A DNA stretch of 64,000 bases from an uncultured Alphaproteobacteria bacterium. Its GTDB lineage: Bacteria; Pseudomonadota; Alphaproteobacteria; Micropepsales; Micropepsaceae. The notes under the pieces were generated by a model. That model did no database searches. It was not told the origin of the DNA and worked only from the letters and a program-made list of their open reading frames with translations. The position numbers and the translations under genes are program-made. Location: positions 1-64,000 of the forward strand of contig CADEFU010000002.1 in the NCBI GenBank assembly GCA_902826695.1, read 5' to 3'. This document shows positions 1 through 64,000 of this stretch, in pieces; the stretch's first letter is position 1, and each line of letters starts with the position of its first letter.

Positions 1-666
1 CGTCCGGTGCGCGGGATCGGCTGGGATGGTGGGTTGCTCACCGAGTCGTACGAGACGCGTGAGCTGGTGATCGCCCCGGGCGAGCGCTACGACGTGCTGG
101 TACAGCTGGATGGCGATCCGGGTGAGCTGCTCCAGCTCGAGACCCGCGCTCCCCGACCCGACCCCGGCGACGACGGCGGCCCCTACACGCTGGTGCGCTT
201 CGAGCTCGGGGGGCCTCGCGCGAGCGACGAGCTGCCGCCGTTGCCACCACGGACGATCGAGCCGCTCGCGTTCGACCCGGACACGCCGCAACGCTTCGAG
301 CTCGAGCATACGCCGGGCGAGCGCGAGGGCACGGGAGCGATCTTCACGATCAACGGCGAGCGCGTGCCGCTCAACCTCCCGATCCACGTCGATCAGGACC
401 AGGTCGAGGCCTGGGACGTGGTCAACCTCGGCGAGCACCGCCATCCTTTCCACCTGCACGGCATGTCCTTCCAGGTGTTGTCGATCGACGGGGTCACGCA
501 GCCGCTCCTGGGCTGGAAGGACACCGTGCGCGTGGAACCGGAGAGCACCACACGCATCGCCGTGCGCTACGAGAATCCCGGCATGTGGATGTTCCACTGC
601 ACGATCCCCGAGCACGCCGAGCGCGGCATGATGGGTGATCTGCACGTGATGCCCGCGGGCGGATGA
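1..666 (+). CDS. Multicopper oxidase, C-terminal fragment (5' end outside window)
   Basis: Open at the left edge, so only about 221 C-terminal residues are visible. They form the last cupredoxin domain of a periplasmic multicopper oxidase of the CueO/CopA/SufI type. The copper motifs are clear: HPFHLHG near visible residue 148, and HCTIPEHAERGMMG near 199, with the His-Cys-His trinuclear and type-1 ligands. Such enzymes oxidise Cu(I) or phenolic substrates with O2. The gene converges on a ChrA fragment three bases away, so the pair looks like a metal-resistance locus. Leucine codons are almost all CTG/CTC, whereas later genes also use TTG and CTT often. That agrees with a foreign or misjoined origin. 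The family is certain; the exact subfamily cannot be told from the fragment. Confidence 0.9.
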   Translation, partial: RPVRGIGWDGGLLTESYETRELVIAPGERYDVLVQLDGDPGELLQLETRAPRPDPGDDGGPYTLVRFELGGPRASDELPPLPPRTIEPLAFDPDTPQRFELEHTPGEREGTGAIFTINGERVPLNLPIHVDQDQVEAWDVVNLGEHRHPFHLHGMSFQVLSIDGVTQPLLGWKDTVRVEPESTTRIAVRYENPGMWMFHCTIPEHAERGMMGDLHVMPAGG

Positions 667-669
667 GCC

Positions 670-2289
670 TCAGGCAAGCAGCTGCCAGGCCGCGCCGAGC
701 ACGGCAGCCGCGGCGAGCGTGGCCGGCAGACCGACTCGGAAGCCCAGCATCGCCACCATCGCCGCCGCGGCGAGCACGGCCGCCGCGAAATCGATCGACG
801 CGAGCCGCGGGACCACGGTGTGCAGCGGTCCCACGCGCAGGGTCTCGACCTCGGCGAACACCACGTGCAGCCCGAACCACACCGACAGGTTCAGCACGAC
901 GCCGACCACGGCAGCGGTGATCGTCGACAGCGCCGCCCGCACCCAGCGGTTGCCGCGGACCGCCTCGATGTAAGGCGCGCCGAGGAAGATCCACAGGAAG
1001 CACGGCACGAACGTCACCCAGGCCGTCATCGCTGATCCGACCACGCCGGCGACCATGGGCGACATCGACCCGGGGTTGCGCCACGCGACGAGAAACGCGA
1101 CGAACTGCACCACCATGATGAGCGGTCCCGGCGTGGTCTCGGCCAGCCCCAGACCGTCGAGCATCTCGCCGGCGCTCAGCCAGCCATAAGTTTCGACGGC
1201 CTGTTGCGCCATATAGGCGAGCACCGCATAGGCGCCGCCGAAGGTCACGATCGCGAGCTTCGAGAAGAAGATGGCGATGTCGGTGAAGACATGGTCGCGA
1301 CCGAAGATGGCGGCGAGGAGAACAAGCGGCAGGATCCAGATCACGAGCCACAGACCTGCCGTGCGCAGGGTTTGGCTCAACGGTAGGGGAGACGGTTGAC
1401 TTTGAGCGTCCGGCGGCGGAGCGGCTTTCGTGACGGTTGCAATGCGGGCGACGTCGTGGCGGGTGCGGCCGTCGCGGGAGAGGACGCTGCCTTTGAACGT
1501 GATCGTGTGCGGGGCGAGCCACGTCGCGAGGCCCGCGATCGGCGTGCGGCATGAGCCGTCGAGCGCCGCCTGAAATGCGCGCTCGAATGTGACGGCGAGA
1601 TCGGTCGACTTGTGGTTGGCGCGGGCGATGAGGTCGCGGGTCTTGCCGTCGTTCATGCGCAGTTCGATGCCGACCGCGCCTTGGGCGACGGCAGGTAGCA
1701 TCTCGTCTGTCGAGAAGACGTGCGTTGCGTTCGCTTCAAGGCCGAGGCGTTTCAAGCCTGCGAGCGCGAGGACGGTGGCTTGTGCGTGACCTTCGTCGAG
1801 TTTGCGCAAGCGCGTGTCGACGTTGCCGCGGAATTCGACGAGGTCGAGATCGCCGCGTAAGTTCAAGAGCATGGAACGGCGGCGGACAGAGCTTGTTCCG
1901 ACGACGGCGTTTGGGACTAAGTCTTGCAGTGACTTCGCGGTGCGGCTGACGAAAACGTCGCGCGGGTCCTCGCGTTCGAGATGGCAGGCGAGGGCGAGGC
2001 CCTTCGGCATGACGGCGGGCAGGTCTTTCAGCGAATGCACGGCGCAGTCGATCGTGCCGGCAATCAGCGCCTCCTCGATCTCCTTCGCAAACAGGCCCTT
2101 GCCGCCTATGTCGGCCAGCGACCGGTCCTGCACCTGGTCGCCGGTCGTCTTGATGACGACGACCTCGGTGCGGGCTGCGGCTTCGTCGGTGCTCCAGCCA
2201 TGGGCGCGTGCAAGCGCCGCAATAACCATGCCGGTTTGCGCCAGCGCGAGCTTGGAACCGCGGGTGCCGATACGCAGACGAGATTGCAC
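670..2289 (-). CDS. hemC: In-frame chimera: porphobilinogen deaminase HemC joined to C-terminal half of chromate transporter ChrA
   Basis: One 539-residue frame contains two unrelated proteins. Residues 1-about 290 are hydroxymethylbilane synthase (tetrapyrrole pathway, cytosolic): SLKDLP near 86, GTSSVRR at 131 and the dipyrromethane-cofactor cysteine in GSCRTP, C247. The family is usually a little over 300 residues, so the end of domain 3 is missing. From about residue 297 the protein is the second half of a ChrA/CHR-family membrane transporter, with TTPGPLIMV and several hydrophobic segments; the first CHR half is absent. HemC diverges from tsaD, as expected in Alphaproteobacteria, but hemD, which normally follows, is missing. 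I know of no natural HemC-ChrA fusion. An assembly join or a recent rearrangement is more likely than a working two-domain protein. Confidence 0.8.
   Translation of the reverse strand: MQSRLRIGTRGSKLALAQTGMVIAALARAHGWSTDEAAARTEVVVIKTTGDQVQDRSLADIGGKGLFAKEIEEALIAGTIDCAVHSLKDLPAVMPKGLALACHLEREDPRDVFVSRTAKSLQDLVPNAVVGTSSVRRRSMLLNLRGDLDLVEFRGNVDTRLRKLDEGHAQATVLALAGLKRLGLEANATHVFSTDEMLPAVAQGAVGIELRMNDGKTRDLIARANHKSTDLAVTFERAFQAALDGSCRTPIAGLATWLAPHTITFKGSVLSRDGRTRHDVARIATVTKAAPPPDAQSQPSPLPLSQTLRTAGLWLVIWILPLVLLAAIFGRDHVFTDIAIFFSKLAIVTFGGAYAVLAYMAQQAVETYGWLSAGEMLDGLGLAETTPGPLIMVVQFVAFLVAWRNPGSMSPMVAGVVGSAMTAWVTFVPCFLWIFLGAPYIEAVRGNRWVRAALSTITAAVVGVVLNLSVWFGLHVVFAEVETLRVGPLHTVVPRLASIDFAAAVLAAAAMVAMLGFRVGLPATLAAAAVLGAAWQLLA
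1395..1430. other. Apparent junction between two sequence origins
   Basis: Around here the minus-strand frame changes from HemC to ChrA sequence. The last residues I can match to HemC end near residue 289 (about base 1425) and recognisable ChrA sequence starts near residue 297 (about base 1401). No insertion-sequence end, target duplication or tRNA is visible. Everything left of this point (multicopper oxidase, ChrA half) is metal-resistance cargo, and everything right of it is ordinary alphaproteobacterial order. Confidence 0.6.
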
Positions 2290-2378
2290 GCGAGAAGGAC
2301 CTGGTGTTAGGGGATGGCGCGTGCGCGGAAAGCTAGCGATGTTCGCCGCGCGACGCCACCTTCTCGCTATGGTGAAAT

Positions 2379-3440
2379 GTGCCTCAAACGCTGACAGTTC
2401 TGGGCATTGAAACGTCGTGCGACGAAACGGCGGCGGCGGTCGTGCGCGGGATGCCGCCTGGGCCAGGGCAAATCCTGTCGAATGTCGTCGCGGCGCAGAT
2501 CGCAGAACATAGACCCTACGGCGGGGTCGTGCCCGAGATCGCGGCGCGGGCGCATGTGGAGGTGCTGGACCATGTGATCGAGCGCGCGCTCGTTGAGGCC
2601 GGCCTCACGCTGAACGATATCGATGGGATCGCGGCGACGGCAGGCCCCGGGCTGATCGGCGGTGTGGCGGTCGGGCTCACCACCGCGAAGGCGCTTGCGC
2701 TCGCCACGGGCAAGCCGTTGATCGCGCTCAATCACCTCGAAGCGCATGCTCTGACGGCGCGGCTGACGAACGGCGTCGCATATCCGTTCTTGCTGTTGCT
2801 GGTTTCCGGCGGGCATTGCCAGCTTTTGGTGTGCGAGGGCGTCGGGCAGTTCACGCGGCTCGGCACGACGATCGACGACGCGGCGGGCGAGGCGTTCGAC
2901 AAGACAGCGAAGCTGTTGGGCCTCGGCTTTCCGGGCGGTCCCGCGATCGAGCACGCCGCGCGTGACGGAAACGAGAAGCGCTATCGTTTCCCGCGACCTT
3001 TGGTCGACGAAGATGGCTTCGATTTTTCGTTCTCCGGCTTGAAGTCGGCGGTGCGGCGCGTGGTCGATGACGGCGACATGACCGATGCCGCTGTGTGCGA
3101 CGTCGCGGCGAGCTTTCAAGCGGCGGCGGTCGAGGTGCTGGTCAAGCGCACGCGCAAAGCAATGCAAGCCGTTCACGCGCGTGGAATAGCGCGCGTCGTC
3201 GTCGCTGGTGGCGTGGCCGCGAACAAGAGTTTGAGCGCGGGGCTTGCCGCTGTGGCGCGGGCAGAGGGCTTCGAGCTGGTCGTGCCGCCGGTCGGGCTTT
3301 GCACCGACAATGGCGCGATGGTGGCGTGGGCGGGGCTGGAGCGGCTGGCGCTCGGGCTCACGAGCGGGCTCGACTTCGGAGCGCGGGCCCGTTGGCCGTT
3401 GGATGCCTCACGCGCCGGCATCGCGGGCGCGAAGTCCTAG
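2379..3440 (+). CDS. tsaD: tRNA N6-threonylcarbamoyladenosine synthase subunit TsaD
   Basis: TsaD transfers the threonylcarbamoyl group to A37 of ANN-decoding tRNAs, working with TsaB (encoded here at 51542), TsaE and TsaC. The 353-residue ASKHA-fold protein is full length. It shows GIETSCDET near residue 9, the metal-binding H119-x-E-x-H123 in NHLEAH, the GLIGG loop near 91, and GGVAANKSL towards the end. The start is GTG at 2379; the ATG two bases earlier in another frame stops at once. It diverges from hemC across about 90 bp, which must hold both promoters. In related genomes gpsA normally follows, but here a 5.9 kb insert of six genes lies between them. Confidence 0.97.
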
Positions 3441-3495
3441 GATTTCTGCGAATGAAGCGGGCGGTTGTCGCGCGTTTGCGATCTGGCGGGCGCTT

Positions 3496-3510
3496 GTATA
3501 CACTGTATAC
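3496..3510. promoter_or_regulatory. Probable TetR operator abutting the tetR start codon
   Basis: GTATACA-C-TGTATAC is a perfect 7-bp inverted repeat around one central base, ending directly before the ATG at 3511. Position and symmetry fit an autoregulatory operator for the TetR protein that follows. With no room left for a Shine-Dalgarno, the mRNA may be leaderless or nearly so; the TATACA-like arm could double as a -10 element. Binding is inferred, not shown. Confidence 0.7.
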
Positions 3511-4092
3511 ATGGCGACGAAGGAGCGTATATTGGCTGCGGCCAAGGCGGCGTTTGCGGCGGAGGGACTTGCCGGCGTTTCCGTGCGCAGGGTCGCCGGG
3601 GCGGTCGGCATCACGCCGATGGCCGTCTATCGCCACTACGCCGATAAAGACGCGCTGATCAATGCGCTGGTCATGGACGGACTTACTGCTTGGGAGGTGC
3701 GCGTGCGGCGCCGCAACGGCGCGACCGCTCTTCAGCGCATCGAACACATGATCGAACTGTTCATCGACTTCGCGCTTAAGGAGCCGCGAACGTTCGAAGC
3801 CGCGTTCTTGCTGCCGGGCCACGACGCACGCCGGTTTCCAAACGACTTCGTGCGCGGGCGCTCGCCCGCCGTCGCGCTCCTGCAAGCCGACATGGAAGAC
3901 GTGTTGCGCGAACGCGGCTTGCAGCCGTCGTTGGCGTTGGAGGTCTGGTTGATGCTGTGGGGCTTGGGGCAGGGGCTTGTATCGTTGTATCGGGCGGGAC
4001 GCATGGAGGGCGGTGCGCGTGCATTTCGTGCGCTGGCGCGCAAGCTCTTGCGGCGCAGCTTGTACGCAATGTTGAACGAGGGGGCCGCATGA
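3511..4092 (+). CDS. TetR/AcrR-family transcriptional regulator
   Basis: 193 residues with a typical N-terminal TetR helix-turn-helix: ERILAAAKAAF, then SVRRVAGAVGITPMAVYRHYADKD around residues 28-51. A variable ligand-binding domain follows. The ATG at 3511 was chosen because the family motif begins four residues later. A longer frame exists upstream, but it runs back through tsaD and the operator. The gene overlaps the next (ATGA at 4089-4092), so it is co-transcribed and probably translationally coupled to the CN-hydrolase, its likely target. The palindrome touching the start codon suggests it represses its own operon. The ligand cannot be predicted. Confidence 0.92.
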   Translation: MATKERILAAAKAAFAAEGLAGVSVRRVAGAVGITPMAVYRHYADKDALINALVMDGLTAWEVRVRRRNGATALQRIEHMIELFIDFALKEPRTFEAAFLLPGHDARRFPNDFVRGRSPAVALLQADMEDVLRERGLQPSLALEVWLMLWGLGQGLVSLYRAGRMEGGARAFRALARKLLRRSLYAMLNEGAA

Positions 4093-5468
4093 AGGCCGTC
4101 ATCTGCACGTTGCTGAGCGGTGCTGGGTTCTATCTGTCGCTGCACTTGGGCGAGATCTGGACGCTCGCCTGGTTGGCGCCTGTCCCCGTACTTTGGTTTG
4201 CGTTCGGCGATGCGCCGCGCGCGCAGGCGTTCTCTGCGTCGTTTGCGGCGTATGCTCTTGGGCTGCTCAATTTGCTCGAAGCGTACGGCAACGTTCTTCC
4301 GCTCGCGGTGATGTTGCTGGCGATTGCCGGACCATCATTGTGTTTCGCACTTGCGGTGCTCGGTGCGGGGCGGATCGCACTAACCATTTCGCCGGCCGCC
4401 GGCGTCGTCGGCTTTGCAGCGCTTTGGACCGCAATCGACTACGCGCTTGCGTTTGGACCGGATGGCGCCGTGACGTCGCCTGCCTATAGCCAGGTCGCGG
4501 CCGTTGAGCTCATTCAGTCGGCATCGGTGTTCGGTCTGTGGGCGGTGACGTTTGCGATCGGATTCGTTGCGGCGGGTATTGCGATGGCAGCCGCACGCAA
4601 GAGCGCGGTGTCTGGGCTGCTCGCGATCTTGGTGTTCGGGCTCAACGCCGGGTACGGCGTGTGGCGCCTCGATGCGGTGTCTAGCGGTGAAGATGTGGTT
4701 GTGGGCCTGGCCGCCGACGATTCCCTGGGAGAGTCGGGATTTGCGAACGACGCCCCCTCCGCCCTCAAGGCGATCGATGCCTATGCCGGGATCGCGCGCG
4801 ATCTTGCCGTACGCGGCGCCACGCTGATCGTGCTGCCCGAGAAGTTTGCGGTGCTATCGCCCGCGTGGCGCGATGAGGCCTTGGACCGGATGCAAGACGT
4901 TGCGCGCACGACGGGTGCGACGATTGTCGCCGGGTTCGACGAGCGGGCGCGGCAACGTTTGAACCAGGCGTATGTGTTCGAGGGCTCGGCGGCGCCGCGC
5001 GTGTATTCAAAGCGCAGGCTGGTTGGTGGGCTTGAAAGCGCGTTCGCGACCGGCCAGGCGCCGCTGATGCTTGCAGATCGGACGCTTGTCGCTATCTGCA
5101 AAGACATGGACTTTCCCGGGATGCTGCGCGGCGATGCTTCGCTCGGTCCGCGGATTGCCGCGATACCGGCGTGGGACTTCGACCGGGATGCTTGGGCGCA
5201 TGCGCGCATGGCCCTTATGCGCGGCGTCGAAAACGGGTTCGCCGTCGTGCGGTCTGCGCGCCAAGGACTATTGACGGTGTCGGATGCAAACGGGCGCGTG
5301 CATGCCCGCGCTCAAAGCGACGGTGCCGGTCCTAGTACGCTTGTTGCGCGGATTGCTCGCGGCCCGTCATCGACGCCGTACACGGCGCTTGGCGATGTTT
5401 TCCCAATCGGAGCGACCGTCCTGGCTGCTCTGCTGTTGGGATTACCGGCGATCAGGCGACGCGGCTAG
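4089..5468 (+). CDS. Membrane-bound CN-hydrolase, Lnt-like paralogue
   Basis: 459 residues: a hydrophobic N-terminal half with about six membrane segments (to residue 190), then a nitrilase/CN-hydrolase domain. The expected triad is present: E251 in LPEK, K308 in YSKRR and C337 in ICKDMDFPG. This resembles apolipoprotein N-acyltransferase, which acylates lipoprotein N-termini in the periplasm, but it lacks the canonical Lnt signatures (PFGEYLP, CYELIFP) present in the housekeeping copy at 57853. It may therefore acylate or hydrolyse something else. It is coupled to the TetR gene by a 4-nt overlap, and its 3' end overlaps the convergent gene by 4 nt. Fold and triad are secure; the substrate is unknown. 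Confidence 0.8.
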   Translation: MKAVICTLLSGAGFYLSLHLGEIWTLAWLAPVPVLWFAFGDAPRAQAFSASFAAYALGLLNLLEAYGNVLPLAVMLLAIAGPSLCFALAVLGAGRIALTISPAAGVVGFAALWTAIDYALAFGPDGAVTSPAYSQVAAVELIQSASVFGLWAVTFAIGFVAAGIAMAAARKSAVSGLLAILVFGLNAGYGVWRLDAVSSGEDVVVGLAADDSLGESGFANDAPSALKAIDAYAGIARDLAVRGATLIVLPEKFAVLSPAWRDEALDRMQDVARTTGATIVAGFDERARQRLNQAYVFEGSAAPRVYSKRRLVGGLESAFATGQAPLMLADRTLVAICKDMDFPGMLRGDASLGPRIAAIPAWDFDRDAWAHARMALMRGVENGFAVVRSARQGLLTVSDANGRVHARAQSDGAGPSTLVARIARGPSSTPYTALGDVFPIGATVLAALLLGLPAIRRRG

Positions 5469-6721
5469 GGTGCGTCGGTACACGAGACACCGGCTCTTTG
5501 TTTCAGCGCCGTGCACAGTTCGGCGGCGGTGACGGTCTCGCCCTGACTTTTCAAGAGGGCGGCGAGGTGCGAGGTCGCGATCCGGTGCAGCGGCGCGTAG
5601 ACGAGGACGCGGCGATACCACGTCTCCGCCTCGCCGAGTGCACCACCGGCACGATAGCGGTCGGCGATCAAGACGCCCAACTCGGCGTACCAAGGACGGA
5701 CGCGTGCAGCTTCCTTGTCGTAGATGCGCGTCATCGCAGCGTAGGCTTGCTCGAAATAGGGGAGCGCTTCCGCGTTGCGTCCCGAGATTTCCAAGACGTC
5801 GCCGATGTTGATCAAGGGGCCCCAGGCATCGGGATCGATCCCGACCGCCTTCTTGTAGGACGCGATCGCCTGATCGAACGCGCTACCAGCGCTTTGCACG
5901 AAACCCAACGCCTTGTGCGCCGCCGGGTCGCCGGGTGCAAGTGCGACCGCACGCTCAGCCAGCGCTCGCGCACGGCCGAGGACCCGTTTGGCCGGTTCCG
6001 TTTTCGCGCGGCCGCTTTTCAACGCGTCTTCGAGTCGGGTGTATTCAGCGGTTCCGGGTTGATCCGGCCAACGGATCACCTTCTGGACCAGCGCGTTGGC
6101 AAGGCCCGCGAGCGCCGGGGCATATTCGGGACGTTCGGCCAGTACACGCTCGAACAGCGCGATCGCGGCTTCGTTGTCGGCGCGCGTGTATTGGAAATAG
6201 AAGTCGTTGGCGCGTTCGACCAAGACCTTTTCGCTTGGCGGTGCTTTGGCCGACGGTGACGGCCAGAACGCGAGCGCGAGCGCAACGACTGCGGCAAGGG
6301 CGGCGAGTCCGGCTGCGATGGCAGGGCGCGGCAACTCCCGCCGCAACGCGGCCGGCGGTGATGCAATTGCGATCGCAACGTGCGGATCGTCCGCAGGGCG
6401 AACATCGGCGATCAGGCGGTAGCCGCGCTTGGTAAGCGTTTCGATGTAGGCGGGGGTTTTCGCATCGTCCTCCAGCGCTTTGCGCAGGCGCGACACGGCA
6501 CGCGCCAGCGAGTCGTCGCCGACCACGACATCGGGCCAAAGCGCGGCCATGATGTCGTCCTTGCTGAACGCCTTGCCCGGGCGGCCGGCCAGCAGGAACA
6601 AAAGGTCCATGACCTTGGGTTCAAGGCGCTCGGCGGCACCCTCCCGCGTCAGCTCCCCGGTGGTCCGGTCGGCGCGCCAGGCCCCAACAAAAAGTGCAGT
6701 GGGTTGCTGGTTTTCCGGCAC
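5465..6721 (-). CDS. CadC-like membrane-anchored winged-helix regulator with TPR repeats
   Basis: 418 residues. Residues 1-105 are an OmpR/CadC-type winged helix (LEPKVMDLLFLLAGRPG, then SLARAVSRLRKALEDD and the wing KRGYRLIADV). One membrane helix lies near 132-152 (AAGLAALAAVVALALAFW). The rest is a periplasmic TPR-type array (PEYAPALAGLANAL, PAAHKALGFVQSAG, PWGPLINIGDVLE-like units). This architecture senses an envelope signal and binds DNA while anchored in the membrane. There is no receiver domain or partner kinase. The target may be the divergent S41 peptidase gene, about 110 bp upstream, but that is inferred from position only. Confidence 0.85.
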   Translation of the reverse strand: MPENQQPTALFVGAWRADRTTGELTREGAAERLEPKVMDLLFLLAGRPGKAFSKDDIMAALWPDVVVGDDSLARAVSRLRKALEDDAKTPAYIETLTKRGYRLIADVRPADDPHVAIAIASPPAALRRELPRPAIAAGLAALAAVVALALAFWPSPSAKAPPSEKVLVERANDFYFQYTRADNEAAIALFERVLAERPEYAPALAGLANALVQKVIRWPDQPGTAEYTRLEDALKSGRAKTEPAKRVLGRARALAERAVALAPGDPAAHKALGFVQSAGSAFDQAIASYKKAVGIDPDAWGPLINIGDVLEISGRNAEALPYFEQAYAAMTRIYDKEAARVRPWYAELGVLIADRYRAGGALGEAETWYRRVLVYAPLHRIATSHLAALLKSQGETVTAAELCTALKQRAGVSCTDAP

Positions 6722-6830
6722 TTTCCAAGGCCCTCAGAACTTCATCAGGAAAATGGGAGGCTATCGTCCTGACTATATAGGGGTGCCCTGGTAACGCCGG
6801 AAGCAGGTCTTTATGTGAGGGAGATTGCCC

Positions 6831-8261
6831 ATGCGCCTCGTTGCCTGCATCGCCGCCGTCTTGTCGCTTACTGCGGCCGCGGCGGCTGTGCCACCGCTAG
6901 AGCGGCGGTTCGAGCCTCAGGTGGTCAAAGCCGATTTTGCCGAACTCCATGCACGGCTGGCCGCCTCGCATTTCGACCTCTACGCGCGCCGTCCCAAGCG
7001 CGACTATGACGCCTTGTTCCAGACTATGATCGCGAGCTTCGACCGGCCGATGACGTCGACCGAAGTTCGCGTCGCGTTCCAAAAGTTCGTGGCGTTTGGC
7101 CGCGTGGCGCATTCGAACATCGCCTTTCCGTCGGACGCCTATGGCACCTTTCGGGATGGCGGCGGGCGCGCGTTTCCTGTACCGATCCGGGTGAAAGCGG
7201 GACGGCTCTTCGTGGTCGACAGCGGCGGTGCCGGCTCGGTCGCCCCCGGCGAAGAGATTGTTGCCCTGGACGGGCAACCGGCGTCGATCTGGCTACAGCG
7301 TCTTGGCGCGCATGTCTCTGCCGATAACGACTACATGCGCGATACGCTTTTGGAGAACCGGTTCTCGCAGCTCCTTTGGCTCGAACTCGGAGCGCCAGAG
7401 CAGTTCAAACTGAACTTGCGCGACAGGCGCGAGGTCCTGGTTCCAGCCCGAACGCGCGCCGAAATGCGTGCGGCGGCGGGGCAAGCGCAGGGGCTCGAAC
7501 TCGATTGGGATGCACGCACGTTTCGTATTGTCGACTCGGTCGGCTATCTGAGGCCGGGCCCGTTCTACAACAACGACCCGAATGCGCCCGATATTTGGGA
7601 CGTCACGCGGTTCCGCAGCTTCATCGATACGTCATTTGAGGCACTGCTGAAGGCGCAAGCGCGGGCGCTTGTCATCGACTTGCGGGACAATCCTGGTGGC
7701 GACAATTCGTTCAGCGATCTGATGGTGGCCTGGTACGCGACGACGCCATTCCGCTTCTGCCGCGATTTTCGTATCAAGATGAGCGAGGCCGCCGTTGCGT
7801 CGAACGAGAAGCGCGTTGCGGCGGCACCCGGCGACACGCAAGGCATTTCGGCGAAGTTCGCAGCCGCTTATGCGAAGCATCGCATCGGCGAGGTCTTTTC
7901 GTTCGATATGCCGGTCGCGTCCCCGCGGGCCGGCGCCCGGTTCACCGGGAAGGTCTATCTGCTCATCAACCGCCATTCGTACTCGAACGCGGTGCAGGTG
8001 GCGGCGTTGTCGCAAGACTATCGCTTCGCGACGATCGTGGGCGAGGAGACGTCGGATCTCGCGACGACTTATGGGGCGATGGAGCAGTTCACTCTGTCCC
8101 GGACCGGAATCGAGGTCGGGTTCCCAAAGGCGCACATCGTTCGCGTAAACGGGGATGTGAGCGCGCGAGGCGTCGTGCCGGATATTGCGATCGAGACGCC
8201 GGTCGTGGAGCCGCGGTCGGATGTGGTGTTGCGAGAGGCGCTGGCGATTGCCGCGCGCTAG
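6831..8261 (+). CDS. Exported S41-family peptidase (C-terminal processing protease-like)
   Basis: 476 residues from ATG 6831, preceded by a GAGGGAG Shine-Dalgarno eight bases upstream; a TTG two codons earlier is less likely. Residues 1-19 form a signal peptide ending in an alanine run. A central region with PDZ-like spacing (GEEIVALDGQPA, near 140) precedes the S41 core: VIDLRDNPGGDNSFSDL at about 281, and NRHSYSNAVQ at about 380 carrying the candidate nucleophile S383 or S385. It probably acts in the periplasm or outside the cell. It is transcribed away from the CadC-like regulator, which may control it. No lipobox is present. Confidence 0.85.
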   Translation: MRLVACIAAVLSLTAAAAAVPPLERRFEPQVVKADFAELHARLAASHFDLYARRPKRDYDALFQTMIASFDRPMTSTEVRVAFQKFVAFGRVAHSNIAFPSDAYGTFRDGGGRAFPVPIRVKAGRLFVVDSGGAGSVAPGEEIVALDGQPASIWLQRLGAHVSADNDYMRDTLLENRFSQLLWLELGAPEQFKLNLRDRREVLVPARTRAEMRAAAGQAQGLELDWDARTFRIVDSVGYLRPGPFYNNDPNAPDIWDVTRFRSFIDTSFEALLKAQARALVIDLRDNPGGDNSFSDLMVAWYATTPFRFCRDFRIKMSEAAVASNEKRVAAAPGDTQGISAKFAAAYAKHRIGEVFSFDMPVASPRAGARFTGKVYLLINRHSYSNAVQVAALSQDYRFATIVGEETSDLATTYGAMEQFTLSRTGIEVGFPKAHIVRVNGDVSARGVVPDIAIETPVVEPRSDVVLREALAIAAR

Positions 8262-8270
8262 GCGGGCCCC

Positions 8271-8315
8271 AAAAAAGGAAACGGGCGGGCCGGGGTTACC
8301 GGGCCACCCGTTTCG
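8271..8315 (-). terminator. Rho-independent terminator for the 34-residue ORF
   Basis: The + strand shows GAAACGGG...CCCGTTTC arms around GGCC-rich sequence, with two mismatches in a 14-bp stem, and an A6 run at 8271-8276. Read on the minus strand this is a hairpin followed by six T residues, just beyond the stop of the small ORF. It also lies after the S41 peptidase stop but has no T-run on that strand. Confidence 0.65.
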
Positions 8316-8339
8316 GGGCGAACTGGGTCACGGGAGGAT

Positions 8340-8444
8340 TTATGCCCAGTTCAAGGTGTTGATCAGAAACGCGACGCCGTAGGCGGCAAGAACGAAGCCA
8401 GCGACTGCGGTCGAAATCTGGGTCACGAGGTCGTTGCGGGTCAT
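8340..8444 (-). CDS. Small membrane peptide, 34 residues, unknown function
   Basis: ATG at 8444 follows a textbook Shine-Dalgarno (AGGAGAG, six bases before the start), and TAA ends at 8340, with a terminator hairpin and T6 directly after. The peptide has a polar start (MTRNDLVTQ), then one hydrophobic segment of about 20 residues (residues 10-30, with VAGFVLAAYGVAFLIN), and ends TLNWA. That is the layout of a single-span small membrane protein. It lies alone between the S41 peptidase and a TetR gene on the same strand. I do not recognise it. The strong ribosome site plus terminator make coding likely despite the length. Confidence 0.65.
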   Translation of the reverse strand: MTRNDLVTQISTAVAGFVLAAYGVAFLINTLNWA

Positions 8445-8602
8445 GAAAGTCTCTCCTAGTTGATCTTTTTGCGGGGTGTCTCCCGCGGTGATCTCTATGT
8501 AGAGGACCTCTGATCAGAAATCAATGAATGAAATCGTTTTTGTTCACTGATCACACAAAGTGCGACGTCCTGCCGCAGTTGGATGCCTGCGCCAGGTGGG
8601 AC

Positions 8603-9253
8603 TTAGATGACAAAACTCTCGGATTTCTGCGCTTCTGCGGGCATCCGCGGCTTTTCACGGCCGGCGCCGCCATCGTCCAGGCCGTTCAGTAACAGGTGAA
8701 GGACCCCTTCAAGCTCTCTCTCCAGCTTCTCGTACGATAGTTTCGAGTGCAACTGAGGGTAGCGGTACTTCATGGTCGCCGCTTGGAGCATTTCGGCGGT
8801 GAAGACGACGTCGTCGATGTTGAATTCGCCGGAGGCATTTCCGGCGGCCAGGATCTCGGAAAGAAGTGCGCGGTGGAGCGCCAATAGGCGGTTCGCGAAT
8901 TGGGGACGCTCGGTCGAGATCACGCGCGCCATTTCGTAGACCTGCTTGTCGTGCTCAAGCTGATCGTAGGTCAGGCGCATGTCGGCGAAGCAAAAGTCGC
9001 GCAACCGCTCTTTTGCAGAGCGGCCGGGGCGGCGGAGAACCTCGCGAAGCTTTGCGATTGCTTGCTCACCGGCTTCCATGCTGATGGCCTCAGCGATATC
9101 GAGCTTTCCCGGAAAGTACCGGTAGAGGTTGCCGGGGGACATGTTGCAGTCCGCGGCGATCTCGGCCATCGTTGTCTTGGCGTAACCGTAGTGAACGAAG
9201 CGCTTTTTCGCTGCTTCTAGGATGTTTCCTCGAACTGTGTCTTTGCACAACAT
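8603..9253 (-). CDS. TetR/AcrR-family transcriptional regulator
   Basis: 216 residues from ATG 9253. The HTH is at residues 8-55 (NILEAAKKRF, TTMAEIAADCNMSPGNLYRYFPGK), followed by a mostly helical effector domain. A longer frame runs upstream into the gpsA promoter region, but its extra 45 residues do not resemble the family. No strong Shine-Dalgarno precedes 9253. The intergenic region shared with divergent gpsA carries an imperfect 28-bp palindrome (9278-9305) that would suit autorepression. Ligand and further targets are unknown. The gene is part of the accessory block between tsaD and gpsA. Confidence 0.9.
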   Translation of the reverse strand: MLCKDTVRGNILEAAKKRFVHYGYAKTTMAEIAADCNMSPGNLYRYFPGKLDIAEAISMEAGEQAIAKLREVLRRPGRSAKERLRDFCFADMRLTYDQLEHDKQVYEMARVISTERPQFANRLLALHRALLSEILAAGNASGEFNIDDVVFTAEMLQAATMKYRYPQLHSKLSYEKLERELEGVLHLLLNGLDDGGAGREKPRMPAEAQKSESFVI

Positions 9254-9277
9254 TTGTGCGAGGAATGTATACCGATC

Positions 9278-9305
9278 GAGTAAATATTCAACAAAACATT
9301 CACTC
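9278..9305. promoter_or_regulatory. Probable TetR operator between tetR and gpsA
   Basis: The arms read GAGTRAATRTT and AAYATTYACTC around a six-base centre: an imperfect palindrome with AT-rich, TetR-like character in an otherwise GC-rich genome. It lies 25 bp upstream of the TetR start codon and 16 bp upstream of gpsA, so it could affect both. Confidence 0.55.
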
Positions 9306-9320
9306 ACCAGCTTGTGTGCG

Positions 9321-10325
9321 ATGCAACAACGAGCAAATGCCTCGGGGATAAGCCATATCGGCGTCATCGGCGGCGGGGCTTGGGGCACGGCCCTGGCTCA
9401 GGCGTCAGCTGGGGCGGGGCGGCAGGTTACGCTCTGGGCGCGTGAGGCCGGCGTCGTTCAAGCAATCTCTGCGACGGGTCAGAACACACCGTTCTTGCCG
9501 GGCGTCTCACTTCATTCCTCGATCACGGCGACCAACGATGCGGCGGCGCTTCGGAGCGCCGATGCAATCTTGCTCGTATGCCCGGCGCAGCATCTGCGTT
9601 CGGTGGTGCGGACTTTCGCTGCGCACATTCGCGACGGCGTCCCGGTCATGATCTGTGCAAAGGGCATCGAGCGGGCAAGCGGCCAACTGATGCCGGAAGT
9701 CGCGCGCGACGCTGCGCCGGCGATGTCCCTGGGCATGTTATCGGGACCCAGTTTCGCCGTTGAAGTTGCGCGTGGTTTGCCATGTGCGGTGACGCTTGCG
9801 CATGACGACGCGTCGGTTGCGGAACATGTCGCGCGTGCGATCAGCACGCCGACGTTTCGGCCCTACGTTTCGACCGACGTCACGGGTGTTGCGATCGGCG
9901 GAGCTGTGAAGAACGTGCTTGCCATCGCGTGCGGGATCGTTGAGGGGCGCGGGTTCGGCGAGAGTGCGCGCGCGGCGCTCACCACGCGCGGGTTTGCGGA
10001 GATGACGCGGTTCGGGCTTGCGCTGGGGGCGCGGGTCGAAACGCTCGGCGGCTTGAGCGGGCTTGGGGACTTGATGCTTACCGCGTCGTCGCGGCAGTCG
10101 CGGAATTTTTCGCTGGGCGTCAGGCTTGCGCAAGGCGGGCATGCCTCGGATGGCGGGCCGCTCGCTGAGGGTGCGGCGACGGCGGAGGCTTTGGTGATGC
10201 GGGCGCTTGCGGCTAAGGTCGAGATGCCGATTGCGGCGGCGGTGGCAGAGATCGTGGCGGGCCGTATCGGCGTGGACGCTGCGATTGGCGCTCTGCTGTC
10301 GCGGCCTTTGAAGAGCGAGACCTAG
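9321..10325 (+). CDS. gpsA: Glycerol-3-phosphate dehydrogenase [NAD(P)+]
   Basis: Reduces dihydroxyacetone phosphate to sn-glycerol 3-phosphate, the backbone for phospholipids; cytosolic. 334 residues with the N-terminal dinucleotide motif GVIGGGAWGTALA at about residue 13, the substrate lysine region GGAVKNVLAIACGIVEG near 195, and the C-terminal GLSGLGDLMLT. ATG 9321 was chosen because the Rossmann motif begins at the usual distance; a longer frame would include operator DNA. gpsA-yciI-EVE with tsaD upstream is common in Alphaproteobacteria. The YciI gene follows after 3 bp, so these genes probably form an operon. Confidence 0.96.
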   Translation: MQQRANASGISHIGVIGGGAWGTALAQASAGAGRQVTLWAREAGVVQAISATGQNTPFLPGVSLHSSITATNDAAALRSADAILLVCPAQHLRSVVRTFAAHIRDGVPVMICAKGIERASGQLMPEVARDAAPAMSLGMLSGPSFAVEVARGLPCAVTLAHDDASVAEHVARAISTPTFRPYVSTDVTGVAIGGAVKNVLAIACGIVEGRGFGESARAALTTRGFAEMTRFGLALGARVETLGGLSGLGDLMLTASSRQSRNFSLGVRLAQGGHASDGGPLAEGAATAEALVMRALAAKVEMPIAAAVAEIVAGRIGVDAAIGALLSRPLKSET

Positions 10326-10328
10326 ACG

Positions 10329-10619
10329 ATGCTGTTTGCGCTGATCTGTACGGATAAGCCGAATTCGACGGCGGTGCGGCTGGAGGCGCGGTCGCGTCAC
10401 CTCGCCTATATTCAGTCGCGCTTGAGCGAGGTGAAAATCGCGGGGCCGTTCGTGTCGGAAGATGGGGCAACGATGTTGGGCAGCATGCTCATTCTCGACC
10501 TTCCCAATATCGAAGCCGCGCGCGCGTTTGCGGCGGGCGATCCTTATGCGCAAGCGGGTTTGTTTTCGTCCGTGGAAATTCGTCCTTGGAAGTGGACGGT
10601 CGGCGCGCCGAAGGAGTGA
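10329..10619 (+). CDS. YciI-like protein
   Basis: 96-residue ferredoxin-like (dimeric alpha/beta barrel) protein of the YciI family. Characteristic residues are the histidine in RSRHLAYI and the aspartate in FAAGDPYAQAGLF; in studied homologues the His-Asp pair suggests hydrolase or dehydrochlorinase-like chemistry, but the cellular role is not settled. It is tightly packed between gpsA (3 bp) and the EVE gene (5 bp). Full length for the family. Confidence 0.9.
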   Translation: MLFALICTDKPNSTAVRLEARSRHLAYIQSRLSEVKIAGPFVSEDGATMLGSMLILDLPNIEAARAFAAGDPYAQAGLFSSVEIRPWKWTVGAPKE

Positions 10620-10624
10620 GGGTG

Positions 10625-11044
10625 ATGGCTTACTGGCTCTTGAAAACGGAAGCGGAAACGTTCGGCTGGGAACACCAGCTGAAACGCGGTGCGAAGGGCG
10701 AGCCGTGGAGCGGGGTGCGCAACTTTACGGCGCGCGACAATCTTCGTCAGATGAAGAAGGGCGATCTCGCTTTCTTTTATCACACCGGCAAAGAGAAGGC
10801 CGTCGTCGGCATCGTGAAGGTGATCAAGGAAGCTTACCAGGATCACACGGCGGAAGAGGATTTCTGGTCGATGGTCGATGTGGTTGCCGTCGAGCCGTTT
10901 CCGAAACCGGTGACGTTGGCGGACGTGAAGGCTGAGCCGAAGTTGGCCGCGATGGCGCTCGTCAAGTATTCCAGGCTCTCGGTGCAGAAGGTGAGCGATG
11001 CCGAGTGGAAGATCGTGCGGAAGATGGGCGGGTTTAAGGGCTGA
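10625..11044 (+). CDS. EVE-domain protein
   Basis: 139 residues, the whole length being one EVE (PUA-like) domain: begins MAYWLLKTEAETFGWEHQ, with GVRNFTARDNLRQMKKGD and FYHTGKEKAVVGIVKV. The fold binds modified bases in other PUA-like readers; the biological role of this short bacterial form is not firmly known. ATG 10625 has a GGAGTGAGG ribosome site, and the family motif starts immediately after. The stop TGA shares its last base with the start of the next gene. Confidence 0.93.
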   Translation: MAYWLLKTEAETFGWEHQLKRGAKGEPWSGVRNFTARDNLRQMKKGDLAFFYHTGKEKAVVGIVKVIKEAYQDHTAEEDFWSMVDVVAVEPFPKPVTLADVKAEPKLAAMALVKYSRLSVQKVSDAEWKIVRKMGGFKG

Positions 11045-11373
11045 TGGCTGCGCGCATCGCGCTCTGCCATGCGGGTGAAATTGCCGAGGGGCAGGCGCGC
11101 GGGTTCCTGGTCGGCGAAGGCGTCCTGCGGCGGGACGTGATCTTGGTTCGCCGCGACGGCGTGCTGCGCGCTTACGTCAACGCATGTCCGCATCAAGGGA
11201 CGCCGCTTGAGACGTTTCCGGACCGGTTCTTGGACCAAGATGGGTTGCTCGTGTGCTCGACACATGGCGCGCGGTTTCGCGTCGAGGACGGCTTTTGCGT
11301 CAGTGGGCCGTGCGCGGGCAAGTCGCTGCAGGCGCTCGCGTATGTCGTCGAGAGCGGCATTGTCGTTGTCTGA
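11044..11373 (+). CDS. Small Rieske [2Fe-2S] ferredoxin-like protein
   Basis: 109 residues forming one Rieske domain: CPHQGTPLE near residue 48 and CSTHGARF near 71 supply the Cys-His/Cys-His cluster ligands. Proteins of this size usually act as electron-transfer partners or assimilatory-reductase-like small subunits. It starts at ATG 11044, one base overlapping the EVE stop, so it is the last gene of the tsaD/gpsA-side operon. It ends base-to-base with the convergent creatininase gene. The redox partner is unknown. Confidence 0.9.
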   Translation: MAARIALCHAGEIAEGQARGFLVGEGVLRRDVILVRRDGVLRAYVNACPHQGTPLETFPDRFLDQDGLLVCSTHGARFRVEDGFCVSGPCAGKSLQALAYVVESGIVVV

Positions 11374-12123
11374 CTAGGCTGCGTGCAGGAACGCGTTGTA
11401 GTCGTTGATGAGCGCTTTCGTTGCGGCTTCGACGAGGCGTTTGCCCTTTTCGGGGGTTGCTTGGCTGGGATCGGAGCCGATGCGGCCGTCGGGGAATTGG
11501 CGCCTGTAGTCATCTGCGTCGCGGATCGAGCCGTTCGGCGCGATCTTGGGGTGCATGTCCACCTTCTTCTGTGCATCGGGGTAGGCGAAGTAGGTGACGG
11601 AGACTTCGGAGGCGGTCGCGTGACTGCCTTCGCCGACGGGGAAGAGTTCCCTGCACAGATCGCCGACGCCGGGGAGTTCCCACCAATTGCGCAGAAGTAA
11701 GCGGATGGGCTTGCGGTTCGAGCCGGCGCGGCCGAACGAGAACTCCGAGTAGATTTCGCTGAAGGCCGAGTTGACCGGCGCGATGTTGCCGCCGTGGCCG
11801 TTGAACCAGTAGATGCGGTCGAAGCCGTGGCGCGTGAGCGACGTGGTCCAATCCTGCAGCGCGGCGATCATGGTCGAAGGGCGAAGCGTAATGGTGCCGG
11901 GGAAGCCCAGATGGTGCTGGGCGGAGCCTACGTTGAACGTCGGGCCGATGAGGATGCCGCTTTCGTCGCCCGCGGCTTTCGCGATGACTTCGGGGCAGAT
12001 CGCGTCGGTGCCGAGGAGGCCGTTGGGGCCGTGCTGCTCCGTCGAGCCGATGGGGACGATCAGGCCGGTCGATTGCTTCAGGTAGGCCTCGATTTCCGGC
12101 CACGACGATTGGTGGAGTTGCAT
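11374..12123 (-). CDS. Creatininase-family amidohydrolase
   Basis: 249 residues of the creatininase/FAPy deformylase/MftE family, which hydrolyse cyclic or linear amides with two metals. Metal-ligand motifs are visible: GSTEQHGPNGLLGTDA at about 26, NGHGGN at about 109, and EGSHATASEVS at about 168. The metal-binding Glu, His and Asp residues of the first motif are kept. The creatininase-type HGPHLPL is HGPNGLL here, as in many uncharacterised relatives, so creatinine is probably not the substrate. It diverges from the CoA-transferase gene across 75 bp. Confidence 0.88.
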   Translation of the reverse strand: MQLHQSSWPEIEAYLKQSTGLIVPIGSTEQHGPNGLLGTDAICPEVIAKAAGDESGILIGPTFNVGSAQHHLGFPGTITLRPSTMIAALQDWTTSLTRHGFDRIYWFNGHGGNIAPVNSAFSEIYSEFSFGRAGSNRKPIRLLLRNWWELPGVGDLCRELFPVGEGSHATASEVSVTYFAYPDAQKKVDMHPKIAPNGSIRDADDYRRQFPDGRIGSDPSQATPEKGKRLVEAATKALINDYNAFLHAA

Positions 12124-12198
12124 GGTTCCCCTGGCGCTTTTTGCTTGCTCAAGGCTAGGGTTAGCGCGTCACGCCATTCAACGCAAAGAGCCGTTCCC

Positions 12199-13377
12199 AT
12201 GACCAAGAGTGAAGCCAAGCCCGGGCCGTTGCACGGCATTCGGGTGATCGACCTGACGCAGTTCGTGCTTGGGCCTTATGCGACGCAGACCTTGGGCGAC
12301 CTTGGCGCGGACGTGATCAAGGTCGAGGACCCGTCCGGCGGCGACCGTCAGCGCAATCAGGGCAAGGCGCCGAAGTCTTCAACCATGGGGCCGCTGTTCG
12401 TGGCGCTGAACCGCAACAAGCGGTCGGTGGCGATCGACCTGAAGACGGATGAGGGGAAGGCGCAGCTTCGCGCACTCGTCGCGACGGGCGACGTCTTCAT
12501 TCACAACATGCGGCCGGAGGCGATCAAGCGGTTGGGCTTCGGGTATGCCGACGTGGCGGCGCTGAAACCGAACATCATCTATGTGGAGGCGATCGGGTAT
12601 GGCTCCGGCGGGCCGTACAACGGGCGACAGGCGTTCGACGATTTGATCCAGGCGGCGTCGGGTGCGTGCGATCTGCTGCCTTTGTATGACGGGAATGACG
12701 AGCTCAGGCCGTTCCCGTCGATCATTGCCGACAAGACGTGCGGGCTCTTTGCGGTGATTGCGACGCTGGCGGCGCTGCAGCATCGCGCGCGGACGGGCGA
12801 GGGGCAGTTCGTCGAGGTGCCGATGCTCGAGACGTTCACGGGGTTCATTCACGCGGAGCATCTCTGGGGGCAGACCTATGTCGATTTGCCCGGCAAGTTC
12901 GGGCACCCGACCACGATCACGCCGCACCGGAAGCCCTACAAGACGAAGGACGGGTATCTGGTCGTCCTACCGGCGAGCCGCGAGGGATCGGTGAAGTTTC
13001 TCGAACTCGGCGGGATTCCCGATGCTTACAACAGCGAGCGGTTCCTGTCGGCGCCGGACGGGAAGGGCAGGGTCAACGCCTATTACGGGATGATGTGCGA
13101 TGCGGCCGCAACCCGCACGACCGACGAGTGGATGGCACTTTGCGCGGAGCATCACATTCCGGCGATGCGCGCGAACGAAATGACGACCTTGTTCGACGAT
13201 CCGCACTTCAAGGCGACGGGTTTCTTCGAGGAGCGGGAGATCGCATCCGAGGGGCGGTATCGCACGATGCGGCCGGGGCTGAAGTTCGCCAAGAGCCCGT
13301 GTGCGATCAGGCTCGATCCGCCGACCGTGGGGCAAGATACGGCTGAGGTGTTGCGCGAAATCGAGGGATCGACGTAG
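12199..13377 (+). CDS. CaiB/BaiF-family CoA transferase (class III)
   Basis: 392 residues. The family opening [33 protein letters not shown] begins near residue 14 (two adjoining stretches), and an aspartate in the [12 protein letters not shown] region fits the position of the catalytic Asp that carries the acyl intermediate. Such enzymes move CoA between carboxylic acids. ATG 12199 was preferred to a much longer frame that runs antisense through the creatininase gene. Acetyl-CoA synthetase follows after 35 bp, suggesting shared carboxylate activation. The specific acid cannot be deduced. Confidence 0.92.
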
Positions 13378-13412
13378 GGTTCGGCGCACTTAGAATACGA
13401 GGAGACGCGCCC

Positions 13413-15347
<1,935 letters not shown>

Positions 15348-15384
15348 GCGTAGAACGCTTCCCTTCGATCCGAGGGAGAGTTCA

Positions 15385-15846
15385 ATGCCTGCCAAGACGC
15401 AGAAGCTCGTCGTGCCGTACATGACCGTCACCGGTGCGGTTGCCGCGATCGCTCACTACAAGAAGGCTTTCGGAGCGAAAGAGGTGATGCGTATGCCGGC
15501 CGACGACGGCAAGCGGTTGATGCATGCCGAGATCGAGGTCAACGGTCACTCGATCTATCTCTCCGACGACTTTCCCGAGTATGCGGGCGGGACTGCGAAG
15601 GCGCCCGACAAGTCGCCCAGCTCGCCGGTGACGATGTTCGTGCAGCTGACTGTGCCGAAAGAGGTCGATCAGTGGATCGCCAAGGCGGTCAAGGCGGGCG
15701 CGAAAGTGACGATGCCCGCGGCCGATCAGTTCTGGGGCGACCGGTTCGGTGCGATCCGCGATCCATTCGGGCATCATTGGGCTTTCGGCGCGCCGCTGCC
15801 CAAGCCGAAGAAGGCGCCGGCGAAAAAGGCCGCTAAGAAGAAATGA
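15385..15846 (+). CDS. VOC-superfamily PhnB-like protein with lysine-rich tail
   Basis: 153 residues. The core (1-136) is a glyoxalase/bleomycin-resistance fold of the PhnB group: VPYMTVTGAVAAIAHYKKAFGA at the start, and RFGAIRDPFGHHWAFG at the end of the fold. No enzyme activity can be assigned. The last 17 residues are Pro/Ala/Lys only (KPKKAPAKKAAKKK), resembling histone H1-like tails. ATG 15385 follows GAGGGAGAG; longer upstream frames overlap acsA. A strong terminator follows the stop after 6 bp. Confidence 0.85.
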   Translation: MPAKTQKLVVPYMTVTGAVAAIAHYKKAFGAKEVMRMPADDGKRLMHAEIEVNGHSIYLSDDFPEYAGGTAKAPDKSPSSPVTMFVQLTVPKEVDQWIAKAVKAGAKVTMPAADQFWGDRFGAIRDPFGHHWAFGAPLPKPKKAPAKKAAKKK

Positions 15847-15851
15847 GGAAC

Positions 15852-15878
15852 GGGGCGCCGCTTTGGCGCCCCTTTTTT
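15852..15878 (+). terminator. Rho-independent terminator after the VOC gene
   Basis: Perfect 8-bp stem GGGGCGCC / GGCGCCCC around a five-base loop, followed by T6. It closes the CoA transferase-acsA-VOC transcription unit. Confidence 0.93.
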
Positions 15879-15963
15879 CGGACGGTTGTGACCGGCGTAC
15901 GTGCGCGGCATTGGTGCGGGCCTCGAATCCGGGTTGAATGGTTTTGCCTTCGAAAGGGCGCGT

Positions 15964-17079
15964 GTGCGGCGGTTCGATCTGATCATTGTCGGTGGCAGCT
16001 TTGCTGGGCTCGCGTGCGCACGGACGGCGGCACTTCGCGGCTTGAAGGTTGCGGTAATCGAGCGAAAGCGCGATCCGGGCGAGGGCGTTCGCACCACGGG
16101 TATTCTCGTCAAGGAAGCGGCGGAGGAGGCTGACATTCCTTCGCACCTCACGCGGCTTGTGCGTGGGGTCAGACTCTATGCACCGAACGGCAAGTTCACC
16201 GACCATTCGTCGGCCGGGTACTACTTTCTTACGACCGATACGCCGAACTTGATGCGCTGGATGGCCGAAGAGGCGCGGCGTGCGGGGGCGGAATTGATGT
16301 TGGGCACCGCGTTCAAGCGCGGCGAGCAGGATGGTGTGGCGGTGACGCTGCCCGACCTTGGACTGTCGGCGCGGTTGCTTGTGGGTGCGGACGGCCCGAC
16401 GTCGATGGTCGGGCGTGTGTTCGGGTTGTCGGCCAACACGCGGTTCTTGGGCGGCGTGGAGTTTGAGTTGGAACCGGAGCCTGCGCTCGACGGGCGCTTT
16501 TTGCATTGCTTTCTCGATAGCGAGCTTGCACCGGGTTACATCGCATGGGCGGCGCCAGGCGTCGGCGTCACGCAGGTCGGCCTGGCGGCGCGGCATGGGT
16601 TCCGGCCGGACGCTCGCAAGTTTCTTGAGGTGTATCGTAGGCGGTTGGATCTTCCGGAGAGACGGATACTCGCGCGGCGAAGCGGGCTCATACCGGCGGG
16701 TGCAACGCTGACCCGGACGTTCGTGGGCAATGTCGTGCTTGTCGGCGACGCGGCGGGGCATGTTTCGCCGATGACTGGTGGGGGGATTGTGCAGACGCTG
16801 CGGCTCGGGCGCCGTACGGCCCAGCTTGCCGCTGATTGGATCAATGCGGGTGGGGAGCATCCGGGGCGGGCGCTTCAGCGGGAGGCGCCGCGGTTTCGCG
16901 CCAAGCGTTTGCTCAGGCGAGCGCTCGACCTGGCACCGCCAAACTGGATTTGGAACCTCGCGGTCGGTACGGCGCCTTTCCGCGCTTTCGCGCAAGGCGT
17001 CTATTTCCATCAGAGGGGTCAAGCCGCTGCCGCGGACGGATCGTCGCCCGCCACAAGCCTTGAACGCCGGGAGAACTGA
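15964..17079 (+). CDS. FAD-dependent oxidoreductase, geranylgeranyl-reductase-like
   Basis: 371 residues from GTG 15964 (GAAAGGG six bases upstream). FAD fold: DLIIVGGSFAGLACAR at residue 5, with ERKRDPGEG after the second strand, ADGPTSMVGRVFG in the middle, and VGDAAGHVSPMTGGGI near 260. This is the layout of geranylgeranyl reductase or squalene-epoxidase-like flavoproteins acting on lipids. The upstream GTG 15901 would add 21 residues unlike the family. The gene stands alone after a terminator and converges on a DUF4282 gene. Substrate unknown; prenyl or aromatic compounds are plausible. Confidence 0.87.
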   Translation: MRRFDLIIVGGSFAGLACARTAALRGLKVAVIERKRDPGEGVRTTGILVKEAAEEADIPSHLTRLVRGVRLYAPNGKFTDHSSAGYYFLTTDTPNLMRWMAEEARRAGAELMLGTAFKRGEQDGVAVTLPDLGLSARLLVGADGPTSMVGRVFGLSANTRFLGGVEFELEPEPALDGRFLHCFLDSELAPGYIAWAAPGVGVTQVGLAARHGFRPDARKFLEVYRRRLDLPERRILARRSGLIPAGATLTRTFVGNVVLVGDAAGHVSPMTGGGIVQTLRLGRRTAQLAADWINAGGEHPGRALQREAPRFRAKRLLRRALDLAPPNWIWNLAVGTAPFRAFAQGVYFHQRGQAAAADGSSPATSLERREN

Positions 17080-17106
17080 GCTGGCAGTCCGTTAGAAACG
17101 GAATGA

Positions 17107-17129
17107 GCCGCCCCGGTTAAAGGGCGGCC
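17107..17129. terminator. Possible hairpin between convergent genes
   Basis: GCCGCCC and GGGCGGC form a perfect 7-bp stem with an eight-base loop between the FAD gene and the DUF4282 gene. Neither strand has a proper T-run, so it may be only a weak or Rho-assisted stop. Confidence 0.35.
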
Positions 17130-17146
17130 AAAGAACAATCTGCCGA

Positions 17147-17431
17147 TTAGACGGGCGACGACGTGGTCGGAGTGACCTTCTCGTGCAGCTCGAAGATAGC
17201 CAGACAAATTTCCGCGCCGACGCGCAGGCCCAGAACGCCGAAGATGACGAAGAAGATGGACGAACCCATCATCCAGATGCCGTAGCCGAAGTTCGAAAAC
17301 AGCCAGCCGAAGCCGTAGAAGAAGTAAATGATGCCCATCAGCGGGATCAGCAGCAAGCCGATCCAATAGAGCGGCTTGATGATCGCCGGTGCGATTTTCT
17401 TGTCAAAACTAAAAAGATCGCCGAATTCCAT
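17147..17431 (-). CDS. DUF4282 membrane protein
   Basis: 94 residues. Starts at ATG 17431 (GAGGA five bases upstream): MEFGDLFSFDKKIAPAIIKP, then two membrane helices (PLYWIGLLLIPLMGIIYFFY and MMGSSIFFVIFGVLGLRVG), ending in a cytosolic ELHEKVTPTTSSPV. Pattern and length match DUF4282, whose role is unknown. A longer frame exists upstream but reads through the promoter region shared with corA. It diverges from corA across 240 bp, in which I see no further gene. Confidence 0.85.
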   Translation of the reverse strand: MEFGDLFSFDKKIAPAIIKPLYWIGLLLIPLMGIIYFFYGFGWLFSNFGYGIWMMGSSIFFVIFGVLGLRVGAEICLAIFELHEKVTPTTSSPV

Positions 17432-17672
17432 AGGATCCTCATTCCTTCCAAGGCCGCGTTGGCGACCAGCTATGCCCTCTAAAGCGTTTTCGGGTCGTAA
17501 ACGCAATGCAGTCGCGTGATTGTAGTGGCCGAGATGCCTCACTGCGTGGTGTCCCCGGACCCGCCGGTAACAATGCCGCGCCTCAGAAACGCTTGCGAAA
17601 TTCGTCTGGCAGGGTGAGAAGGGGCGTGGGTATAACCTGCCCCGCCGCCGCTCCGTTAAACAAGAGTTCCCA

Positions 17673-18653
17673 ATGCTTCGCTCGTTCGGCCTGCGCGAGA
17701 ATTGCCTTCGCCGCAACCTGACGTGTTCGGGGGAGGCGATCGAGCCGATTGTCATTCCGCGCGAGTCGCTTTGGGTCGATATGTTCGATCCGACTCCGCA
17801 AGAGCGTGAGGCGGTGAAGGCAGTCTTCGGCTTCGATCCTCCATCAAAAGACGACATGGACGAGATCGAGATTTCGTCGCGGTTGTATCATGAGGACGGG
17901 GCGACGTTCATGACGGCGCTTGTGCTGTCGAAGACCGAAACGGCTGAGCCCGAGTGCGAAGGCGTCAGCTTTGTGTTGGCCGGCGACCGGTTGTTGACCG
18001 TGCGCTATTCGGAGCCGCAGCCGTTCAACACGTTCGCGAACCGGGCCGAGCGGCAGGTGAACTGGCAGCGGGGGGACCTCATCCTTGTCGGGCTTCTTGA
18101 GGTCATTATCGATCGAACGGCCGACGTGCTTGAGAAGGTCGGCGCCGAGGTCGAAGGCCTGTCGAAACAGGTGTTTCAGCAGAACGGACGCAGTCCCTCG
18201 CGCGACTATCAAAAGCTTCTCGTGAGCCTGGGGAGCCGGAACGATTTGACCTCCAAGGCGCGGGAAAGCCTGATTAGCTTGGGGCGAATGCTTGCGTTCT
18301 TGACGCTGTCGACTGAAGGGAAATCGACGAAGGACCTGAAGGGTCATGTGAAGACGATGACCCGCGATGTGCAGTCTCTCGCCGATCACACGACGTTTCT
18401 GTCGAACAAGATCACGTTCCTGCTCGATGCGGTGCTGGGCATCGTCAATATCGAGCAAAGCCGGATCATCCGCATCCTGTCGGTTGCCGCGACAGTGTTC
18501 CTGCCGCCGACGTTCTTTGCGAGCATCTGGGGTATGAACTTCAAGCACATGCCCGAACTCGATTCGCCCTACGGCTACGGGCTTGCGTGGCTCGTCATTC
18601 TGATGTCGGCCGTCTTGCCAATCTTGTACTTCCGTTGGCGCAAGTGGCTGTGA
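17673..18653 (+). CDS. corA: CorA-family magnesium/cobalt transporter
   Basis: 326 residues. A long cytosolic N-terminal domain and two C-terminal membrane helices, with the signature GMN in SIWGMNFKHMPEL (about residue 286) between them. CorA pentamers import Mg2+, and often Co2+ or Ni2+, across the inner membrane. The C-terminus is basic (YFRWRKWL), as usual. The stop overlaps the GTG of the next gene, so CorA and the EamA protein are co-translated. A second divalent-metal protein, CorC, is at 56874. Confidence 0.93.
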   Translation: MLRSFGLRENCLRRNLTCSGEAIEPIVIPRESLWVDMFDPTPQEREAVKAVFGFDPPSKDDMDEIEISSRLYHEDGATFMTALVLSKTETAEPECEGVSFVLAGDRLLTVRYSEPQPFNTFANRAERQVNWQRGDLILVGLLEVIIDRTADVLEKVGAEVEGLSKQVFQQNGRSPSRDYQKLLVSLGSRNDLTSKARESLISLGRMLAFLTLSTEGKSTKDLKGHVKTMTRDVQSLADHTTFLSNKITFLLDAVLGIVNIEQSRIIRILSVAATVFLPPTFFASIWGMNFKHMPELDSPYGYGLAWLVILMSAVLPILYFRWRKWL

Positions 18654-19582
18654 GTGGGGCTGACGCTACAGGATCTCCTCGCCCGCTCTTTGGGATTGCG
18701 CTTAAGGTTTCAGCGACGCTCATCTTCATGCTGATGGCGGTGATTGCGCGCTCGTTCGGCGACACGTTTCCGGTGGGCGAGGTCGTGTTCTTTCGGGCGC
18801 TGTTTGCATTCGTGCCGATTGCCGTTGTGATGGCCTATTCGGGTATTGGTGTTTCGCAACTCTCCACGAAGGTGCCGTGGGCGCATGCGCGTCGCGCGAC
18901 CAGTGGGGTTTTGGCGATGTTCACGTATTTTGCGGCGTTGATGTATCTGCCGATCGCCGATGTCACGGCGATCAGCTTTACCTCGCCGTTGATCGTGGTG
19001 GTGCTGGCGGCGGTCTTTTTGGGCGAGGCCATCCGGCTCTACCGGTGGAGCGCGGTCGCCGTGGGGTTCTTGGGCGTTCTGATCATGGTTTCGCCCCATC
19101 TGGGCGAGGGGTTTTCGGGGGCATCGGCATCGATCGGGGTGATGCTGGCGGTCGCCAACGCACTCTTGGTCGCGTTCACGATGATCTTCATTCGTTTGAT
19201 GTCGGCGACGGAACCTGCGCTCGTGATCGCGTTCTATTTCCAAGCAGCATGCACATTTGTGAGCGCATGCACGCTACCCTTCGCTTGGGTGACGCCGTCT
19301 GGAATGGAGCTTGCGCTGCTGATCGCACTGGGGGTTCTCGGCGGGATCGGGCAGCTTTTGATGACGAACGCCTATCGGCACGCTGAGGCGTCCACGCTCG
19401 CCAATTTCGACTATGCGGCGATGATCTGGGCGATCTTGCTTGGGTGGCTGTTCTTCGGCGAGCTGCCGGCGCCGGCCATCTATCTCGGAGCTGCGGTCGT
19501 GATCGGGTCCGGGCTCTTCATCGTTTGGCGCGAGCGGCAGCTGGGTCTGAAGCGCGCCGATGACCCGGTGAGGCCGGTCTAG
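18650..19582 (+). CDS. EamA/DMT-superfamily transporter
   Basis: 310 residues with ten predicted membrane segments in two EamA repeats (first near 15-140, second near 155-295). The second shows LLMTNAYRHAEASTLANFDYAAMIW, written here as two adjoining stretches. Drug/metabolite transporters of this type export amino acids, nucleotides or small metabolites. The chosen start is GTG 18650, overlapping the corA stop; the longer upstream frame repeats corA sequence out of frame. The 3' end overlaps the convergent GNAT gene by 4 bp. Its position next to the KamA operon suggests, weakly, that it could export that product. Confidence 0.88.
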   Translation: MSGADATGSPRPLFGIALKVSATLIFMLMAVIARSFGDTFPVGEVVFFRALFAFVPIAVVMAYSGIGVSQLSTKVPWAHARRATSGVLAMFTYFAALMYLPIADVTAISFTSPLIVVVLAAVFLGEAIRLYRWSAVAVGFLGVLIMVSPHLGEGFSGASASIGVMLAVANALLVAFTMIFIRLMSATEPALVIAFYFQAACTFVSACTLPFAWVTPSGMELALLIALGVLGGIGQLLMTNAYRHAEASTLANFDYAAMIWAILLGWLFFGELPAPAIYLGAAVVIGSGLFIVWRERQLGLKRADDPVRPV

Positions 19583-20055
19583 AGCTTGCGGCCGAAGAGG
19601 GCCTTGCCGTCGCCATCGCTGTAGAAATCTACGAGCGTGCCCATGTGCTCGAAGCCCAGCGCTTCGTAGAGGGCGCGCGCGGCGCCGTAGTCGGTACGCG
19701 TCGACGTGTCGATGAACATATGCGTCGCGTCGAGCGCGCGCGCGGCGTTCACGGTTTCGGCGAGTAGGCGGCGGCCGAGGCCTTTGCCCTGCGCTTTGGG
19801 TGAAACCGCGATCCAGTAGAGGTCGTAGCGGTTGTCGGTGCCGTCGATCGGGCCAAAGCAGGTAAAGCCTTCGAGGCCGGACGGTCCGTCGGCGAAGAGG
19901 AAGTGGTAGCCGGCGCTCTGGCCACGCGCGATCGCGGTTTCGATGATTTCGACGGCCCAGCCGACTTCGGTGCCCGAGAAGACGCCGGTTGCGGTTACGA
20001 GTCCGCGGACGGCTTCGCCGTCGCTCGGCTGCGGCTTGGAACGAAAGCCGGTCAT
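19579..20055 (-). CDS. GNAT-family N-acetyltransferase
   Basis: 158 residues with the acetyl-CoA loop SPKAQGKGLGRRLL at about residue 85 and the C-terminal AARALYEALGFEHMG. It transfers an acetyl group from acetyl-CoA to an amine; the substrate is not evident from sequence. Its ATG (20055) overlaps the stop of the ATP-grasp gene (ATGA), so it is the last gene of the kamA operon. It is much shorter than the beta-lysine acetyltransferase AblB (around 270 residues), so it is not that enzyme in the usual form. Context suggests acetylation of a beta-lysine-containing product. Confidence 0.88.
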   Translation of the reverse strand: MTGFRSKPQPSDGEAVRGLVTATGVFSGTEVGWAVEIIETAIARGQSAGYHFLFADGPSGLEGFTCFGPIDGTDNRYDLYWIAVSPKAQGKGLGRRLLAETVNAARALDATHMFIDTSTRTDYGAARALYEALGFEHMGTLVDFYSDGDGKALFGRKL

Positions 20056-21038
20056 CCCGCCAGCATAGCGGCGTCTGTGATCAGGCGGATCGCCTCGTGC
20101 GGAGCGATTTGGGCGCGGCCAGCGGCGGCCATAAATCCAGCATCGAGGGAGAGGTCGGGATTTGCGTTGACGTCGATCACGAACGGATTGTTGGAATGGT
20201 CGATGCGGAAGTCCACGCGGGCCCAGCCGCGGAGGTCGAAGCCTTCCCAGACCTTCAGGCTGATGTCTTTCAGCTGCTTCAGAAGGTTGCGATCGGCGCC
20301 TGAGAACTCGCCGCGGCGAACGGTGTTTTGATACTCGAAGCTCTTCTCGTCCCACTTGGCCCGGTAATCGATGATCTTGTGCAGATCCGTTCCGTAGTTT
20401 TGGAACACGATCTCGGCGGAGGGGAGGACGCGCGGGCCATCGGGGGTTTCGACCAGCGAGACGTTGAATTCGCGCCCGTCGATGAACTCCTCGATGATCC
20501 ACTCGATCTTGTGCTCCTTCTGGAGCTCGTGGGCGCGGGCGATGGCGGCGTTCGTGCCTTGCACCACATTTGCCTGGCTGAGGCCGAAAGAGGCGTGCTC
20601 GTGTTGCGCCTTGACGATCCAGGTGCCGCCTTCGTTCGCGGGCAGCGTTTTTGGCGTGCCCCAGCGCGGGGTTGGGACCTTCAGGAGCGAGAGGATGTGT
20701 TTCGCCAGAACCTTGTCGTTTGAGAGCTCGATCGCGTGCGCGGGGCAGCCCGTGTAGGGGACCCGCAGTTCTTCGAGGTAAATCGGCGGTATGTGGATCA
20801 GGCGGCTGCTGCCCGACACGGATTCGACGAGGTTGAATACGCAGTCGGGCTTTTCTTCTTCGACCACGACCTTGAAGGCTTGGGGAAGGTATTCGAAGTA
20901 GCGGATCGTGTTCCTAAAGCCCAAGCGCTCATAGTGCTTGGCGACTTCGCGGGCGGTCGAAATCGTGGCGAGGTTGTCGTCGGGCTCGATCTCTTTGAGC
21001 TCGGGAATGAGAATCAGGACATGCGGCGCGTCGGTCAT
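20052..21038 (-). CDS. ATP-grasp ligase, D-Ala-D-Ala-ligase-like
   Basis: 328 residues. N-terminal domain with VFNLVESVSGSSRLIHIPP at about 87 and ELRVPYTGCPAHAIELSNDK near 110, then the ATP-grasp domain: WIVKAQHEHASFG, EWIIEEFIDGREFNVSL, and the Mg-binding end VDFRIDHSNNPFVIDVNANP. It should couple a carboxylate (through an acyl phosphate) to an amine, as in D-Ala-D-Ala ligase. The normal Ddl N-terminal motif is replaced by FNLVES, so peptidoglycan D-Ala is an unlikely substrate. It lies 45 bp after kamA and overlaps the GNAT gene by 4 nt. The joint logic suggests ligation of a beta-amino acid. Confidence 0.87.
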   Translation of the reverse strand: MTDAPHVLILIPELKEIEPDDNLATISTAREVAKHYERLGFRNTIRYFEYLPQAFKVVVEEEKPDCVFNLVESVSGSSRLIHIPPIYLEELRVPYTGCPAHAIELSNDKVLAKHILSLLKVPTPRWGTPKTLPANEGGTWIVKAQHEHASFGLSQANVVQGTNAAIARAHELQKEHKIEWIIEEFIDGREFNVSLVETPDGPRVLPSAEIVFQNYGTDLHKIIDYRAKWDEKSFEYQNTVRRGEFSGADRNLLKQLKDISLKVWEGFDLRGWARVDFRIDHSNNPFVIDVNANPDLSLDAGFMAAAGRAQIAPHEAIRLITDAAMLAG

Positions 21039-21083
21039 CCGGCCTCAAACTGATGCGCCATCGCAAGGGGCAGGGGCCGCTGC

Positions 21084-22460
21084 TTACTCAGCAGCGGCAA
21101 CCCGCGTGACCTTGTTGCGGCCGAGCGTGCCGCCCGGATCCGGATAGCGGAAGATTTTGCCTTCAAAGTTTCGAAGCAGCAGGTCGTCGCCATTCCGGCC
21201 CGCGACTGCGTCTGGGGCTAGAAGGATTTTCCCGCCGCCGCCCGGAGCGTCTACCACGAACATCGGGCAGGCATAACCCGTCGTGTGACCACGGAGCGAT
21301 TGGATGATCTCAAGGCCCTTGTGCACTGGGGTGCGGAAGTGGCCGGAGCCCTTAATCGGATCACATTGATAGAGGTAGTAAGGCTTGATCCGCATGGTGA
21401 GCAGGCCGTGCATCAGCTCTCGCATCACCATCGCGTCGTCGTTGATGTCCTTGAGGAGCACCGTCTGCGATCCCAAGGGGATGCCGGCGTCGGCGAGGCG
21501 AGCGGCCGCTTCGCGCGTTTCCGGCGTGATCTCGGTCGGGTGCGTGTAGTGCACGCTCATCCACAGGGGGTGGTGCTTCTTCAGCATCTTCACCAAGTCC
21601 CGCGTGATGCGCATCGGCAGCACGGCCGGGATCTTGGTCCCGATGCGAATGAACTCGATGTGCTTGATCTTGCGCAGACGCGTCAGCAGCCAATCGAGCT
21701 TGTCGTCGCCGATCGAGAGCGGGTCGCCGCCAGAGAGAAGGACGTCGCGAACCTCAGTATGGGCTTCTAGGTACTGGAGCGCCTTTTCCCACTGAGAGGT
21801 CGAGAAATTGTACTCGCCGCCCGGATTTCCGACCATTCTGGAGCGCGTGCAATAGCGGCAGTAGGTCGAACAGAAGCCGGTCGTGAGGAACAAAACGCGA
21901 TCGGGGTAGCGGTGAACCAGGCCTGGGGCCACGGTGTCGTGGTCTTCTCCCAAGGGGTCGTCTTCTTCCCCTGGCAAACGCACGTATTCATCGTTGACCA
22001 TGATGTGCGTGCGGCGGAGCGGTTCCGACGCATCGGCATGGGCCATCAGGCTTGCGTAATAAGGTGTGATGCCGACCGGCAGCGAGCCTTTATGGCGCAA
22101 AGCCGCGGATCTTTCGTCCTTTGAAAGGTCGAACATCCGCTCAAGCTGCTCGAGCGTGCGGATGCGGCTGCGCGCTTGCCAGCGCCAGTCGTTCCAATCG
22201 TCCGGCGTCGTGCCCGGGAAATTCTTTTTGTAGAACTCGCGCGCCTGAGCGGAAACGGGAAAGCGGTTCGCTTTACGTGCCGATTGACCGGGGTCGGTCG
22301 GGGCGGAGGGAGAGGAAGTGGCGACGGGTGGGAAGAGAAGCGAAGTCTGAAAGCCGACCTGGGCGTCGGCGACCGGACTTCGTTCAACCACCTTACGCTT
22401 GGACGGCGGCCTCAAATGCGCGGCCGTGTTCGCGCCCTTCACAAAGGTATGGACAGTCAT
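21084..22460 (-). CDS. KamA-family radical SAM aminomutase, lysine 2,3-aminomutase type
   Basis: 458 residues: an unusual polar 90-residue N-terminal extension, then a complete lysine 2,3-aminomutase. The radical SAM cluster motif is C197-x3-C201-x2-C204. D367 (YLYQCDPIKGSGHF) and D404 (FVVDAPGGGGK) match the two aspartates that hold the lysine side chain in the clostridial enzyme; glutamate aminomutases have Lys and Asn there. K411 is the PLP lysine. EpmB-type paralogues are shorter, near 340 residues. Predicted reaction: L-lysine to beta-lysine, using SAM, PLP and a 4Fe-4S cluster; O2-sensitive. It heads the operon with the ATP-grasp and GNAT genes. Confidence 0.9.
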   Translation of the reverse strand: MTVHTFVKGANTAAHLRPPSKRKVVERSPVADAQVGFQTSLLFPPVATSSPSAPTDPGQSARKANRFPVSAQAREFYKKNFPGTTPDDWNDWRWQARSRIRTLEQLERMFDLSKDERSAALRHKGSLPVGITPYYASLMAHADASEPLRRTHIMVNDEYVRLPGEEDDPLGEDHDTVAPGLVHRYPDRVLFLTTGFCSTYCRYCTRSRMVGNPGGEYNFSTSQWEKALQYLEAHTEVRDVLLSGGDPLSIGDDKLDWLLTRLRKIKHIEFIRIGTKIPAVLPMRITRDLVKMLKKHHPLWMSVHYTHPTEITPETREAAARLADAGIPLGSQTVLLKDINDDAMVMRELMHGLLTMRIKPYYLYQCDPIKGSGHFRTPVHKGLEIIQSLRGHTTGYACPMFVVDAPGGGGKILLAPDAVAGRNGDDLLLRNFEGKIFRYPDPGGTLGRNKVTRVAAAE

Positions 22461-22870
22461 CGGTAGCTCTTAAGCCCCTCAGAGTTGCTCGACTGCATTC
22501 CCCAACCAAGCGCGCAGCCTGCGCTTTCCCATCCTTTTCGAATCATGCAGCACGATTCGCCGATCGTCAAATAGATCGGGCGAGTAAAGATTGGATTAGC
22601 GATGGTCGTTTGAGTCGTTGAGCGTGTATTCGAGGTGCGTGTTTGTGAAGTAATCGCATATTGACAGGCACAACGAGAATCTAATCGCGCAATTCTTCTC
22701 TAGGCGAATGCCCGTAATCGCACGACCAAGCGAAATGTCACTCGCCTCCGATACTATTTTTACTCAACGCGAGAGCGATCGACTGCCGCCGCTTTGCGTT
22801 AAGCATTTGCGATGTTGATGTGAACAGTGCGCATGCATGCGACACGCACAAAACGATGATTTGAGTCGAA
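22461..22870. other. 410-bp AT-richer intergenic region upstream of kamA
   Basis: No convincing gene. The stretch is visibly richer in A and T than its surroundings. It must hold the kamA promoter, read leftward. It includes a TCGCC-GATC / GATC-GGGCGA near-inverted repeat (about 22557-22583, one extra base). A TTGACA at 22661 is on the wrong strand for kamA and has no good -10 partner. I find no RNA family I can name. Confidence 0.5.
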
Positions 22871-24388
22871 TCAGCGATCGTCCGTAGACGGACGATCAAA
22901 AAAAGTTGGAAAAAGAGTCTGATCGACGGGTCCTTTGAGCGCGAAGAGGAAAAAAATGCGCTTCCGTTTCGAATCAAGACGCGTTTCAAGCGTCGCGATG
23001 CGCGATGACGATGCGAATGCACGCGTGATGGCGCTCACATCCTCTCTTCGCGTGACGAAAAGTACGTTTGAGGTCTCGTCGGCGCGCAGTCGATGCGAAA
23101 TCTCGTACTGATTTGTCGCAGTTTCGCGCGGCCACATGCGTAACGGCAGCTTTCTTGCACGCGTGTAATAGAAGAGCGAGGCCATGTCCTCGCGATCGTC
23201 GCTCATGATCACGTCGAACGAGCCCGATGAAGCGACGGAGACGATCGTGCGCCCCGCCTCTTCCCATCCACGCAAGCGCTTCACGGAGTTTTCTTGGCCG
23301 ATTGCACTCACTAATGCTGGCGACATCGCGAGCGCGCCGAGCAAGAGTGCGATGGCGAGGTTCAAACAGGCGTTCGCTTTCAACGCAAATGTGTTGCTTC
23401 TGCGCACCGCCCAGGCACAAACAAGTATCGTTAGTGCAACGAATGCAGGCGCAGCCCAGTTCGCGTGAGCGCGCGAGATGAACGCCTGCACGGTAACGAT
23501 CGCGAAGATCGGAAGCGAAAGCGCAAGCAGCAGCGTGTCGGCGCTGTCATGGCGGGGGTCACGCCAGTTCTTGATTAGGCCCCATGCGAGCAGCGCGCCC
23601 GCGACGGGACCTGCGATGGCGAACTGAGCTCCGACAAACTCAAACGCTTTGCCAATGTTGAAGAGCTTGGCGGTGTTCCAGTTCGCATTCGCTGCCGTGT
23701 GTCCGACGGTTGCGAACTCGTTAAGCGCGTTCCAGATCACGTTCGGCGCAAACACTGTCAAGGCTGCCAGGGCTGCGATCGCACCGAGGCGGCTGAACAG
23801 GAGCGAGCGTCCTGCTGCTGTGGGAAGAAGTGCGAGGCCAACGCCGAGCGCGAAGTAAAGCATCGCATATTTCGACAAGAGGCCGAGACCAATCGCGACG
23901 CCGAAGACGATCGCCCACTTCGTGCCCGGTTGCTTGCGAAGTTCGGCGAGCGCCCAGAGTGCCAGGGTCCAGAACATTAAGAGCGGCACGTCGGTCGTTA
24001 TGAGGAGCGATGAGAAGCTCGTGCCGGGCATGAGTGCGTAAGCCGCGGCAGACCAGAGCCCCACGCGTTCGTCGTAGAGCGTTCTGCCCGCGAAGAAGAC
24101 AAGGAAGGCGGTGATGGCGTGGAAGAGCGGGGCAGCCAGGCGGACACAGGCTTCGCCGTCGCCGCAGACGCCGGTCGTCGCTCCGATGATCCAGGCGATC
24201 ATCGGAGGTTTCGAGAAGTAACCGAAGGCGAGGTCGCGGCTCCACGACCAGTACTGCGCCTCATCGGGGCCGAGGTTGAGCGGGGTCACGGCCAGCGTGA
24301 CGAGACGGAAGATCGTGATGGCGGCGACGAGCGTCGCCAGCCACGCCAGAGGGGGAAGCTTGCCGATCCGCTGGCTTAGCGACGTCAC
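22871..24388 (-). CDS. GT-C glycosyltransferase, ArnT/PMT-like
   Basis: 505 residues with about eleven membrane helices. The first periplasmic loop carries LGPDEAQYWSWSRDLAFGYF, where the Asp-Glu pair is the catalytic signature of ArnT/PMT2 (GT39/83-like) enzymes that move sugars from a polyprenyl-phosphate donor to lipid A, protein or glycan. A roughly 100-residue soluble C-terminal part follows the last helix. Its start overlaps the end of the next GT-C gene by 4 nt (24385-24388), so the two are co-translated. The sugar and the acceptor are not determined. Confidence 0.87.
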   Translation of the reverse strand: MTSLSQRIGKLPPLAWLATLVAAITIFRLVTLAVTPLNLGPDEAQYWSWSRDLAFGYFSKPPMIAWIIGATTGVCGDGEACVRLAAPLFHAITAFLVFFAGRTLYDERVGLWSAAAYALMPGTSFSSLLITTDVPLLMFWTLALWALAELRKQPGTKWAIVFGVAIGLGLLSKYAMLYFALGVGLALLPTAAGRSLLFSRLGAIAALAALTVFAPNVIWNALNEFATVGHTAANANWNTAKLFNIGKAFEFVGAQFAIAGPVAGALLAWGLIKNWRDPRHDSADTLLLALSLPIFAIVTVQAFISRAHANWAAPAFVALTILVCAWAVRRSNTFALKANACLNLAIALLLGALAMSPALVSAIGQENSVKRLRGWEEAGRTIVSVASSGSFDVIMSDDREDMASLFYYTRARKLPLRMWPRETATNQYEISHRLRADETSNVLFVTRREDVSAITRAFASSSRIATLETRLDSKRKRIFFLFALKGPVDQTLFPTFFDRPSTDDR

Positions 24389-26088
24389 GGGCCCGTTTTG
24401 CGCAAGCGATAAAGCGTCAGCGTGAGGTAGTCGCCGCGTGAGTAGTTCATGCCTTTGACCTGACCCAAGGCTTCGGCGGTGACGTTCAGCTTCTTGAGCG
24501 ATTCCTGGAACTCGGGCAGCAGGCGATCCTCGACCAGGGCGCGGGCGTCGGGGTGCTTGGTCATGAAGTCGGCGGCGGCAGCGCCAGTCGGCGACAACGT
24601 GATCTCGGTGCCGGCTTGGAAGACCATCGAGGGTTCGTTGAAGCCTGCAACGGTTGTGTTCTCGGGCGTCCCACGCGACTGGGCGATCAGGTCGGAAGCC
24701 TTCGTGCTCAACATCAGCTGGTCGAGGCGTGGCATCACGGCCGCGAAGGTGATCGCGGCGAAGAGCGCGCCGGTGGCGACGGCCGCGGCTGTGGCGTTTT
24801 CACCCTCGCCACGCAGAAGGAAGAGGACGGCCAATCCTGCGGCGCCAAGAATAGGCAGGCCGAGGATGGTCAAGAAGATGCCGCCACCGGTGCCGAAAGC
24901 GCCCGGCACGTAGAACAATGCGGCGCCCGCGAGTGCGAGCGTCATCATGAGCCACGCCACGGCGGCAAGCTTTACCGGCGTGTTGTCGAGGAAGCTGCGG
25001 CTTTCACGCACGCCCGCCATAACGGCGGCGCCACACATGATCGCTAGCGCAGGATAGATAGGCAGAGGGTAGTGCGGCAATTTTGTCGGCGCGAGTTCCA
25101 AGATGATCCAGGCGGGAACGATCCACGCGAGCAAGAAGCGGACGGAGCCTTCGCGGATGCGGGCCATGGCGTAGAGAACGCCGGGGGCTGCGAATAGCCA
25201 CGCCGGCCAGAAGCCGACAAGAAGCGAGACCAAGTAGTAACCCGGCGGACCCCAGTGGGTCTCTTGCGTGCTTAGCGCTTTGCCCAAGAAGTCTTGGCCG
25301 AGCGACTCCTGAAAATAAGCACCCTTGGTCACCAGACCGATCGCGACGAGCCAGGGGACGTTGATCAAGACAATGATGCCGAGCGCAAACATCGGCCGCA
25401 TGGTCGAAACCCAGCCCCAACGCTTTTCCCAGAACGAGAGGGCTATGACCGTGAGACCCACGAAGAACAGGATCATCGGACCTTTGACTAGGATGCCGAT
25501 CCCGAGTGCGAGGCCCAAGAGTGCCGAATAGCGGACCATCGGTTGGGGGGCGCCTTGGCGGGCGGCGATAAAGAAGTGGGCGACGAGGAGTTGGGCGCCG
25601 GTCACGCAAGCGAGGAGAACCGCGTCGGTCTTGGCGATGTGGCTCTCACCGATCACAAGCAACGATGAGGCGAGCAGTCCCGCGCCTATCATCGCGGTTT
25701 CGTCGTCAAACAACCTTCGGCCTAAGCCAAAGGCAAAGAGTACGGCGAGGATACCCCCCAAAACCGAAGGGATTCGATAGGCCCAGACCGAGTTGTGCGG
25801 CGAGGCCGTCATCCAGCCCGCTGTAATCGCCTGCATCCAATAGATGCCGATCGGCTTTTTGTTGCGCGCGTCCTTCTGGTAGCGGATTTCAATGAAGTCG
25901 CCGGTCTCGATCATCTGCTTCGTGGCTTGCGTGAAGCGGGACTCGTCGCGGTCGAGCGGCGGGATCGTCGCGATGCCGGGCACGAACATCAATAGACAGA
26001 GCACCACCAGGACGGCGCGCGGGTGAGCGAGCGCGAGCGACCAGAGGCTCGACGAATCATACGAAGCAGCGGAGCGGCGTGTGGACAT
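24385..26088 (-). CDS. GT-C glycosyltransferase, ArnT/Rgt-like
   Basis: 567 residues from ATG 26088. PPLDRDESRFTQATKQM at about residue 47 is the catalytic-loop signature, and KKPIGIYWMQ follows as in polyprenyl-phosphate-sugar:lipid A transferases. About twelve membrane helices lie before a C-terminal soluble portion. A longer frame with a TTG start adds 21 residues and is less likely. Together with the GT2 gene (26298), which can make the polyprenyl-phosphate donor, and an LpxB-N-domain protein, it forms an envelope glycosylation set similar in logic to rhizobial galacturonosyl transfer to LPS. That parallel is inferred. Confidence 0.86.
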   Translation of the reverse strand: MSTRRSAASYDSSSLWSLALAHPRAVLVVLCLLMFVPGIATIPPLDRDESRFTQATKQMIETGDFIEIRYQKDARNKKPIGIYWMQAITAGWMTASPHNSVWAYRIPSVLGGILAVLFAFGLGRRLFDDETAMIGAGLLASSLLVIGESHIAKTDAVLLACVTGAQLLVAHFFIAARQGAPQPMVRYSALLGLALGIGILVKGPMILFFVGLTVIALSFWEKRWGWVSTMRPMFALGIIVLINVPWLVAIGLVTKGAYFQESLGQDFLGKALSTQETHWGPPGYYLVSLLVGFWPAWLFAAPGVLYAMARIREGSVRFLLAWIVPAWIILELAPTKLPHYPLPIYPALAIMCGAAVMAGVRESRSFLDNTPVKLAAVAWLMMTLALAGAALFYVPGAFGTGGGIFLTILGLPILGAAGLAVLFLLRGEGENATAAAVATGALFAAITFAAVMPRLDQLMLSTKASDLIAQSRGTPENTTVAGFNEPSMVFQAGTEITLSPTGAAAADFMTKHPDARALVEDRLLPEFQESLKKLNVTAEALGQVKGMNYSRGDYLTLTLYRLRKTGP

Positions 26089-26297
26089 GGAAGGGGTTAA
26101 CCACTGATGGGGCGCACGAGGCAATCTTTGAATGAACCGAGCCTGCGACAAAGGTACCTTGGTGCGTCTTCCCTGTCATCATGGCCATGGGTCGGAAACG
26201 GACTTTGAAGGGCCCTTCCCGGGGGCGGGGCGGCACTTGTATAAGCCCCGCCACATCTTAAGGAGTTTAGCGGCGTGGCCGGTGCGTGGAGTGTTGC

Positions 26298-27035
26298 ATG
26301 ACGACGGCGCCCGAATTGTCGGTCGTCGTGCCGGTAATGAACGAGGTCGAGAACGCAGTTCCGCTGCTGAACGAGATCTGTGCTGCCTTGCGCGGCAAGG
26401 TTTCGTTCGAGGTCATCTTCGTCGACGACGCCAGTAAAGACGACACCGTCGGGTCGCTCAAAGCGGCGCAGCGCGAGTCGCCGGAGCTGCGCGTGCTGAA
26501 GCACGCGAAGAACTCGGGGCAGAGCCGGGCCGTGCGGTCTGGCGTTTTGGCCGCGCGGGGCCGGTTGATCGCGACGTTGGATGGCGACGGGCAGAACGAT
26601 CCTGCCGACATTCCGAGCTTGCTCGACGCATGGCGCGCGGCTGAGGCGGGTAGTCCGCCGCTTGGGCTCGTCGCGGGGCAGCGGCGCAAGCGGCAGGACA
26701 ATTTCATGAAGCGGATGGCTTCGCGCGTCGGCAACGGCGTGCGCCAATGGCTGCTTCAGGACAACACGCGCGACACAGGCTGCGGGCTCAAAGTGTTTTC
26801 GCGCGAAGCGTTCCTGCGGCTTCCTTATTTCGATCACATCCACCGGTTCATGCCGGCCTTAATGCTGCGGGAGGGGTTTCGTATCGCGCATGTGGACGTC
26901 AATCACCGGCCGCGCGAGCATGGGGTGTCGAAGTACGGCACCCTTGATCGGTTGATGGTGTCGCTGTCCGACTTGCGCGGCGTCAGGTGGTTGCGCCGGC
27001 GTTCACGCCAGCCCGAGCGGGTGGATGAGGTCTGA
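26298..27035 (+). CDS. GT2 glycosyltransferase, dolichol/polyprenyl-phosphate sugar synthase-like
   Basis: 245 residues, soluble GT-A fold: ELSVVVPVMNEVENAVPLL at the start, FVDDASKDDT near 45, TLDGDGQNDP near 96 (DXD-type), and the family end HRPREHGVSKYG. No C-terminal membrane helices, as in DPM1-type enzymes. It should transfer a sugar from a nucleotide donor to a polyprenyl phosphate on the cytosolic face. The upstream leader holds a strong GC stem (GGGGCGG...CCGCCCC type, about 26228-26262), but I cannot name it. The next gene overlaps or abuts it. Confidence 0.9.
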   Translation: MTTAPELSVVVPVMNEVENAVPLLNEICAALRGKVSFEVIFVDDASKDDTVGSLKAAQRESPELRVLKHAKNSGQSRAVRSGVLAARGRLIATLDGDGQNDPADIPSLLDAWRAAEAGSPPLGLVAGQRRKRQDNFMKRMASRVGNGVRQWLLQDNTRDTGCGLKVFSREAFLRLPYFDHIHRFMPALMLREGFRIAHVDVNHRPREHGVSKYGTLDRLMVSLSDLRGVRWLRRRSRQPERVDEV

Positions 27036-27036
27036 G

Positions 27037-27357
27037 ATGCTCGACTGGATGACGTGGGAGCATATCTGGATCCTGATCGGGCTCATGGGTCAGGGCATCT
27101 TCATGTCGCGCATGGTGGTGCAGTGGTGGGCGAGCGAAAAAGCCGGACGCAGCGTGGTGCCGCTCGCTTTCTGGTACCTGAGCGTCGGCGGAAGCCTAAT
27201 CCTGCTTGCCTACGGCATTTTCAGGCGAGATCCCGTCATCATCTCGGGCCAAGCATTCGGGATAATTGTGTACGCCCGCAACCTGTACCTCATATTCGCT
27301 GAACGTTCTTCGGCGGGGGACGAGAACGGCGGCGAACCGCCTTCTGCCACAAAATAG
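27037..27357 (+). CDS. Lipid-A-disaccharide synthase N-terminal-domain membrane protein
   Basis: 106 residues with three membrane helices, matching the LpxB_N (LABN) domain alone: WEHIWILIGLMGQGIFMSRM, VQWWASEKAGRSVVPLAFW and a last helix before the polar tail. Stand-alone copies often sit beside GT2 genes and are thought to help move or use polyprenyl-linked sugars; this is unproven. ATG 27037 has an upstream AGG and follows the GT2 stop by one base; ATG 27025 is an alternative. Confidence 0.87.
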   Translation: MLDWMTWEHIWILIGLMGQGIFMSRMVVQWWASEKAGRSVVPLAFWYLSVGGSLILLAYGIFRRDPVIISGQAFGIIVYARNLYLIFAERSSAGDENGGEPPSATK

Positions 27358-27438
27358 CCACTTCTGATCCCCAGCTTGGCACTGGCGTCCGTAGGCTGGT
27401 AGGCTTACCGCCATAACTGGAGAGGTCACGAGGGTTTC

Positions 27439-27888
27439 ATGGGCAGAGGTTTGTCGGCGTTGAATATCATCCCGTTGTTGGTGTTTCCGCTCATTCTTTA
27501 CAATTTTGTCGTGCTGACCGGTATTGCGACCCCGGGGAACGTCAGTTCCTGGTTGGCCGGCCCGATCTTCACGGTCGGCATGTTCTCAGGCGACGCTTGG
27601 GGCGTTTCGTTTGCCGACGTGTTCATGGGGCTTAGCCTGCTTCTTCTGTTCGTCGAGATCGTGAAGTCGACGCGGACGGATGCGATGTCGATCATCAATC
27701 ACGGATTGTCGATGCTGCTGGCTGTCGTTTGCATCATACAATTCATCACGATGAACGGCTTCTCGAACTCGGTGTTCTTCATGCTAACGCTGATGACCAT
27801 CCTGGACGTGATCGCCGGGTTCACCGTTACGATCGTTGCCGCCAAGCGCGACTTTGGCGCGTCGGGCGGGATCGCCGGAACGCACTAA
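27439..27888 (+). CDS. Four-helix membrane protein of unknown function
   Basis: 149 residues with about four hydrophobic segments: IIPLLVFPLILYNFVVLTGI, VFMGLSLLLLFVEIV, INHGLSMLLAVVCIIQFIT, and FFMLTLMTILDVIAGFTVTI. No catalytic motif is visible and I do not recognise a named family. It follows the LABN gene by 81 bp on the same strand with a good ribosome site, and a terminator comes next, so it may be the last gene of the glycosylation unit. Confidence 0.8.
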   Translation: MGRGLSALNIIPLLVFPLILYNFVVLTGIATPGNVSSWLAGPIFTVGMFSGDAWGVSFADVFMGLSLLLLFVEIVKSTRTDAMSIINHGLSMLLAVVCIIQFITMNGFSNSVFFMLTLMTILDVIAGFTVTIVAAKRDFGASGGIAGTH

Positions 27889-27916
27889 CCTGGATAGGTT
27901 GTTGCTACGAATTGGG

Positions 27917-27950
27917 GCGCGCTCACTTGTGGGGCGCGCCCTTCTCTTTA
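27917..27950 (+). terminator. Terminator after the four-helix protein gene
   Basis: GGGCGCGC and GCGCGCCC form a perfect 8-bp stem around an eleven-base loop, followed by TTCTCTTT. The T-run is interrupted, but the hairpin is strong and well placed. Confidence 0.7.
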
Positions 27951-28139
27951 CATGAACAAGAAGAAGACGAACGTCAGGACGACGGAGCCGTTGAAAAATT
28001 TGCGCCAGAGATCGTCGTCGCGGCGGCGGCGCGGTGTCCTCTCGGTCGCGAAAATCGATTCCGCAAAGCGAAGCTGACCCAGCGTCGGCAACATCGGATT
28101 GACCCCATTGGCGGCGCGTGTCCCCAAATGGGACAGCAT
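27948..28139 (-). CDS. Small hypothetical protein with C-terminal hydrophobic tail
   Basis: 63 residues from ATG 28139, or 48 from ATG 28094, which has a weak GGGG ribosome site. It contains a basic stretch (TPRRRRDDDLWRKFF) followed by a hydrophobic end (NGSVVLTFVFFLFM), like a tail-anchored peptide. It is downstream of, and on the same strand as, the Rieske oxygenase gene. The other frames here look worse. I do not recognise it; it may be real or a chance frame. Confidence 0.4.
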   Translation of the reverse strand: MLSHLGTRAANGVNPMLPTLGQLRFAESIFATERTPRRRRDDDLWRKFFNGSVVLTFVFFLFM

Positions 28140-28197
28140 GCGCGCTCATCGATGGGGGCGTCGCAAGGGTGATGCCGACAGCGGAAATGCGGCAGCG

Positions 28198-29253
28198 TTA
28201 ACTGCGCCAGCGTAGCGTCGTCTCGGTGACCGGGTTTACGAAGGGGCGCTTGGTTGCCGTGGCTTCGGCCCACTCTTTCTTGAGGCGGTGATACCACATG
28301 GCCGGGACGTCGGCGTCTTGGATTAGCATGAGGCGCGGGTTGAACTTCAGGCCTTCTTGCTGAAGCGTCACCATGTTTCTGTCTTGGCCCAAGAAGACCC
28401 GGGCGACGTGCTGGGCGATCGGCTTGAAGGGCGTGATCCAAGGGATGTTCCAGAAGAACGTCTGGGTGACCTCGGTTTCGTCGGCGGTCAAAGGCGTGCA
28501 GGTCGTCAGGCCGACGACCTCGTTCCGGCCCGCCTTGATGTGTTCGACGCGGATGCCGGGGAGTTGGAATGAAATTTCGGTCGTTCGGTCGCCGCCCAAA
28601 AGCTTGTAAAGCGTCGAGTTGCTTGACGGTTTGTGGGTCACCATCGTGAAGCCGAGGTGCGAAGGCGCGTATTTCTTTGCCTTCGCGTGGATCGACTTCG
28701 CGGAACGCCACCACCAGGCTTTGTGCACGAAGGGCCCGTGCGCCGGGTCCATGAGGCCGACGACGGCGTGGTCGATCGCGCAGGGAAATTTTTGGGCTTC
28801 GATCAGCGTGGGTCGGGCACTCGCCGTCAGCGGAAGGGCTGGGACTGGTTCCTGCACCGCCGCGGTCGCGTCCTCGGGCATGTAGACCCAGATCAGACCG
28901 TTCTTTTCGGCGAGCGGGTACTTGCGGACATGGATCTTCGATGGCTCGACGCCTTCCTCACCGACGAGTGAGGGGATCATCGCGCATTGGCCCGAGGGCT
29001 TGAAGCGCCAGCCGTGGTAGGGGCACTCGACCGTGCCGTCGATCATTTGGCCTTTCGACAGCGGCACGCCGCGATGCGGGCACAGGTCGCGCAAGGCGAA
29101 GGCTTCGCCGTCGGGGGCCCGACCGAAGACGATGGGTTCGCCGAGGATTGTCTTGTGAACGAGGCGGTCCTGCTTCAGCGCTTGGCTGTGTAGCGCGAAG
29201 TACCAAAGATTGCGCAGGAACAACTCGGGCGATTTGGCGTCGGTTTGGCTCAT
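28198..29253 (-). CDS. Rieske non-heme iron oxygenase, alpha subunit-like (PAO/VanA-like)
   Basis: 351 residues. Rieske cluster motif CPHRGVPLSKG at about 58 and CPYHGWRF near 77. The mononuclear iron site is suggested by IDHAVVGLMDPAHGPFVH at about 160, with Asp and two His at family spacing. Such enzymes hydroxylate or demethylate aromatic or tetrapyrrole substrates and need a separate reductase; none is encoded nearby, though a small Rieske protein is at 11044. It diverges from the crotonase gene across 92 bp. The C-terminus reaches TETTLRWRS. Substrate unknown. Confidence 0.9.
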   Translation of the reverse strand: MSQTDAKSPELFLRNLWYFALHSQALKQDRLVHKTILGEPIVFGRAPDGEAFALRDLCPHRGVPLSKGQMIDGTVECPYHGWRFKPSGQCAMIPSLVGEEGVEPSKIHVRKYPLAEKNGLIWVYMPEDATAAVQEPVPALPLTASARPTLIEAQKFPCAIDHAVVGLMDPAHGPFVHKAWWWRSAKSIHAKAKKYAPSHLGFTMVTHKPSSNSTLYKLLGGDRTTEISFQLPGIRVEHIKAGRNEVVGLTTCTPLTADETEVTQTFFWNIPWITPFKPIAQHVARVFLGQDRNMVTLQQEGLKFNPRLMLIQDADVPAMWYHRLKKEWAEATATKRPFVNPVTETTLRWRS

Positions 29254-29345
29254 TTGCGCGGCACCATGCCAAAGCCTCGCGCAGCGTGCAAAGGCGGCAA
29301 ATCGCGCTAAAGTGAACGGCGTTCGCTACTCAAAGGCTTCCTCAC

Positions 29346-30149
29346 ATGAATCCTCCCGATCTGGCGCATTTGACCTATGAGCGCAAAGGCCACCTGGCAC
29401 TTGTTACGCTGAACCGGCCCGAGGTGCGCAACGCGCTGAATGCGCGTGCCTATGCGGACGTCGAGGGGGTGTTCCGGCATATCCAAAGTGACGGTGACGT
29501 TCGCGCTGTTGTGTTGACGGGGGCCGATCCCGCGTTCTGTTCGGGCGAAGACGTCAAGCAGATGATGACCGGGCCGCAGCGCGAGCAGTCGCAGGCGCGC
29601 CTTGTGTCCGTGCGGCCGCGGCTGACGCCGGCAGCGGAGGCGGTGCTTGAGTGCGACCGGCCGATCATTGCCGCGGTCAACGGCACGGCGGTCGGGTGGG
29701 GGATGGAGTTGGCGTTGTTTGCGGACATCCGGATCGCGTCGGAGAAGGCGCAATTCGGCGAGATTTTCATCAAGCGCGGGCTTGTGACCGATGTCGGCGG
29801 CATGATGATCTTGCCGCGGCTTGTCGGACCGGCCAAGGCGGCCGAGCTTCTCTTCACCGGTGACATCATCGGGGCGGCTGAAGCGGAGCGGATTGGGCTT
29901 GTTTCAAAGGTGGTGCCGCATGGCGAGCTTCTGCCGGCGGCGCTGGCGCTTGGCGAACGGATCGCCGCCAATCCGCCTTTGGCGCTGCGGTACATGAAGG
30001 ACGGGATGCGGCGCGCCTCGATGCGCGATGCGCGTGAGTTTGGCAGCTGGGTTTCGGGTGCTCTCGGGCGGCTGTTTCAGACAGAGGATCATCGCGAAGG
30101 GGTTGCGAGTTTTCTCGAGAAGCGCGCGCCGCAGTTTAAAGGGCGATAG
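29346..30149 (+). CDS. Crotonase-fold enoyl-CoA hydratase/isomerase with altered active site
   Basis: 267 residues with crotonase motifs: FCSGED oxyanion loop at about 69, and GWGMELALFADIRIA near 117, retaining the first catalytic glutamate. The segment that carries the second glutamate in classic hydratases (QPEILLG...PGAGG) reads GEIFIKRGLVTDVGG here: by ungapped alignment that glutamate becomes Phe and an Asp stands before VGG. An Asp at this place is seen in isomerase-type members, so simple hydration is doubtful. The stop abuts the ATG of the next gene, giving a tight pair. It belongs to CoA metabolism; substrate unknown. Confidence 0.88.
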   Translation: MNPPDLAHLTYERKGHLALVTLNRPEVRNALNARAYADVEGVFRHIQSDGDVRAVVLTGADPAFCSGEDVKQMMTGPQREQSQARLVSVRPRLTPAAEAVLECDRPIIAAVNGTAVGWGMELALFADIRIASEKAQFGEIFIKRGLVTDVGGMMILPRLVGPAKAAELLFTGDIIGAAEAERIGLVSKVVPHGELLPAALALGERIAANPPLALRYMKDGMRRASMRDAREFGSWVSGALGRLFQTEDHREGVASFLEKRAPQFKGR

Positions 30150-30485
30150 ATGGCACTTTTCTTCGATCAGGCTTGGTTTGATGCGCGGCTTAAGGAGCTG
30201 GGCGCTACGCGCGAAGATATTGCGCGCTTGTTGAAGCTCTCATCGGATCAGGTGGCGGAGCTTTGGAAGGATCAGCGGGAACTGCGAGGGGTCGACGTGC
30301 AGGCGCTTGCGCGGTTTTTGAAGGCGACAGTGGCTGAGGTTGCCGATCGCGCCGGGATTTCAACGCCAGTGCCGGTGCAGCCTGGCGATATAGAGTCGCG
30401 GCTTGAAGAGATGAACGAAAGATTGACTCGGATTGAGCGGATGATTGTGGAGCTGAAGGCGCTCGTCCTGACGCCGCGTTCGTGA
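30150..30485 (+). CDS. Small XRE-family helix-turn-helix protein with coiled-coil tail
   Basis: 111 residues. An HTH of the Cro/C1 type spans about 15-70 (LGATREDIARLLKLSSDQVAEL, LARFLKATVAEVADRAG, given in parts), then a proline-rich linker and a short amphipathic helix (IESRLEEMNERLTRIERMIVEL) that should form a coiled coil. The ATG directly touches the stop of the crotonase gene, so the two are co-expressed. It may regulate that gene or the divergent oxygenase. No ligand domain is present. Confidence 0.8.
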   Translation: MALFFDQAWFDARLKELGATREDIARLLKLSSDQVAELWKDQRELRGVDVQALARFLKATVAEVADRAGISTPVPVQPGDIESRLEEMNERLTRIERMIVELKALVLTPRS

Positions 30486-30505
30486 GGTTTTACCAAAGGA
30501 ACAAC

Positions 30506-30584
30506 GCGCCGGTCACAACTCCTCTACCGAAAAGGCCGCGCTCCCCAAGCCTTGAGCGGGAGGTGGTTGCGACCGGCGCTTTTC
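30506..30584. other. Structured intergenic element (strong long-range hairpin)
   Basis: GCGCCGGTCaCAAC (30506-30519) pairs with GTTGcGACCGGCGC (30566-30579): 13 of 14 positions complementary. Inside, CCTC/GAGG and CGCTC/GAGCG add further stems. On the + strand the outer stem is followed by TTTT. It could be a branched terminator of the XRE gene, a leader of the EAL gene about 215 bp downstream, or a small RNA. I do not match it to a known family. The alternative small minus-strand frame over it is unconvincing. Confidence 0.5.
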
Positions 30585-30615
30585 GACGCGTTCCGAAAAC
30601 GCCGTACGCGTCGAA
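30582..30615. repeat. Perfect 9-bp inverted repeat next to the structured element
   Basis: TTCGACGCG (30582-30590) and CGCGTCGAA (30607-30615) are exact reverse complements with a 16-base spacer. It adjoins the structured element directly. The rest of the intergenic stretch up to the EAL gene (about 30616-30797) shows no gene and no clear motif. Confidence 0.5.
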
Positions 30616-30797
30616 TTGAAACAGAATGGGCGGAGGCCCCGCAGTTTCGAAGGGCGAACACGCAGGTCGCATGCCATTGCGATGGGTCGACTCTGTTTAA
30701 GCTTAACGAGGGCTTTCAGACGCCGAATTCTGCTCCGGCATGGGCGAAGTTCCCGGTTTCTTAAAGGGTGGTGCCTTAGATTTTGGCACGAGGGCAC

Positions 30798-32543
30798 GTG
30801 GCGGAAACCGTTTCGTGCACCGATTTGGGTGGGGCAAATCCAGTGGCTGTTTTCAATCGCCGTCAGGCTAATTCCGTTCAGAAACTTGCCGAACTCGGTG
30901 AGGCCGAGCGGTTGCGTCTTGCGCTCGCGGCTGCGGGCGACGTCGTTTACGACTGGACGCCTGCCGATGGCCGTATGGTTTGGTCCGGCGATCCGAGTGC
31001 GCACTTCGGCTGCGGGGTTGCGGATCTTTACAACAGCGATGCGTCGTTCCATTCGCTCATCGATCAAGACGCTGTTGAGGCGCGGCTTCGGATGGTGCTT
31101 TCGCCGCCGTCCGACGGGGGTACGTTCCGCCTGGAATACGCGATGAAGACGAACGCGGCGCCGGTTTGGGTCGAGGAATTCGGCGTGTGTCTGCCCGACG
31201 TGAACGGTCAGGCGGAGCGCATCGTCGGCGTGGTGCGCAATGTGACGGAGCGCAAGTTGCGCGAAGAGCATCTGTCGTGGGCTGCAAGCTACGACGAGAT
31301 GACGGGGCATTTGAACCGCATGCGGCTGCGCGAGCGGCTGGCGCATCATCTGGAACTCAAGCCTGCGGCGGAGCGCGAGCCGGCTGGTTACTGTGTGGCG
31401 GCGATCGACGACTTGGCCGTTATCAACGAGACCTACGGGTTTGACGTTGCCGACGAAGTGATCGTGGCGGTAGGGCGACGGCTGGCGGAAGCTGTCGGCA
31501 AAGACGGCGTGGTCGGGCGAACAGCGGGCAACAAGTTTGGTTTGATTCTGGAGCGTTGCACGGCGAGCAATATGGCCGATCGGGCCGCCGGCTTGCGTGA
31601 AGCGGTTCGCGCCCGCGTGATCCCGACGCGGGGTGGCGCGGTCAGCGTCAGCGTCTCGATGGGCGTCGTTGCGCTGCCGCAAGACGCGCGCAACAGCCAA
31701 GAGGCGATGGCGCGGGCGGAAGAGGCACTCGATCGCGCGAAGGCGCACGGGCGCGACAACTATGCGGCGTATTCGCATTCGCCGCAGCGCGAGTCGCTGC
31801 GTAAACGGACGGTGGCAATCGGCGACCAGATCATCAACGCGCTGAGCGAGAACCGCGTGGTGCTGGCCTATCAGTCGATCGTGGACACGAAGAATACGGA
31901 AGCGGTTGCGCATGAATGTCTGGTGCGAATCTCGCGGCCGGATGGGCAGATCATCGCCGCCGGCGACTTCGTTCCGGTTGCCGAACAGCTTGGGCTGGTG
32001 CGCAGGCTTGATCGGCGAGTGTTGGAGCTTTCGATCGCGACGTTGAAAAAGTACAAGGGTGCGCGGTTGTCGTTGAATGTATCGGGTATGACGGCGAGCG
32101 ACCGGCCGACGCTTGAAGCGTTTGTGGCCTATCTCGAAGCGCACACGGATGTGGTGCCGCGGCTGATCGTCGAGTTGACCGAAACGGCCGCGCTGATCGA
32201 CATCGAAGAGAGTATGCGTTTCGTCAGCCGGGTGCGTGCGTTGGGCGCGAAGGTGGCGATCGACGATTTCGGCGCCGGCTATACGTCGTTCCGCAATCTC
32301 CAGGCGCTCAAAGTCGACATGGTCAAGATCGACGGGTCGTTCGTAAAGGGCATGGCGGACAACCGCGACAATCAGATTTTCGTGCGGACGCTTGTCGATT
32401 TGGCGAAGAACTTCAATCTCGAGACGGTTGCCGAGTGGGTGTCGGATCCGCGCGAGGCCGACATTCTTCGCGCTTTCGGCGTGGACTATCTGCAGGGCTT
32501 TTTGTACTCGAAGCCCGAAACGCGCGAGCCCTGGACGAACTGA
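30798..32543 (+). CDS. PAS - degenerate GGDEF - EAL cyclic-di-GMP phosphodiesterase
   Basis: About 581 residues from GTG 30798; TTG 30783 and GTG 30843 are alternatives. A PAS-like sensor (to about 150) is followed by a GGDEF domain whose signature is TAGNKFG, so cyclase activity is unlikely. The EAL domain keeps its metal and catalytic set: AHECLVRI (EAL position), LNVSG, ELTET, IDDFGAGYTSF, VKIDGSFV, ETVAEWV and LQGFLYS. It should cleave c-di-GMP to pGpG in the cytosol, with the GGDEF part perhaps binding GTP as a regulator. No transmembrane segment is seen. The mapped target process is unknown. Confidence 0.87.
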   Translation: MAETVSCTDLGGANPVAVFNRRQANSVQKLAELGEAERLRLALAAAGDVVYDWTPADGRMVWSGDPSAHFGCGVADLYNSDASFHSLIDQDAVEARLRMVLSPPSDGGTFRLEYAMKTNAAPVWVEEFGVCLPDVNGQAERIVGVVRNVTERKLREEHLSWAASYDEMTGHLNRMRLRERLAHHLELKPAAEREPAGYCVAAIDDLAVINETYGFDVADEVIVAVGRRLAEAVGKDGVVGRTAGNKFGLILERCTASNMADRAAGLREAVRARVIPTRGGAVSVSVSMGVVALPQDARNSQEAMARAEEALDRAKAHGRDNYAAYSHSPQRESLRKRTVAIGDQIINALSENRVVLAYQSIVDTKNTEAVAHECLVRISRPDGQIIAAGDFVPVAEQLGLVRRLDRRVLELSIATLKKYKGARLSLNVSGMTASDRPTLEAFVAYLEAHTDVVPRLIVELTETAALIDIEESMRFVSRVRALGAKVAIDDFGAGYTSFRNLQALKVDMVKIDGSFVKGMADNRDNQIFVRTLVDLAKNFNLETVAEWVSDPREADILRAFGVDYLQGFLYSKPETREPWTN

Positions 32544-32585
32544 CGCACATGCAATTGGCGGCGCGGTGGCTACAACGCGCCAGCC

Positions 32586-32951
32586 ATGACCACATCGTTC
32601 CAACAGCGTTCCGTTTGGGGTGCCTTAAAACGCGGCTTCTTTGGCCGTTGCCCACAGTGTGGGGAAGGCGCTTTGTTTAGCGGATATCTCAAAGTCGTTC
32701 CCGCTTGCGGCACCTGCTCGCTTGAGTTGGGGCAGTATCGATCGGACGACGGGCCCGCCTATTTCACGATCGTGATCGTTGGACATGTGTTCATCGCGCC
32801 GCTGCTTTTCAGCAGCGCGGTGCTTACGTGGCCGCTCGAATGGGTGCTTGGGTTGTTCTTGTCCGGGATCGCGATCCTCTCGCTTTTGCTGCTGCCGCGT
32901 GTGAAGGGCGCGTTCGTTGCCGTGCAGTGGGCGATTGGAGATCGTGGCTAA
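32586..32951 (+). CDS. DUF983 zinc-ribbon membrane protein
   Basis: 121 residues. RGFFGRCPQCGEGALFSGYL at about 16 and VPACGTCSLELGQYRSDDGP hold two CxxC pairs, likely a zinc site, followed by two membrane helices (FTIVIVGHVFIAPLLFSSAVL and VLGLFLSGIAILSLLLLP). This is the DUF983 pattern, common in Alphaproteobacteria and of unknown function. It follows the EAL gene by 42 bp on the same strand. Confidence 0.88.
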   Translation: MTTSFQQRSVWGALKRGFFGRCPQCGEGALFSGYLKVVPACGTCSLELGQYRSDDGPAYFTIVIVGHVFIAPLLFSSAVLTWPLEWVLGLFLSGIAILSLLLLPRVKGAFVAVQWAIGDRG

Positions 32952-33025
32952 GCGGGGCATGGGCTGGCGCACGTGTAGTGCGGGCTGCTAAGACACGCGG
33001 CCATCTAAGCGAAGAGGGATATTCT

Positions 33026-33412
33026 ATGATCGGCTATCTGACGTTGGGAACGAACGACATCGAGCGGGCGCGCAAATTCTACGACGGCGTGTTCGGCGAA
33101 ATCGGAGGCAAGCGCGGTTGGGACAATGACCGCATGACGGGCTGGACGAACGGCAAGGGCCCGCAAATCATGGTCATTAAGCCTCATGACGGGAAGGCCG
33201 CGTCGGCCGGCAACGGTACGATGATCGCGCTTGCGGTCGGCTCACCGGACGAGGTGAAGAAGGTGCATGCGAAGGCGACCGCGCTTGGCGGCAAGGACGA
33301 GGGCGCGCCAGGGTTCAGGCCAGCTGAGGCGAATAGCGGCTTCTACGGCGGCTATTTCCGCGATCTCGACGGCAACAAGTTCGTCGCGTTCTGCATGGTG
33401 CCGAAAGGCTAG
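33026..33412 (+). CDS. VOC-family (glyoxalase/bleomycin resistance-like) protein
   Basis: 128 residues, a single VOC domain: MIGYLTLGTNDIERARKFYDG at the start and GGYFRDLDGNKFVAFCMV at the end. ATG 33026 has a GAAGAGGG ribosome site; longer frames upstream overlap DUF983. It may bind a metal and a small ligand, but the expected metal residues are not clear enough to claim enzyme activity. The stop lies base-to-base with the convergent pentapeptide gene. Confidence 0.86.
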   Translation: MIGYLTLGTNDIERARKFYDGVFGEIGGKRGWDNDRMTGWTNGKGPQIMVIKPHDGKAASAGNGTMIALAVGSPDEVKKVHAKATALGGKDEGAPGFRPAEANSGFYGGYFRDLDGNKFVAFCMVPKG

Positions 33413-33958
33413 CTAGTACGGACACCAGGGCCGGCCGACGCCTGGCGGCAACTTCGTGTTGCCGTCGGCGCAGGCGGCTTGGACCTGAGAGGTCGAGATG
33501 CTCTTGGCCTTGGATAGATCGGTGCCCTGAAGTTGGGCGCCGACGAAGTGGGCGCCGGTGAAGTCGGCGCCTTCTAGTTTCGCACCCGCGAGCCAAGCCC
33601 AATTGAGCCACGCGCCACGGAAGTCGGCGCCGCGAAGGTCGGCACCTTGCATCTGGGCGCCCGAGAGGTTCGCGTAGCGGAACGTGCCCTTTGATAGGTT
33701 CGCGTTGTTGAGCTGGGCGCCGGCGAGATTGGCGCCGTCGAAGTTTGCGCCGGACAGGTTTGCTTCGTTCAGAATTGCGAGTTGAAAGAAGCGGTCTTCG
33801 AAATTCGAGTTCGACAGATCGCAGCGGATGCACTCGGAGAAGTTCTGCAGGTTGCGCGCCCGGGCGACGTCTTTCGGGTTGGCCGCTAGGGTGGCATGCG
33901 CCGTGGCGAAGGCCGCCAGCGCAAGAGCAATGGCAGGCAGCAGCTTGGGCACGGTCAT
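33413..33958 (-). CDS. Exported pentapeptide-repeat protein
   Basis: 181 residues from ATG 33958 (GGAG seven bases upstream). A signal peptide (MTVPKLLPAIALALAAFATA) is followed by a cysteine pair (CIRCDLS) and about fifteen A(D/N)LXX-type repeats (LSGANFDGANLAGAQLNNAN and on), which fold as a right-handed beta helix. A short C-terminus contains two cysteines (AACADG, PWCPY) that could form a disulfide in the periplasm. Function unknown; DNA-mimic roles known for cytosolic relatives do not fit an exported protein. Confidence 0.87.
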   Translation of the reverse strand: MTVPKLLPAIALALAAFATAHATLAANPKDVARARNLQNFSECIRCDLSNSNFEDRFFQLAILNEANLSGANFDGANLAGAQLNNANLSKGTFRYANLSGAQMQGADLRGADFRGAWLNWAWLAGAKLEGADFTGAHFVGAQLQGTDLSKAKSISTSQVQAACADGNTKLPPGVGRPWCPY

Positions 33959-34045
33959 GGTGGAACTCCGAAAGGAAGCCACAACATGATTAGCCACCCC
34001 AACTCTTGCAAGCGGATGTGGCGACAGGGGACGTAGCGGAATGCG

Positions 34046-34654
34046 CTACTTGCGGCTGGCGAGTTCGTCGAGCTGGCGGCGCATCGCTTCGATCTGCGCC
34101 TTCAGGTCGGCGATTTCTTCGTCACTTTCCTGGCCGTTCTGGCCCGTGCCGTTGGCCGTGTCGCCGGGTTGGTCGTCGCGGGTTTTCATGAGCGCGCCGA
34201 AGGGCGTGAACATGCGGATGGCGCGTTCGAACATCTGCATGTTCTGGCGGGTGATTGCTTCGAATTCCTTCAGCATGCCCTTGCCGCCGAACGCGGAGGT
34301 CAGCTGCTCGCGGATGCGCTCGTGGTTCTTGGAGAGCGAGTCCATGCTCATGTTCAGGTAACCGGGCACAAGCGCCTGCATGCTGTCGCCGTAAAAGCGG
34401 ATCAGCTGACGCAGAAACTGGATCGGAAGAAGCTGCTGGCCGCCTTTACCCTCTTCCTCGAAGATGATCTGGGTGAGGACGGAACGGGTGATGTCTTCGC
34501 CGGTCTTGGCATCGTAGACGTTGAACTCGTGGCCGTGCTTGACCATGTCGGCCAGGTGGTCGAGCGTCACGTAGCTGGACGTCGCGGTGTTGTAGAGCCG
34601 CCGGTTCGCGTACTTCTTGATTGTGATCGGCTCGCTGCTTGGAGCTGCTGTCAT
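34046..34654 (-). CDS. phaR: Polyhydroxyalkanoate synthesis repressor PhaR
   Basis: 202 residues. The N-terminal PHB/PHA accumulation regulator DNA-binding domain is recognisable from ITIKKYANRRLYNTATSSYV and LDHLADMVKHGHEFNVYDAK; then the PHB-binding region and a C-terminal coiled coil (EEIADLKAQIEAMRRQLDEL). PhaR binds DNA until PHB granules titrate it, then lets phasin and synthesis genes be expressed. It diverges from phaA; a perfect palindrome lies 50 bp upstream of its start. No phaC or phasin gene is within the window. Confidence 0.95.
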   Translation of the reverse strand: MTAAPSSEPITIKKYANRRLYNTATSSYVTLDHLADMVKHGHEFNVYDAKTGEDITRSVLTQIIFEEEGKGGQQLLPIQFLRQLIRFYGDSMQALVPGYLNMSMDSLSKNHERIREQLTSAFGGKGMLKEFEAITRQNMQMFERAIRMFTPFGALMKTRDDQPGDTANGTGQNGQESDEEIADLKAQIEAMRRQLDELASRK

Positions 34655-34703
34655 CGGAAGCCTCGGAAGAAAAGTGCGGTGAGATGCTGCGCCGCAATCG
34701 CAC

Positions 34704-34721
34704 TTATGCTGCGCAGCATAA
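34704..34721. promoter_or_regulatory. Perfect 18-bp palindrome, probable PhaR operator
   Basis: TTATGCTGCGCAGCATAA is its own reverse complement. Its CTGC...GCAG core matches the half-sites described for PhaR in other Alphaproteobacteria, as far as I recall them. A partial copy (TGCTGCGCCGCA) is at about 34685. It sits between phaR and phaA, so PhaR may control both. Assignment is by position and pattern. Confidence 0.75.
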
Positions 34722-34859
34722 TACGCCGGTTGGCGGGAATTTCCTACCGCAGATGCGTTAAAGGACGGCTGCCGTCGTTCAATTCTGCCTCACAAATCGG
34801 CCGAACGGCTTGGCTACGCCGGTCCGGCCATGCCAATGTCAGCGTTAACAAGGTCCTAA

Positions 34860-36065
<1,206 letters not shown>

Positions 36066-36086
36066 GAAAACAAACGGGAGGAATAC

Positions 36087-36809
36087 ATGTCACGGGTGGC
36101 AATCGTTACGGGTGGGACGCGCGGCATCGGCGAGGCGATCTCGGTCGGGTTGAAGAAGGCGGGCTACAAGGTCGCCGCGAACTATGCGGGCAACGATGAG
36201 CGCGCGCAGGCGTTTTCGCAGAAGACGGGCATTTCCGTTTTCAAGTGGGACGTTGCGAACTTCGAGGCGTGCCAGAAAGGCGTCGCGGAGGTTGTCGCGA
36301 AACTTGGGCCGGTGGACATCGTCGTGAACAATGCCGGCATCACGCGGGACTCGACGCTGAAGAAGCAGTCGCGCGCGCAGTGGGACGAGGTGCTCGACAC
36401 CAATCTCGGCGGTTGCTTCAACATGTGCAAAGCGGTGTGGGACGGAATGCTCGATCGCAGCTTCGGGCGCATCGTCAACATCGGTTCCATCAACGGGCAG
36501 GCAGGGCAGTACGGCCAGGTGAACTACGCGGCGGCGAAGTCGGGCATTCACGGGTTCACGAAGGCGCTTGCGCAAGAGGGTGCGCCAAAGGGCATTACCG
36601 TGAATGCGATCGCGCCAGGCTACATCGACACGGACATGGTCGCGGCCGTGCCGCCAAACGTGCTTGAGAAGATCGTGGCGAAAATTCCGGTCGGCCGTCT
36701 CGGCAAGGCGGAAGAGATCGCGCGCGGCGTGCTGTTCCTGGTGGCCGATGATGCCGGGTTCGTGACCGGATCGACGATGTCGATCAACGGCGGGCAGCAT
36801 ATGTACTGA
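36087..36809 (+). CDS. phaB: Acetoacetyl-CoA reductase
   Basis: 240 residues, short-chain dehydrogenase. The cofactor motif is TGGTRGIGEAI at the start, with NNAG near 85, catalytic Ser in NIGSINGQAGQ, and Tyr-Lys in NYAAAKSG. It reduces acetoacetyl-CoA with NADPH to (R)-3-hydroxybutyryl-CoA, the PHB monomer. The pattern HGFTKALAQEGAPKGITVN and the end GGQHMY are typical of PhaB. GGGAGGA precedes the ATG. A strong terminator follows, ending the operon; the polymerase phaC must lie elsewhere. Confidence 0.95.
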   Translation: MSRVAIVTGGTRGIGEAISVGLKKAGYKVAANYAGNDERAQAFSQKTGISVFKWDVANFEACQKGVAEVVAKLGPVDIVVNNAGITRDSTLKKQSRAQWDEVLDTNLGGCFNMCKAVWDGMLDRSFGRIVNIGSINGQAGQYGQVNYAAAKSGIHGFTKALAQEGAPKGITVNAIAPGYIDTDMVAAVPPNVLEKIVAKIPVGRLGKAEEIARGVLFLVADDAGFVTGSTMSINGGQHMY

Positions 36810-36815
36810 ACGACA

Positions 36816-36843
36816 AAGGCGGGCCGTAGTGCCCGCCTTTTTT
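36816..36843 (+). terminator. Rho-independent terminator after phaB
   Basis: AAAGGCGGGC / GCCCGCCTTT form a perfect stem with a six-base loop (CGTAGT), running into a T5 tract. It separates phaA-phaB from the ArsR pair. Confidence 0.93.
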
Positions 36844-36854
36844 CGAGCTCTCTG

Positions 36855-36905
36855 GTAAGTGTTGACTTACGTTTTTCGGTGGCTTATTAGTAAGCTATGG
36901 CTTAC
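36855..36905. promoter_or_regulatory. ArsR operator array reaching over the start codon
   Basis: Alternating arms: GTAAGT-gttg-ACTTAC (36855-36870), GCTTA-ttag-TAAGC (36882-36895), and GTAAGC-tatg-GCTTAC (36890-36905). Each is a perfect inverted repeat with a four-base spacer, and the last encloses the ATG of the ArsR gene. The TTAC/GTAA half-sites are consistent with repeated binding of the ArsR dimer, which would block both promoter and start. Confidence 0.75.
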
Positions 36906-37235
36906 GGAAACGCGTTTGTTGCATTGGCCGATCCTACGCGCCGCACGGTGTTCGAGAGGTTGCGGCATGGGCCGAGGGCGGTCGGCGATGTCGCCGAGGG
37001 GCTGGCGGTGTCACGGCCGGCGGTGTCGCAGCATCTGAAGGTGTTGAAGGATGCGCGGCTCGTCACTGTTTATCGCGATGGGCGGCATCAGTTCTATGCG
37101 ATCGACACGAACGGGCTCAGTGCAATACGCGACTATCTCGACAGTTTCTGGGGCGAGGCGCTGCAAGCGTTCAAGACGTATGCGGAGAAGGATCAGCCGA
37201 AGCGGAATGCTCGGCGCAAGAGGGCGAGACGATGA
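36897..37235 (+). CDS. ArsR-family transcriptional regulator
   Basis: 112 residues, winged HTH: ALADPTRRTVFERLRHGPRAV, AEGLAVSRPAVSQHLKVLK and the wing LVTVYRDGRHQFYAID. No metal-binding cysteines, so it belongs to the SRPBCC-linked, non-metal ArsR group. The C-terminus is basic (KRNARRKRARR). The start ATG is inside the last inverted repeat of the upstream operator array. The stop overlaps the next ATG by 4 nt, giving the common ArsR-SRPBCC pair. It probably represses its own operon. Confidence 0.92.
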   Translation: MAYGNAFVALADPTRRTVFERLRHGPRAVGDVAEGLAVSRPAVSQHLKVLKDARLVTVYRDGRHQFYAIDTNGLSAIRDYLDSFWGEALQAFKTYAEKDQPKRNARRKRARR

Positions 37236-37708
37236 ACACGCAACTCAAACTACCACCCGTCGTGAAGTCAATTGTTGTGGCGCGGAGCGCGGAAGACGCG
37301 TTTCAGCTTTATACGCGAGATATCGGGAAGTGGTGGCCGACCGGGACGCACTCGCTTGGTCAAGCGCAAGTCGCCGACGTCCAGATGGAGCCGCGTGCGG
37401 GCGGGCGCATCTTTGAGCGATGGAGAGACGGGACAGAGAAGCTGTGGGGCACCATCTCGGTGTGGGAGAAGGCGCAGCGCCTCGTTCATTCGTGGCATGT
37501 GTCCACGGATCCCGATCATGCTTCAGAGGTCGAGGTACGCTTTGCGCCGCTCGGGCCCAATCGTACGCGCGTCACGCTTGAGCATCGGCATTGGGAGCGG
37601 ATGGCGGGCGAGAAGGCGCAGTCGACACGCGACAGCTACGACAGCGGTTGGAATGGCGTCTTCGTCGAGCAGTTCGGCAGCTTCGCGGGTAAAGTCGCGG
37701 ACGTGTGA
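37232..37708 (+). CDS. SRPBCC (AHSA1-like) domain protein
   Basis: 158 residues, one START/Bet v1-type ligand-binding fold: SIVVARSAEDAFQLYTRDIG near the start, MEPRAGGRIFERW near 52, and GWNGVFVEQFGSFAG at the end. Named after the activator of Hsp90 ATPase, but bacterial copies such as this are better seen as small-molecule binding proteins. It overlaps the ArsR gene by 4 nt and is its likely regulated partner. Its ligand is unknown. Confidence 0.88.
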   Translation: MNTQLKLPPVVKSIVVARSAEDAFQLYTRDIGKWWPTGTHSLGQAQVADVQMEPRAGGRIFERWRDGTEKLWGTISVWEKAQRLVHSWHVSTDPDHASEVEVRFAPLGPNRTRVTLEHRHWERMAGEKAQSTRDSYDSGWNGVFVEQFGSFAGKVADV

Positions 37709-37836
37709 TCGGAGCGAAGGCGTTCATCTTCGGGACATCAAGCGTGTTTCCAAGGCACGCGCGGTGGCAAGAATGCCTCACTTGGCCGATGAACAATTCA
37801 CGGGCGGGAATCGGGCTTAGACGTTCCGTAACCTGT

Positions 37837-37865
37837 GATTAACGCAAGGAGCAGTTGCGTTAATC
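37837..37865. repeat. Perfect 11-bp inverted repeat, candidate operator or hairpin
   Basis: GATTAACGCAA (37837-37847) and TTGCGTTAATC (37855-37865) are exact reverse complements with a seven-base spacer. It is in the 274-bp gap between the SRPBCC gene and the DUF4908 gene, about 118 bp before the latter. No T-run follows, so a terminator is unlikely; a regulator binding site fits better. The rest of the gap shows no gene. Confidence 0.6.
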
Positions 37866-37982
37866 GAACCACATTGTTGCCACGATCACAGGCAATACCA
37901 ACTCTCAGGACACATGCGGGGAGAGGCTCAGCGGGCGGCCATGCCTGGCCGGGCCGTTCCCTCAGCGTTCGTGGAGTGAGGT

Positions 37983-38711
37983 GTGCAGTTCGTTGCGCGT
38001 ATTTTGATTGTCGTTGCGGCCCTGCTGACCAGCGCTGGGGCGGTGATCACGCGCGCGTACGAGCGAGAGCCGCCGCGGGTTGCGCACTACGTGTCGGAGT
38101 TCGCGCGGATCGGTTTCATTCTCGACCGGTCGGGTGAATTGCCGAAGCTCAAGTTCGACGGGTCGGAAGAGATTTTGGTTTTGCGTTGGCAGCCGGCAGC
38201 TGGCGGCGATCGCTTGCTGTTGCGCGACGACGGCGAGGTTGTGCTGCGAATCTCCGGCTTGGGCGGCATGACCTTGTTCACACCGGCATTGCGCGGCGGT
38301 ACGCCGGTTGCACCCGATCGGCCGGCGCCGCCGCTGCTACCGCCACCGCCGTCGATAGCGCTCGTGCGCGACATCGCGGGCCGGATCATGATGCAGCTGC
38401 GCGCGGAGACCGGCAAAGAGATTCTCCTTGAGGCGGATTGGACCTCAGTCGGCGGCGATCCGAGCGCGCGCGGAATTTTGTTCGACGCCATCCGCAACGC
38501 CGGCACGGCACTGTTCGATGTTGCACGGTCGGGGCCGGGCCGTGCGGCCGTATCCAACTATCTGAAGCGCGTTCGGTTCGTGCAGTCGCGGGCCCCTGGC
38601 ATCTTCTTTCAGGGCGACATGCTGGTCGTGAACTTCAGCGTGGAGCAGGGGCTTGCGGGGCGGCCGTCGTCGTACGCAATTCTGCGGCAGCTCCGGCAGA
38701 TCTTCCGCTAG
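37983..38711 (+). CDS. Exported DUF4908-like protein
   Basis: 242 residues from GTG 37983. A signal peptide or membrane anchor (VARILIVVAALLTSAGAVI) is followed by EPPRVAHYVSEFARIGFILD, a DUF4908-like start, a Pro-rich linker (PDRPAPPLLPPPPS), and a C-terminal region ending SYAILRQLRQIFR. DUF4908 proteins occur in Alphaproteobacteria and have no known function. The 3' end overlaps the convergent cupin gene by 4 nt. Confidence 0.75.
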   Translation: MQFVARILIVVAALLTSAGAVITRAYEREPPRVAHYVSEFARIGFILDRSGELPKLKFDGSEEILVLRWQPAAGGDRLLLRDDGEVVLRISGLGGMTLFTPALRGGTPVAPDRPAPPLLPPPPSIALVRDIAGRIMMQLRAETGKEILLEADWTSVGGDPSARGILFDAIRNAGTALFDVARSGPGRAAVSNYLKRVRFVQSRAPGIFFQGDMLVVNFSVEQGLAGRPSSYAILRQLRQIFR

Positions 38712-39118
38712 TACGGCCGCCAGCCGGGTGGCGCCATCTCGAATCCATCGAACGTGAATGCCGGCGCGACAGTGCAGCCGACAAGCGCGTAATGGCCGAG
38801 CGGCTTGGCGCTCTGCCAGGCCCCCCTAGGGACGACGACTTGCGGGCGCTCACCTTGCGCGAGGTTGGAGCCGAGCCTGTGCGAGATCGTTCGGCCGTCG
38901 GCTGCGATGGAGAGTTCGAGCGCGTCGCCGGCATACCAATGCCAGACTTCGGCGGCATCGACGCGGTGCCAATGGGACTGTTCGCCCTTCGCGAGCAGAT
39001 AGTAGATGGCGGTCGAAGCCCCGCGGGGCGAACCCTCGTCGCGGAACGTCTCGCGGAAGTGTCCGCCTTCGGGGTGTGGCTTCAGATCGAGCAGGCGGAC
39101 GATATCGTCCGGTGTCAT
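38708..39118 (-). CDS. DUF985/cupin_5 family protein
   Basis: 136 residues: DIVRLLDLKPHPEGGHFRET at the start, SAIYYLL-like TAIYYLLAKGEQSHWHRV near 36, and WHWYAGDALEL. The histidines of HWHRVD and the WHWYAGD motif fit a cupin metal/ligand pocket. The role is unknown; distant relatives bind sugars or nucleotides. Its ATG overlaps the gloB stop by 4 nt, so it is translated with gloB. A longer upstream frame runs through gloB and was rejected. Confidence 0.87.
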   Translation of the reverse strand: MTPDDIVRLLDLKPHPEGGHFRETFRDEGSPRGASTAIYYLLAKGEQSHWHRVDAAEVWHWYAGDALELSIAADGRTISHRLGSNLAQGERPQVVVPRGAWQSAKPLGHYALVGCTVAPAFTFDGFEMAPPGWRPY

Positions 39119-39882
39119 TTGAATACGTCTTTGCGACGGCGGGTTTCTGCGAAGACTTCGACGACGTCCGCCGTCTCGAGGGCGAGGGATTTGCGCAGTT
39201 CGGGACTTGCGGGCCTCAGGAACGGGTTTGTTTCGCGTTCGAGGCCAATCGTCGAGGGGATCGTTGGCTTGTTCTCGGCTCGCAGGCGTTCCACGTCGGC
39301 CATGCGGCTCTTCAGTGCTTGGTTGCCCGGTTCGAGCGAGACGGCGAACTTGCCGTTTGAAAGCGTGTATTCGTGGCCGCAATAGACGCGCGTATCGGCG
39401 GGGAGCGCCGCGAGCTTCGAAAGGCTTGACCACATTTGGGCAGGGGTGCCTTCGAACAGGCGGCCACAGCCCATGGCGAACATTGTGTCGCCGGTGAAGA
39501 CGGCTTTGTCGGCTTCGAACCAGAAGGCGATGTGGCCTTTGGTGTGGGCGGGGATGTCGAAGATTTTGGCTTTCGCGCTTCCGAGCGACCAGGTGTTGCC
39601 TTCGCCGACTTCTTCGTCGATGCCGGGGATGCGTTCGCGGTCGGCGCGCGGGCCCACGACTTTGGCGCCGGTCGTTTCCTTCAGTTCCAGGTTGCCGCCG
39701 GTGTGATCGAAATGGTGGTGCGTGTTCAGGATGTGCGTGAGCGCGAGGCCGTGCGCTTTGAGTGCTGCGAGCACGGGCGCCGCTTCCGACGGGTCGACGA
39801 CGGCGACTTTGTTCGTGGCGGTGTCGTGCACGAGGTAGGCGTAGTTGTCGGAGAGGCAGGGGACGAGGTGGATGTTCAACAT
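39115..39882 (-). CDS. gloB: Hydroxyacylglutathione hydrolase (glyoxalase II)
   Basis: 255 residues, metallo-beta-lactamase fold with the binuclear site THHHFDHTGG near 55 and CGHEYTLSN near 167. It hydrolyses S-lactoylglutathione to lactate and glutathione, finishing methylglyoxal detoxification. The middle gene of a minus-strand operon: the maeB stop is two bases before its ATG, and the cupin gene overlaps its stop. Length is normal. Confidence 0.94.
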   Translation of the reverse strand: MLNIHLVPCLSDNYAYLVHDTATNKVAVVDPSEAAPVLAALKAHGLALTHILNTHHHFDHTGGNLELKETTGAKVVGPRADRERIPGIDEEVGEGNTWSLGSAKAKIFDIPAHTKGHIAFWFEADKAVFTGDTMFAMGCGRLFEGTPAQMWSSLSKLAALPADTRVYCGHEYTLSNGKFAVSLEPGNQALKSRMADVERLRAENKPTIPSTIGLERETNPFLRPASPELRKSLALETADVVEVFAETRRRKDVFK

Positions 39883-39884
39883 GG

Positions 39885-42146
<2,262 letters not shown>

Positions 42147-42251
42147 GGACCTGCCGTGGTGTTCGCGCGGGACGAGGCTGCCTCGCGTGGGATCGTTTCC
42201 TGTAAGGGTTGAATACAGGCCGTCCGCAGGGCGGCACAAGGGGGCTCACCC

Positions 42252-44948
42252 GTGACCGTTCATGCAGCACAACCGGTTGAGCGGGAGGAAGAGCGCGCGA
42301 CGCCTATGATGGCGCAGTTTCTCGCGATCAAGCGGGAGCACGCCGATTATCTGCTGTTCTATCGGATGGGCGACTTTTACGAGCTGTTCTTCGACGACGC
42401 GGTGAAGGCGTCGGCGGCGCTCGATATCGCTCTCACAAAGCGCGGCAAGCACAACGACGCCGACATTCCGATGTGCGGGGTGCCGGTGCATTCGGCGGAG
42501 AACTATCTGCTGACCTTGATCCGTAAGGGGTTCAAGGTTGCCGTTTGCGAGCAAACGGAAGACCCGGCGGAGGCGAAGAAGCGCGGGTCGAAGTCGGTGG
42601 TCGCACGCGAGGTTGTGCGCGTGGTGACGCCTGGGACGCTCACCGAAGACCAACTGCTGACGGCTCGGCGGCACAACTACCTCGCCGCATTGGCGCGGGT
42701 GGGTGGAGCTTATGCGCTGGCGTGGGCGGATATTTCCGACGGGTCGTTTCATGTAACGGCGATCGACGCGCCGTTGCTGCTGCAGACCTTGGCGCGAATA
42801 GAGCCGGCGGAGCTGCTCGTGCCGGATGCGCTGGCCAGCGAGGAGCAGATTGCGCCGCTGGTGCGCGAGATGGGCGCGCGGGCGACGTTGTTGCCGGCAC
42901 TCAAGTTCGACTCGGCCGTGGGCGAGCGGCTTTTGAAGTCGCAGTTGAACGTCGCGGCGCTCGATGCGTTCGGGAGTTTTTCGCGGGCGGAGATTGCGGC
43001 GGCGGGGGCGCTGCTCGGCTATCTCGAATTGACGCAGAAGGGCAAGTTGCCGGCGCTTTCCCCGCCACGCCAGCAGCCGCAGACGCATGTCATGGCGATG
43101 GATGCCGCGACGCGGCGAAATCTCGAGTTGGTGCAGACGCTTGGCGGCGAGGTGCAGGGAAGCTTGCTCGCGGTGATCGACCGAACGCTGACGGCGGCGG
43201 GCGGGCGCGAGCTGTCGGAGCGGATCTTAGCGCCGCTCACGGATGTCGGCGCGATCGAGGCACGGCTCGATGGTGTCGACTACTTCGCGCGCAACGCAGC
43301 GGCGCGCGATACGACCCGCGGTGTGCTCCGCCGGATGCCCGATATGGCGCGGGCGTTGTCGCGGATCAGCGTCGATCGCGGAGGTCCGCGCGATATTGGT
43401 ACTATTCGCGATGCGTTGGGCCTTGCTGCCGTGTTGGCTGAAGCGGTGGCGCGGAAAGACGGCGCGCTGTCAGCGCTGCCGCAATCGTTGACGCGCGAGT
43501 TGAAGCGGCTTGAGGAGGCGGGGGCTGCGGTAAATGCGCTTGCTGCCAAGCTTGGCCGTGTGCTTGGGCTAGACCTCCCGCTTTTCGCGCGCGATGGCGG
43601 GTTTGTCGCGGCGGGGGCGCATCAGCGTCTCGATGAGGCACGGGCGCTGCGTGACGATGCAAGGCGGGTCATTGTTGAGCTTGAAGGGCGGCTCAAGGAA
43701 GAGACCGGGATTTCTTCGCTCAAGGTCCGCCACAATGGCGTGCTTGGCTATCACATTGAAATCACCGCGGCGAACGCGGAGAAGCTGAAGACAACAGAGG
43801 CTGGCCGCGCGTTCATTCATCGGCAAACGACGGCGCAGGCGCAGCGGCATACGAATGCGGCGCTCTCTGAGTTGGCCTCCAAGATTGCCGATGCGGCAGG
43901 TGAGGCCCTTGCGATCGAGTTGCAGCTTTTCGATCAGCTTGTCGAAGACGTGAAGGCTTCCAGTGGGGCGCTCAGCGAAATCGCCACCGTCGTGGCGCGG
44001 CTTGATGTGCTCGCCGGGTTGGCGGAGCTTGCGGTCGAGGCGGACTTTGTGCGGCCGACGATTGTGCCGGGGCTTGCGTTCAAAATTTCGCGCGGGCGCC
44101 ATCCGGTCGTCGAGGCGGCGCTCAAGCGCGAGGCGCAAGGGTTTGTCGCGAATGACTGCGATTTGTCGGCGAACGGGGCGGGTCGGCTATGGCTGGTCAC
44201 CGGGCCGAACATGGCAGGTAAGTCGACGTTTCTGAGGCAAAACGCGCTGATTGCAATCTTGGCGCAGGCGGGTTCGTTCGTGCCGGCCGCTAGTGCGGAA
44301 ATCGGCGTGGTCGATCGCCTGTTTAGCCGGGTCGGGGCGGCGGACGATCTCGCGCGTGGTCGGTCGACGTTTATGGTCGAGATGGTGGAGACGGCAACGA
44401 TCTTGAACCAGGCGACGGAGCGGTCGCTCGTTATTCTCGACGAGATTGGACGGGGGACGGCGACGTTCGACGGTCTATCGATCGCATGGGCGACGGTTGA
44501 GCGGCTGAACACCGTCAATCGTTCGCGTTCGTTGTTTGCGACGCATTATCACGAACTCACGGGCCTCTCGCAGCGGCTTGAGGGTGTTGCCAACGTAACC
44601 GTGCGGGTCAAGGAATGGCAGGGTGGGATCGTGTTCCTGCACGAGGTCGTGCCAGGCGCTGCCGACCGGTCGTACGGTATTCAGGTTGCCAGACTTGCAG
44701 GGCTGCCCGCCGACGTGCTGAAGCGGGCTCAAGAGGTGCTGCACGCGCTGGAGCGCGGCGACAGCGGGCGGCGGGCGAAGACAATGGTAGACGAGCTGCC
44801 GTTGTTCGCGGCCGCGGCGCCAGCGGCGCAAGCGCTACCGCAGACTTCGGAAGTCGAGGCGCGCCTCAAAAACGTCAACGTTGACGAGCTTAGCCCGCGC
44901 GCGGCGTTACAGCTGCTGTACGATCTCAAATCGCTCACCAAGGAGTAA
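42252..44948 (+). CDS. mutS: DNA mismatch repair protein MutS
   Basis: 898 residues, full length. Mismatch-recognition motif GDFYELFFDDA (Phe-x-Glu) near residue 39, connector and lever domains, then the ATPase: GPNMAGKSTFLRQNA (Walker A) near 653, DEIGRGTATFDGLS (Walker B/signature), and the FATHYHEL helix. It binds mismatches and starts repair with MutL. The start is GTG 42252. In many Alphaproteobacteria mutS is close to glnD; here two genes lie between them. Confidence 0.97.
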   Translation: MTVHAAQPVEREEERATPMMAQFLAIKREHADYLLFYRMGDFYELFFDDAVKASAALDIALTKRGKHNDADIPMCGVPVHSAENYLLTLIRKGFKVAVCEQTEDPAEAKKRGSKSVVAREVVRVVTPGTLTEDQLLTARRHNYLAALARVGGAYALAWADISDGSFHVTAIDAPLLLQTLARIEPAELLVPDALASEEQIAPLVREMGARATLLPALKFDSAVGERLLKSQLNVAALDAFGSFSRAEIAAAGALLGYLELTQKGKLPALSPPRQQPQTHVMAMDAATRRNLELVQTLGGEVQGSLLAVIDRTLTAAGGRELSERILAPLTDVGAIEARLDGVDYFARNAAARDTTRGVLRRMPDMARALSRISVDRGGPRDIGTIRDALGLAAVLAEAVARKDGALSALPQSLTRELKRLEEAGAAVNALAAKLGRVLGLDLPLFARDGGFVAAGAHQRLDEARALRDDARRVIVELEGRLKEETGISSLKVRHNGVLGYHIEITAANAEKLKTTEAGRAFIHRQTTAQAQRHTNAALSELASKIADAAGEALAIELQLFDQLVEDVKASSGALSEIATVVARLDVLAGLAELAVEADFVRPTIVPGLAFKISRGRHPVVEAALKREAQGFVANDCDLSANGAGRLWLVTGPNMAGKSTFLRQNALIAILAQAGSFVPAASAEIGVVDRLFSRVGAADDLARGRSTFMVEMVETATILNQATERSLVILDEIGRGTATFDGLSIAWATVERLNTVNRSRSLFATHYHELTGLSQRLEGVANVTVRVKEWQGGIVFLHEVVPGAADRSYGIQVARLAGLPADVLKRAQEVLHALERGDSGRRAKTMVDELPLFAAAAPAAQALPQTSEVEARLKNVNVDELSPRAALQLLYDLKSLTKE

Positions 44949-44954
44949 GACCAA

Positions 44955-45473
44955 GTGGACAGTGGGTTTCAGATATCCGATTGGGTTGGCGTGATTTCTG
45001 CGGGTGTGTCGGTTTTGGCGGTGATTTTGAACATCGCGCTGACGTCGCGGCAGACGCGTGTCAGCGTGGAGAACTTCAAGTTCAACAACGACACACAGGT
45101 TATGAGCTGGGCGAACCGCGTCGTCATTGCGATGGCGGAGGCCTATCACTTGAACCCGAAAACGGATCTGCACGCGCTGGCGACGACTTTGTCGGCGCTG
45201 ATCGACGAGGGCAGGTGGTTCTTTCCAAATGTGGGCAAGAAGGAAACGGATCACCAAAAGCACGGTGCCTATCAAGGCACGCGTCAGGCTGTGCTCGATT
45301 CAATCGTTGCGGTTTATGATGCGGTCATCGCGATGCCAGGGGCCAACGATCAGGCGCGGCAAGAGTTGATGTCCCATATTCACGCGGCTCGCCGGGCGTT
45401 TGTGTCGGAGATCCAGCAGGCGGTCGATCCCCGGCGGCGCGCTTGGGTAATGGATCGGTTCAAGAAGTTCTGA
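44955..45473 (+). CDS. Hypothetical membrane-anchored protein
   Basis: 172 residues from a GTG six bases after the mutS stop. One N-terminal membrane helix (WVGVISAGVSVLAVILNIAL, residues 10-29) is followed by a mostly helical soluble part with GRWFFPNVGKKETD and AIMPGANDQ-like segments, ending in a basic DPRRRAWVMDRFKKF. I do not recognise a family. It is co-directional with mutS and the GFA gene at very short spacing. Confidence 0.7.
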   Translation: MDSGFQISDWVGVISAGVSVLAVILNIALTSRQTRVSVENFKFNNDTQVMSWANRVVIAMAEAYHLNPKTDLHALATTLSALIDEGRWFFPNVGKKETDHQKHGAYQGTRQAVLDSIVAVYDAVIAMPGANDQARQELMSHIHAARRAFVSEIQQAVDPRRRAWVMDRFKKF

Positions 45474-45476
45474 GCT

Positions 45477-45962
45477 GTGGCGGCGAAAGCGAAATTTCCG
45501 GTGGAGGGCGGTTGTACGTGCCGCTTTGTGCGGTTTCGGATGACGACGAAGCCATTGTTCGTGCATTGCTGCCACTGCACGTGGTGCCAGCGCGAAACAG
45601 GGTCGGCGTTTGTGCTGAACGCGATGATCGAGATGGATCGTGTCCAGCTCTTGAGCGGTACGCCGGAGATGATTGTGACGCCGTCGGCGAGCGGCAAGGG
45701 GCAGAAGATCATGCGCTGCCCGAAGTGTTGGGTGGCACTCTGGAGCCATTATTCCGGTGCGGGGCTGAAGTTCGCCTTCGTGCGGGCGGGGACGCTGGAT
45801 CACCCGGAGCGATGTCCGCCCGATATTCACATTTTCACCACGACTAAACAGCCGTGGGTCACGCTCTCGGGCGACGTGCCGATACGGAAGGGTTACTATG
45901 AGCGCGAGAAGTTTTGGCCCGAGGCCAGCCTGAAGCGGCGCCAAGCGCTGATGAAGCAGTGA
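45477..45962 (+). CDS. GFA-domain (CENP-V/glutathione-dependent formaldehyde-activating) protein
   Basis: 161 residues with the zinc-binding cysteines of the GFA fold: GGCTCRFVRF at about 12, CCHCTWCQRETGSAF near 31, and MRCPKCWVALWS near 80. Often named S-(hydroxymethyl)glutathione synthase-like, but most members have no proven activity. GTG 45477 starts three bases after the previous stop. It is an insert between mutS and glnD together with the preceding gene. Confidence 0.9.
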   Translation: MAAKAKFPVEGGCTCRFVRFRMTTKPLFVHCCHCTWCQRETGSAFVLNAMIEMDRVQLLSGTPEMIVTPSASGKGQKIMRCPKCWVALWSHYSGAGLKFAFVRAGTLDHPERCPPDIHIFTTTKQPWVTLSGDVPIRKGYYEREKFWPEASLKRRQALMKQ

Positions 45963-45986
45963 CGGCCGTGGCGCTCTACCGCTAGA

Positions 45987-48764
45987 ATGGTGGCGATGAG
46001 CGAAAAACCCGGAGACGAGTTGCGTGCGGCGCTTACGGCGATCGCGCAGGAACAAGGTAGCGATGTCGCGCGGCTGAGGGCCGCCGCGCTACCGTTGTTC
46101 AAGACGTCTCTTGTGAGTTCGCGTGACGCGGCGCGGGCCGCTCTCGATGCCGGCGGCAAGGGGCTCGAGACGGCGCGACGGCTTTCCGGCGATATGGATG
46201 TGCTGATCGGCGTACTCTACGACTTCACGACGAAGCACGCGTTCTATGCACAGAATCCGACGGATTCGGAACGCATCTCTGTTGTCGCTGTCGGCGGGTA
46301 TGGTCGCGGGGCGCTGGCGCCCGGATCGGACATCGATCTTCTGTTCGTTCTTCCCTACAAGCAGACGGCTTGGGGCGAGAGCGTCGTCGAGTTCATGCTC
46401 TACGTGCTCTGGGATCTGGGGCTCAAGGTCGGACATGCGACGCGGTCGATCGATGAGTGCATCAGGCTTGCAAAAGCCGACCACACGATTCGCACGGCGG
46501 TGCTTGAGTCGCGGTTCGTGTGCGGCTGGGAGAGCCTGTTCGACACGCTGAAATCCCGTTTCGCCAGAGACGTCGTGACGGGAACGGGGCGCGCGTTCAT
46601 CGAAGCGAAGCTCGACGAGCGGACGCGACGGCACAAGGGGCACGGCGAGAGCCGCTATCTCGTCGAGCCGAATGTGAAGGACGGCAAAGGCGGCTTGCGC
46701 GACCTGCACACGCTGTTCTGGATCGCCAAGTATCTGCACCGGGTCGAGAATACGTCGGAACTGCTGAAGACGGGGCTGTTCACGGCCGAGGAGTTCAACG
46801 CGTTTGCCGATGCCGAGGAGTTTTTGTGGCTCGTGCGTTGCCATCTGCACTTTCTGGCGGGACGGGCAGAGGAGCGGCTGACGTTCGACATGCAGGTCGA
46901 CATTGCGCGGCGGCTTGGGTTTGAGGACAAGGGCGGGGAGCGCGGCGTCGAGCGCTTCATGCAGAAATACTTCTTGACGGCGAAAACCGTCGGCGACTTG
47001 ACGCGCATTTTTTGTGCGGCGTTGGAGGCGCAGAACCAAAAGCCATGGCCCGTATTCGGGCGCATTGCTACCGGCATCGGGCGGAAGCGGGTCGATGCGG
47101 AGGGGTTCTTTGTCGAGCAGGGGCGCGTCAACTTCGATGGATCGGAGGTGTTGCGCCGGGATCCGGTCAATTTTCTGAGGCTCTTCAAGATCGCCGACGA
47201 CAAGGGTGCGGATGTTCATCCGGACGCCCTCAAGGCGGTGACGCGAAACATCGGGCTGATCGACGACAGGCTTCGCGCCGATGAGGAAGCGAACCAGCTG
47301 TTTCTGGAGCTTCTGTGCTCGCGGCGCGATCCCGAGCGCGTTCTTCGAATGATGAACGAGGCCGGCGTGTTCGGGGCGTTCGTGCCGGACTTCGGCCGGA
47401 TCGTCGCGAAGATGCAGTTCAATATGTACCACCATTATACGGTGGACGAGCATCTGATCCGCGCGATTGGGCATCTCGCGAAGATCGAGCGGGGCGAGTA
47501 CAAGGACGAGCATCCCGTCGCGAACGAAGTCATTCACAAGGTGCTGTCGCGCGAAGTGCTTTACGTCGCGATGCTGTTGCATGACATCGCGAAGGGGCGC
47601 GAGGGCGACCATTCGGAGGTGGGTGAGGAGATTGCACTCGCTCTCTGCCCGCGGTTGGGCATGAAGCCCGAGGAAACCGAGACGGTTGCGTGGCTCGTGC
47701 TCAATCACTTGGTCATGAGCGACACGTCGCAACGGCGTGATCTCTCCGATCCGAAGACGATCCGCGATTTCGTTGCGGCGGTGCAGTCGCCCGAGCGGTT
47801 GCGGTTGCTGTTGTGCTTGACGGTTGCGGATATTCGCGCGGTCGGGCCTGGCGTTTGGAACGGTTGGAAGGGGCAGTTGCTGAGGCAACTCTACTGGGAG
47901 GCCGAGGCGCAAATGCTGGGCGGCTTCAGCGCCTCAGCGCGGCCGCAGATGGTGGCTGCGGCGAAGGCGGGGCTGGGCAAGCGGCTTGCCGATTGGCCTG
48001 CCGAGCAGCGCGAGCGCGCACTGTCGCGGCACTACGATCCTTATTGGCTGGCGCTCGATGCCGACGTGCATGAGGCGCAGGCGCGGCAGATGCAAGCGGC
48101 CGACCAAGCGGGTGAGGGCGAGAAGACCTTCAGCTTGACGGCAAAGACCGATGACTTCCGGTCGGTGACGGAGGTCTCGATTTTCACGGGTGACCATCCG
48201 GGGTTGTTTTCGCAGCTCGCGGGGGCATTCGCGATGTGCGGTGCCAACATCGTGGATGCGAAGATCTTTACGACGACCGACGGTATGGCGATGGACCTGT
48301 TCTCGATTCAGGACTCCGAAGGCCGGCCGCTGGGCGACGAGCGGCGGATCGCGCGCCTGCGTGAGACCGCAGTGCGAGTGTTGGGCGGCGAAGTCGTGCC
48401 GCGGTCGGTAATCGACGCGAAGCAGGTGAAGCGGCGCGAAGAGGCGTTTCGGGTGGAGCCGCGGGTGCTTGTCGATAATAGCGCTTCCGACTCGCACACG
48501 GTGATCGAAATCAACGGGCGCGACCGGCCGGGGTTGCTGCACGATCTCACGCGCGGGTTGCACGTGGCTGGGCTTTCGATTCACTCGGCGCAGATTGCGA
48601 CCTACGGCGAACGTGCGATCGACGTCTTCTACGTGAAGGACGGATACGGCCGGAAAGTGACGCATCCGGCGCGAATCGAGCAGATCAAAGACACGCTCAT
48701 GGAGGCGCTCGGCGATGGCGGAATTCGCGCGCAGCGGCGTGTGCGGCCGGAGGCCAAAGGTTAA
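45987..48764 (+). CDS. glnD: [Protein-PII] uridylyltransferase/uridylyl-removing enzyme
   Basis: 925 residues. A nucleotidyltransferase domain (VGGYGRGALAPGSDIDLLF, near 91), an HD domain (AMLLHDIAKGREGDHS, near 528) and two C-terminal ACT domains (EVSIFTGDHPGLFSQL and VIEINGRDRPGLLHDL) that sense glutamine. It uridylylates or de-uridylylates PII and so sets nitrogen regulation. ATG 45987 is used; ATG 45996 is an alternative. Length is normal. Confidence 0.96.
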   Translation: MVAMSEKPGDELRAALTAIAQEQGSDVARLRAAALPLFKTSLVSSRDAARAALDAGGKGLETARRLSGDMDVLIGVLYDFTTKHAFYAQNPTDSERISVVAVGGYGRGALAPGSDIDLLFVLPYKQTAWGESVVEFMLYVLWDLGLKVGHATRSIDECIRLAKADHTIRTAVLESRFVCGWESLFDTLKSRFARDVVTGTGRAFIEAKLDERTRRHKGHGESRYLVEPNVKDGKGGLRDLHTLFWIAKYLHRVENTSELLKTGLFTAEEFNAFADAEEFLWLVRCHLHFLAGRAEERLTFDMQVDIARRLGFEDKGGERGVERFMQKYFLTAKTVGDLTRIFCAALEAQNQKPWPVFGRIATGIGRKRVDAEGFFVEQGRVNFDGSEVLRRDPVNFLRLFKIADDKGADVHPDALKAVTRNIGLIDDRLRADEEANQLFLELLCSRRDPERVLRMMNEAGVFGAFVPDFGRIVAKMQFNMYHHYTVDEHLIRAIGHLAKIERGEYKDEHPVANEVIHKVLSREVLYVAMLLHDIAKGREGDHSEVGEEIALALCPRLGMKPEETETVAWLVLNHLVMSDTSQRRDLSDPKTIRDFVAAVQSPERLRLLLCLTVADIRAVGPGVWNGWKGQLLRQLYWEAEAQMLGGFSASARPQMVAAAKAGLGKRLADWPAEQRERALSRHYDPYWLALDADVHEAQARQMQAADQAGEGEKTFSLTAKTDDFRSVTEVSIFTGDHPGLFSQLAGAFAMCGANIVDAKIFTTTDGMAMDLFSIQDSEGRPLGDERRIARLRETAVRVLGGEVVPRSVIDAKQVKRREEAFRVEPRVLVDNSASDSHTVIEINGRDRPGLLHDLTRGLHVAGLSIHSAQIATYGERAIDVFYVKDGYGRKVTHPARIEQIKDTLMEALGDGGIRAQRRVRPEAKG

Positions 48765-48848
48765 AGGATTCCGGGCACTTGCGGGTGCCACGCGCTTCTG
48801 CGCATATCCGCGCGCGTTTTTGGTGGTATTCTGGAACTTGGAACGGCG

Positions 48849-49859
48849 ATGAGCGGACACGAACCCTTGGTGTTTTCGGGGATGCAGCCCACGGGCAATT
48901 TGCATCTCGGCAACTATCTGGGCGCGATCCGGAATTGGCTGAAGCTCCAGGAGCAGTATCGCTGCCTTTATTGCATGGTGGACATGCATGCGATCACCGT
49001 CGACTACGATCCGAAGCAGCTGGCGCAGGCTACCCGCGAAGTGATGGCGGCCTATATCGCGAGCGGCGTCGATCCAAAGCGGTCGATCGTGTTCGCGCAG
49101 AGCCAGGTTCGCGAGCATGCGGAGCTTGCGTGGATTTTCAATTGCATAGCGCGCGTCGGCTGGTTGAACCGCATGACGCAGTTCAAAGACAAGGCGGGCA
49201 AGAACGCCGAGAAGATGAGCGTTGGGCTCTACACCTATCCGGTGCTGATGGCAGCGGACATATTGCTCTATCGGGGGACGCATGTGCCGGTCGGCGACGA
49301 CCAGAAGCAGCACGTCGAGCTCGCGCGCGACATTGCGCAGAAGTTCAACAACGATTACGGCGTTCCTAACTTCTTTCCGGTTCCCGATCCGATCATCCAA
49401 GGGACGGCCACGCGGATCATGAGTTTGCGCGACGGCAAGGCGAAGATGTCGAAGTCGGACCCTTCGGAGTACTCGCGGATCAACTTGACGGATGACGCAG
49501 ATACGATTGCGACAAAGTTCAAGAAAGCGAAGACCGATCCGCTGCCATTGCCCGAAAGCGAGAAGGAGCTCGATGAGCGGCCGGAGGCGAACAACCTCGT
49601 CTCGATCTATGCGGCGTTCACCGACAAGGGCAAGCAGGCCGTTCTAGACGAGTTCAAAGGCGGGCAGTTCTCGACGTTCAAGGGTGCGCTCGCGGACCTT
49701 GTCGTTTCGAAGTTGTCGCCGATTGCGGCGGAGATGCGGCGTCTGCTCGCCGATCCGGCGGAACTCGACCGGCTGATGCTGCGTGGTGCCGATCAAGCGC
49801 GAGCGATTGCCGTGCCGGTGATGGCCGAGGTCAGACGCGTCGTGGGGTGGGTCACTTGA
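48849..49859 (+). CDS. trpS: Tryptophanyl-tRNA synthetase
   Basis: 336 residues, class I synthetase. HIGH-type motif in [16 protein letters not shown] (near 12), and KMSKS in [13 protein letters not shown] (near 197). It charges tRNA-Trp. The C-terminal end shares 13 bases with the next gene, whose GTG lies inside trpS. The preceding gap of 84 bp from glnD holds no gene. Confidence 0.96.
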
Positions 49860-50320
49860 AGCGGCGGAAATTCCTCGTCCTCGTCGACACTTCCCCCGAG
49901 CACAAGCGGGCGTTGAGGTTCGCGGCGCGACGGGCGGAGCACACGGGCGGGATCGTTTCGCTTCTGACGGTGATCACGCCCGCCGACTTTCAGCATTGGC
50001 GTTCGGTCGAGGATGCGATGCGCGAAGAAGCGATGCAAGATGCCGAGCAAATGCTGCACGAGGCTGCGAGCTACGTGAGTGCGCTGAACGGCCTCATCTC
50101 TGAGGTCAGCGTGCGTGAAGGCAAGCCGCACGACGTGCTGATGACTGTGTTGAAAGAGGACGCCGACATTTCGATTGTGGTATTGGGTGCGTCGACGGGG
50201 CGCGAAGGGCCGGGGCCGCTCGTTTCGCTGGTTGCACAGCAAGCGCAGCTCGCCTATCCGATTCCCGTAACGATCGTGCCGGGCGGGTTGAGCGACGAGG
50301 CGATCGACGCCTTGGCTTGA
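49847..50320 (+). CDS. Universal stress protein, UspA family
   Basis: 157 residues. [23 protein letters not shown] at the start (given as part of the alpha/beta fold), and the ATP-loop-like [20 protein letters not shown] near residue 113, where the usual G-x2-G-x9-G-S/T pattern is only partly kept, so nucleotide binding is uncertain. GTG 49847 overlaps trpS. Universal stress proteins respond to growth arrest; the target here is not known. Confidence 0.85.
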
Positions 50321-50366
50321 TTTCCCTGCCCGCGGCTTCACATTACTGGTACTGACGAGGTTGACC

Positions 50367-50933
50367 ATGTTCATTCAAACCGAATCGACGCCGAATCCCG
50401 CCACGATGAAGTTTCTGCCCGGCCGCGCGGTGCTGGGTGAAGGTGTTGCGGATTTTCCGACACGGGCGTCGGCTGAGAAGTCGCCATTGGCGCAACGGCT
50501 GTTTGAGATCGACGGCGTTTGCGGTGTGATGTTCGGCGGGGACTTCATCACGGTCACGAAGGCGAACGGTGATTGGCCGCAGCTGAAGCCGATGATCCTC
50601 GGCGCGATCATGGAACACTTTACGAAAGGGTTGCCCGTAATCGAGGGCGAGGCCTCGTCGTCGGGCCCGCGTGAAGAGTACGATCCGGCGGACGAAGAGA
50701 TCGTCGTGCAGATCAAAGAGTTGATCGAGACTCGCGTTCGGCCTGCCGTCGCGCAGGACGGCGGCGATATCGTGTTTCGTGGTTTCGAGAGTAAGTCCGG
50801 AACTGTTTTCTTGAACATGCGTGGTGCGTGTGCGGGTTGTCCGTCGTCCACGGCGACCCTCAAGAACGGTATCGAGAACATGCTGCGCCACTATATTCCC
50901 GAAGTGAACGCTGTCGAAGCGGTCGCCGTCTAA
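50367..50933 (+). CDS. NifU-domain Fe-S cluster carrier (Nfu/NfuA type)
   Basis: 188 residues from ATG 50367. An N-terminal Nfu domain (FIQTESTPNPATMKFLPG) precedes a C-terminal NifU domain with the cluster-binding pair RGACAGCPSS (CxxC, about residue 151). It delivers 4Fe-4S clusters to targets, which here may include the radical SAM proteins MiaB and KamA. The TTG two codons upstream is unlikely. It is the normal alphaproteobacterial Nfu form, without the degenerate A-type domain of E. coli NfuA. Confidence 0.94.
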   Translation: MFIQTESTPNPATMKFLPGRAVLGEGVADFPTRASAEKSPLAQRLFEIDGVCGVMFGGDFITVTKANGDWPQLKPMILGAIMEHFTKGLPVIEGEASSSGPREEYDPADEEIVVQIKELIETRVRPAVAQDGGDIVFRGFESKSGTVFLNMRGACAGCPSSTATLKNGIENMLRHYIPEVNAVEAVAV

Positions 50934-50954
50934 CCACATCCCCCGGGGGCTCCC

Positions 50955-51545
50955 TTGCATCACGCTATTCCCGACGAAGCGCTCGACCAGTTGTTCCGCA
51001 CCGCGCGGACGCAGAACAAGTGGCAAGCAAAGCCGGTGTCACCGACGCTGCTGCATGCGCTCTACGATCTCTTGCGGATGGGGCCGACGAGCGCGAATTG
51101 CTCGCCGGCGCGGTTTGTGTTTGTGACCACCGACAAGGGGCGCGAGCGGTTGAAGCCGCATCTGTTGCCGAGCAACGTCAGCAAAGTGATGACGGCGCCG
51201 GTAACGGTGATCATTGGGCACGACCTTGCCTTCTATGAGAAACTGCCGGAACTCTTTCCGCACACGGACGCGAAGAGCTGGTTCGTGGGCAACGACCAGT
51301 TGATTCAGACGACGGCGTTTCGCAATGGAACCCTGCAGGGCGCGTATCTGATGATGGCGGCGCGGTCGCTTGGGCTCGATTGCGGGCCGATGTCGGGGTT
51401 CAACAACGCGGGCGTCGATCAAGAGTTCTTCGCGAACTCGACGGTGAAGTCGAACTTCATTTGCGGGCTCGGTTACGGCGATCCATCGGGTGTGTTTGCC
51501 CGCTCACCGCGGCTGCCGTTCGACGAGGCATGCCAGATCGTATGA
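50955..51545 (+). CDS. Nitroreductase-family protein, RutE/malonic-semialdehyde-reductase-like
   Basis: 196 residues, FMN-dependent nitroreductase fold: [20 protein letters not shown], then [17 protein letters not shown], with [19 protein letters not shown]-type FMN region ([20 protein letters not shown]) and LGYGDPSG at the end. Close in pattern to RutE, which reduces 3-hydroxypropionate-related aldehydes in uracil breakdown, but no rut genes are nearby, so that role is uncertain. The start is TTG 50955; the stop overlaps tsaB by 4 nt. Confidence 0.85.
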
Positions 51546-52192
51546 ACGATCGTTTTGTGCTGGCGATTGATACGTCGTTCGGGCCCGTGGGGGCTGCGGC
51601 AGCGACATTCGACGGCACCATCGTTTCCTGCTTCGAGGCCGACAATCTGGCCGGGACGCAAGCAGAGACGTTGCCGCCGCTTGTTGCGCGCATGGGCGTC
51701 GACTTCTCGCGATTGAAGCGGATTGCCGTGACGGTAGGGCCTGGCGCATTCACGGGCGTTCGCGTGGGGCTCGCTTTTGCGAAGGGGCTCAAGCTTGCAA
51801 CGGGTGCGGAAGTTCTCGGCGTGACGACGTTGGAATGTCTCGCGGCCCAGGCGGCGCGTGATGTTCCGGGCCACGCGGTGGGCGTTGTCGTCGACGCCAA
51901 GCGCGGCGAGGTCTACGTGCAGGCTTTTTCGGCATCGCTTGATCGGCTGTGCGAAGCGGCTGTGCTTCCGGTTGGCGAGGCCGGCGCGCTGCTTCGTCGC
52001 GTGGTCGTTGCGCCGTTCGTTTTGACGGGATCCGGCGCAGCGCTTCTCGACGGACTTGCGCCGGCGCAGATTGTTCCTGCGGCGCGGATCGACACCAAAC
52101 TACTTGCGCTGCGTGCAGCCCATGCGGACGCGACGCGTTATCCGGCGGTGCCTGCGTATCTGCGTGCGCCCGATGCGCGGTTGCCGGCGTGA
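51542..52192 (+). CDS. tsaB: tRNA threonylcarbamoyladenosine biosynthesis protein TsaB
   Basis: 216 residues from ATG 51542, overlapping the previous stop. ASKHA fold: [13 protein letters not shown] at the start, [20 protein letters not shown] near 66, and [14 protein letters not shown]. It is the non-catalytic partner of TsaD (2379) in t6A37 formation. RimI follows immediately, as often seen. A longer frame exists inside the nitroreductase gene but is not family-like. Confidence 0.95.
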
Positions 52193-52653
52193 GTGCCAGC
52201 CCTCGCGTTTGGCGTGGCGGTGTGGCGGATGCTGCGCTGCTTGCGGCGCTCCATGCGACGGCTTTTCCCGATGCCTGGCCCGAGGCTGCGTTCGCGTCGT
52301 TGCTTGAGCGCGACGAAGTCTGTGTGCTGATTGGGGCGCTTGATGACAAGGCCGCGCAGGGGTTTGTCCTCATTCAGACCGTGGTCGACGAAGCCGAAGT
52401 CTTGACGTTCTGCGTTGCGGACGCGGTGCGGGGCCGGGGGCTAGGGCGTGCGCTGCTTGATGCGGCCTGCGACGCGGCGCGCGCGCGTGGGGCATTGCAG
52501 ATGTTTCTCGAGGTTGGGGCGCGGAACGGAACGGCGCTGGAGCTCTACCGGCGTGCGGGGTTCGTGGAAGTTGGAAGGCGCGGCGCCTACTATCATCATG
52601 GTGCGAATGCGTCCGATGCGCTCGTTATGCGGCGCGATCTTAACCAGAAATAG
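52189..52653 (+). CDS. rimI: Ribosomal-protein-alanine N-acetyltransferase RimI
   Basis: 154 residues from GTG 52189, overlapping the tsaB stop. GNAT fold with TFCVADAVRGRGLGRALLDA near 66 (acetyl-CoA loop RGRGLGRAL) and LEVGARNGTALELYRRAGF near 103. In E. coli RimI acetylates the N-terminal alanine of S18. The tsaB-rimI pair is widespread. A GC hairpin without a T-run (52654-52670) follows the stop. Confidence 0.92.
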   Translation: MSASPRVWRGGVADAALLAALHATAFPDAWPEAAFASLLERDEVCVLIGALDDKAAQGFVLIQTVVDEAEVLTFCVADAVRGRGLGRALLDAACDAARARGALQMFLEVGARNGTALELYRRAGFVEVGRRGAYYHHGANASDALVMRRDLNQK

Positions 52654-52710
52654 GGCCCGCTTTCCGGGCCGCACGGAATGGACTACAAGGTTTTCGGCTA
52701 AAGGTGGCGG

Positions 52711-53136
52711 ATGGACCGGATCGAAAAACTTTGCATTGAGAAGGGCTTGCGGATGACGGGGCAGCGGCGGGTTATCGCGCGCGTGCTGTCGGAATCGCAG
52801 GATCATCCGGATGCGGAGGAGTTGCATCGGCGGGCTGTTGCGATTGATCCGCATATCAGTATTGCGACCGTGTACCGAACTGTTCGGTTACTCGAAGAGT
52901 CGGGCATTCTGGAGCGGCACGATTTTCGCGATGGGCGCGCGCGGTACGAAGAGACGCAAGAGACGCATCACGATCACCTGATCGACGTGCAGTCTGGACG
53001 CGTGATCGAGTTTCAGAACGATCAGATCGAAGAATTGCAGCGGCAGGTCGCTGAGAAGCTCGGCTATAAGCTCGTCGATCACCGGCTTGAGCTCTACGGC
53101 GTGCCGATCGACTCGTCGAAAGGCAAGAAGAAGTGA
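52711..53136 (+). CDS. fur: Ferric uptake regulator family protein (Fur/Mur)
   Basis: 141 residues. Winged HTH (RMTGQRRVIARVLSESQDHP, HISIATVYRTVRLLEESGIL) and the regulatory metal-site motif ETHHDHLIDV. The C-terminal CxxC pairs of gamma-type Fur are absent, as in alphaproteobacterial Fur/Mur, which may respond to Mn2+ as well as Fe2+. It is not Irr, which has a HHH haem motif. Its place between rimI and plsC-miaB is conserved. Its stop overlaps the next start. Confidence 0.93.
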   Translation: MDRIEKLCIEKGLRMTGQRRVIARVLSESQDHPDAEELHRRAVAIDPHISIATVYRTVRLLEESGILERHDFRDGRARYEETQETHHDHLIDVQSGRVIEFQNDQIEELQRQVAEKLGYKLVDHRLELYGVPIDSSKGKKK

Positions 53137-54017
53137 AGTGGATCGGCATCATGCGCGGCGTCGGCGTTGCCTTGGGCTTCTTGGGCGCGACGGCGATTTT
53201 CTATCCGCTGCAATGGCTCGCGGTGAAGTTCGACTGGAGAATGCGCGAGTGGCTGCCGGTCCAGTATTCGCGTTGGCTTTGCGCGGTGATGGGCCTGCGG
53301 GTTGAGACGTTTGGGCGGCCGTGCCGGGAGCCCGGCGTGCTGCTCGCGGTCAATCACATGTCTTATCTCGACATGCCGGTGCTTGCGGGTGTGATCCCGG
53401 TGTCGTTCGTGGCGAAGTCGGAAGTGGGCAAGTGGCCGTTCTTTGGGCCGATGTCGAAACTCGTTCGGACCGTGTTCGTCGAGCGCGAGCGGCGCAGCAA
53501 GGCCGGCAAGCAGCGCGACGCTATTCGCGAGCGGCTGGAAGAGGGTGGCACGGTCGTGCTGTTCCCCGAAGGGACGTCGAGCGACGGGAACGGCGTGTTA
53601 CCGTTCAAGAGTTCGCTGTTGGGTTCGGCCGAGGCGATGCTGCTTGGGAGCGATGGGAAGAATCGGCGCGTTTTGGTGCAGCCCGTGTCGCTCGCCTATA
53701 CGCGGCTGCACGGCATGCCGATGGGGCGGGAGTTCCGGCCGTTCGTCGCCTGGTACGGCGACATGGATTTGGCGCCCCATCTTTGGGAGCTGTTTTGCCT
53801 GGGGCCTGTGGATGCGGCCGTGCACTACCATCCGCCCATGACGGTGGACCAGTTCAAGGGGCGCAAGGAGCTTTCGGCCGAGTGCGAGCGGTTGGTGCGC
53901 GAGGGTGTGTCGCATGCGCTCGCCGGGCGGCCAGGGGCTGCAGGCCCGGCTTACGAAGACGAGCCGATCGAGTTGCCGCCGCCGTCGGATGGTTTACGCG
54001 GCGACGCTTTGGCTTGA
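53133..54017 (+). CDS. plsC: 1-acyl-sn-glycerol-3-phosphate acyltransferase
   Basis: 294 residues. One or two N-terminal membrane helices are followed by the acyltransferase motifs NHMSYLD (H-x4-D, near 75) and FPEGTSSDG (near 149). It makes phosphatidic acid from lysophosphatidic acid at the inner membrane; an ornithine-lipid OlsA role is the main alternative. The start is GTG 53133 overlapping the fur stop. The C-terminus is long and acidic/proline-rich ([11 protein letters not shown]). Confidence 0.92.
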
Positions 54018-54075
54018 GTTTCGCCCACGCCTCGCCCATAAGACCGGCCGCTTTTTTTCGGCTAGACTGGCGAAC

Positions 54076-55428
54076 GTGACCCGCAAGCTCTTCATCAAAA
54101 CCTATGGGTGTCAGATGAACGCCTATGACTCCGCCCGCATGGCGGATGTCATGGCGCCGCATGGCTATGCGCTCGTCGATACGCCTGAGGGTGCGGACAT
54201 GGTGGTGCTGAACACCTGCCACATCCGCGAAAAGGCGGCGGAGAAGGTGTATTCGGAGCTTGGCCGGTTGCGCACGATGAAGCGCGAGCGGGCGGCCGAG
54301 GGCGGCCGGCTGATCGTTGCCGTTGCCGGTTGCGTCGCGCAGGCCGAGGGCGAGGAGATGATCCGGCGCGCTGATGCGGTCGATATCATCGTGGGGCCTC
54401 AGGTTTATCACCGGTTGCCTGAGATGGTGGCGAAGCTTGGGCGGGAAGAGCGGGTGCTCGACACCGAGTTTCCCGCCGTCGACAAGTTCGATGCGCTTCC
54501 GGCAACGAAGCGGGTTGGTGGGCCGGCAGCGTTCCTCACGGTGCAAGAAGGTTGCGACAAGTTTTGTACGTTCTGCGTCGTGCCGTACACGCGCGGGGCG
54601 GAGTATTCGCGCTCGGTCTCGCAGATCGAGGCTGAGGCGCGGCATCTGGTCGGGCTTGGCGCGCGCGATATCACACTGCTTGGCCAGAATGTGAACGCGT
54701 TCCACGGCATTGGCGAAGATGGTGCGGCGTGGGGGCTTGGGCGGCTCATTCGCAGGCTTGCACGGATCGACGGCTTAGAGCGGCTGCGCTACACGACCAG
54801 CCACCCGCGCGACATGGATGACGATTTGATCGCCGCGCATGCGGAAGAGCAGAAGCTGATGCCCCATCTGCATTTGCCGGTGCAGTCGGGATCGGACGCC
54901 GTGCTTGAGGCGATGAACCGCGGGCATACGGCGGATGAGTATCGGCGGCTTGTGGCACGGGTTCGCGCAGCACGCGCCGATCTTGCGTTGTCGTCGGATT
55001 TCATTGTGGGCTTTCCCGGGGAAAGCGATGCCGACTTTGAATCCACGATGTCGCTCGTGCGCGAGGTCGGGTTCGCGCAGTCGTATTCGTTCAAGTACTC
55101 GGCGCGGCCGGGGACGCCGGCCGCTGCCGCGCGCAAGCAGATTCCGGAGGATGTGAAGGCGGATCGGCTGGGGCGGCTGCAGGCGTTGCTGAGCGAGCAG
55201 GCACAGGCGTTCGCGCAGGACTGTGTGGGGCGCGAATTCGACGTGCTGTTTGAGCGGCCGGGCTGGCACGAAGGCCAAATGGTCGGGCGGAGTCCGTATC
55301 TGCAGGGCGTGCATGTGACGGCTCGTGGATACAAGGTTGGCGATATGGCGCGTGTGCGCGTGGTGCAAGCGATGACGAATAGTTTGAGAGCCGAGCTTGT
55401 TTCGAGCATGGCCGAGGCGGTCGCGTGA
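54076..55428 (+). CDS. miaB: tRNA-2-methylthio-N6-dimethylallyladenosine synthase MiaB
   Basis: 450 residues from GTG 54076. The N-terminal UPF0004 domain holds [20 protein letters not shown] and CVAQAEGEE (auxiliary cluster cysteines); the radical SAM motif is [11 protein letters not shown] at about residue 162; a TRAM domain ends the protein. It adds a methylthio group to i6A37 of tRNA. Upstream in-frame residues belong to the plsC region. Stop and start overlap with phoH by 4 nt. Confidence 0.95.
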
Positions 55429-56411
55429 CCAAGAAACCACGCGACGACTCGCAAGGCACTTCGCTTGAGTTTCGCGACAATGCGACGCTCGCGCGTGTCG
55501 TTGGGGCGCACGACCGGCATATGGCGGAGATCGAGCGCAAGCTAGAGGTCGAGATTTCGCATCGGGGAAATCGGTTCACGATCCATGGTGCGCCGACAGC
55601 GCGTGCGCACGCGGCCCAGGTGCTGCGCGACCTCTATCAGCATGCGGATGAGGGGCACGACATTTCGGCGACGGATGTGGATCGCGCGATCCGGCTTGGG
55701 TTGGCGGGCGAGTCCGTCGTGCCCAGCAGCACAAGTGTGTCGACACCGAAGCGGGTCATCCGGCCCAGGACGCCGGGGCAGGCTAAGTATCTGGACGCGT
55801 TGCTGAAGCACGATCTTGTTGTTGGGTTGGGACCTGCAGGTACCGGCAAGACCTATTTGGCCGTGGCTGTCGGTGTGAGCATGTTGGCGCGCGGTGAGGT
55901 CGATCGTTTGATTTTGTCGCGGCCCGCGGTCGAGGCGGGTGAGCGGTTGGGCTTCTTGCCGGGCGACATGAAGGAGAAGGTCGATCCGTATCTGCGGCCG
56001 CTTTACGACGCGCTGCACGACATGCTGCCGGCTGAACAGATTCAACGGCGGATCGATGAGGGCGTGATCGAGGTGGCGCCGCTTGCGTTTATGCGCGGGC
56101 GCACGCTTGCGCACTCGTATGTGATCTTGGACGAGGCGCAGAACTGTACGCCGCAGCAGATGAAGATGTTTTTGACGCGCCTCGGCGATGGCGCGCGGAT
56201 GGCGGTAACGGGCGACCCCTCGCAGACGGACTTGCCGGTGGGGCAGGCCTCAGGGCTCTCGGAAGCCAAGGTCGTGCTTGATGGCGTGGATGGGGTTGCA
56301 ATCACCGAGTTCACGGAGGCCGACGTTGTGCGCCATCCGCTTGTGCAGCGGATTGTGCGGGCCTATGCGGCGTTCGACGCGCGGCGGAATGGGCCGAAGC
56401 GGCCGGGCTGA
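55425..56411 (+). CDS. phoH: PhoH-family ATPase
   Basis: 328 residues. A KH-like N-terminal region ([16 protein letters not shown]) precedes the ATPase: [17 protein letters not shown] (Walker A, near 138) and [16 protein letters not shown] (Walker B, near 230). PhoH-like proteins are linked to RNA processing and often stand next to ybeY, as here. The stop and the ybeY ATG share one base. GTG start 55425. Confidence 0.95.
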
Positions 56412-56881
56412 TGGCGATGATCGAGGTGCAGATCGAGACGCCGCGGTGGCGCAAGGCTTGGCCGCGGCTCGCGGTTGAGGCGAAGGCACTTTTGCGTACG
56501 GCTGCTGCGCATCCCCGGCTAGCCCAAAAATGGGGAGCGGTCGTGGTGGTGTTCGCCGATGACGCGAAGCTGCAAGCGCTCAATTCGCAGTTTCGCGGCA
56601 AAGACCGGCCGACCAATGTTTTGTCGTTTCCGGATGGGGAATTGGAGCCCGGGGGCGGGATTGCCTTGGCTTTTGAGACGATTTCGGCCGAGGCCAAGGC
56701 CCAGGGTAAACCGTTCGTTTACCATTCTAAGCATATGATATTGCATGGTTTTCTTCATTTGCTCGGGTTTGATCACGAGAAACCTTCGGAAGCGCGCTTG
56801 ATGGAGGGGCTCGAAATCGCCATCCTTTCCGACATGGGCATCCCCAATCCGTACTTGATCGAGACAAACCGCCGTGCCTGA
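56411..56881 (+). CDS. ybeY: Endoribonuclease YbeY
   Basis: 156 residues. The zinc-binding motif HGFLHLLGFDH (H-x3-H-x5-H, near 115) and the FRGKDRPTNVLSFP segment near 56 are diagnostic. It matures the 3' end of 16S rRNA and takes part in ribosome quality control. The stop overlaps the GTG of corC by 8 bases. Confidence 0.95.
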   Translation: MAMIEVQIETPRWRKAWPRLAVEAKALLRTAAAHPRLAQKWGAVVVVFADDAKLQALNSQFRGKDRPTNVLSFPDGELEPGGGIALAFETISAEAKAQGKPFVYHSKHMILHGFLHLLGFDHEKPSEARLMEGLEIAILSDMGIPNPYLIETNRRA

Positions 56882-57860
56882 CCCTGAACAGGGCGCGCCT
56901 TCGGCCGAGCAAAGCCCCCCTAGTCATAAGCCGTCGTTCTGGCCGCAGTCTTTTGTGACGGCGGTGTGGAAACTCGTGGGCGGCAAGGACGACTCCAAGA
57001 AGCTTCGCGAGAGCTTGGAAGAGGTCATCGAAGAGAGCGACGCGCAGGGTCGGCCGCTCGCGCGCGAAGAGCGCTCGATGATGCTCAACATCTTGAATTT
57101 CGGCGAACTGAAGGTCGCCGACATCATGGTGCCGCGCGCGGACATCATCGCCGTCGCGGAAGAGACGCCGCTTTCGGAGCTCGTGAAGATCTTTCGCGAT
57201 GCGCAACACTCGCGGCTGCCGATTTATCGCGAGACGCTCGATAATCCGATCGGGATGGTTCACATCAAAGACTTGATCGGGCTTGCGATTCCGGAAGGCG
57301 AGGGATCGGTTCATCCGAAGACGATTCAAGACATCGTGCGCGCGGTTTTGTTCGTCCCCCCATCGATGCCGGTCGTCAACTTGCTCGTGAAAATGCAGTC
57401 TACGCGGGTGCATTTGGCGCTGGTGATCGACGAGTATGGCGGGACCGACGGGCTCGTTTCGATCGAGGATCTGGTCGAGCAGATTGTGGGCGACATCGAA
57501 GACGAGCACGATACCGACGAGACGAAGATGATCGTGCCGCGGTCGCCCGGTGAGTTTGACGCAAGCGCCAGGGCCGATCTGGACGAGGTCGAGAAGGTCG
57601 TGGGCTTTCGGTTGCTCGACGACGAAGACGCGGAAGAGACCGACACGCTCGCCGGCCTCGTGTTCCAACTTGTGGGCCGTGTGCCGCAGCGCGGCGAGAT
57701 CGTGAAGCACCCTGCCGGTGTCGAGTTCGAAGTGCTCGACGCCGATCCGCGAAAGCTGAAGCGTTTGCGCGTGCGGGTGACGAAGCCGCTGGAAACGGCG
57801 ACGCAGCCTGACGCGAGCGATAGCGGTGCCGCAAAGCCGATGGCCGCGGTGAATGGCTGA
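56874..57860 (+). CDS. CorC/HlyC-type CBS-domain protein
   Basis: 328 residues. Two CBS domains (DIMVPRADIIAVAEETPLSE near 83, and FVPPSMPVVNLLVKMQSTR near 160) are followed by DEYGGTDGLVSIEDLVEQIVG and a CorC_HlyC C-terminal domain. No membrane segments. It may help Mg2+/Co2+ efflux or membrane-transporter control, as proposed for CorC; the exact role is unsettled. GTG start overlaps ybeY; the stop overlaps lnt by 8 bases. Confidence 0.92.
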   Translation: MPDPEQGAPSAEQSPPSHKPSFWPQSFVTAVWKLVGGKDDSKKLRESLEEVIEESDAQGRPLAREERSMMLNILNFGELKVADIMVPRADIIAVAEETPLSELVKIFRDAQHSRLPIYRETLDNPIGMVHIKDLIGLAIPEGEGSVHPKTIQDIVRAVLFVPPSMPVVNLLVKMQSTRVHLALVIDEYGGTDGLVSIEDLVEQIVGDIEDEHDTDETKMIVPRSPGEFDASARADLDEVEKVVGFRLLDDEDAEETDTLAGLVFQLVGRVPQRGEIVKHPAGVEFEVLDADPRKLKRLRVRVTKPLETATQPDASDSGAAKPMAAVNG

Positions 57861-59457
57861 GACGATTGCAGGACGCTTCGCCAACCTCAATTTGATTGCG
57901 CGTGTTGAAGGCGCGGCGGCGTGGGCTCGTTCCTGTGCCGGGCGGGGCCGCCTGCTTGTGGCCGCAGGGATCGGCGCGCTGTCGGCGTTGGCGTTCGCGC
58001 CATTCTACCTTTGGCCGCTCTTGTTCATCACCTACCCGATGCTGGTTTGGTTGATCGACGGCGCGATGTTCGCGGCGCGGCCGTGGCGCACGGCGGCACT
58101 TGTTGGGTGGGCGTTCGGGTTCGGCTTCTTTCTCGTCGGTCTGCATTGGATCGGCTTTGCGTTTGTCGTCGATTCCGATCAGCACGCGTGGCTGTTGCCG
58201 TTTGTCGCCGTCTTGTTTCCCGGCGGCCTCGGCCTGTTCTTCGCGCTTGCGGCAGGGCTGGCGAGTTTGCGGTGGCGTGGGTGGGCGCGCGTTGTATTCC
58301 TCGCCGCAGCGCTCTCGGCGGCCGAATGGCTGCGTGGGCATATCCTCACGGGATTTCCTTGGAACCTGCCTGGCTACGTCTGGAGCGGGACGGATGCGAT
58401 GTTTCAGGTTGCGTCGGTCGTCGGCATTTACGGATTGAGTTTGCTGACGCTGATCGCGTTTCTGGCTCCCGCTGCGATCGTTGACTCGGACGGGCGCAGG
58501 TCAAACGCTCGTTTGGCGCTTGCGGCTCCTGTCGTGATTCTTGGCGCGCTGTTCATCTTTGGGTGGGCGCGGTTGCCGGCCGCGCCGGCGGCGGTGTTTG
58601 CCGATGCGACTGTGCGCATTGTGCAGCCGAATGTTCCGCAGACTGAGAAGTGGAAGCCGGAGTTCTTTGAGCGGAACTGGCGGATACTCCTCGACCTGAC
58701 GCGAGAGCCGGGTCTTGAGACGCGCACGATCGTCGTTTGGCCAGAGGCAGCGCCGCCGCTGGCGTTGTTGGACGACCCAAATGCGCTTGAAGTCATCAGC
58801 GTGATCCTGCCGGATACGACGAGCCTTTTAACGGGGACGATCCGCATTGAACGCGGGGAAAATCGCCGCTTTTTCAACGGCATGGCGGCAGTGTCCGGCC
58901 AAGGGAAGGTGCTTGCGACATACGACAAATCGCACCTCGTTCCGTTCGGAGAGTACTTGCCGCTCTACGATTTGCTGACGCCGCTTGGGATCTCGCAAAT
59001 CACGGGCAAGGGTCAGGGGTACACGGAAGGTTCAGGGCTTCGGTCGCTAACCATTCCTAACGTGCCCGCATTCAGTCCCCTGATTTGTTACGAGCTAATT
59101 TTTCCCGGCGAGGTAACGGAACCGGGAAAGCGTCCCCAATGGCTGATGCAAATGACCGACGATTCGTGGTTCGGTCCTTGGACTGGCCCCTACCAGCACC
59201 TGGGGATAGCAAAAGTTCGCGCGGCCGAAGAAGGTCTGGCAGTCATTCGCGCAGCCAATACGGGTGTCTCCGCAATCATAGACCCCTATGGGCGAATCAT
59301 TTCTTCGCTCGGGCTTGATAGGACGGGAGTCCTCGATGGCGAACTCCCCCGCCCGTTGCCGAGCACAATATATTCCGTGCTCGGAGATATTATTTTCGCG
59401 CTCCTGCTCGCTGGAATGACAGGCATCGGATTCATTTTTTCCAGATCATCCGCATAA
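57853..59457 (+). CDS. lnt: Apolipoprotein N-acyltransferase (housekeeping Lnt)
   Basis: 534 residues. About seven membrane helices, then the CN-hydrolase domain facing the periplasm with the triad E298 (VVWPEAAPP), K359 (YDKSHLVPFGEYLP) and C412 (ICYELIFPGE). It adds the third acyl chain to lipoprotein N-termini. corC-lnt adjacency is conserved. A second, divergent family member is at 4089. A 317-bp gap follows. Confidence 0.95.
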   Translation: MAETIAGRFANLNLIARVEGAAAWARSCAGRGRLLVAAGIGALSALAFAPFYLWPLLFITYPMLVWLIDGAMFAARPWRTAALVGWAFGFGFFLVGLHWIGFAFVVDSDQHAWLLPFVAVLFPGGLGLFFALAAGLASLRWRGWARVVFLAAALSAAEWLRGHILTGFPWNLPGYVWSGTDAMFQVASVVGIYGLSLLTLIAFLAPAAIVDSDGRRSNARLALAAPVVILGALFIFGWARLPAAPAAVFADATVRIVQPNVPQTEKWKPEFFERNWRILLDLTREPGLETRTIVVWPEAAPPLALLDDPNALEVISVILPDTTSLLTGTIRIERGENRRFFNGMAAVSGQGKVLATYDKSHLVPFGEYLPLYDLLTPLGISQITGKGQGYTEGSGLRSLTIPNVPAFSPLICYELIFPGEVTEPGKRPQWLMQMTDDSWFGPWTGPYQHLGIAKVRAAEEGLAVIRAANTGVSAIIDPYGRIISSLGLDRTGVLDGELPRPLPSTIYSVLGDIIFALLLAGMTGIGFIFSRSSA

Positions 59458-59774
59458 AGGCAGTTGACCATTACAACCGTGTAGCGTTTAGTGAGAATCA
59501 CTGAAGTCTAGGTTGGCTACTGGGGGCCGCTTAGAATCTGGGTTTGCAAAGCGCGAGGGGTCGTGCTGCACCCGATTGGTCCCCGACAAGTTGCCGTCCT
59601 AGGCCTCAAGCAACTAGACGTGCTTTGCGTGTTTGACGTGCATACAAAATGCCCTCGGGGGGCAAGGCCAGCAACATAAGTTGGCCACAGACAAAGACGT
59701 GTTCGTGGAGCTTGATCTCTGGCCCTGGGGCCATGTGGTCGGGTGTCTTGTCTCAGTCGTAAAGGAGTCCCCCC
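59458..59774. other. Intergenic region between lnt and the XRE gene
   Basis: No gene is convincing here. TTGACC (59464) and TTTAGT (59487), 17 bases apart, are a possible promoter reading right. GCAAAGC (about 59546) and GCTTTGC (about 59622) are complementary across 70 bases, and TGCCC/GGGCA make a small hairpin near 59650, so an RNA leader is possible but unproven. AAAGGAG precedes the XRE start. Confidence 0.4.
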
Positions 59775-60245
59775 TTGGCCAAGAAGCAACCCTCTTCAGT
59801 TGATGCACATGTCGGCAGCCGCGTTCGTTTGCGTCGGATGCTAATCGGAATGAGCCAAGAAAAACTTGGCGAACTGTTGGGCCTAACGTTCCAACAAGTT
59901 CAAAAGTATGAAAAAGGCGCCAACCGTATCGGTGCCAGCAGACTATTCGACATCTCCACAATTTTGGGCGTGCCGGTGTCGTACTTCTTCGACGATCTGC
60001 CGAGCTCTGATCCGGCGTTCCGTAAGACCCCTGGTGTTGCGGCGGCGACAGATGTCGATGCAGGTCCCTATATGATGGAGTTCGTGTCGAGTGCGGAAGG
60101 CTTCCAGCTCGTTCGCGCCTTCACGAAGATCACCGACCCGCGTGTGCGTAAGCGCATGTTGGAATTGGTGAAATCGCTCACGGGCGAAGAAGAAGTCTTT
60201 CCCGATTTCCGGGTTGTGGAATTGCGGGAAGCGCAGCGCGCTTGA
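59775..60245 (+). CDS. XRE-family transcriptional regulator
   Basis: 156 residues from TTG 59775 (AAGGAG eight bases upstream). The HTH is at about 17-70: RLRRMLIGMSQEKLGELLGL and TFQQVQKYEKGANRIGASRL. The C-terminal part (SSAEGFQLVRAFTKITDPRVRK) is seen in the alphaproteobacterial regulators that usually precede metK. The gene lies in front of metK with a strong terminator between. Possible role in control of metK or cell-cycle genes; unproven. Confidence 0.9.
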   Translation: MAKKQPSSVDAHVGSRVRLRRMLIGMSQEKLGELLGLTFQQVQKYEKGANRIGASRLFDISTILGVPVSYFFDDLPSSDPAFRKTPGVAAATDVDAGPYMMEFVSSAEGFQLVRAFTKITDPRVRKRMLELVKSLTGEEEVFPDFRVVELREAQRA

Positions 60246-60267
60246 CGTAACTCAGCATCCCTGACAG

Positions 60268-60311
60268 AAAGCCGCGCTTTTCGCGACCTGCGAAAGGCGC
60301 GGTTTTCATTT
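60268..60311 (+). terminator. Terminator hairpin between the XRE gene and metK
   Basis: AAAGCCGCGC / GCGCGGTTTT form the outer stem and TTTTCGC / GCGAAA-like bases extend it, followed by TTTTCATTTT. It would end XRE transcription just before metK, or act as an attenuator for metK. I see no conserved SAM riboswitch sequence in front of it. Confidence 0.75.
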
Positions 60312-60324
60312 TGGCGGAACGAGA

Positions 60325-61497
60325 ATGTCCTCACGTAAGAATTACATCTTCACCAGCGAATCCGTTTCGGAAGGTCACCCAGACAAAGTCTGCGACCGCA
60401 TCTCGGATTCGATCGTGGATCTTATGTTGGGGCATATGCCCGAAGCGCGTATCGCGCTTGAGACGCTGGCGACGACGAATCGCGTCGTGCTCGCCGGCGA
60501 GGTTCGGGGGCCCGCGGCCGTCGGCCACGATCAGATGATCGAGGCTGCACGGACATCGATCAAGGCGATCGGCTACGAGCAGGAAGGTTTCGATTGGCGC
60601 AAGGCGCGCATCGAGTGCCTCGTCCACGCGCAATCGGAAGATATTGCGGTCGGCGTCGATGCGGCGGGCAACAAAGACGAAGGCGCGGGCGACCAAGGCA
60701 TCATGTTTGGTTACGCCTGCCGCGAAACTCCGGAATTGATGCCGGCGCCGATTTTGCTTTCGCACAAAATTTTGAAGTTGATGGCGGACGCGCGTCATTC
60801 GGGCAAGGAGAAGGGTCTTCTGCCAGACGCGAAGAGCCAGGTCACATTGCAGTATGAGAATGGCAAGCCGGTGCGTGCGACGAAGATCGTCGTATCGACA
60901 CAGCATGTCGACGGGCTCGATCAACGCGATATCCGCGCGATCGTGAAGCCCTATGTCGAGGCGGCGATGCCTGCCGGATGGATGTGCCCGGACGACGGGC
61001 TGTTCGTGAACCCAACGGGACGGTTCGTGATCGGCGGGCCAGACGGCGATACGGGCCTCACGGGCCGTAAGATCATTGTCGATACATACGGCGGCGCCGC
61101 GCCGCACGGCGGCGGCGCGTTCTCGGGCAAGGACCCGACGAAGGTCGACCGCTCGGCGGCCTATATGGCGCGTTATCTCGCGAAAAACGTTGTGGCGGCA
61201 GGCTTGGCTGAGCGCTGCACGATTCAGATCGCATATGCGATCGGCGTTGCCGACCCGATGTCGTTCTATGTCGATCTGCATGGCACGGGACGCGTCGATG
61301 AGGCGAAGCTTGAGAAGACGTTGCCGGAGATGGCGAGCTTGAAGCCGCGCGGGATCCGCGAGCATCTGAAGCTGAACCGGCCGATCTATGCGCGCACCGC
61401 CGCGTACGGTCACTTCGGGCGCGAGCCGGAGAAGGACGGCGGGTTCTCGTGGGAGAACACGGATCTCGTGTCGCAACTCAAGAGCCATTTCGGCTGA
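60325..61497 (+). CDS. metK: S-adenosylmethionine synthetase
   Basis: 390 residues. Motifs: [19 protein letters not shown] near residue 9, [12 protein letters not shown] near 122, and [19 protein letters not shown] near 262. It makes SAM from methionine and ATP, the cofactor that MiaB, KamA and TrmB use. ATG 60325 is preceded by a short GAGA site. The trmB gene follows. Length is normal. Confidence 0.97.
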
Positions 61498-61523
61498 CAG
61501 AACGCGGTCATCGCCGGAGCGAC

Positions 61524-62174
61524 TTGTACGGCCGTCGTGCAGGGCGGCCGTTGAGCACGTATCAGCAATCCCTTGTCGATGATTTGCTGCCGAAGATCGG
61601 CGTACCTGCGGGCGCAATCGATCTTGGCGCGTTGTTTTCCGGCGCGCGCGCTTACGCGTTCGAGGTTGGGTTTGGCGGCGGCGAGCATCTTGCGGCGCAA
61701 GCGGCGGCTCATCCCGATATCGGCTACATCGGCTGCGAGCCGTTCGAGAACGGCGTCGCAAAACTGCTGACGCAGATCGATCAGGGGAAGCTCGGCAATG
61801 TCCGCATTCATCCCGACGACGCGCGCGATGTTCTTCCGCGACTGCCTGACCAGTCACTGTCGGCGTTCTACGTACTCTTTCCCGATCCGTGGCCGAAGTT
61901 GCGTCATCATAAGCGGCGGTTCATTCAAACGCGCACGCTCGATGAATTGTCGCGGTTGCTGAAGCCGGGCGGGGAGCTTCGTCTTGCGACCGATCATGCC
62001 GACTACGCGCTGTGGGCTTTGCAGCACTTGATGGCGGACAAGCGGTTTCGCTGGACGGCGACGTGCGCGGCGGATTGGCGCGTGCGGCCTGCCGATTGGC
62101 CGGCGACCCGTTATGAACAGAAGGCCATTAAGGCCGGGCGGGCCTGCGTTTACCTGCGATTTCTTCGCCTTTGA
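61524..62174 (+). CDS. trmB: tRNA (guanine-N7-)-methyltransferase
   Basis: 216 residues if TTG 61524 (GGAG five bases before) is the start. The sequence just upstream (GHRRSDLYGRRAGRPLS) also looks family-like, so the real start may be a little earlier; GTG 61449 would overlap metK by 49 bases. Motifs: AFEVGFGGGEHLAAQA (SAM binding), FYVLFPDPWPKLRHHKRR, and GELRLATDHADYA. It methylates G46 of tRNA. Confidence 0.9.
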   Translation: MYGRRAGRPLSTYQQSLVDDLLPKIGVPAGAIDLGALFSGARAYAFEVGFGGGEHLAAQAAAHPDIGYIGCEPFENGVAKLLTQIDQGKLGNVRIHPDDARDVLPRLPDQSLSAFYVLFPDPWPKLRHHKRRFIQTRTLDELSRLLKPGGELRLATDHADYALWALQHLMADKRFRWTATCAADWRVRPADWPATRYEQKAIKAGRACVYLRFLRL

Positions 62175-62184
62175 CGCCTGATTT

Positions 62185-62211
62185 GGCCTTGGCGGGGTCG
62201 GCGGCCAAGGC
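62185..62211. other. Hairpin in the rimP leader
   Basis: GCCTTGGC and GCCAAGGC are perfect 8-bp arms around a ten-base loop, in the 114-bp gap before rimP. No T-run follows. It may be a weak terminator of trmB or part of a rimP-nusA operon leader. Confidence 0.4.
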
Positions 62212-62288
62212 TATATAGGCCGCATTCTCGGACAAGAAAGACTGCTTGTTCGCTGGTTGGGTCACCTCAACCGGGCGCGAGAGGCTTT

Positions 62289-62825
62289 GTGAACGCACGT
62301 GTGACTGAGCTTGAGCCCTTGATTGCTCCCATCGCGGAAGCGCTGGGGTATGCGCTCGTGCGCGTGCGCGTCACCGGCGCGCAGCGGCCCACGGTGCAAG
62401 TGATGGCGGAGAAGCCGGACGGCACGATGGATGTCGATGACTGCGCGCGTCTGAGCCATGCGATCTCGACGGCTTTCGAGGCCGACGACCCGATCGAGGG
62501 CGAGTACGTGCTTGAGGTGTCGTCGCCGGGGATCGACCGGCCGCTGACGCGGCGGCGCGATTTCGAGACTTACGCCGGGCATGATGCGCGGCTCGATCTC
62601 AAGTTTCCGCTCGATGGGCGCAAGCGCGTGCGCGGGACATTGAAAGGATTGCGGGGCGAGGATGTCGTCTTGGAGACGGAACTCGGACCCGAGAAGGGGC
62701 GCGGCGAACTTGCGGTGCCCTACACGTCGATCGGCGAGGCGAAGTTGGTTCTGACCGACGAGCTTATCGCCCATGATTTGAAACGCAGAAAGGACGCCGG
62801 CAAACGCGCGGCGCAATCGGAGTGA
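62289..62825 (+). CDS. rimP: Ribosome maturation factor RimP
   Basis: 178 residues from GTG 62289. Two domains: PLIAPIAEALGYALVRVRVT at the start, and VSSPGIDRPLTRRRDFETYAG near 78 (family signature). It assists 30S assembly. rimP-nusA(-infB) order is conserved; nusA follows after 6 bp. The C-terminus is lysine/arginine-rich. Confidence 0.95.
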   Translation: MNARVTELEPLIAPIAEALGYALVRVRVTGAQRPTVQVMAEKPDGTMDVDDCARLSHAISTAFEADDPIEGEYVLEVSSPGIDRPLTRRRDFETYAGHDARLDLKFPLDGRKRVRGTLKGLRGEDVVLETELGPEKGRGELAVPYTSIGEAKLVLTDELIAHDLKRRKDAGKRAAQSE

Positions 62826-62831
62826 AGACCA

Positions 62832-64000
62832 ATGGCCGTCAGTGCAAATAGGCTCGAACTGCTGCAGATCGCCGATGCAGTCGCGCGCGAGAAGTCGATC
62901 GACAAGCAGGTCGTGATCTCGGCGATGGAAGAGGCGGTGCAGAAGGCCGCGAAGTCGCGCTATGGCCAAGACAACGAAATCAAGGCCGAGATCGATCCGA
63001 AGACCGGCGAGACGCGCCTGCACCGTTTGCGCCTTGTCGTTGACAAGATCGAGAACGAAGCGACCGAGATCACGCTGGACGAAGCGCAGATCCGCAACCC
63101 CGCCGCCCAGACGGGCGACTTGATCGCCGAGCCGCTGCCGCCGATCGACTTTGGCCGTATCGCGGCGCAAGCAGCCAAGCAGGTGATTTTCCAGAAGGTG
63201 CGCGACGCCGAGCGCGAGAAGCAGTTCGACGAGTACAAGGACCGTATGGGCGAGATCGTGCACGGCACGGTGAAGCGCGTCGAGTACGGCAACGTGGTCG
63301 TTGACTTGGGCCGTGGCGAAGCGTTCGTGCGGCGCGACGAGTTGCTGCCACGCGAGACGTTCCGCACGGGCGACCGGGTGCGCGCCTATATCTACGATGT
63401 GCGGCGCGAGGCGCGTGGCCCGCAGATCTTCTTGTCGCGCACGCATCCGCAATTTATGGCGAAGCTGTTCGCGCAGGAAGTGCCGGAAATCTACGACGGA
63501 ATTATCGAAATCCGCTCGGTGGCGCGCGATCCGGGGTCGCGGGCGAAAATTGCGGTTATCTCGAAGGACTCTTCGATCGATCCGGTGGGCGCGTGCGTCG
63601 GTATGCGTGGCAGCCGCGTGCAGGCGGTCGTGCAGGAACTGCAGGGCGAGAAGATCGACATCATTCCCTGGTCGATCGATCCGGCGAACTTCGTCGTCAA
63701 CGCTTTGGCGCCGGCGGAAGTCGCGAAGGTCGTGCTCGATGAAGATGCGCGGCGTATCGAGGTTGTTGTCGGCGAGGATCAGCTGTCGCTGGCGATCGGG
63801 CGGCGTGGGCAGAACGTTCGTCTCGCCTCGCAACTGACGGGATGGCAGATCGACATTTTGACGGAAGCCGAGGAGTCCGAGCGGCGCCAAGAGCAGTTCC
63901 GCAAGCGCACGGAGCTTTTCATGAATGCGCTCGACGTGGACGAGACGCTGGCGCAGCTGCTGGCTTCGGAAAATTTCTCGCAGGTCGAAGACTTGGCGTA
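62832..64000 (+). CDS. nusA: Transcription termination/antitermination factor NusA (3' end outside window)
   Basis: 389 complete codons are visible and the frame is open at the right edge. N-terminal RNAP-binding domain (SANRLELLQIADAVAREKSI), an S1 domain (GEIVHGTVKRVEYGNVVVDL near 138), KH1 (GACVGMRGSRVQAVVQELQG near 254) and KH2 (LAIGRRGQNVRLASQLTGW near 320), then the start of the alphaproteobacterial C-terminal repeat region (ETLAQLLASENFSQVEDLA). It binds RNA polymerase and controls pausing, termination and antitermination. Confidence 0.96.
   Translation, partial: MAVSANRLELLQIADAVAREKSIDKQVVISAMEEAVQKAAKSRYGQDNEIKAEIDPKTGETRLHRLRLVVDKIENEATEITLDEAQIRNPAAQTGDLIAEPLPPIDFGRIAAQAAKQVIFQKVRDAEREKQFDEYKDRMGEIVHGTVKRVEYGNVVVDLGRGEAFVRRDELLPRETFRTGDRVRAYIYDVRREARGPQIFLSRTHPQFMAKLFAQEVPEIYDGIIEIRSVARDPGSRAKIAVISKDSSIDPVGACVGMRGSRVQAVVQELQGEKIDIIPWSIDPANFVVNALAPAEVAKVVLDEDARRIEVVVGEDQLSLAIGRRGQNVRLASQLTGWQIDILTEAEESERRQEQFRKRTELFMNALDVDETLAQLLASENFSQVEDLA

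Follow-up and report, generated by a model that had tools for sequence, protein, structure and literature searches.

The DNA analysed here, the window, is a stretch of 64,000 nucleotides from an uncultured alphaproteobacterium of the family Micropepsaceae (contig CADEFU010000002.1, positions 1 to 64,000). It carries a gene pair encoding a predicted TetR-family repressor and an Lnt-like membrane enzyme, preceded by a palindromic operator in which a candidate promoter element is embedded. The features of this locus, together with the canonical Lnt gene used for comparison, are as follows:

3476..3481, + strand: -35-like hexamer TTGCGA of the proposed tetR promoter (4/6 matches to TTGACA; 17 nt from TACACT)
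3495..3511, no strand: operator palindrome TGTATACACTGTATACA with its core at 3496-3510, covering the A of the tetR ATG
3499..3504, + strand: -10-like hexamer TACACT within the operator (TACnnT in 10/10 tetR-linked loci)
3511..4092, + strand: tetR, predicted TetR-family repressor of 193 amino acids with TetR_N and TetR_C_33 domains (Pfam)
4078..4084, + strand: Shine-Dalgarno-like GAGGGGG upstream of the enzyme ATG
4089..4092, + strand: ATGA stop/start overlap of the tetR and enzyme genes, read from the sequence
4089..5468, + strand: gene for the Lnt-like membrane CN-hydrolase of 459 amino acids, with the triad E251, K308 and C337, and E316 at the position of E343
57853..59457, + strand: canonical Lnt of the same genome (TIGR00546 294.6 bits; cut-off 132.9)

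This layout agrees with the original prediction made from the letters of the window. The two genes overlap by 4 nt, with the tetR TGA at 4090-4092 and the enzyme ATG at 4089-4091; a perfect repeat, GTATACACTGTATAC, occupies 3496-3510 and directly precedes the tetR ATG, which starts at 3511; the E-K-C triad of the enzyme is encoded at 4839-4841 (E251), 5010-5012 (K308) and 5097-5099 (C337); and the gene at 57853, which had been taken for a normal Lnt, does score above the cut-off of the lnt model. The GC content of the tetR-enzyme pair, 0.65, is not distinctive.

The regulator matches TetR_N with 44 bits (cut-off 24; Pfam), and its predicted model (pLDDT 89.7) has a TetR fold, with a Z of 17.0 to the best solved TetR. 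An assignment of its ligand from structure was abandoned, as the comparison returned generic TetR matches alone, including EthR2, BkaR, FadR and QacR at Z values of 14-17. A role in anti-phage defence was considered and dropped, as PADLOC gave 0 families for either protein; PHROGs placed TetR in a single family of unknown function and had no family for the enzyme.

The operator core can be extended by one base on each side, i.e. to 3495-3511, which yields the perfect palindrome TGTATACA-C-TGTATACA, ending on the A of the tetR start codon. With up to three mismatches allowed, it is the sole match in the window, where 0.14 matches are expected from shuffles. In the 4.3-Mb genome, the pattern GTATACNNNGTATAC (GTATAC-N3-GTATAC) has a single exact match, which is at the tetR operator; near matches comprise one site with one mismatch and 14 sites with two mismatches, with the reversed control pattern giving 35 sites. 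The motif GTATAC-NNT-GTATAC or a variant form of it is found at the tetR start in all ten tetR-linked loci described below, the variants being GTCTAC or GTGTAC on the left, GTAGAC on the right and GTATAT in the Phyllobacterium locus L018. Five loci have no gap between operator and start codon (0 nt), two have a gap of 1-2 nt and the three from Phyllobacterium one of 20 nt, and a second copy of the operator is located slightly upstream in Catellatospora (L024) and Solihabitans (L025). When a degenerate form of the operator was searched for in 121 loci, amounting to 880,716 bases (a total that counts overlaps, many of the loci being overlapping), all matches were either at the start of the orthologous tetR or represented the second copies in Catellatospora and Solihabitans; five shuffles gave 0, 0, 0, 0 and 1 matches. 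From the sequences, autorepression of TetR through the operator at 3495-3511 is very probable.

Among 387 genomes of the class, exact GTATACRSTGTATAC is present in five and the reversed control pattern in two. One of the five, G231, does not belong to the known carriers of the enzyme and has two copies of the operator where a more distant tetR begins (L122, 1501-1536), whose product reads VTPMALYRH in the recognition-helix region, close to ITPMAVYRH in the window TetR. Because this tetR shares the operator along with a similar helix, the operator appears to track the type of recognition helix and not solely the tetR-enzyme module. Close to the G231 tetR are reading frames that we take to be amidohydrolase-like and thiamine-diphosphate-enzyme-like. 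Near the site in the other two GTATACRSTGTATAC genomes outside the known carriers, no TetR or enzyme match was found.

All ten tetR-linked loci have a T as the last of the three operator spacer bases, which generates the constant TACnnT hexamer; this T goes beyond the demands of the palindrome, since GGT spacers break its symmetry. A hexamer with at least four of six matches to TTGACA is located 16-18 nt upstream of TACnnT in nine of the ten loci. The tetR ATG has no Shine-Dalgarno-like sequence and a start about seven bases past the -10 hexamer would be at this ATG, so that the message is predicted to be leaderless. We consider a leaderless transcript start at tetR likely in view of this arrangement, against which count the three Phyllobacterium loci with their 20-nt leaders containing purine-rich stretches. 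Across the tetR-linked loci, the sequences predict an operator-embedded and autorepressed promoter that would mostly produce leaderless messages. A generic promoter scan (threshold of 9 out of 12 matches) did not report the proposed tetR promoter, which has 8/12, and instead gave TATACA-16-TATATT at 3506-3533. This candidate was rejected, as its TATATT is inside the tetR gene and absent from the other nine tetR-linked regions.

Relatives of the pair were collected from one genome scan (13 loci) and from further genome and plasmid searches, with duplicates counted once among the ten tetR-linked loci (L016, L010, L038 and L051 as G019; L015, L042 and L119 as G425; L024 and L043 as G424; L052 and L089 as G438; L009 and L046 as G034). 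Neighbours were tested on all reading frames, as the gene caller had overlooked the enzyme gene of L021, L023 and L097. In this neighbourhood search for tetR next to a CN-hydrolase gene, an orthologous tetR immediately precedes the enzyme gene in the same orientation in 10 of 35 loci, i.e. the window, G034, G019 (L016), L015, Phyllobacterium L018, L019 and plasmid L033, Catellatospora L024, Solihabitans L025 and G438. These loci fall into the Alphaproteobacteria and the Actinomycetota, and three of them are near copies from one genus (Phyllobacterium). Pairwise identities of TetR and enzyme co-vary (Mantel r 0.96, 0/5000 permutations, with the three near-copy Phyllobacterium rows kept). Altogether, a regulator stands beside the enzyme gene in 19 of the 35 loci: in addition to the ten with tetR, nine actinobacterial loci (L020-L023, L026, L090 and L092-L094) have a homologous two-component system of a LuxR-type response regulator and a HisKA_3 kinase, which is co-directional and upstream in five Planobispora/Planomonospora loci and divergent in the four others; those sampled carry Response_reg plus GerE and HisKA_3 domains. 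By the neighbour test used, 16 loci have neither tetR nor a two-component system, with L097 and L098 among them having a two-component system at a distance of 2.7-4.5 kb. A conserved third gene was considered and dismissed, as the outer neighbours vary between lineages. Enzyme relatives are present in 4/387 genomes of the class and in 24/298 genomes of the order to which the Catellatospora genome G424 belongs.

Locus L047 (7184-8782; same protein as L011) encodes a homologue without an orthologous tetR, in which the K and C of the triad are replaced by E and S; the TetR encoded at this locus is unrelated and goes with another palindrome. The homologue in L045, likewise without tetR, retains the triad.

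In the genus of the window genome, tsaD is directly followed by the homologue of the window sequence from about 8270 onward in seven of nine relatives with a tsaD locus. At this site, G002 has two other genes, one of them with a LytTR domain, and G007 has a short piece of other DNA. The interval between tsaD and the sequence that precedes gpsA looks like an insertion site of the genus, with the window genome, G002 and G007 each harbouring different DNA there. Besides the pair, the insert in the window (3441-8268) contains a winged-helix/TPR gene and a gene for an S41 peptidase (Pfam); in the other lineages listed, neither of these is found alongside the pair. The tetR-enzyme pair is accessory: the insert is missing at this site in most relatives of the genus, and few genomes of the class have a relative of the enzyme.

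What kind of enzyme would be controlled in this way? Pfam recognizes LNT_N (35.2 bits) and CN_hydrolase (34.7 bits; gathering cut-off 23.2), and the AlphaFold model, made from 11 aligned proteins with a mean pLDDT of 90.1, predicts the two-domain fold of Lnt, i.e. a membrane domain and a nitrilase domain. The best PDB matches of this model are all Lnts (Foldseek TM ~0.8; VIA Z 36.4 over 445 residues at 2.8 A with 18% identity), followed by soluble amidases over the nitrilase domain. The triad is conserved in nearly all of 37 aligned enzymes (E in 37/37, K in 35/37 and C in 36/37), and the equivalent of Glu343 in 28/37. As originally claimed, the window enzyme is devoid of Lnt signatures: it scores 81.8 bits with TIGR00546 (lnt), i.e. 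below the cut-off, and has lost Arg139, Gly447 and Arm3. A paralogue in G425 reaches this cut-off with its pieces summed (142.1 bits). A TraB-like conjugation protein was also considered for the enzyme; this assignment was discarded, as the plasmid matches listed are named nitrilase-related hydrolase, lnt or hypothetical protein, and none of them TraB.

The separation from canonical Lnt is seen in the phylogeny as well as at single positions. A maximum-likelihood tree splits 37 enzymes and ten canonical Lnts by one branch with an SH-aLRT of 98. The 37 enzymes of the tree and of the residue counts omit the near copies L020 and L022 as well as the distant or weaker L013, L014, L027 and most of L063-L075; the Lnt set consists of the window gene and nine loci, with L108, L113 and L115 out of 12 having given no row. 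PMC5500888 counts Arg139, Tyr388, Glu389 and Gly447 among the essential, important or highly conserved residues of E. coli Lnt. In the 37 enzymes, Arg139 is found in none and Gly447 is a gap in all; the Tyr388 position is Y in two, and the Glu389 position is E in one and D in 35. In the window enzyme, K338 and D339 follow the catalytic cysteine, giving CKD versus CYE in Lnt. At the positions of the L1 GFPW lid, G145 is G in 3/37, F146 is G in 37/37 and W148 is W in 7/37. The segment between E343 and C387 comprises 14-24 residues versus 41-44 in the ten canonical Lnts, with Pro353, Phe358 and Met362 of Arm3 being lost. The Trp237 column of the same alignment has W in just three of the ten canonical Lnts. 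Loss of the substrate arms of Lnt argues against general lipoprotein acylation, and we hold with good confidence that the enzyme is not a general apolipoprotein N-acyltransferase. A canonical Lnt was above the cut-off in 16/16 carrier genomes tested. The conserved operator, the separate clade, the lost gating features and this constant presence of Lnt lend good support to one part of the original interpretation, namely a second, regulated Lnt-like enzyme distinct from the housekeeping Lnt.

A mechanism can be proposed that connects these features. A TetR dimer would bind the 17-bp palindrome over the -10 hexamer and the start point of a sigma-70-type promoter, with this binding blocking expression of its own gene and of the enzyme gene. 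Upon release of TetR by a small ligand, a leaderless transcript would begin at the tetR ATG or no more than two bases away from it, and the enzyme would be translated from this tetR message, using a start that overlaps the tetR stop and has its own Shine-Dalgarno sequence. As judged from its fold, the enzyme would reside in the inner membrane with the nitrilase domain facing out as in Lnt; it would form a thioacyl-enzyme at C337. Acting at the membrane on a small or lipophilic compound, it would most likely cleave off an amide or acyl group by hydrolysis, or else pass this group on to a small nucleophile; the loss of the Lnt loops that guide phospholipid and lipoprotein favours such a substrate. 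The substrate would probably be related to the TetR ligand, with the module serving detoxification or scavenging. We thus read the pair as an accessory, ligand-inducible sensor-enzyme module, whose enzyme would cleave or transfer an acyl or amide group on a non-lipoprotein substrate, and assign this sequence-based reading a probability of roughly 0.5. Within it, hydrolysis seems slightly favoured over transfer, and the role in detoxification or scavenging is tentative. We infer induction from the architecture of the locus and from the repeated pairing with dedicated regulators; as to the envelope or amide substrate originally suggested, an acyl or amide substrate that is reached from the membrane or periplasm would fit the predicted fold and the triad.

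Alternatively, the enzyme could be a conditional second apolipoprotein N-acyltransferase, carrying out the Lnt reaction only in particular circumstances or on some of the lipoproteins. Full-length fold and triad are the same as in Lnt, the match to the lnt model is weak but significant (with 18/18 members of A2 matching, at E values up to 0.001), and Lnt2 of S. scabies affects the efficiency of N-acylation as stated in PMC3850990. However, the Arm3 loop, Arg139, Tyr388, Glu389 and Gly447 are lost here, several of these being essential or important in E. coli Lnt (PMC5500888), and the enzymes form a separate clade in genomes in which canonical Lnt is always present (16/16), all of which makes this quite an improbable explanation. 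Retention of the triad and of an Lnt-type membrane domain, which in Lnt opens the active site to the membrane (PMC5500888), would also be expected of an acyltransferase that uses a phospholipid or another acyl donor to modify a different amine, such as a small amine, an amino lipid, a polyamine or an antibiotic-like compound. Yet the enzyme has lost the substrate-guiding loops of Lnt, the nitrilase domain resembles soluble amidases as well, and the neighbouring genes suggest no acceptor, so we regard such a transferase as unlikely. A further option is that TetR mainly regulates unlinked genes, with the enzyme being incidental or decaying. Same-type operators before the more distant TetR of G231 and the loss of K and C in L047 could be taken in this sense, but the genome has one exact site only, its near matches are fewer than those of the reversed control, the pair has been kept as a unit in ten loci with varying outer neighbours, and the triad is intact in 35/37 enzymes; we give this option hardly any weight.

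The accessory sensor-enzyme module can be placed next to several known systems. The window enzyme shares the full-length fold, the E-K-C triad and, inferred from this fold, the outward nitrilase domain with the Lnts of E. coli and P. aeruginosa (5n6h, 8b0k, 5n6m), but lacks Arm3, Arg139, Tyr388 and Gly447, has Asp for Glu389, comes with its own TetR and stays below the lnt cut-off. There are precedents for Lnt paralogues that do not take over from Lnt: both Lnt2 of S. scabies and BCG_2279c of M. bovis are additional Lnt-family genes beside a functional Lnt, with the available portion of PMC3850990 mentioning no link to TetR; BCG_2279c has Ser in place of the catalytic Cys, whereas the window enzyme has Cys. 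Soluble amidases such as 3hkx (Nesterenkonia) and 6ypa (Pyrococcus) share the nitrilase fold (Z ~26-28 over ~228 residues), the triad and, in the aligned amidase, the C-x-D motif, but the window enzyme adds the Lnt-type membrane domain. A TetR-fold protein next to an enzyme gene with a palindromic operator is familiar from a survey in which 55 of 372 streptomycete TetRs belong to the probably co-transcribed class (PMC3511530); what differs here is that the window operator holds the -10 hexamer and reaches the start codon, with a predicted leaderless message. A word search of open-licence full texts found no description of a tetR-linked Lnt-like enzyme.

Many genomes hold more than one gene of the Lnt family, and related plasmid copies are variously named lnt, nitrilase-related hydrolase or hypothetical protein. 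Such genes can be distinguished from true Lnt with the help of the short spacing from E to C, the C-x-D motif, an own regulator and the separate clade. The paired TetR and its cognate operator also offer an experimental handle, as an agent that lifts the repressor would be a lead to the substrate. If real, the operator-embedded leaderless promoter would be a compact inducible switch common to two phyla. More speculatively, and on balance doubtful, these enzymes could constitute a widespread and unrecognised family of sensor-coupled membrane amidases, which would degrade or reshape a membrane-located natural product of lipophilic amide type. The TetR ligand would be this substrate or a closely related compound, and expression on demand would take place under a TetR in Alphaproteobacteria and some Actinomycetota or alongside a two-component system in other Actinomycetota.

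Two minor observations concern the surroundings of these genes. On the mobilizable plasmid pWH01K (L036), a relative of the enzyme is located near genes annotated as GNAT acetyltransferases, as a BAAT-domain hydrolase and as members of the aminoglycoside phosphotransferase and zeta toxin families. In the window itself, positions 670-2289 on the - strand form a single frame in which HemC (porphobilinogen deaminase), truncated in its C-terminal domain, is fused to a chromate-transporter domain; this is the sole hemC match in the genome. Its alignment to relatives of the genus starts near 1415-1460 in most of them, and the fusion may have arisen by rearrangement or reflect an assembly joint close to where the contig starts.
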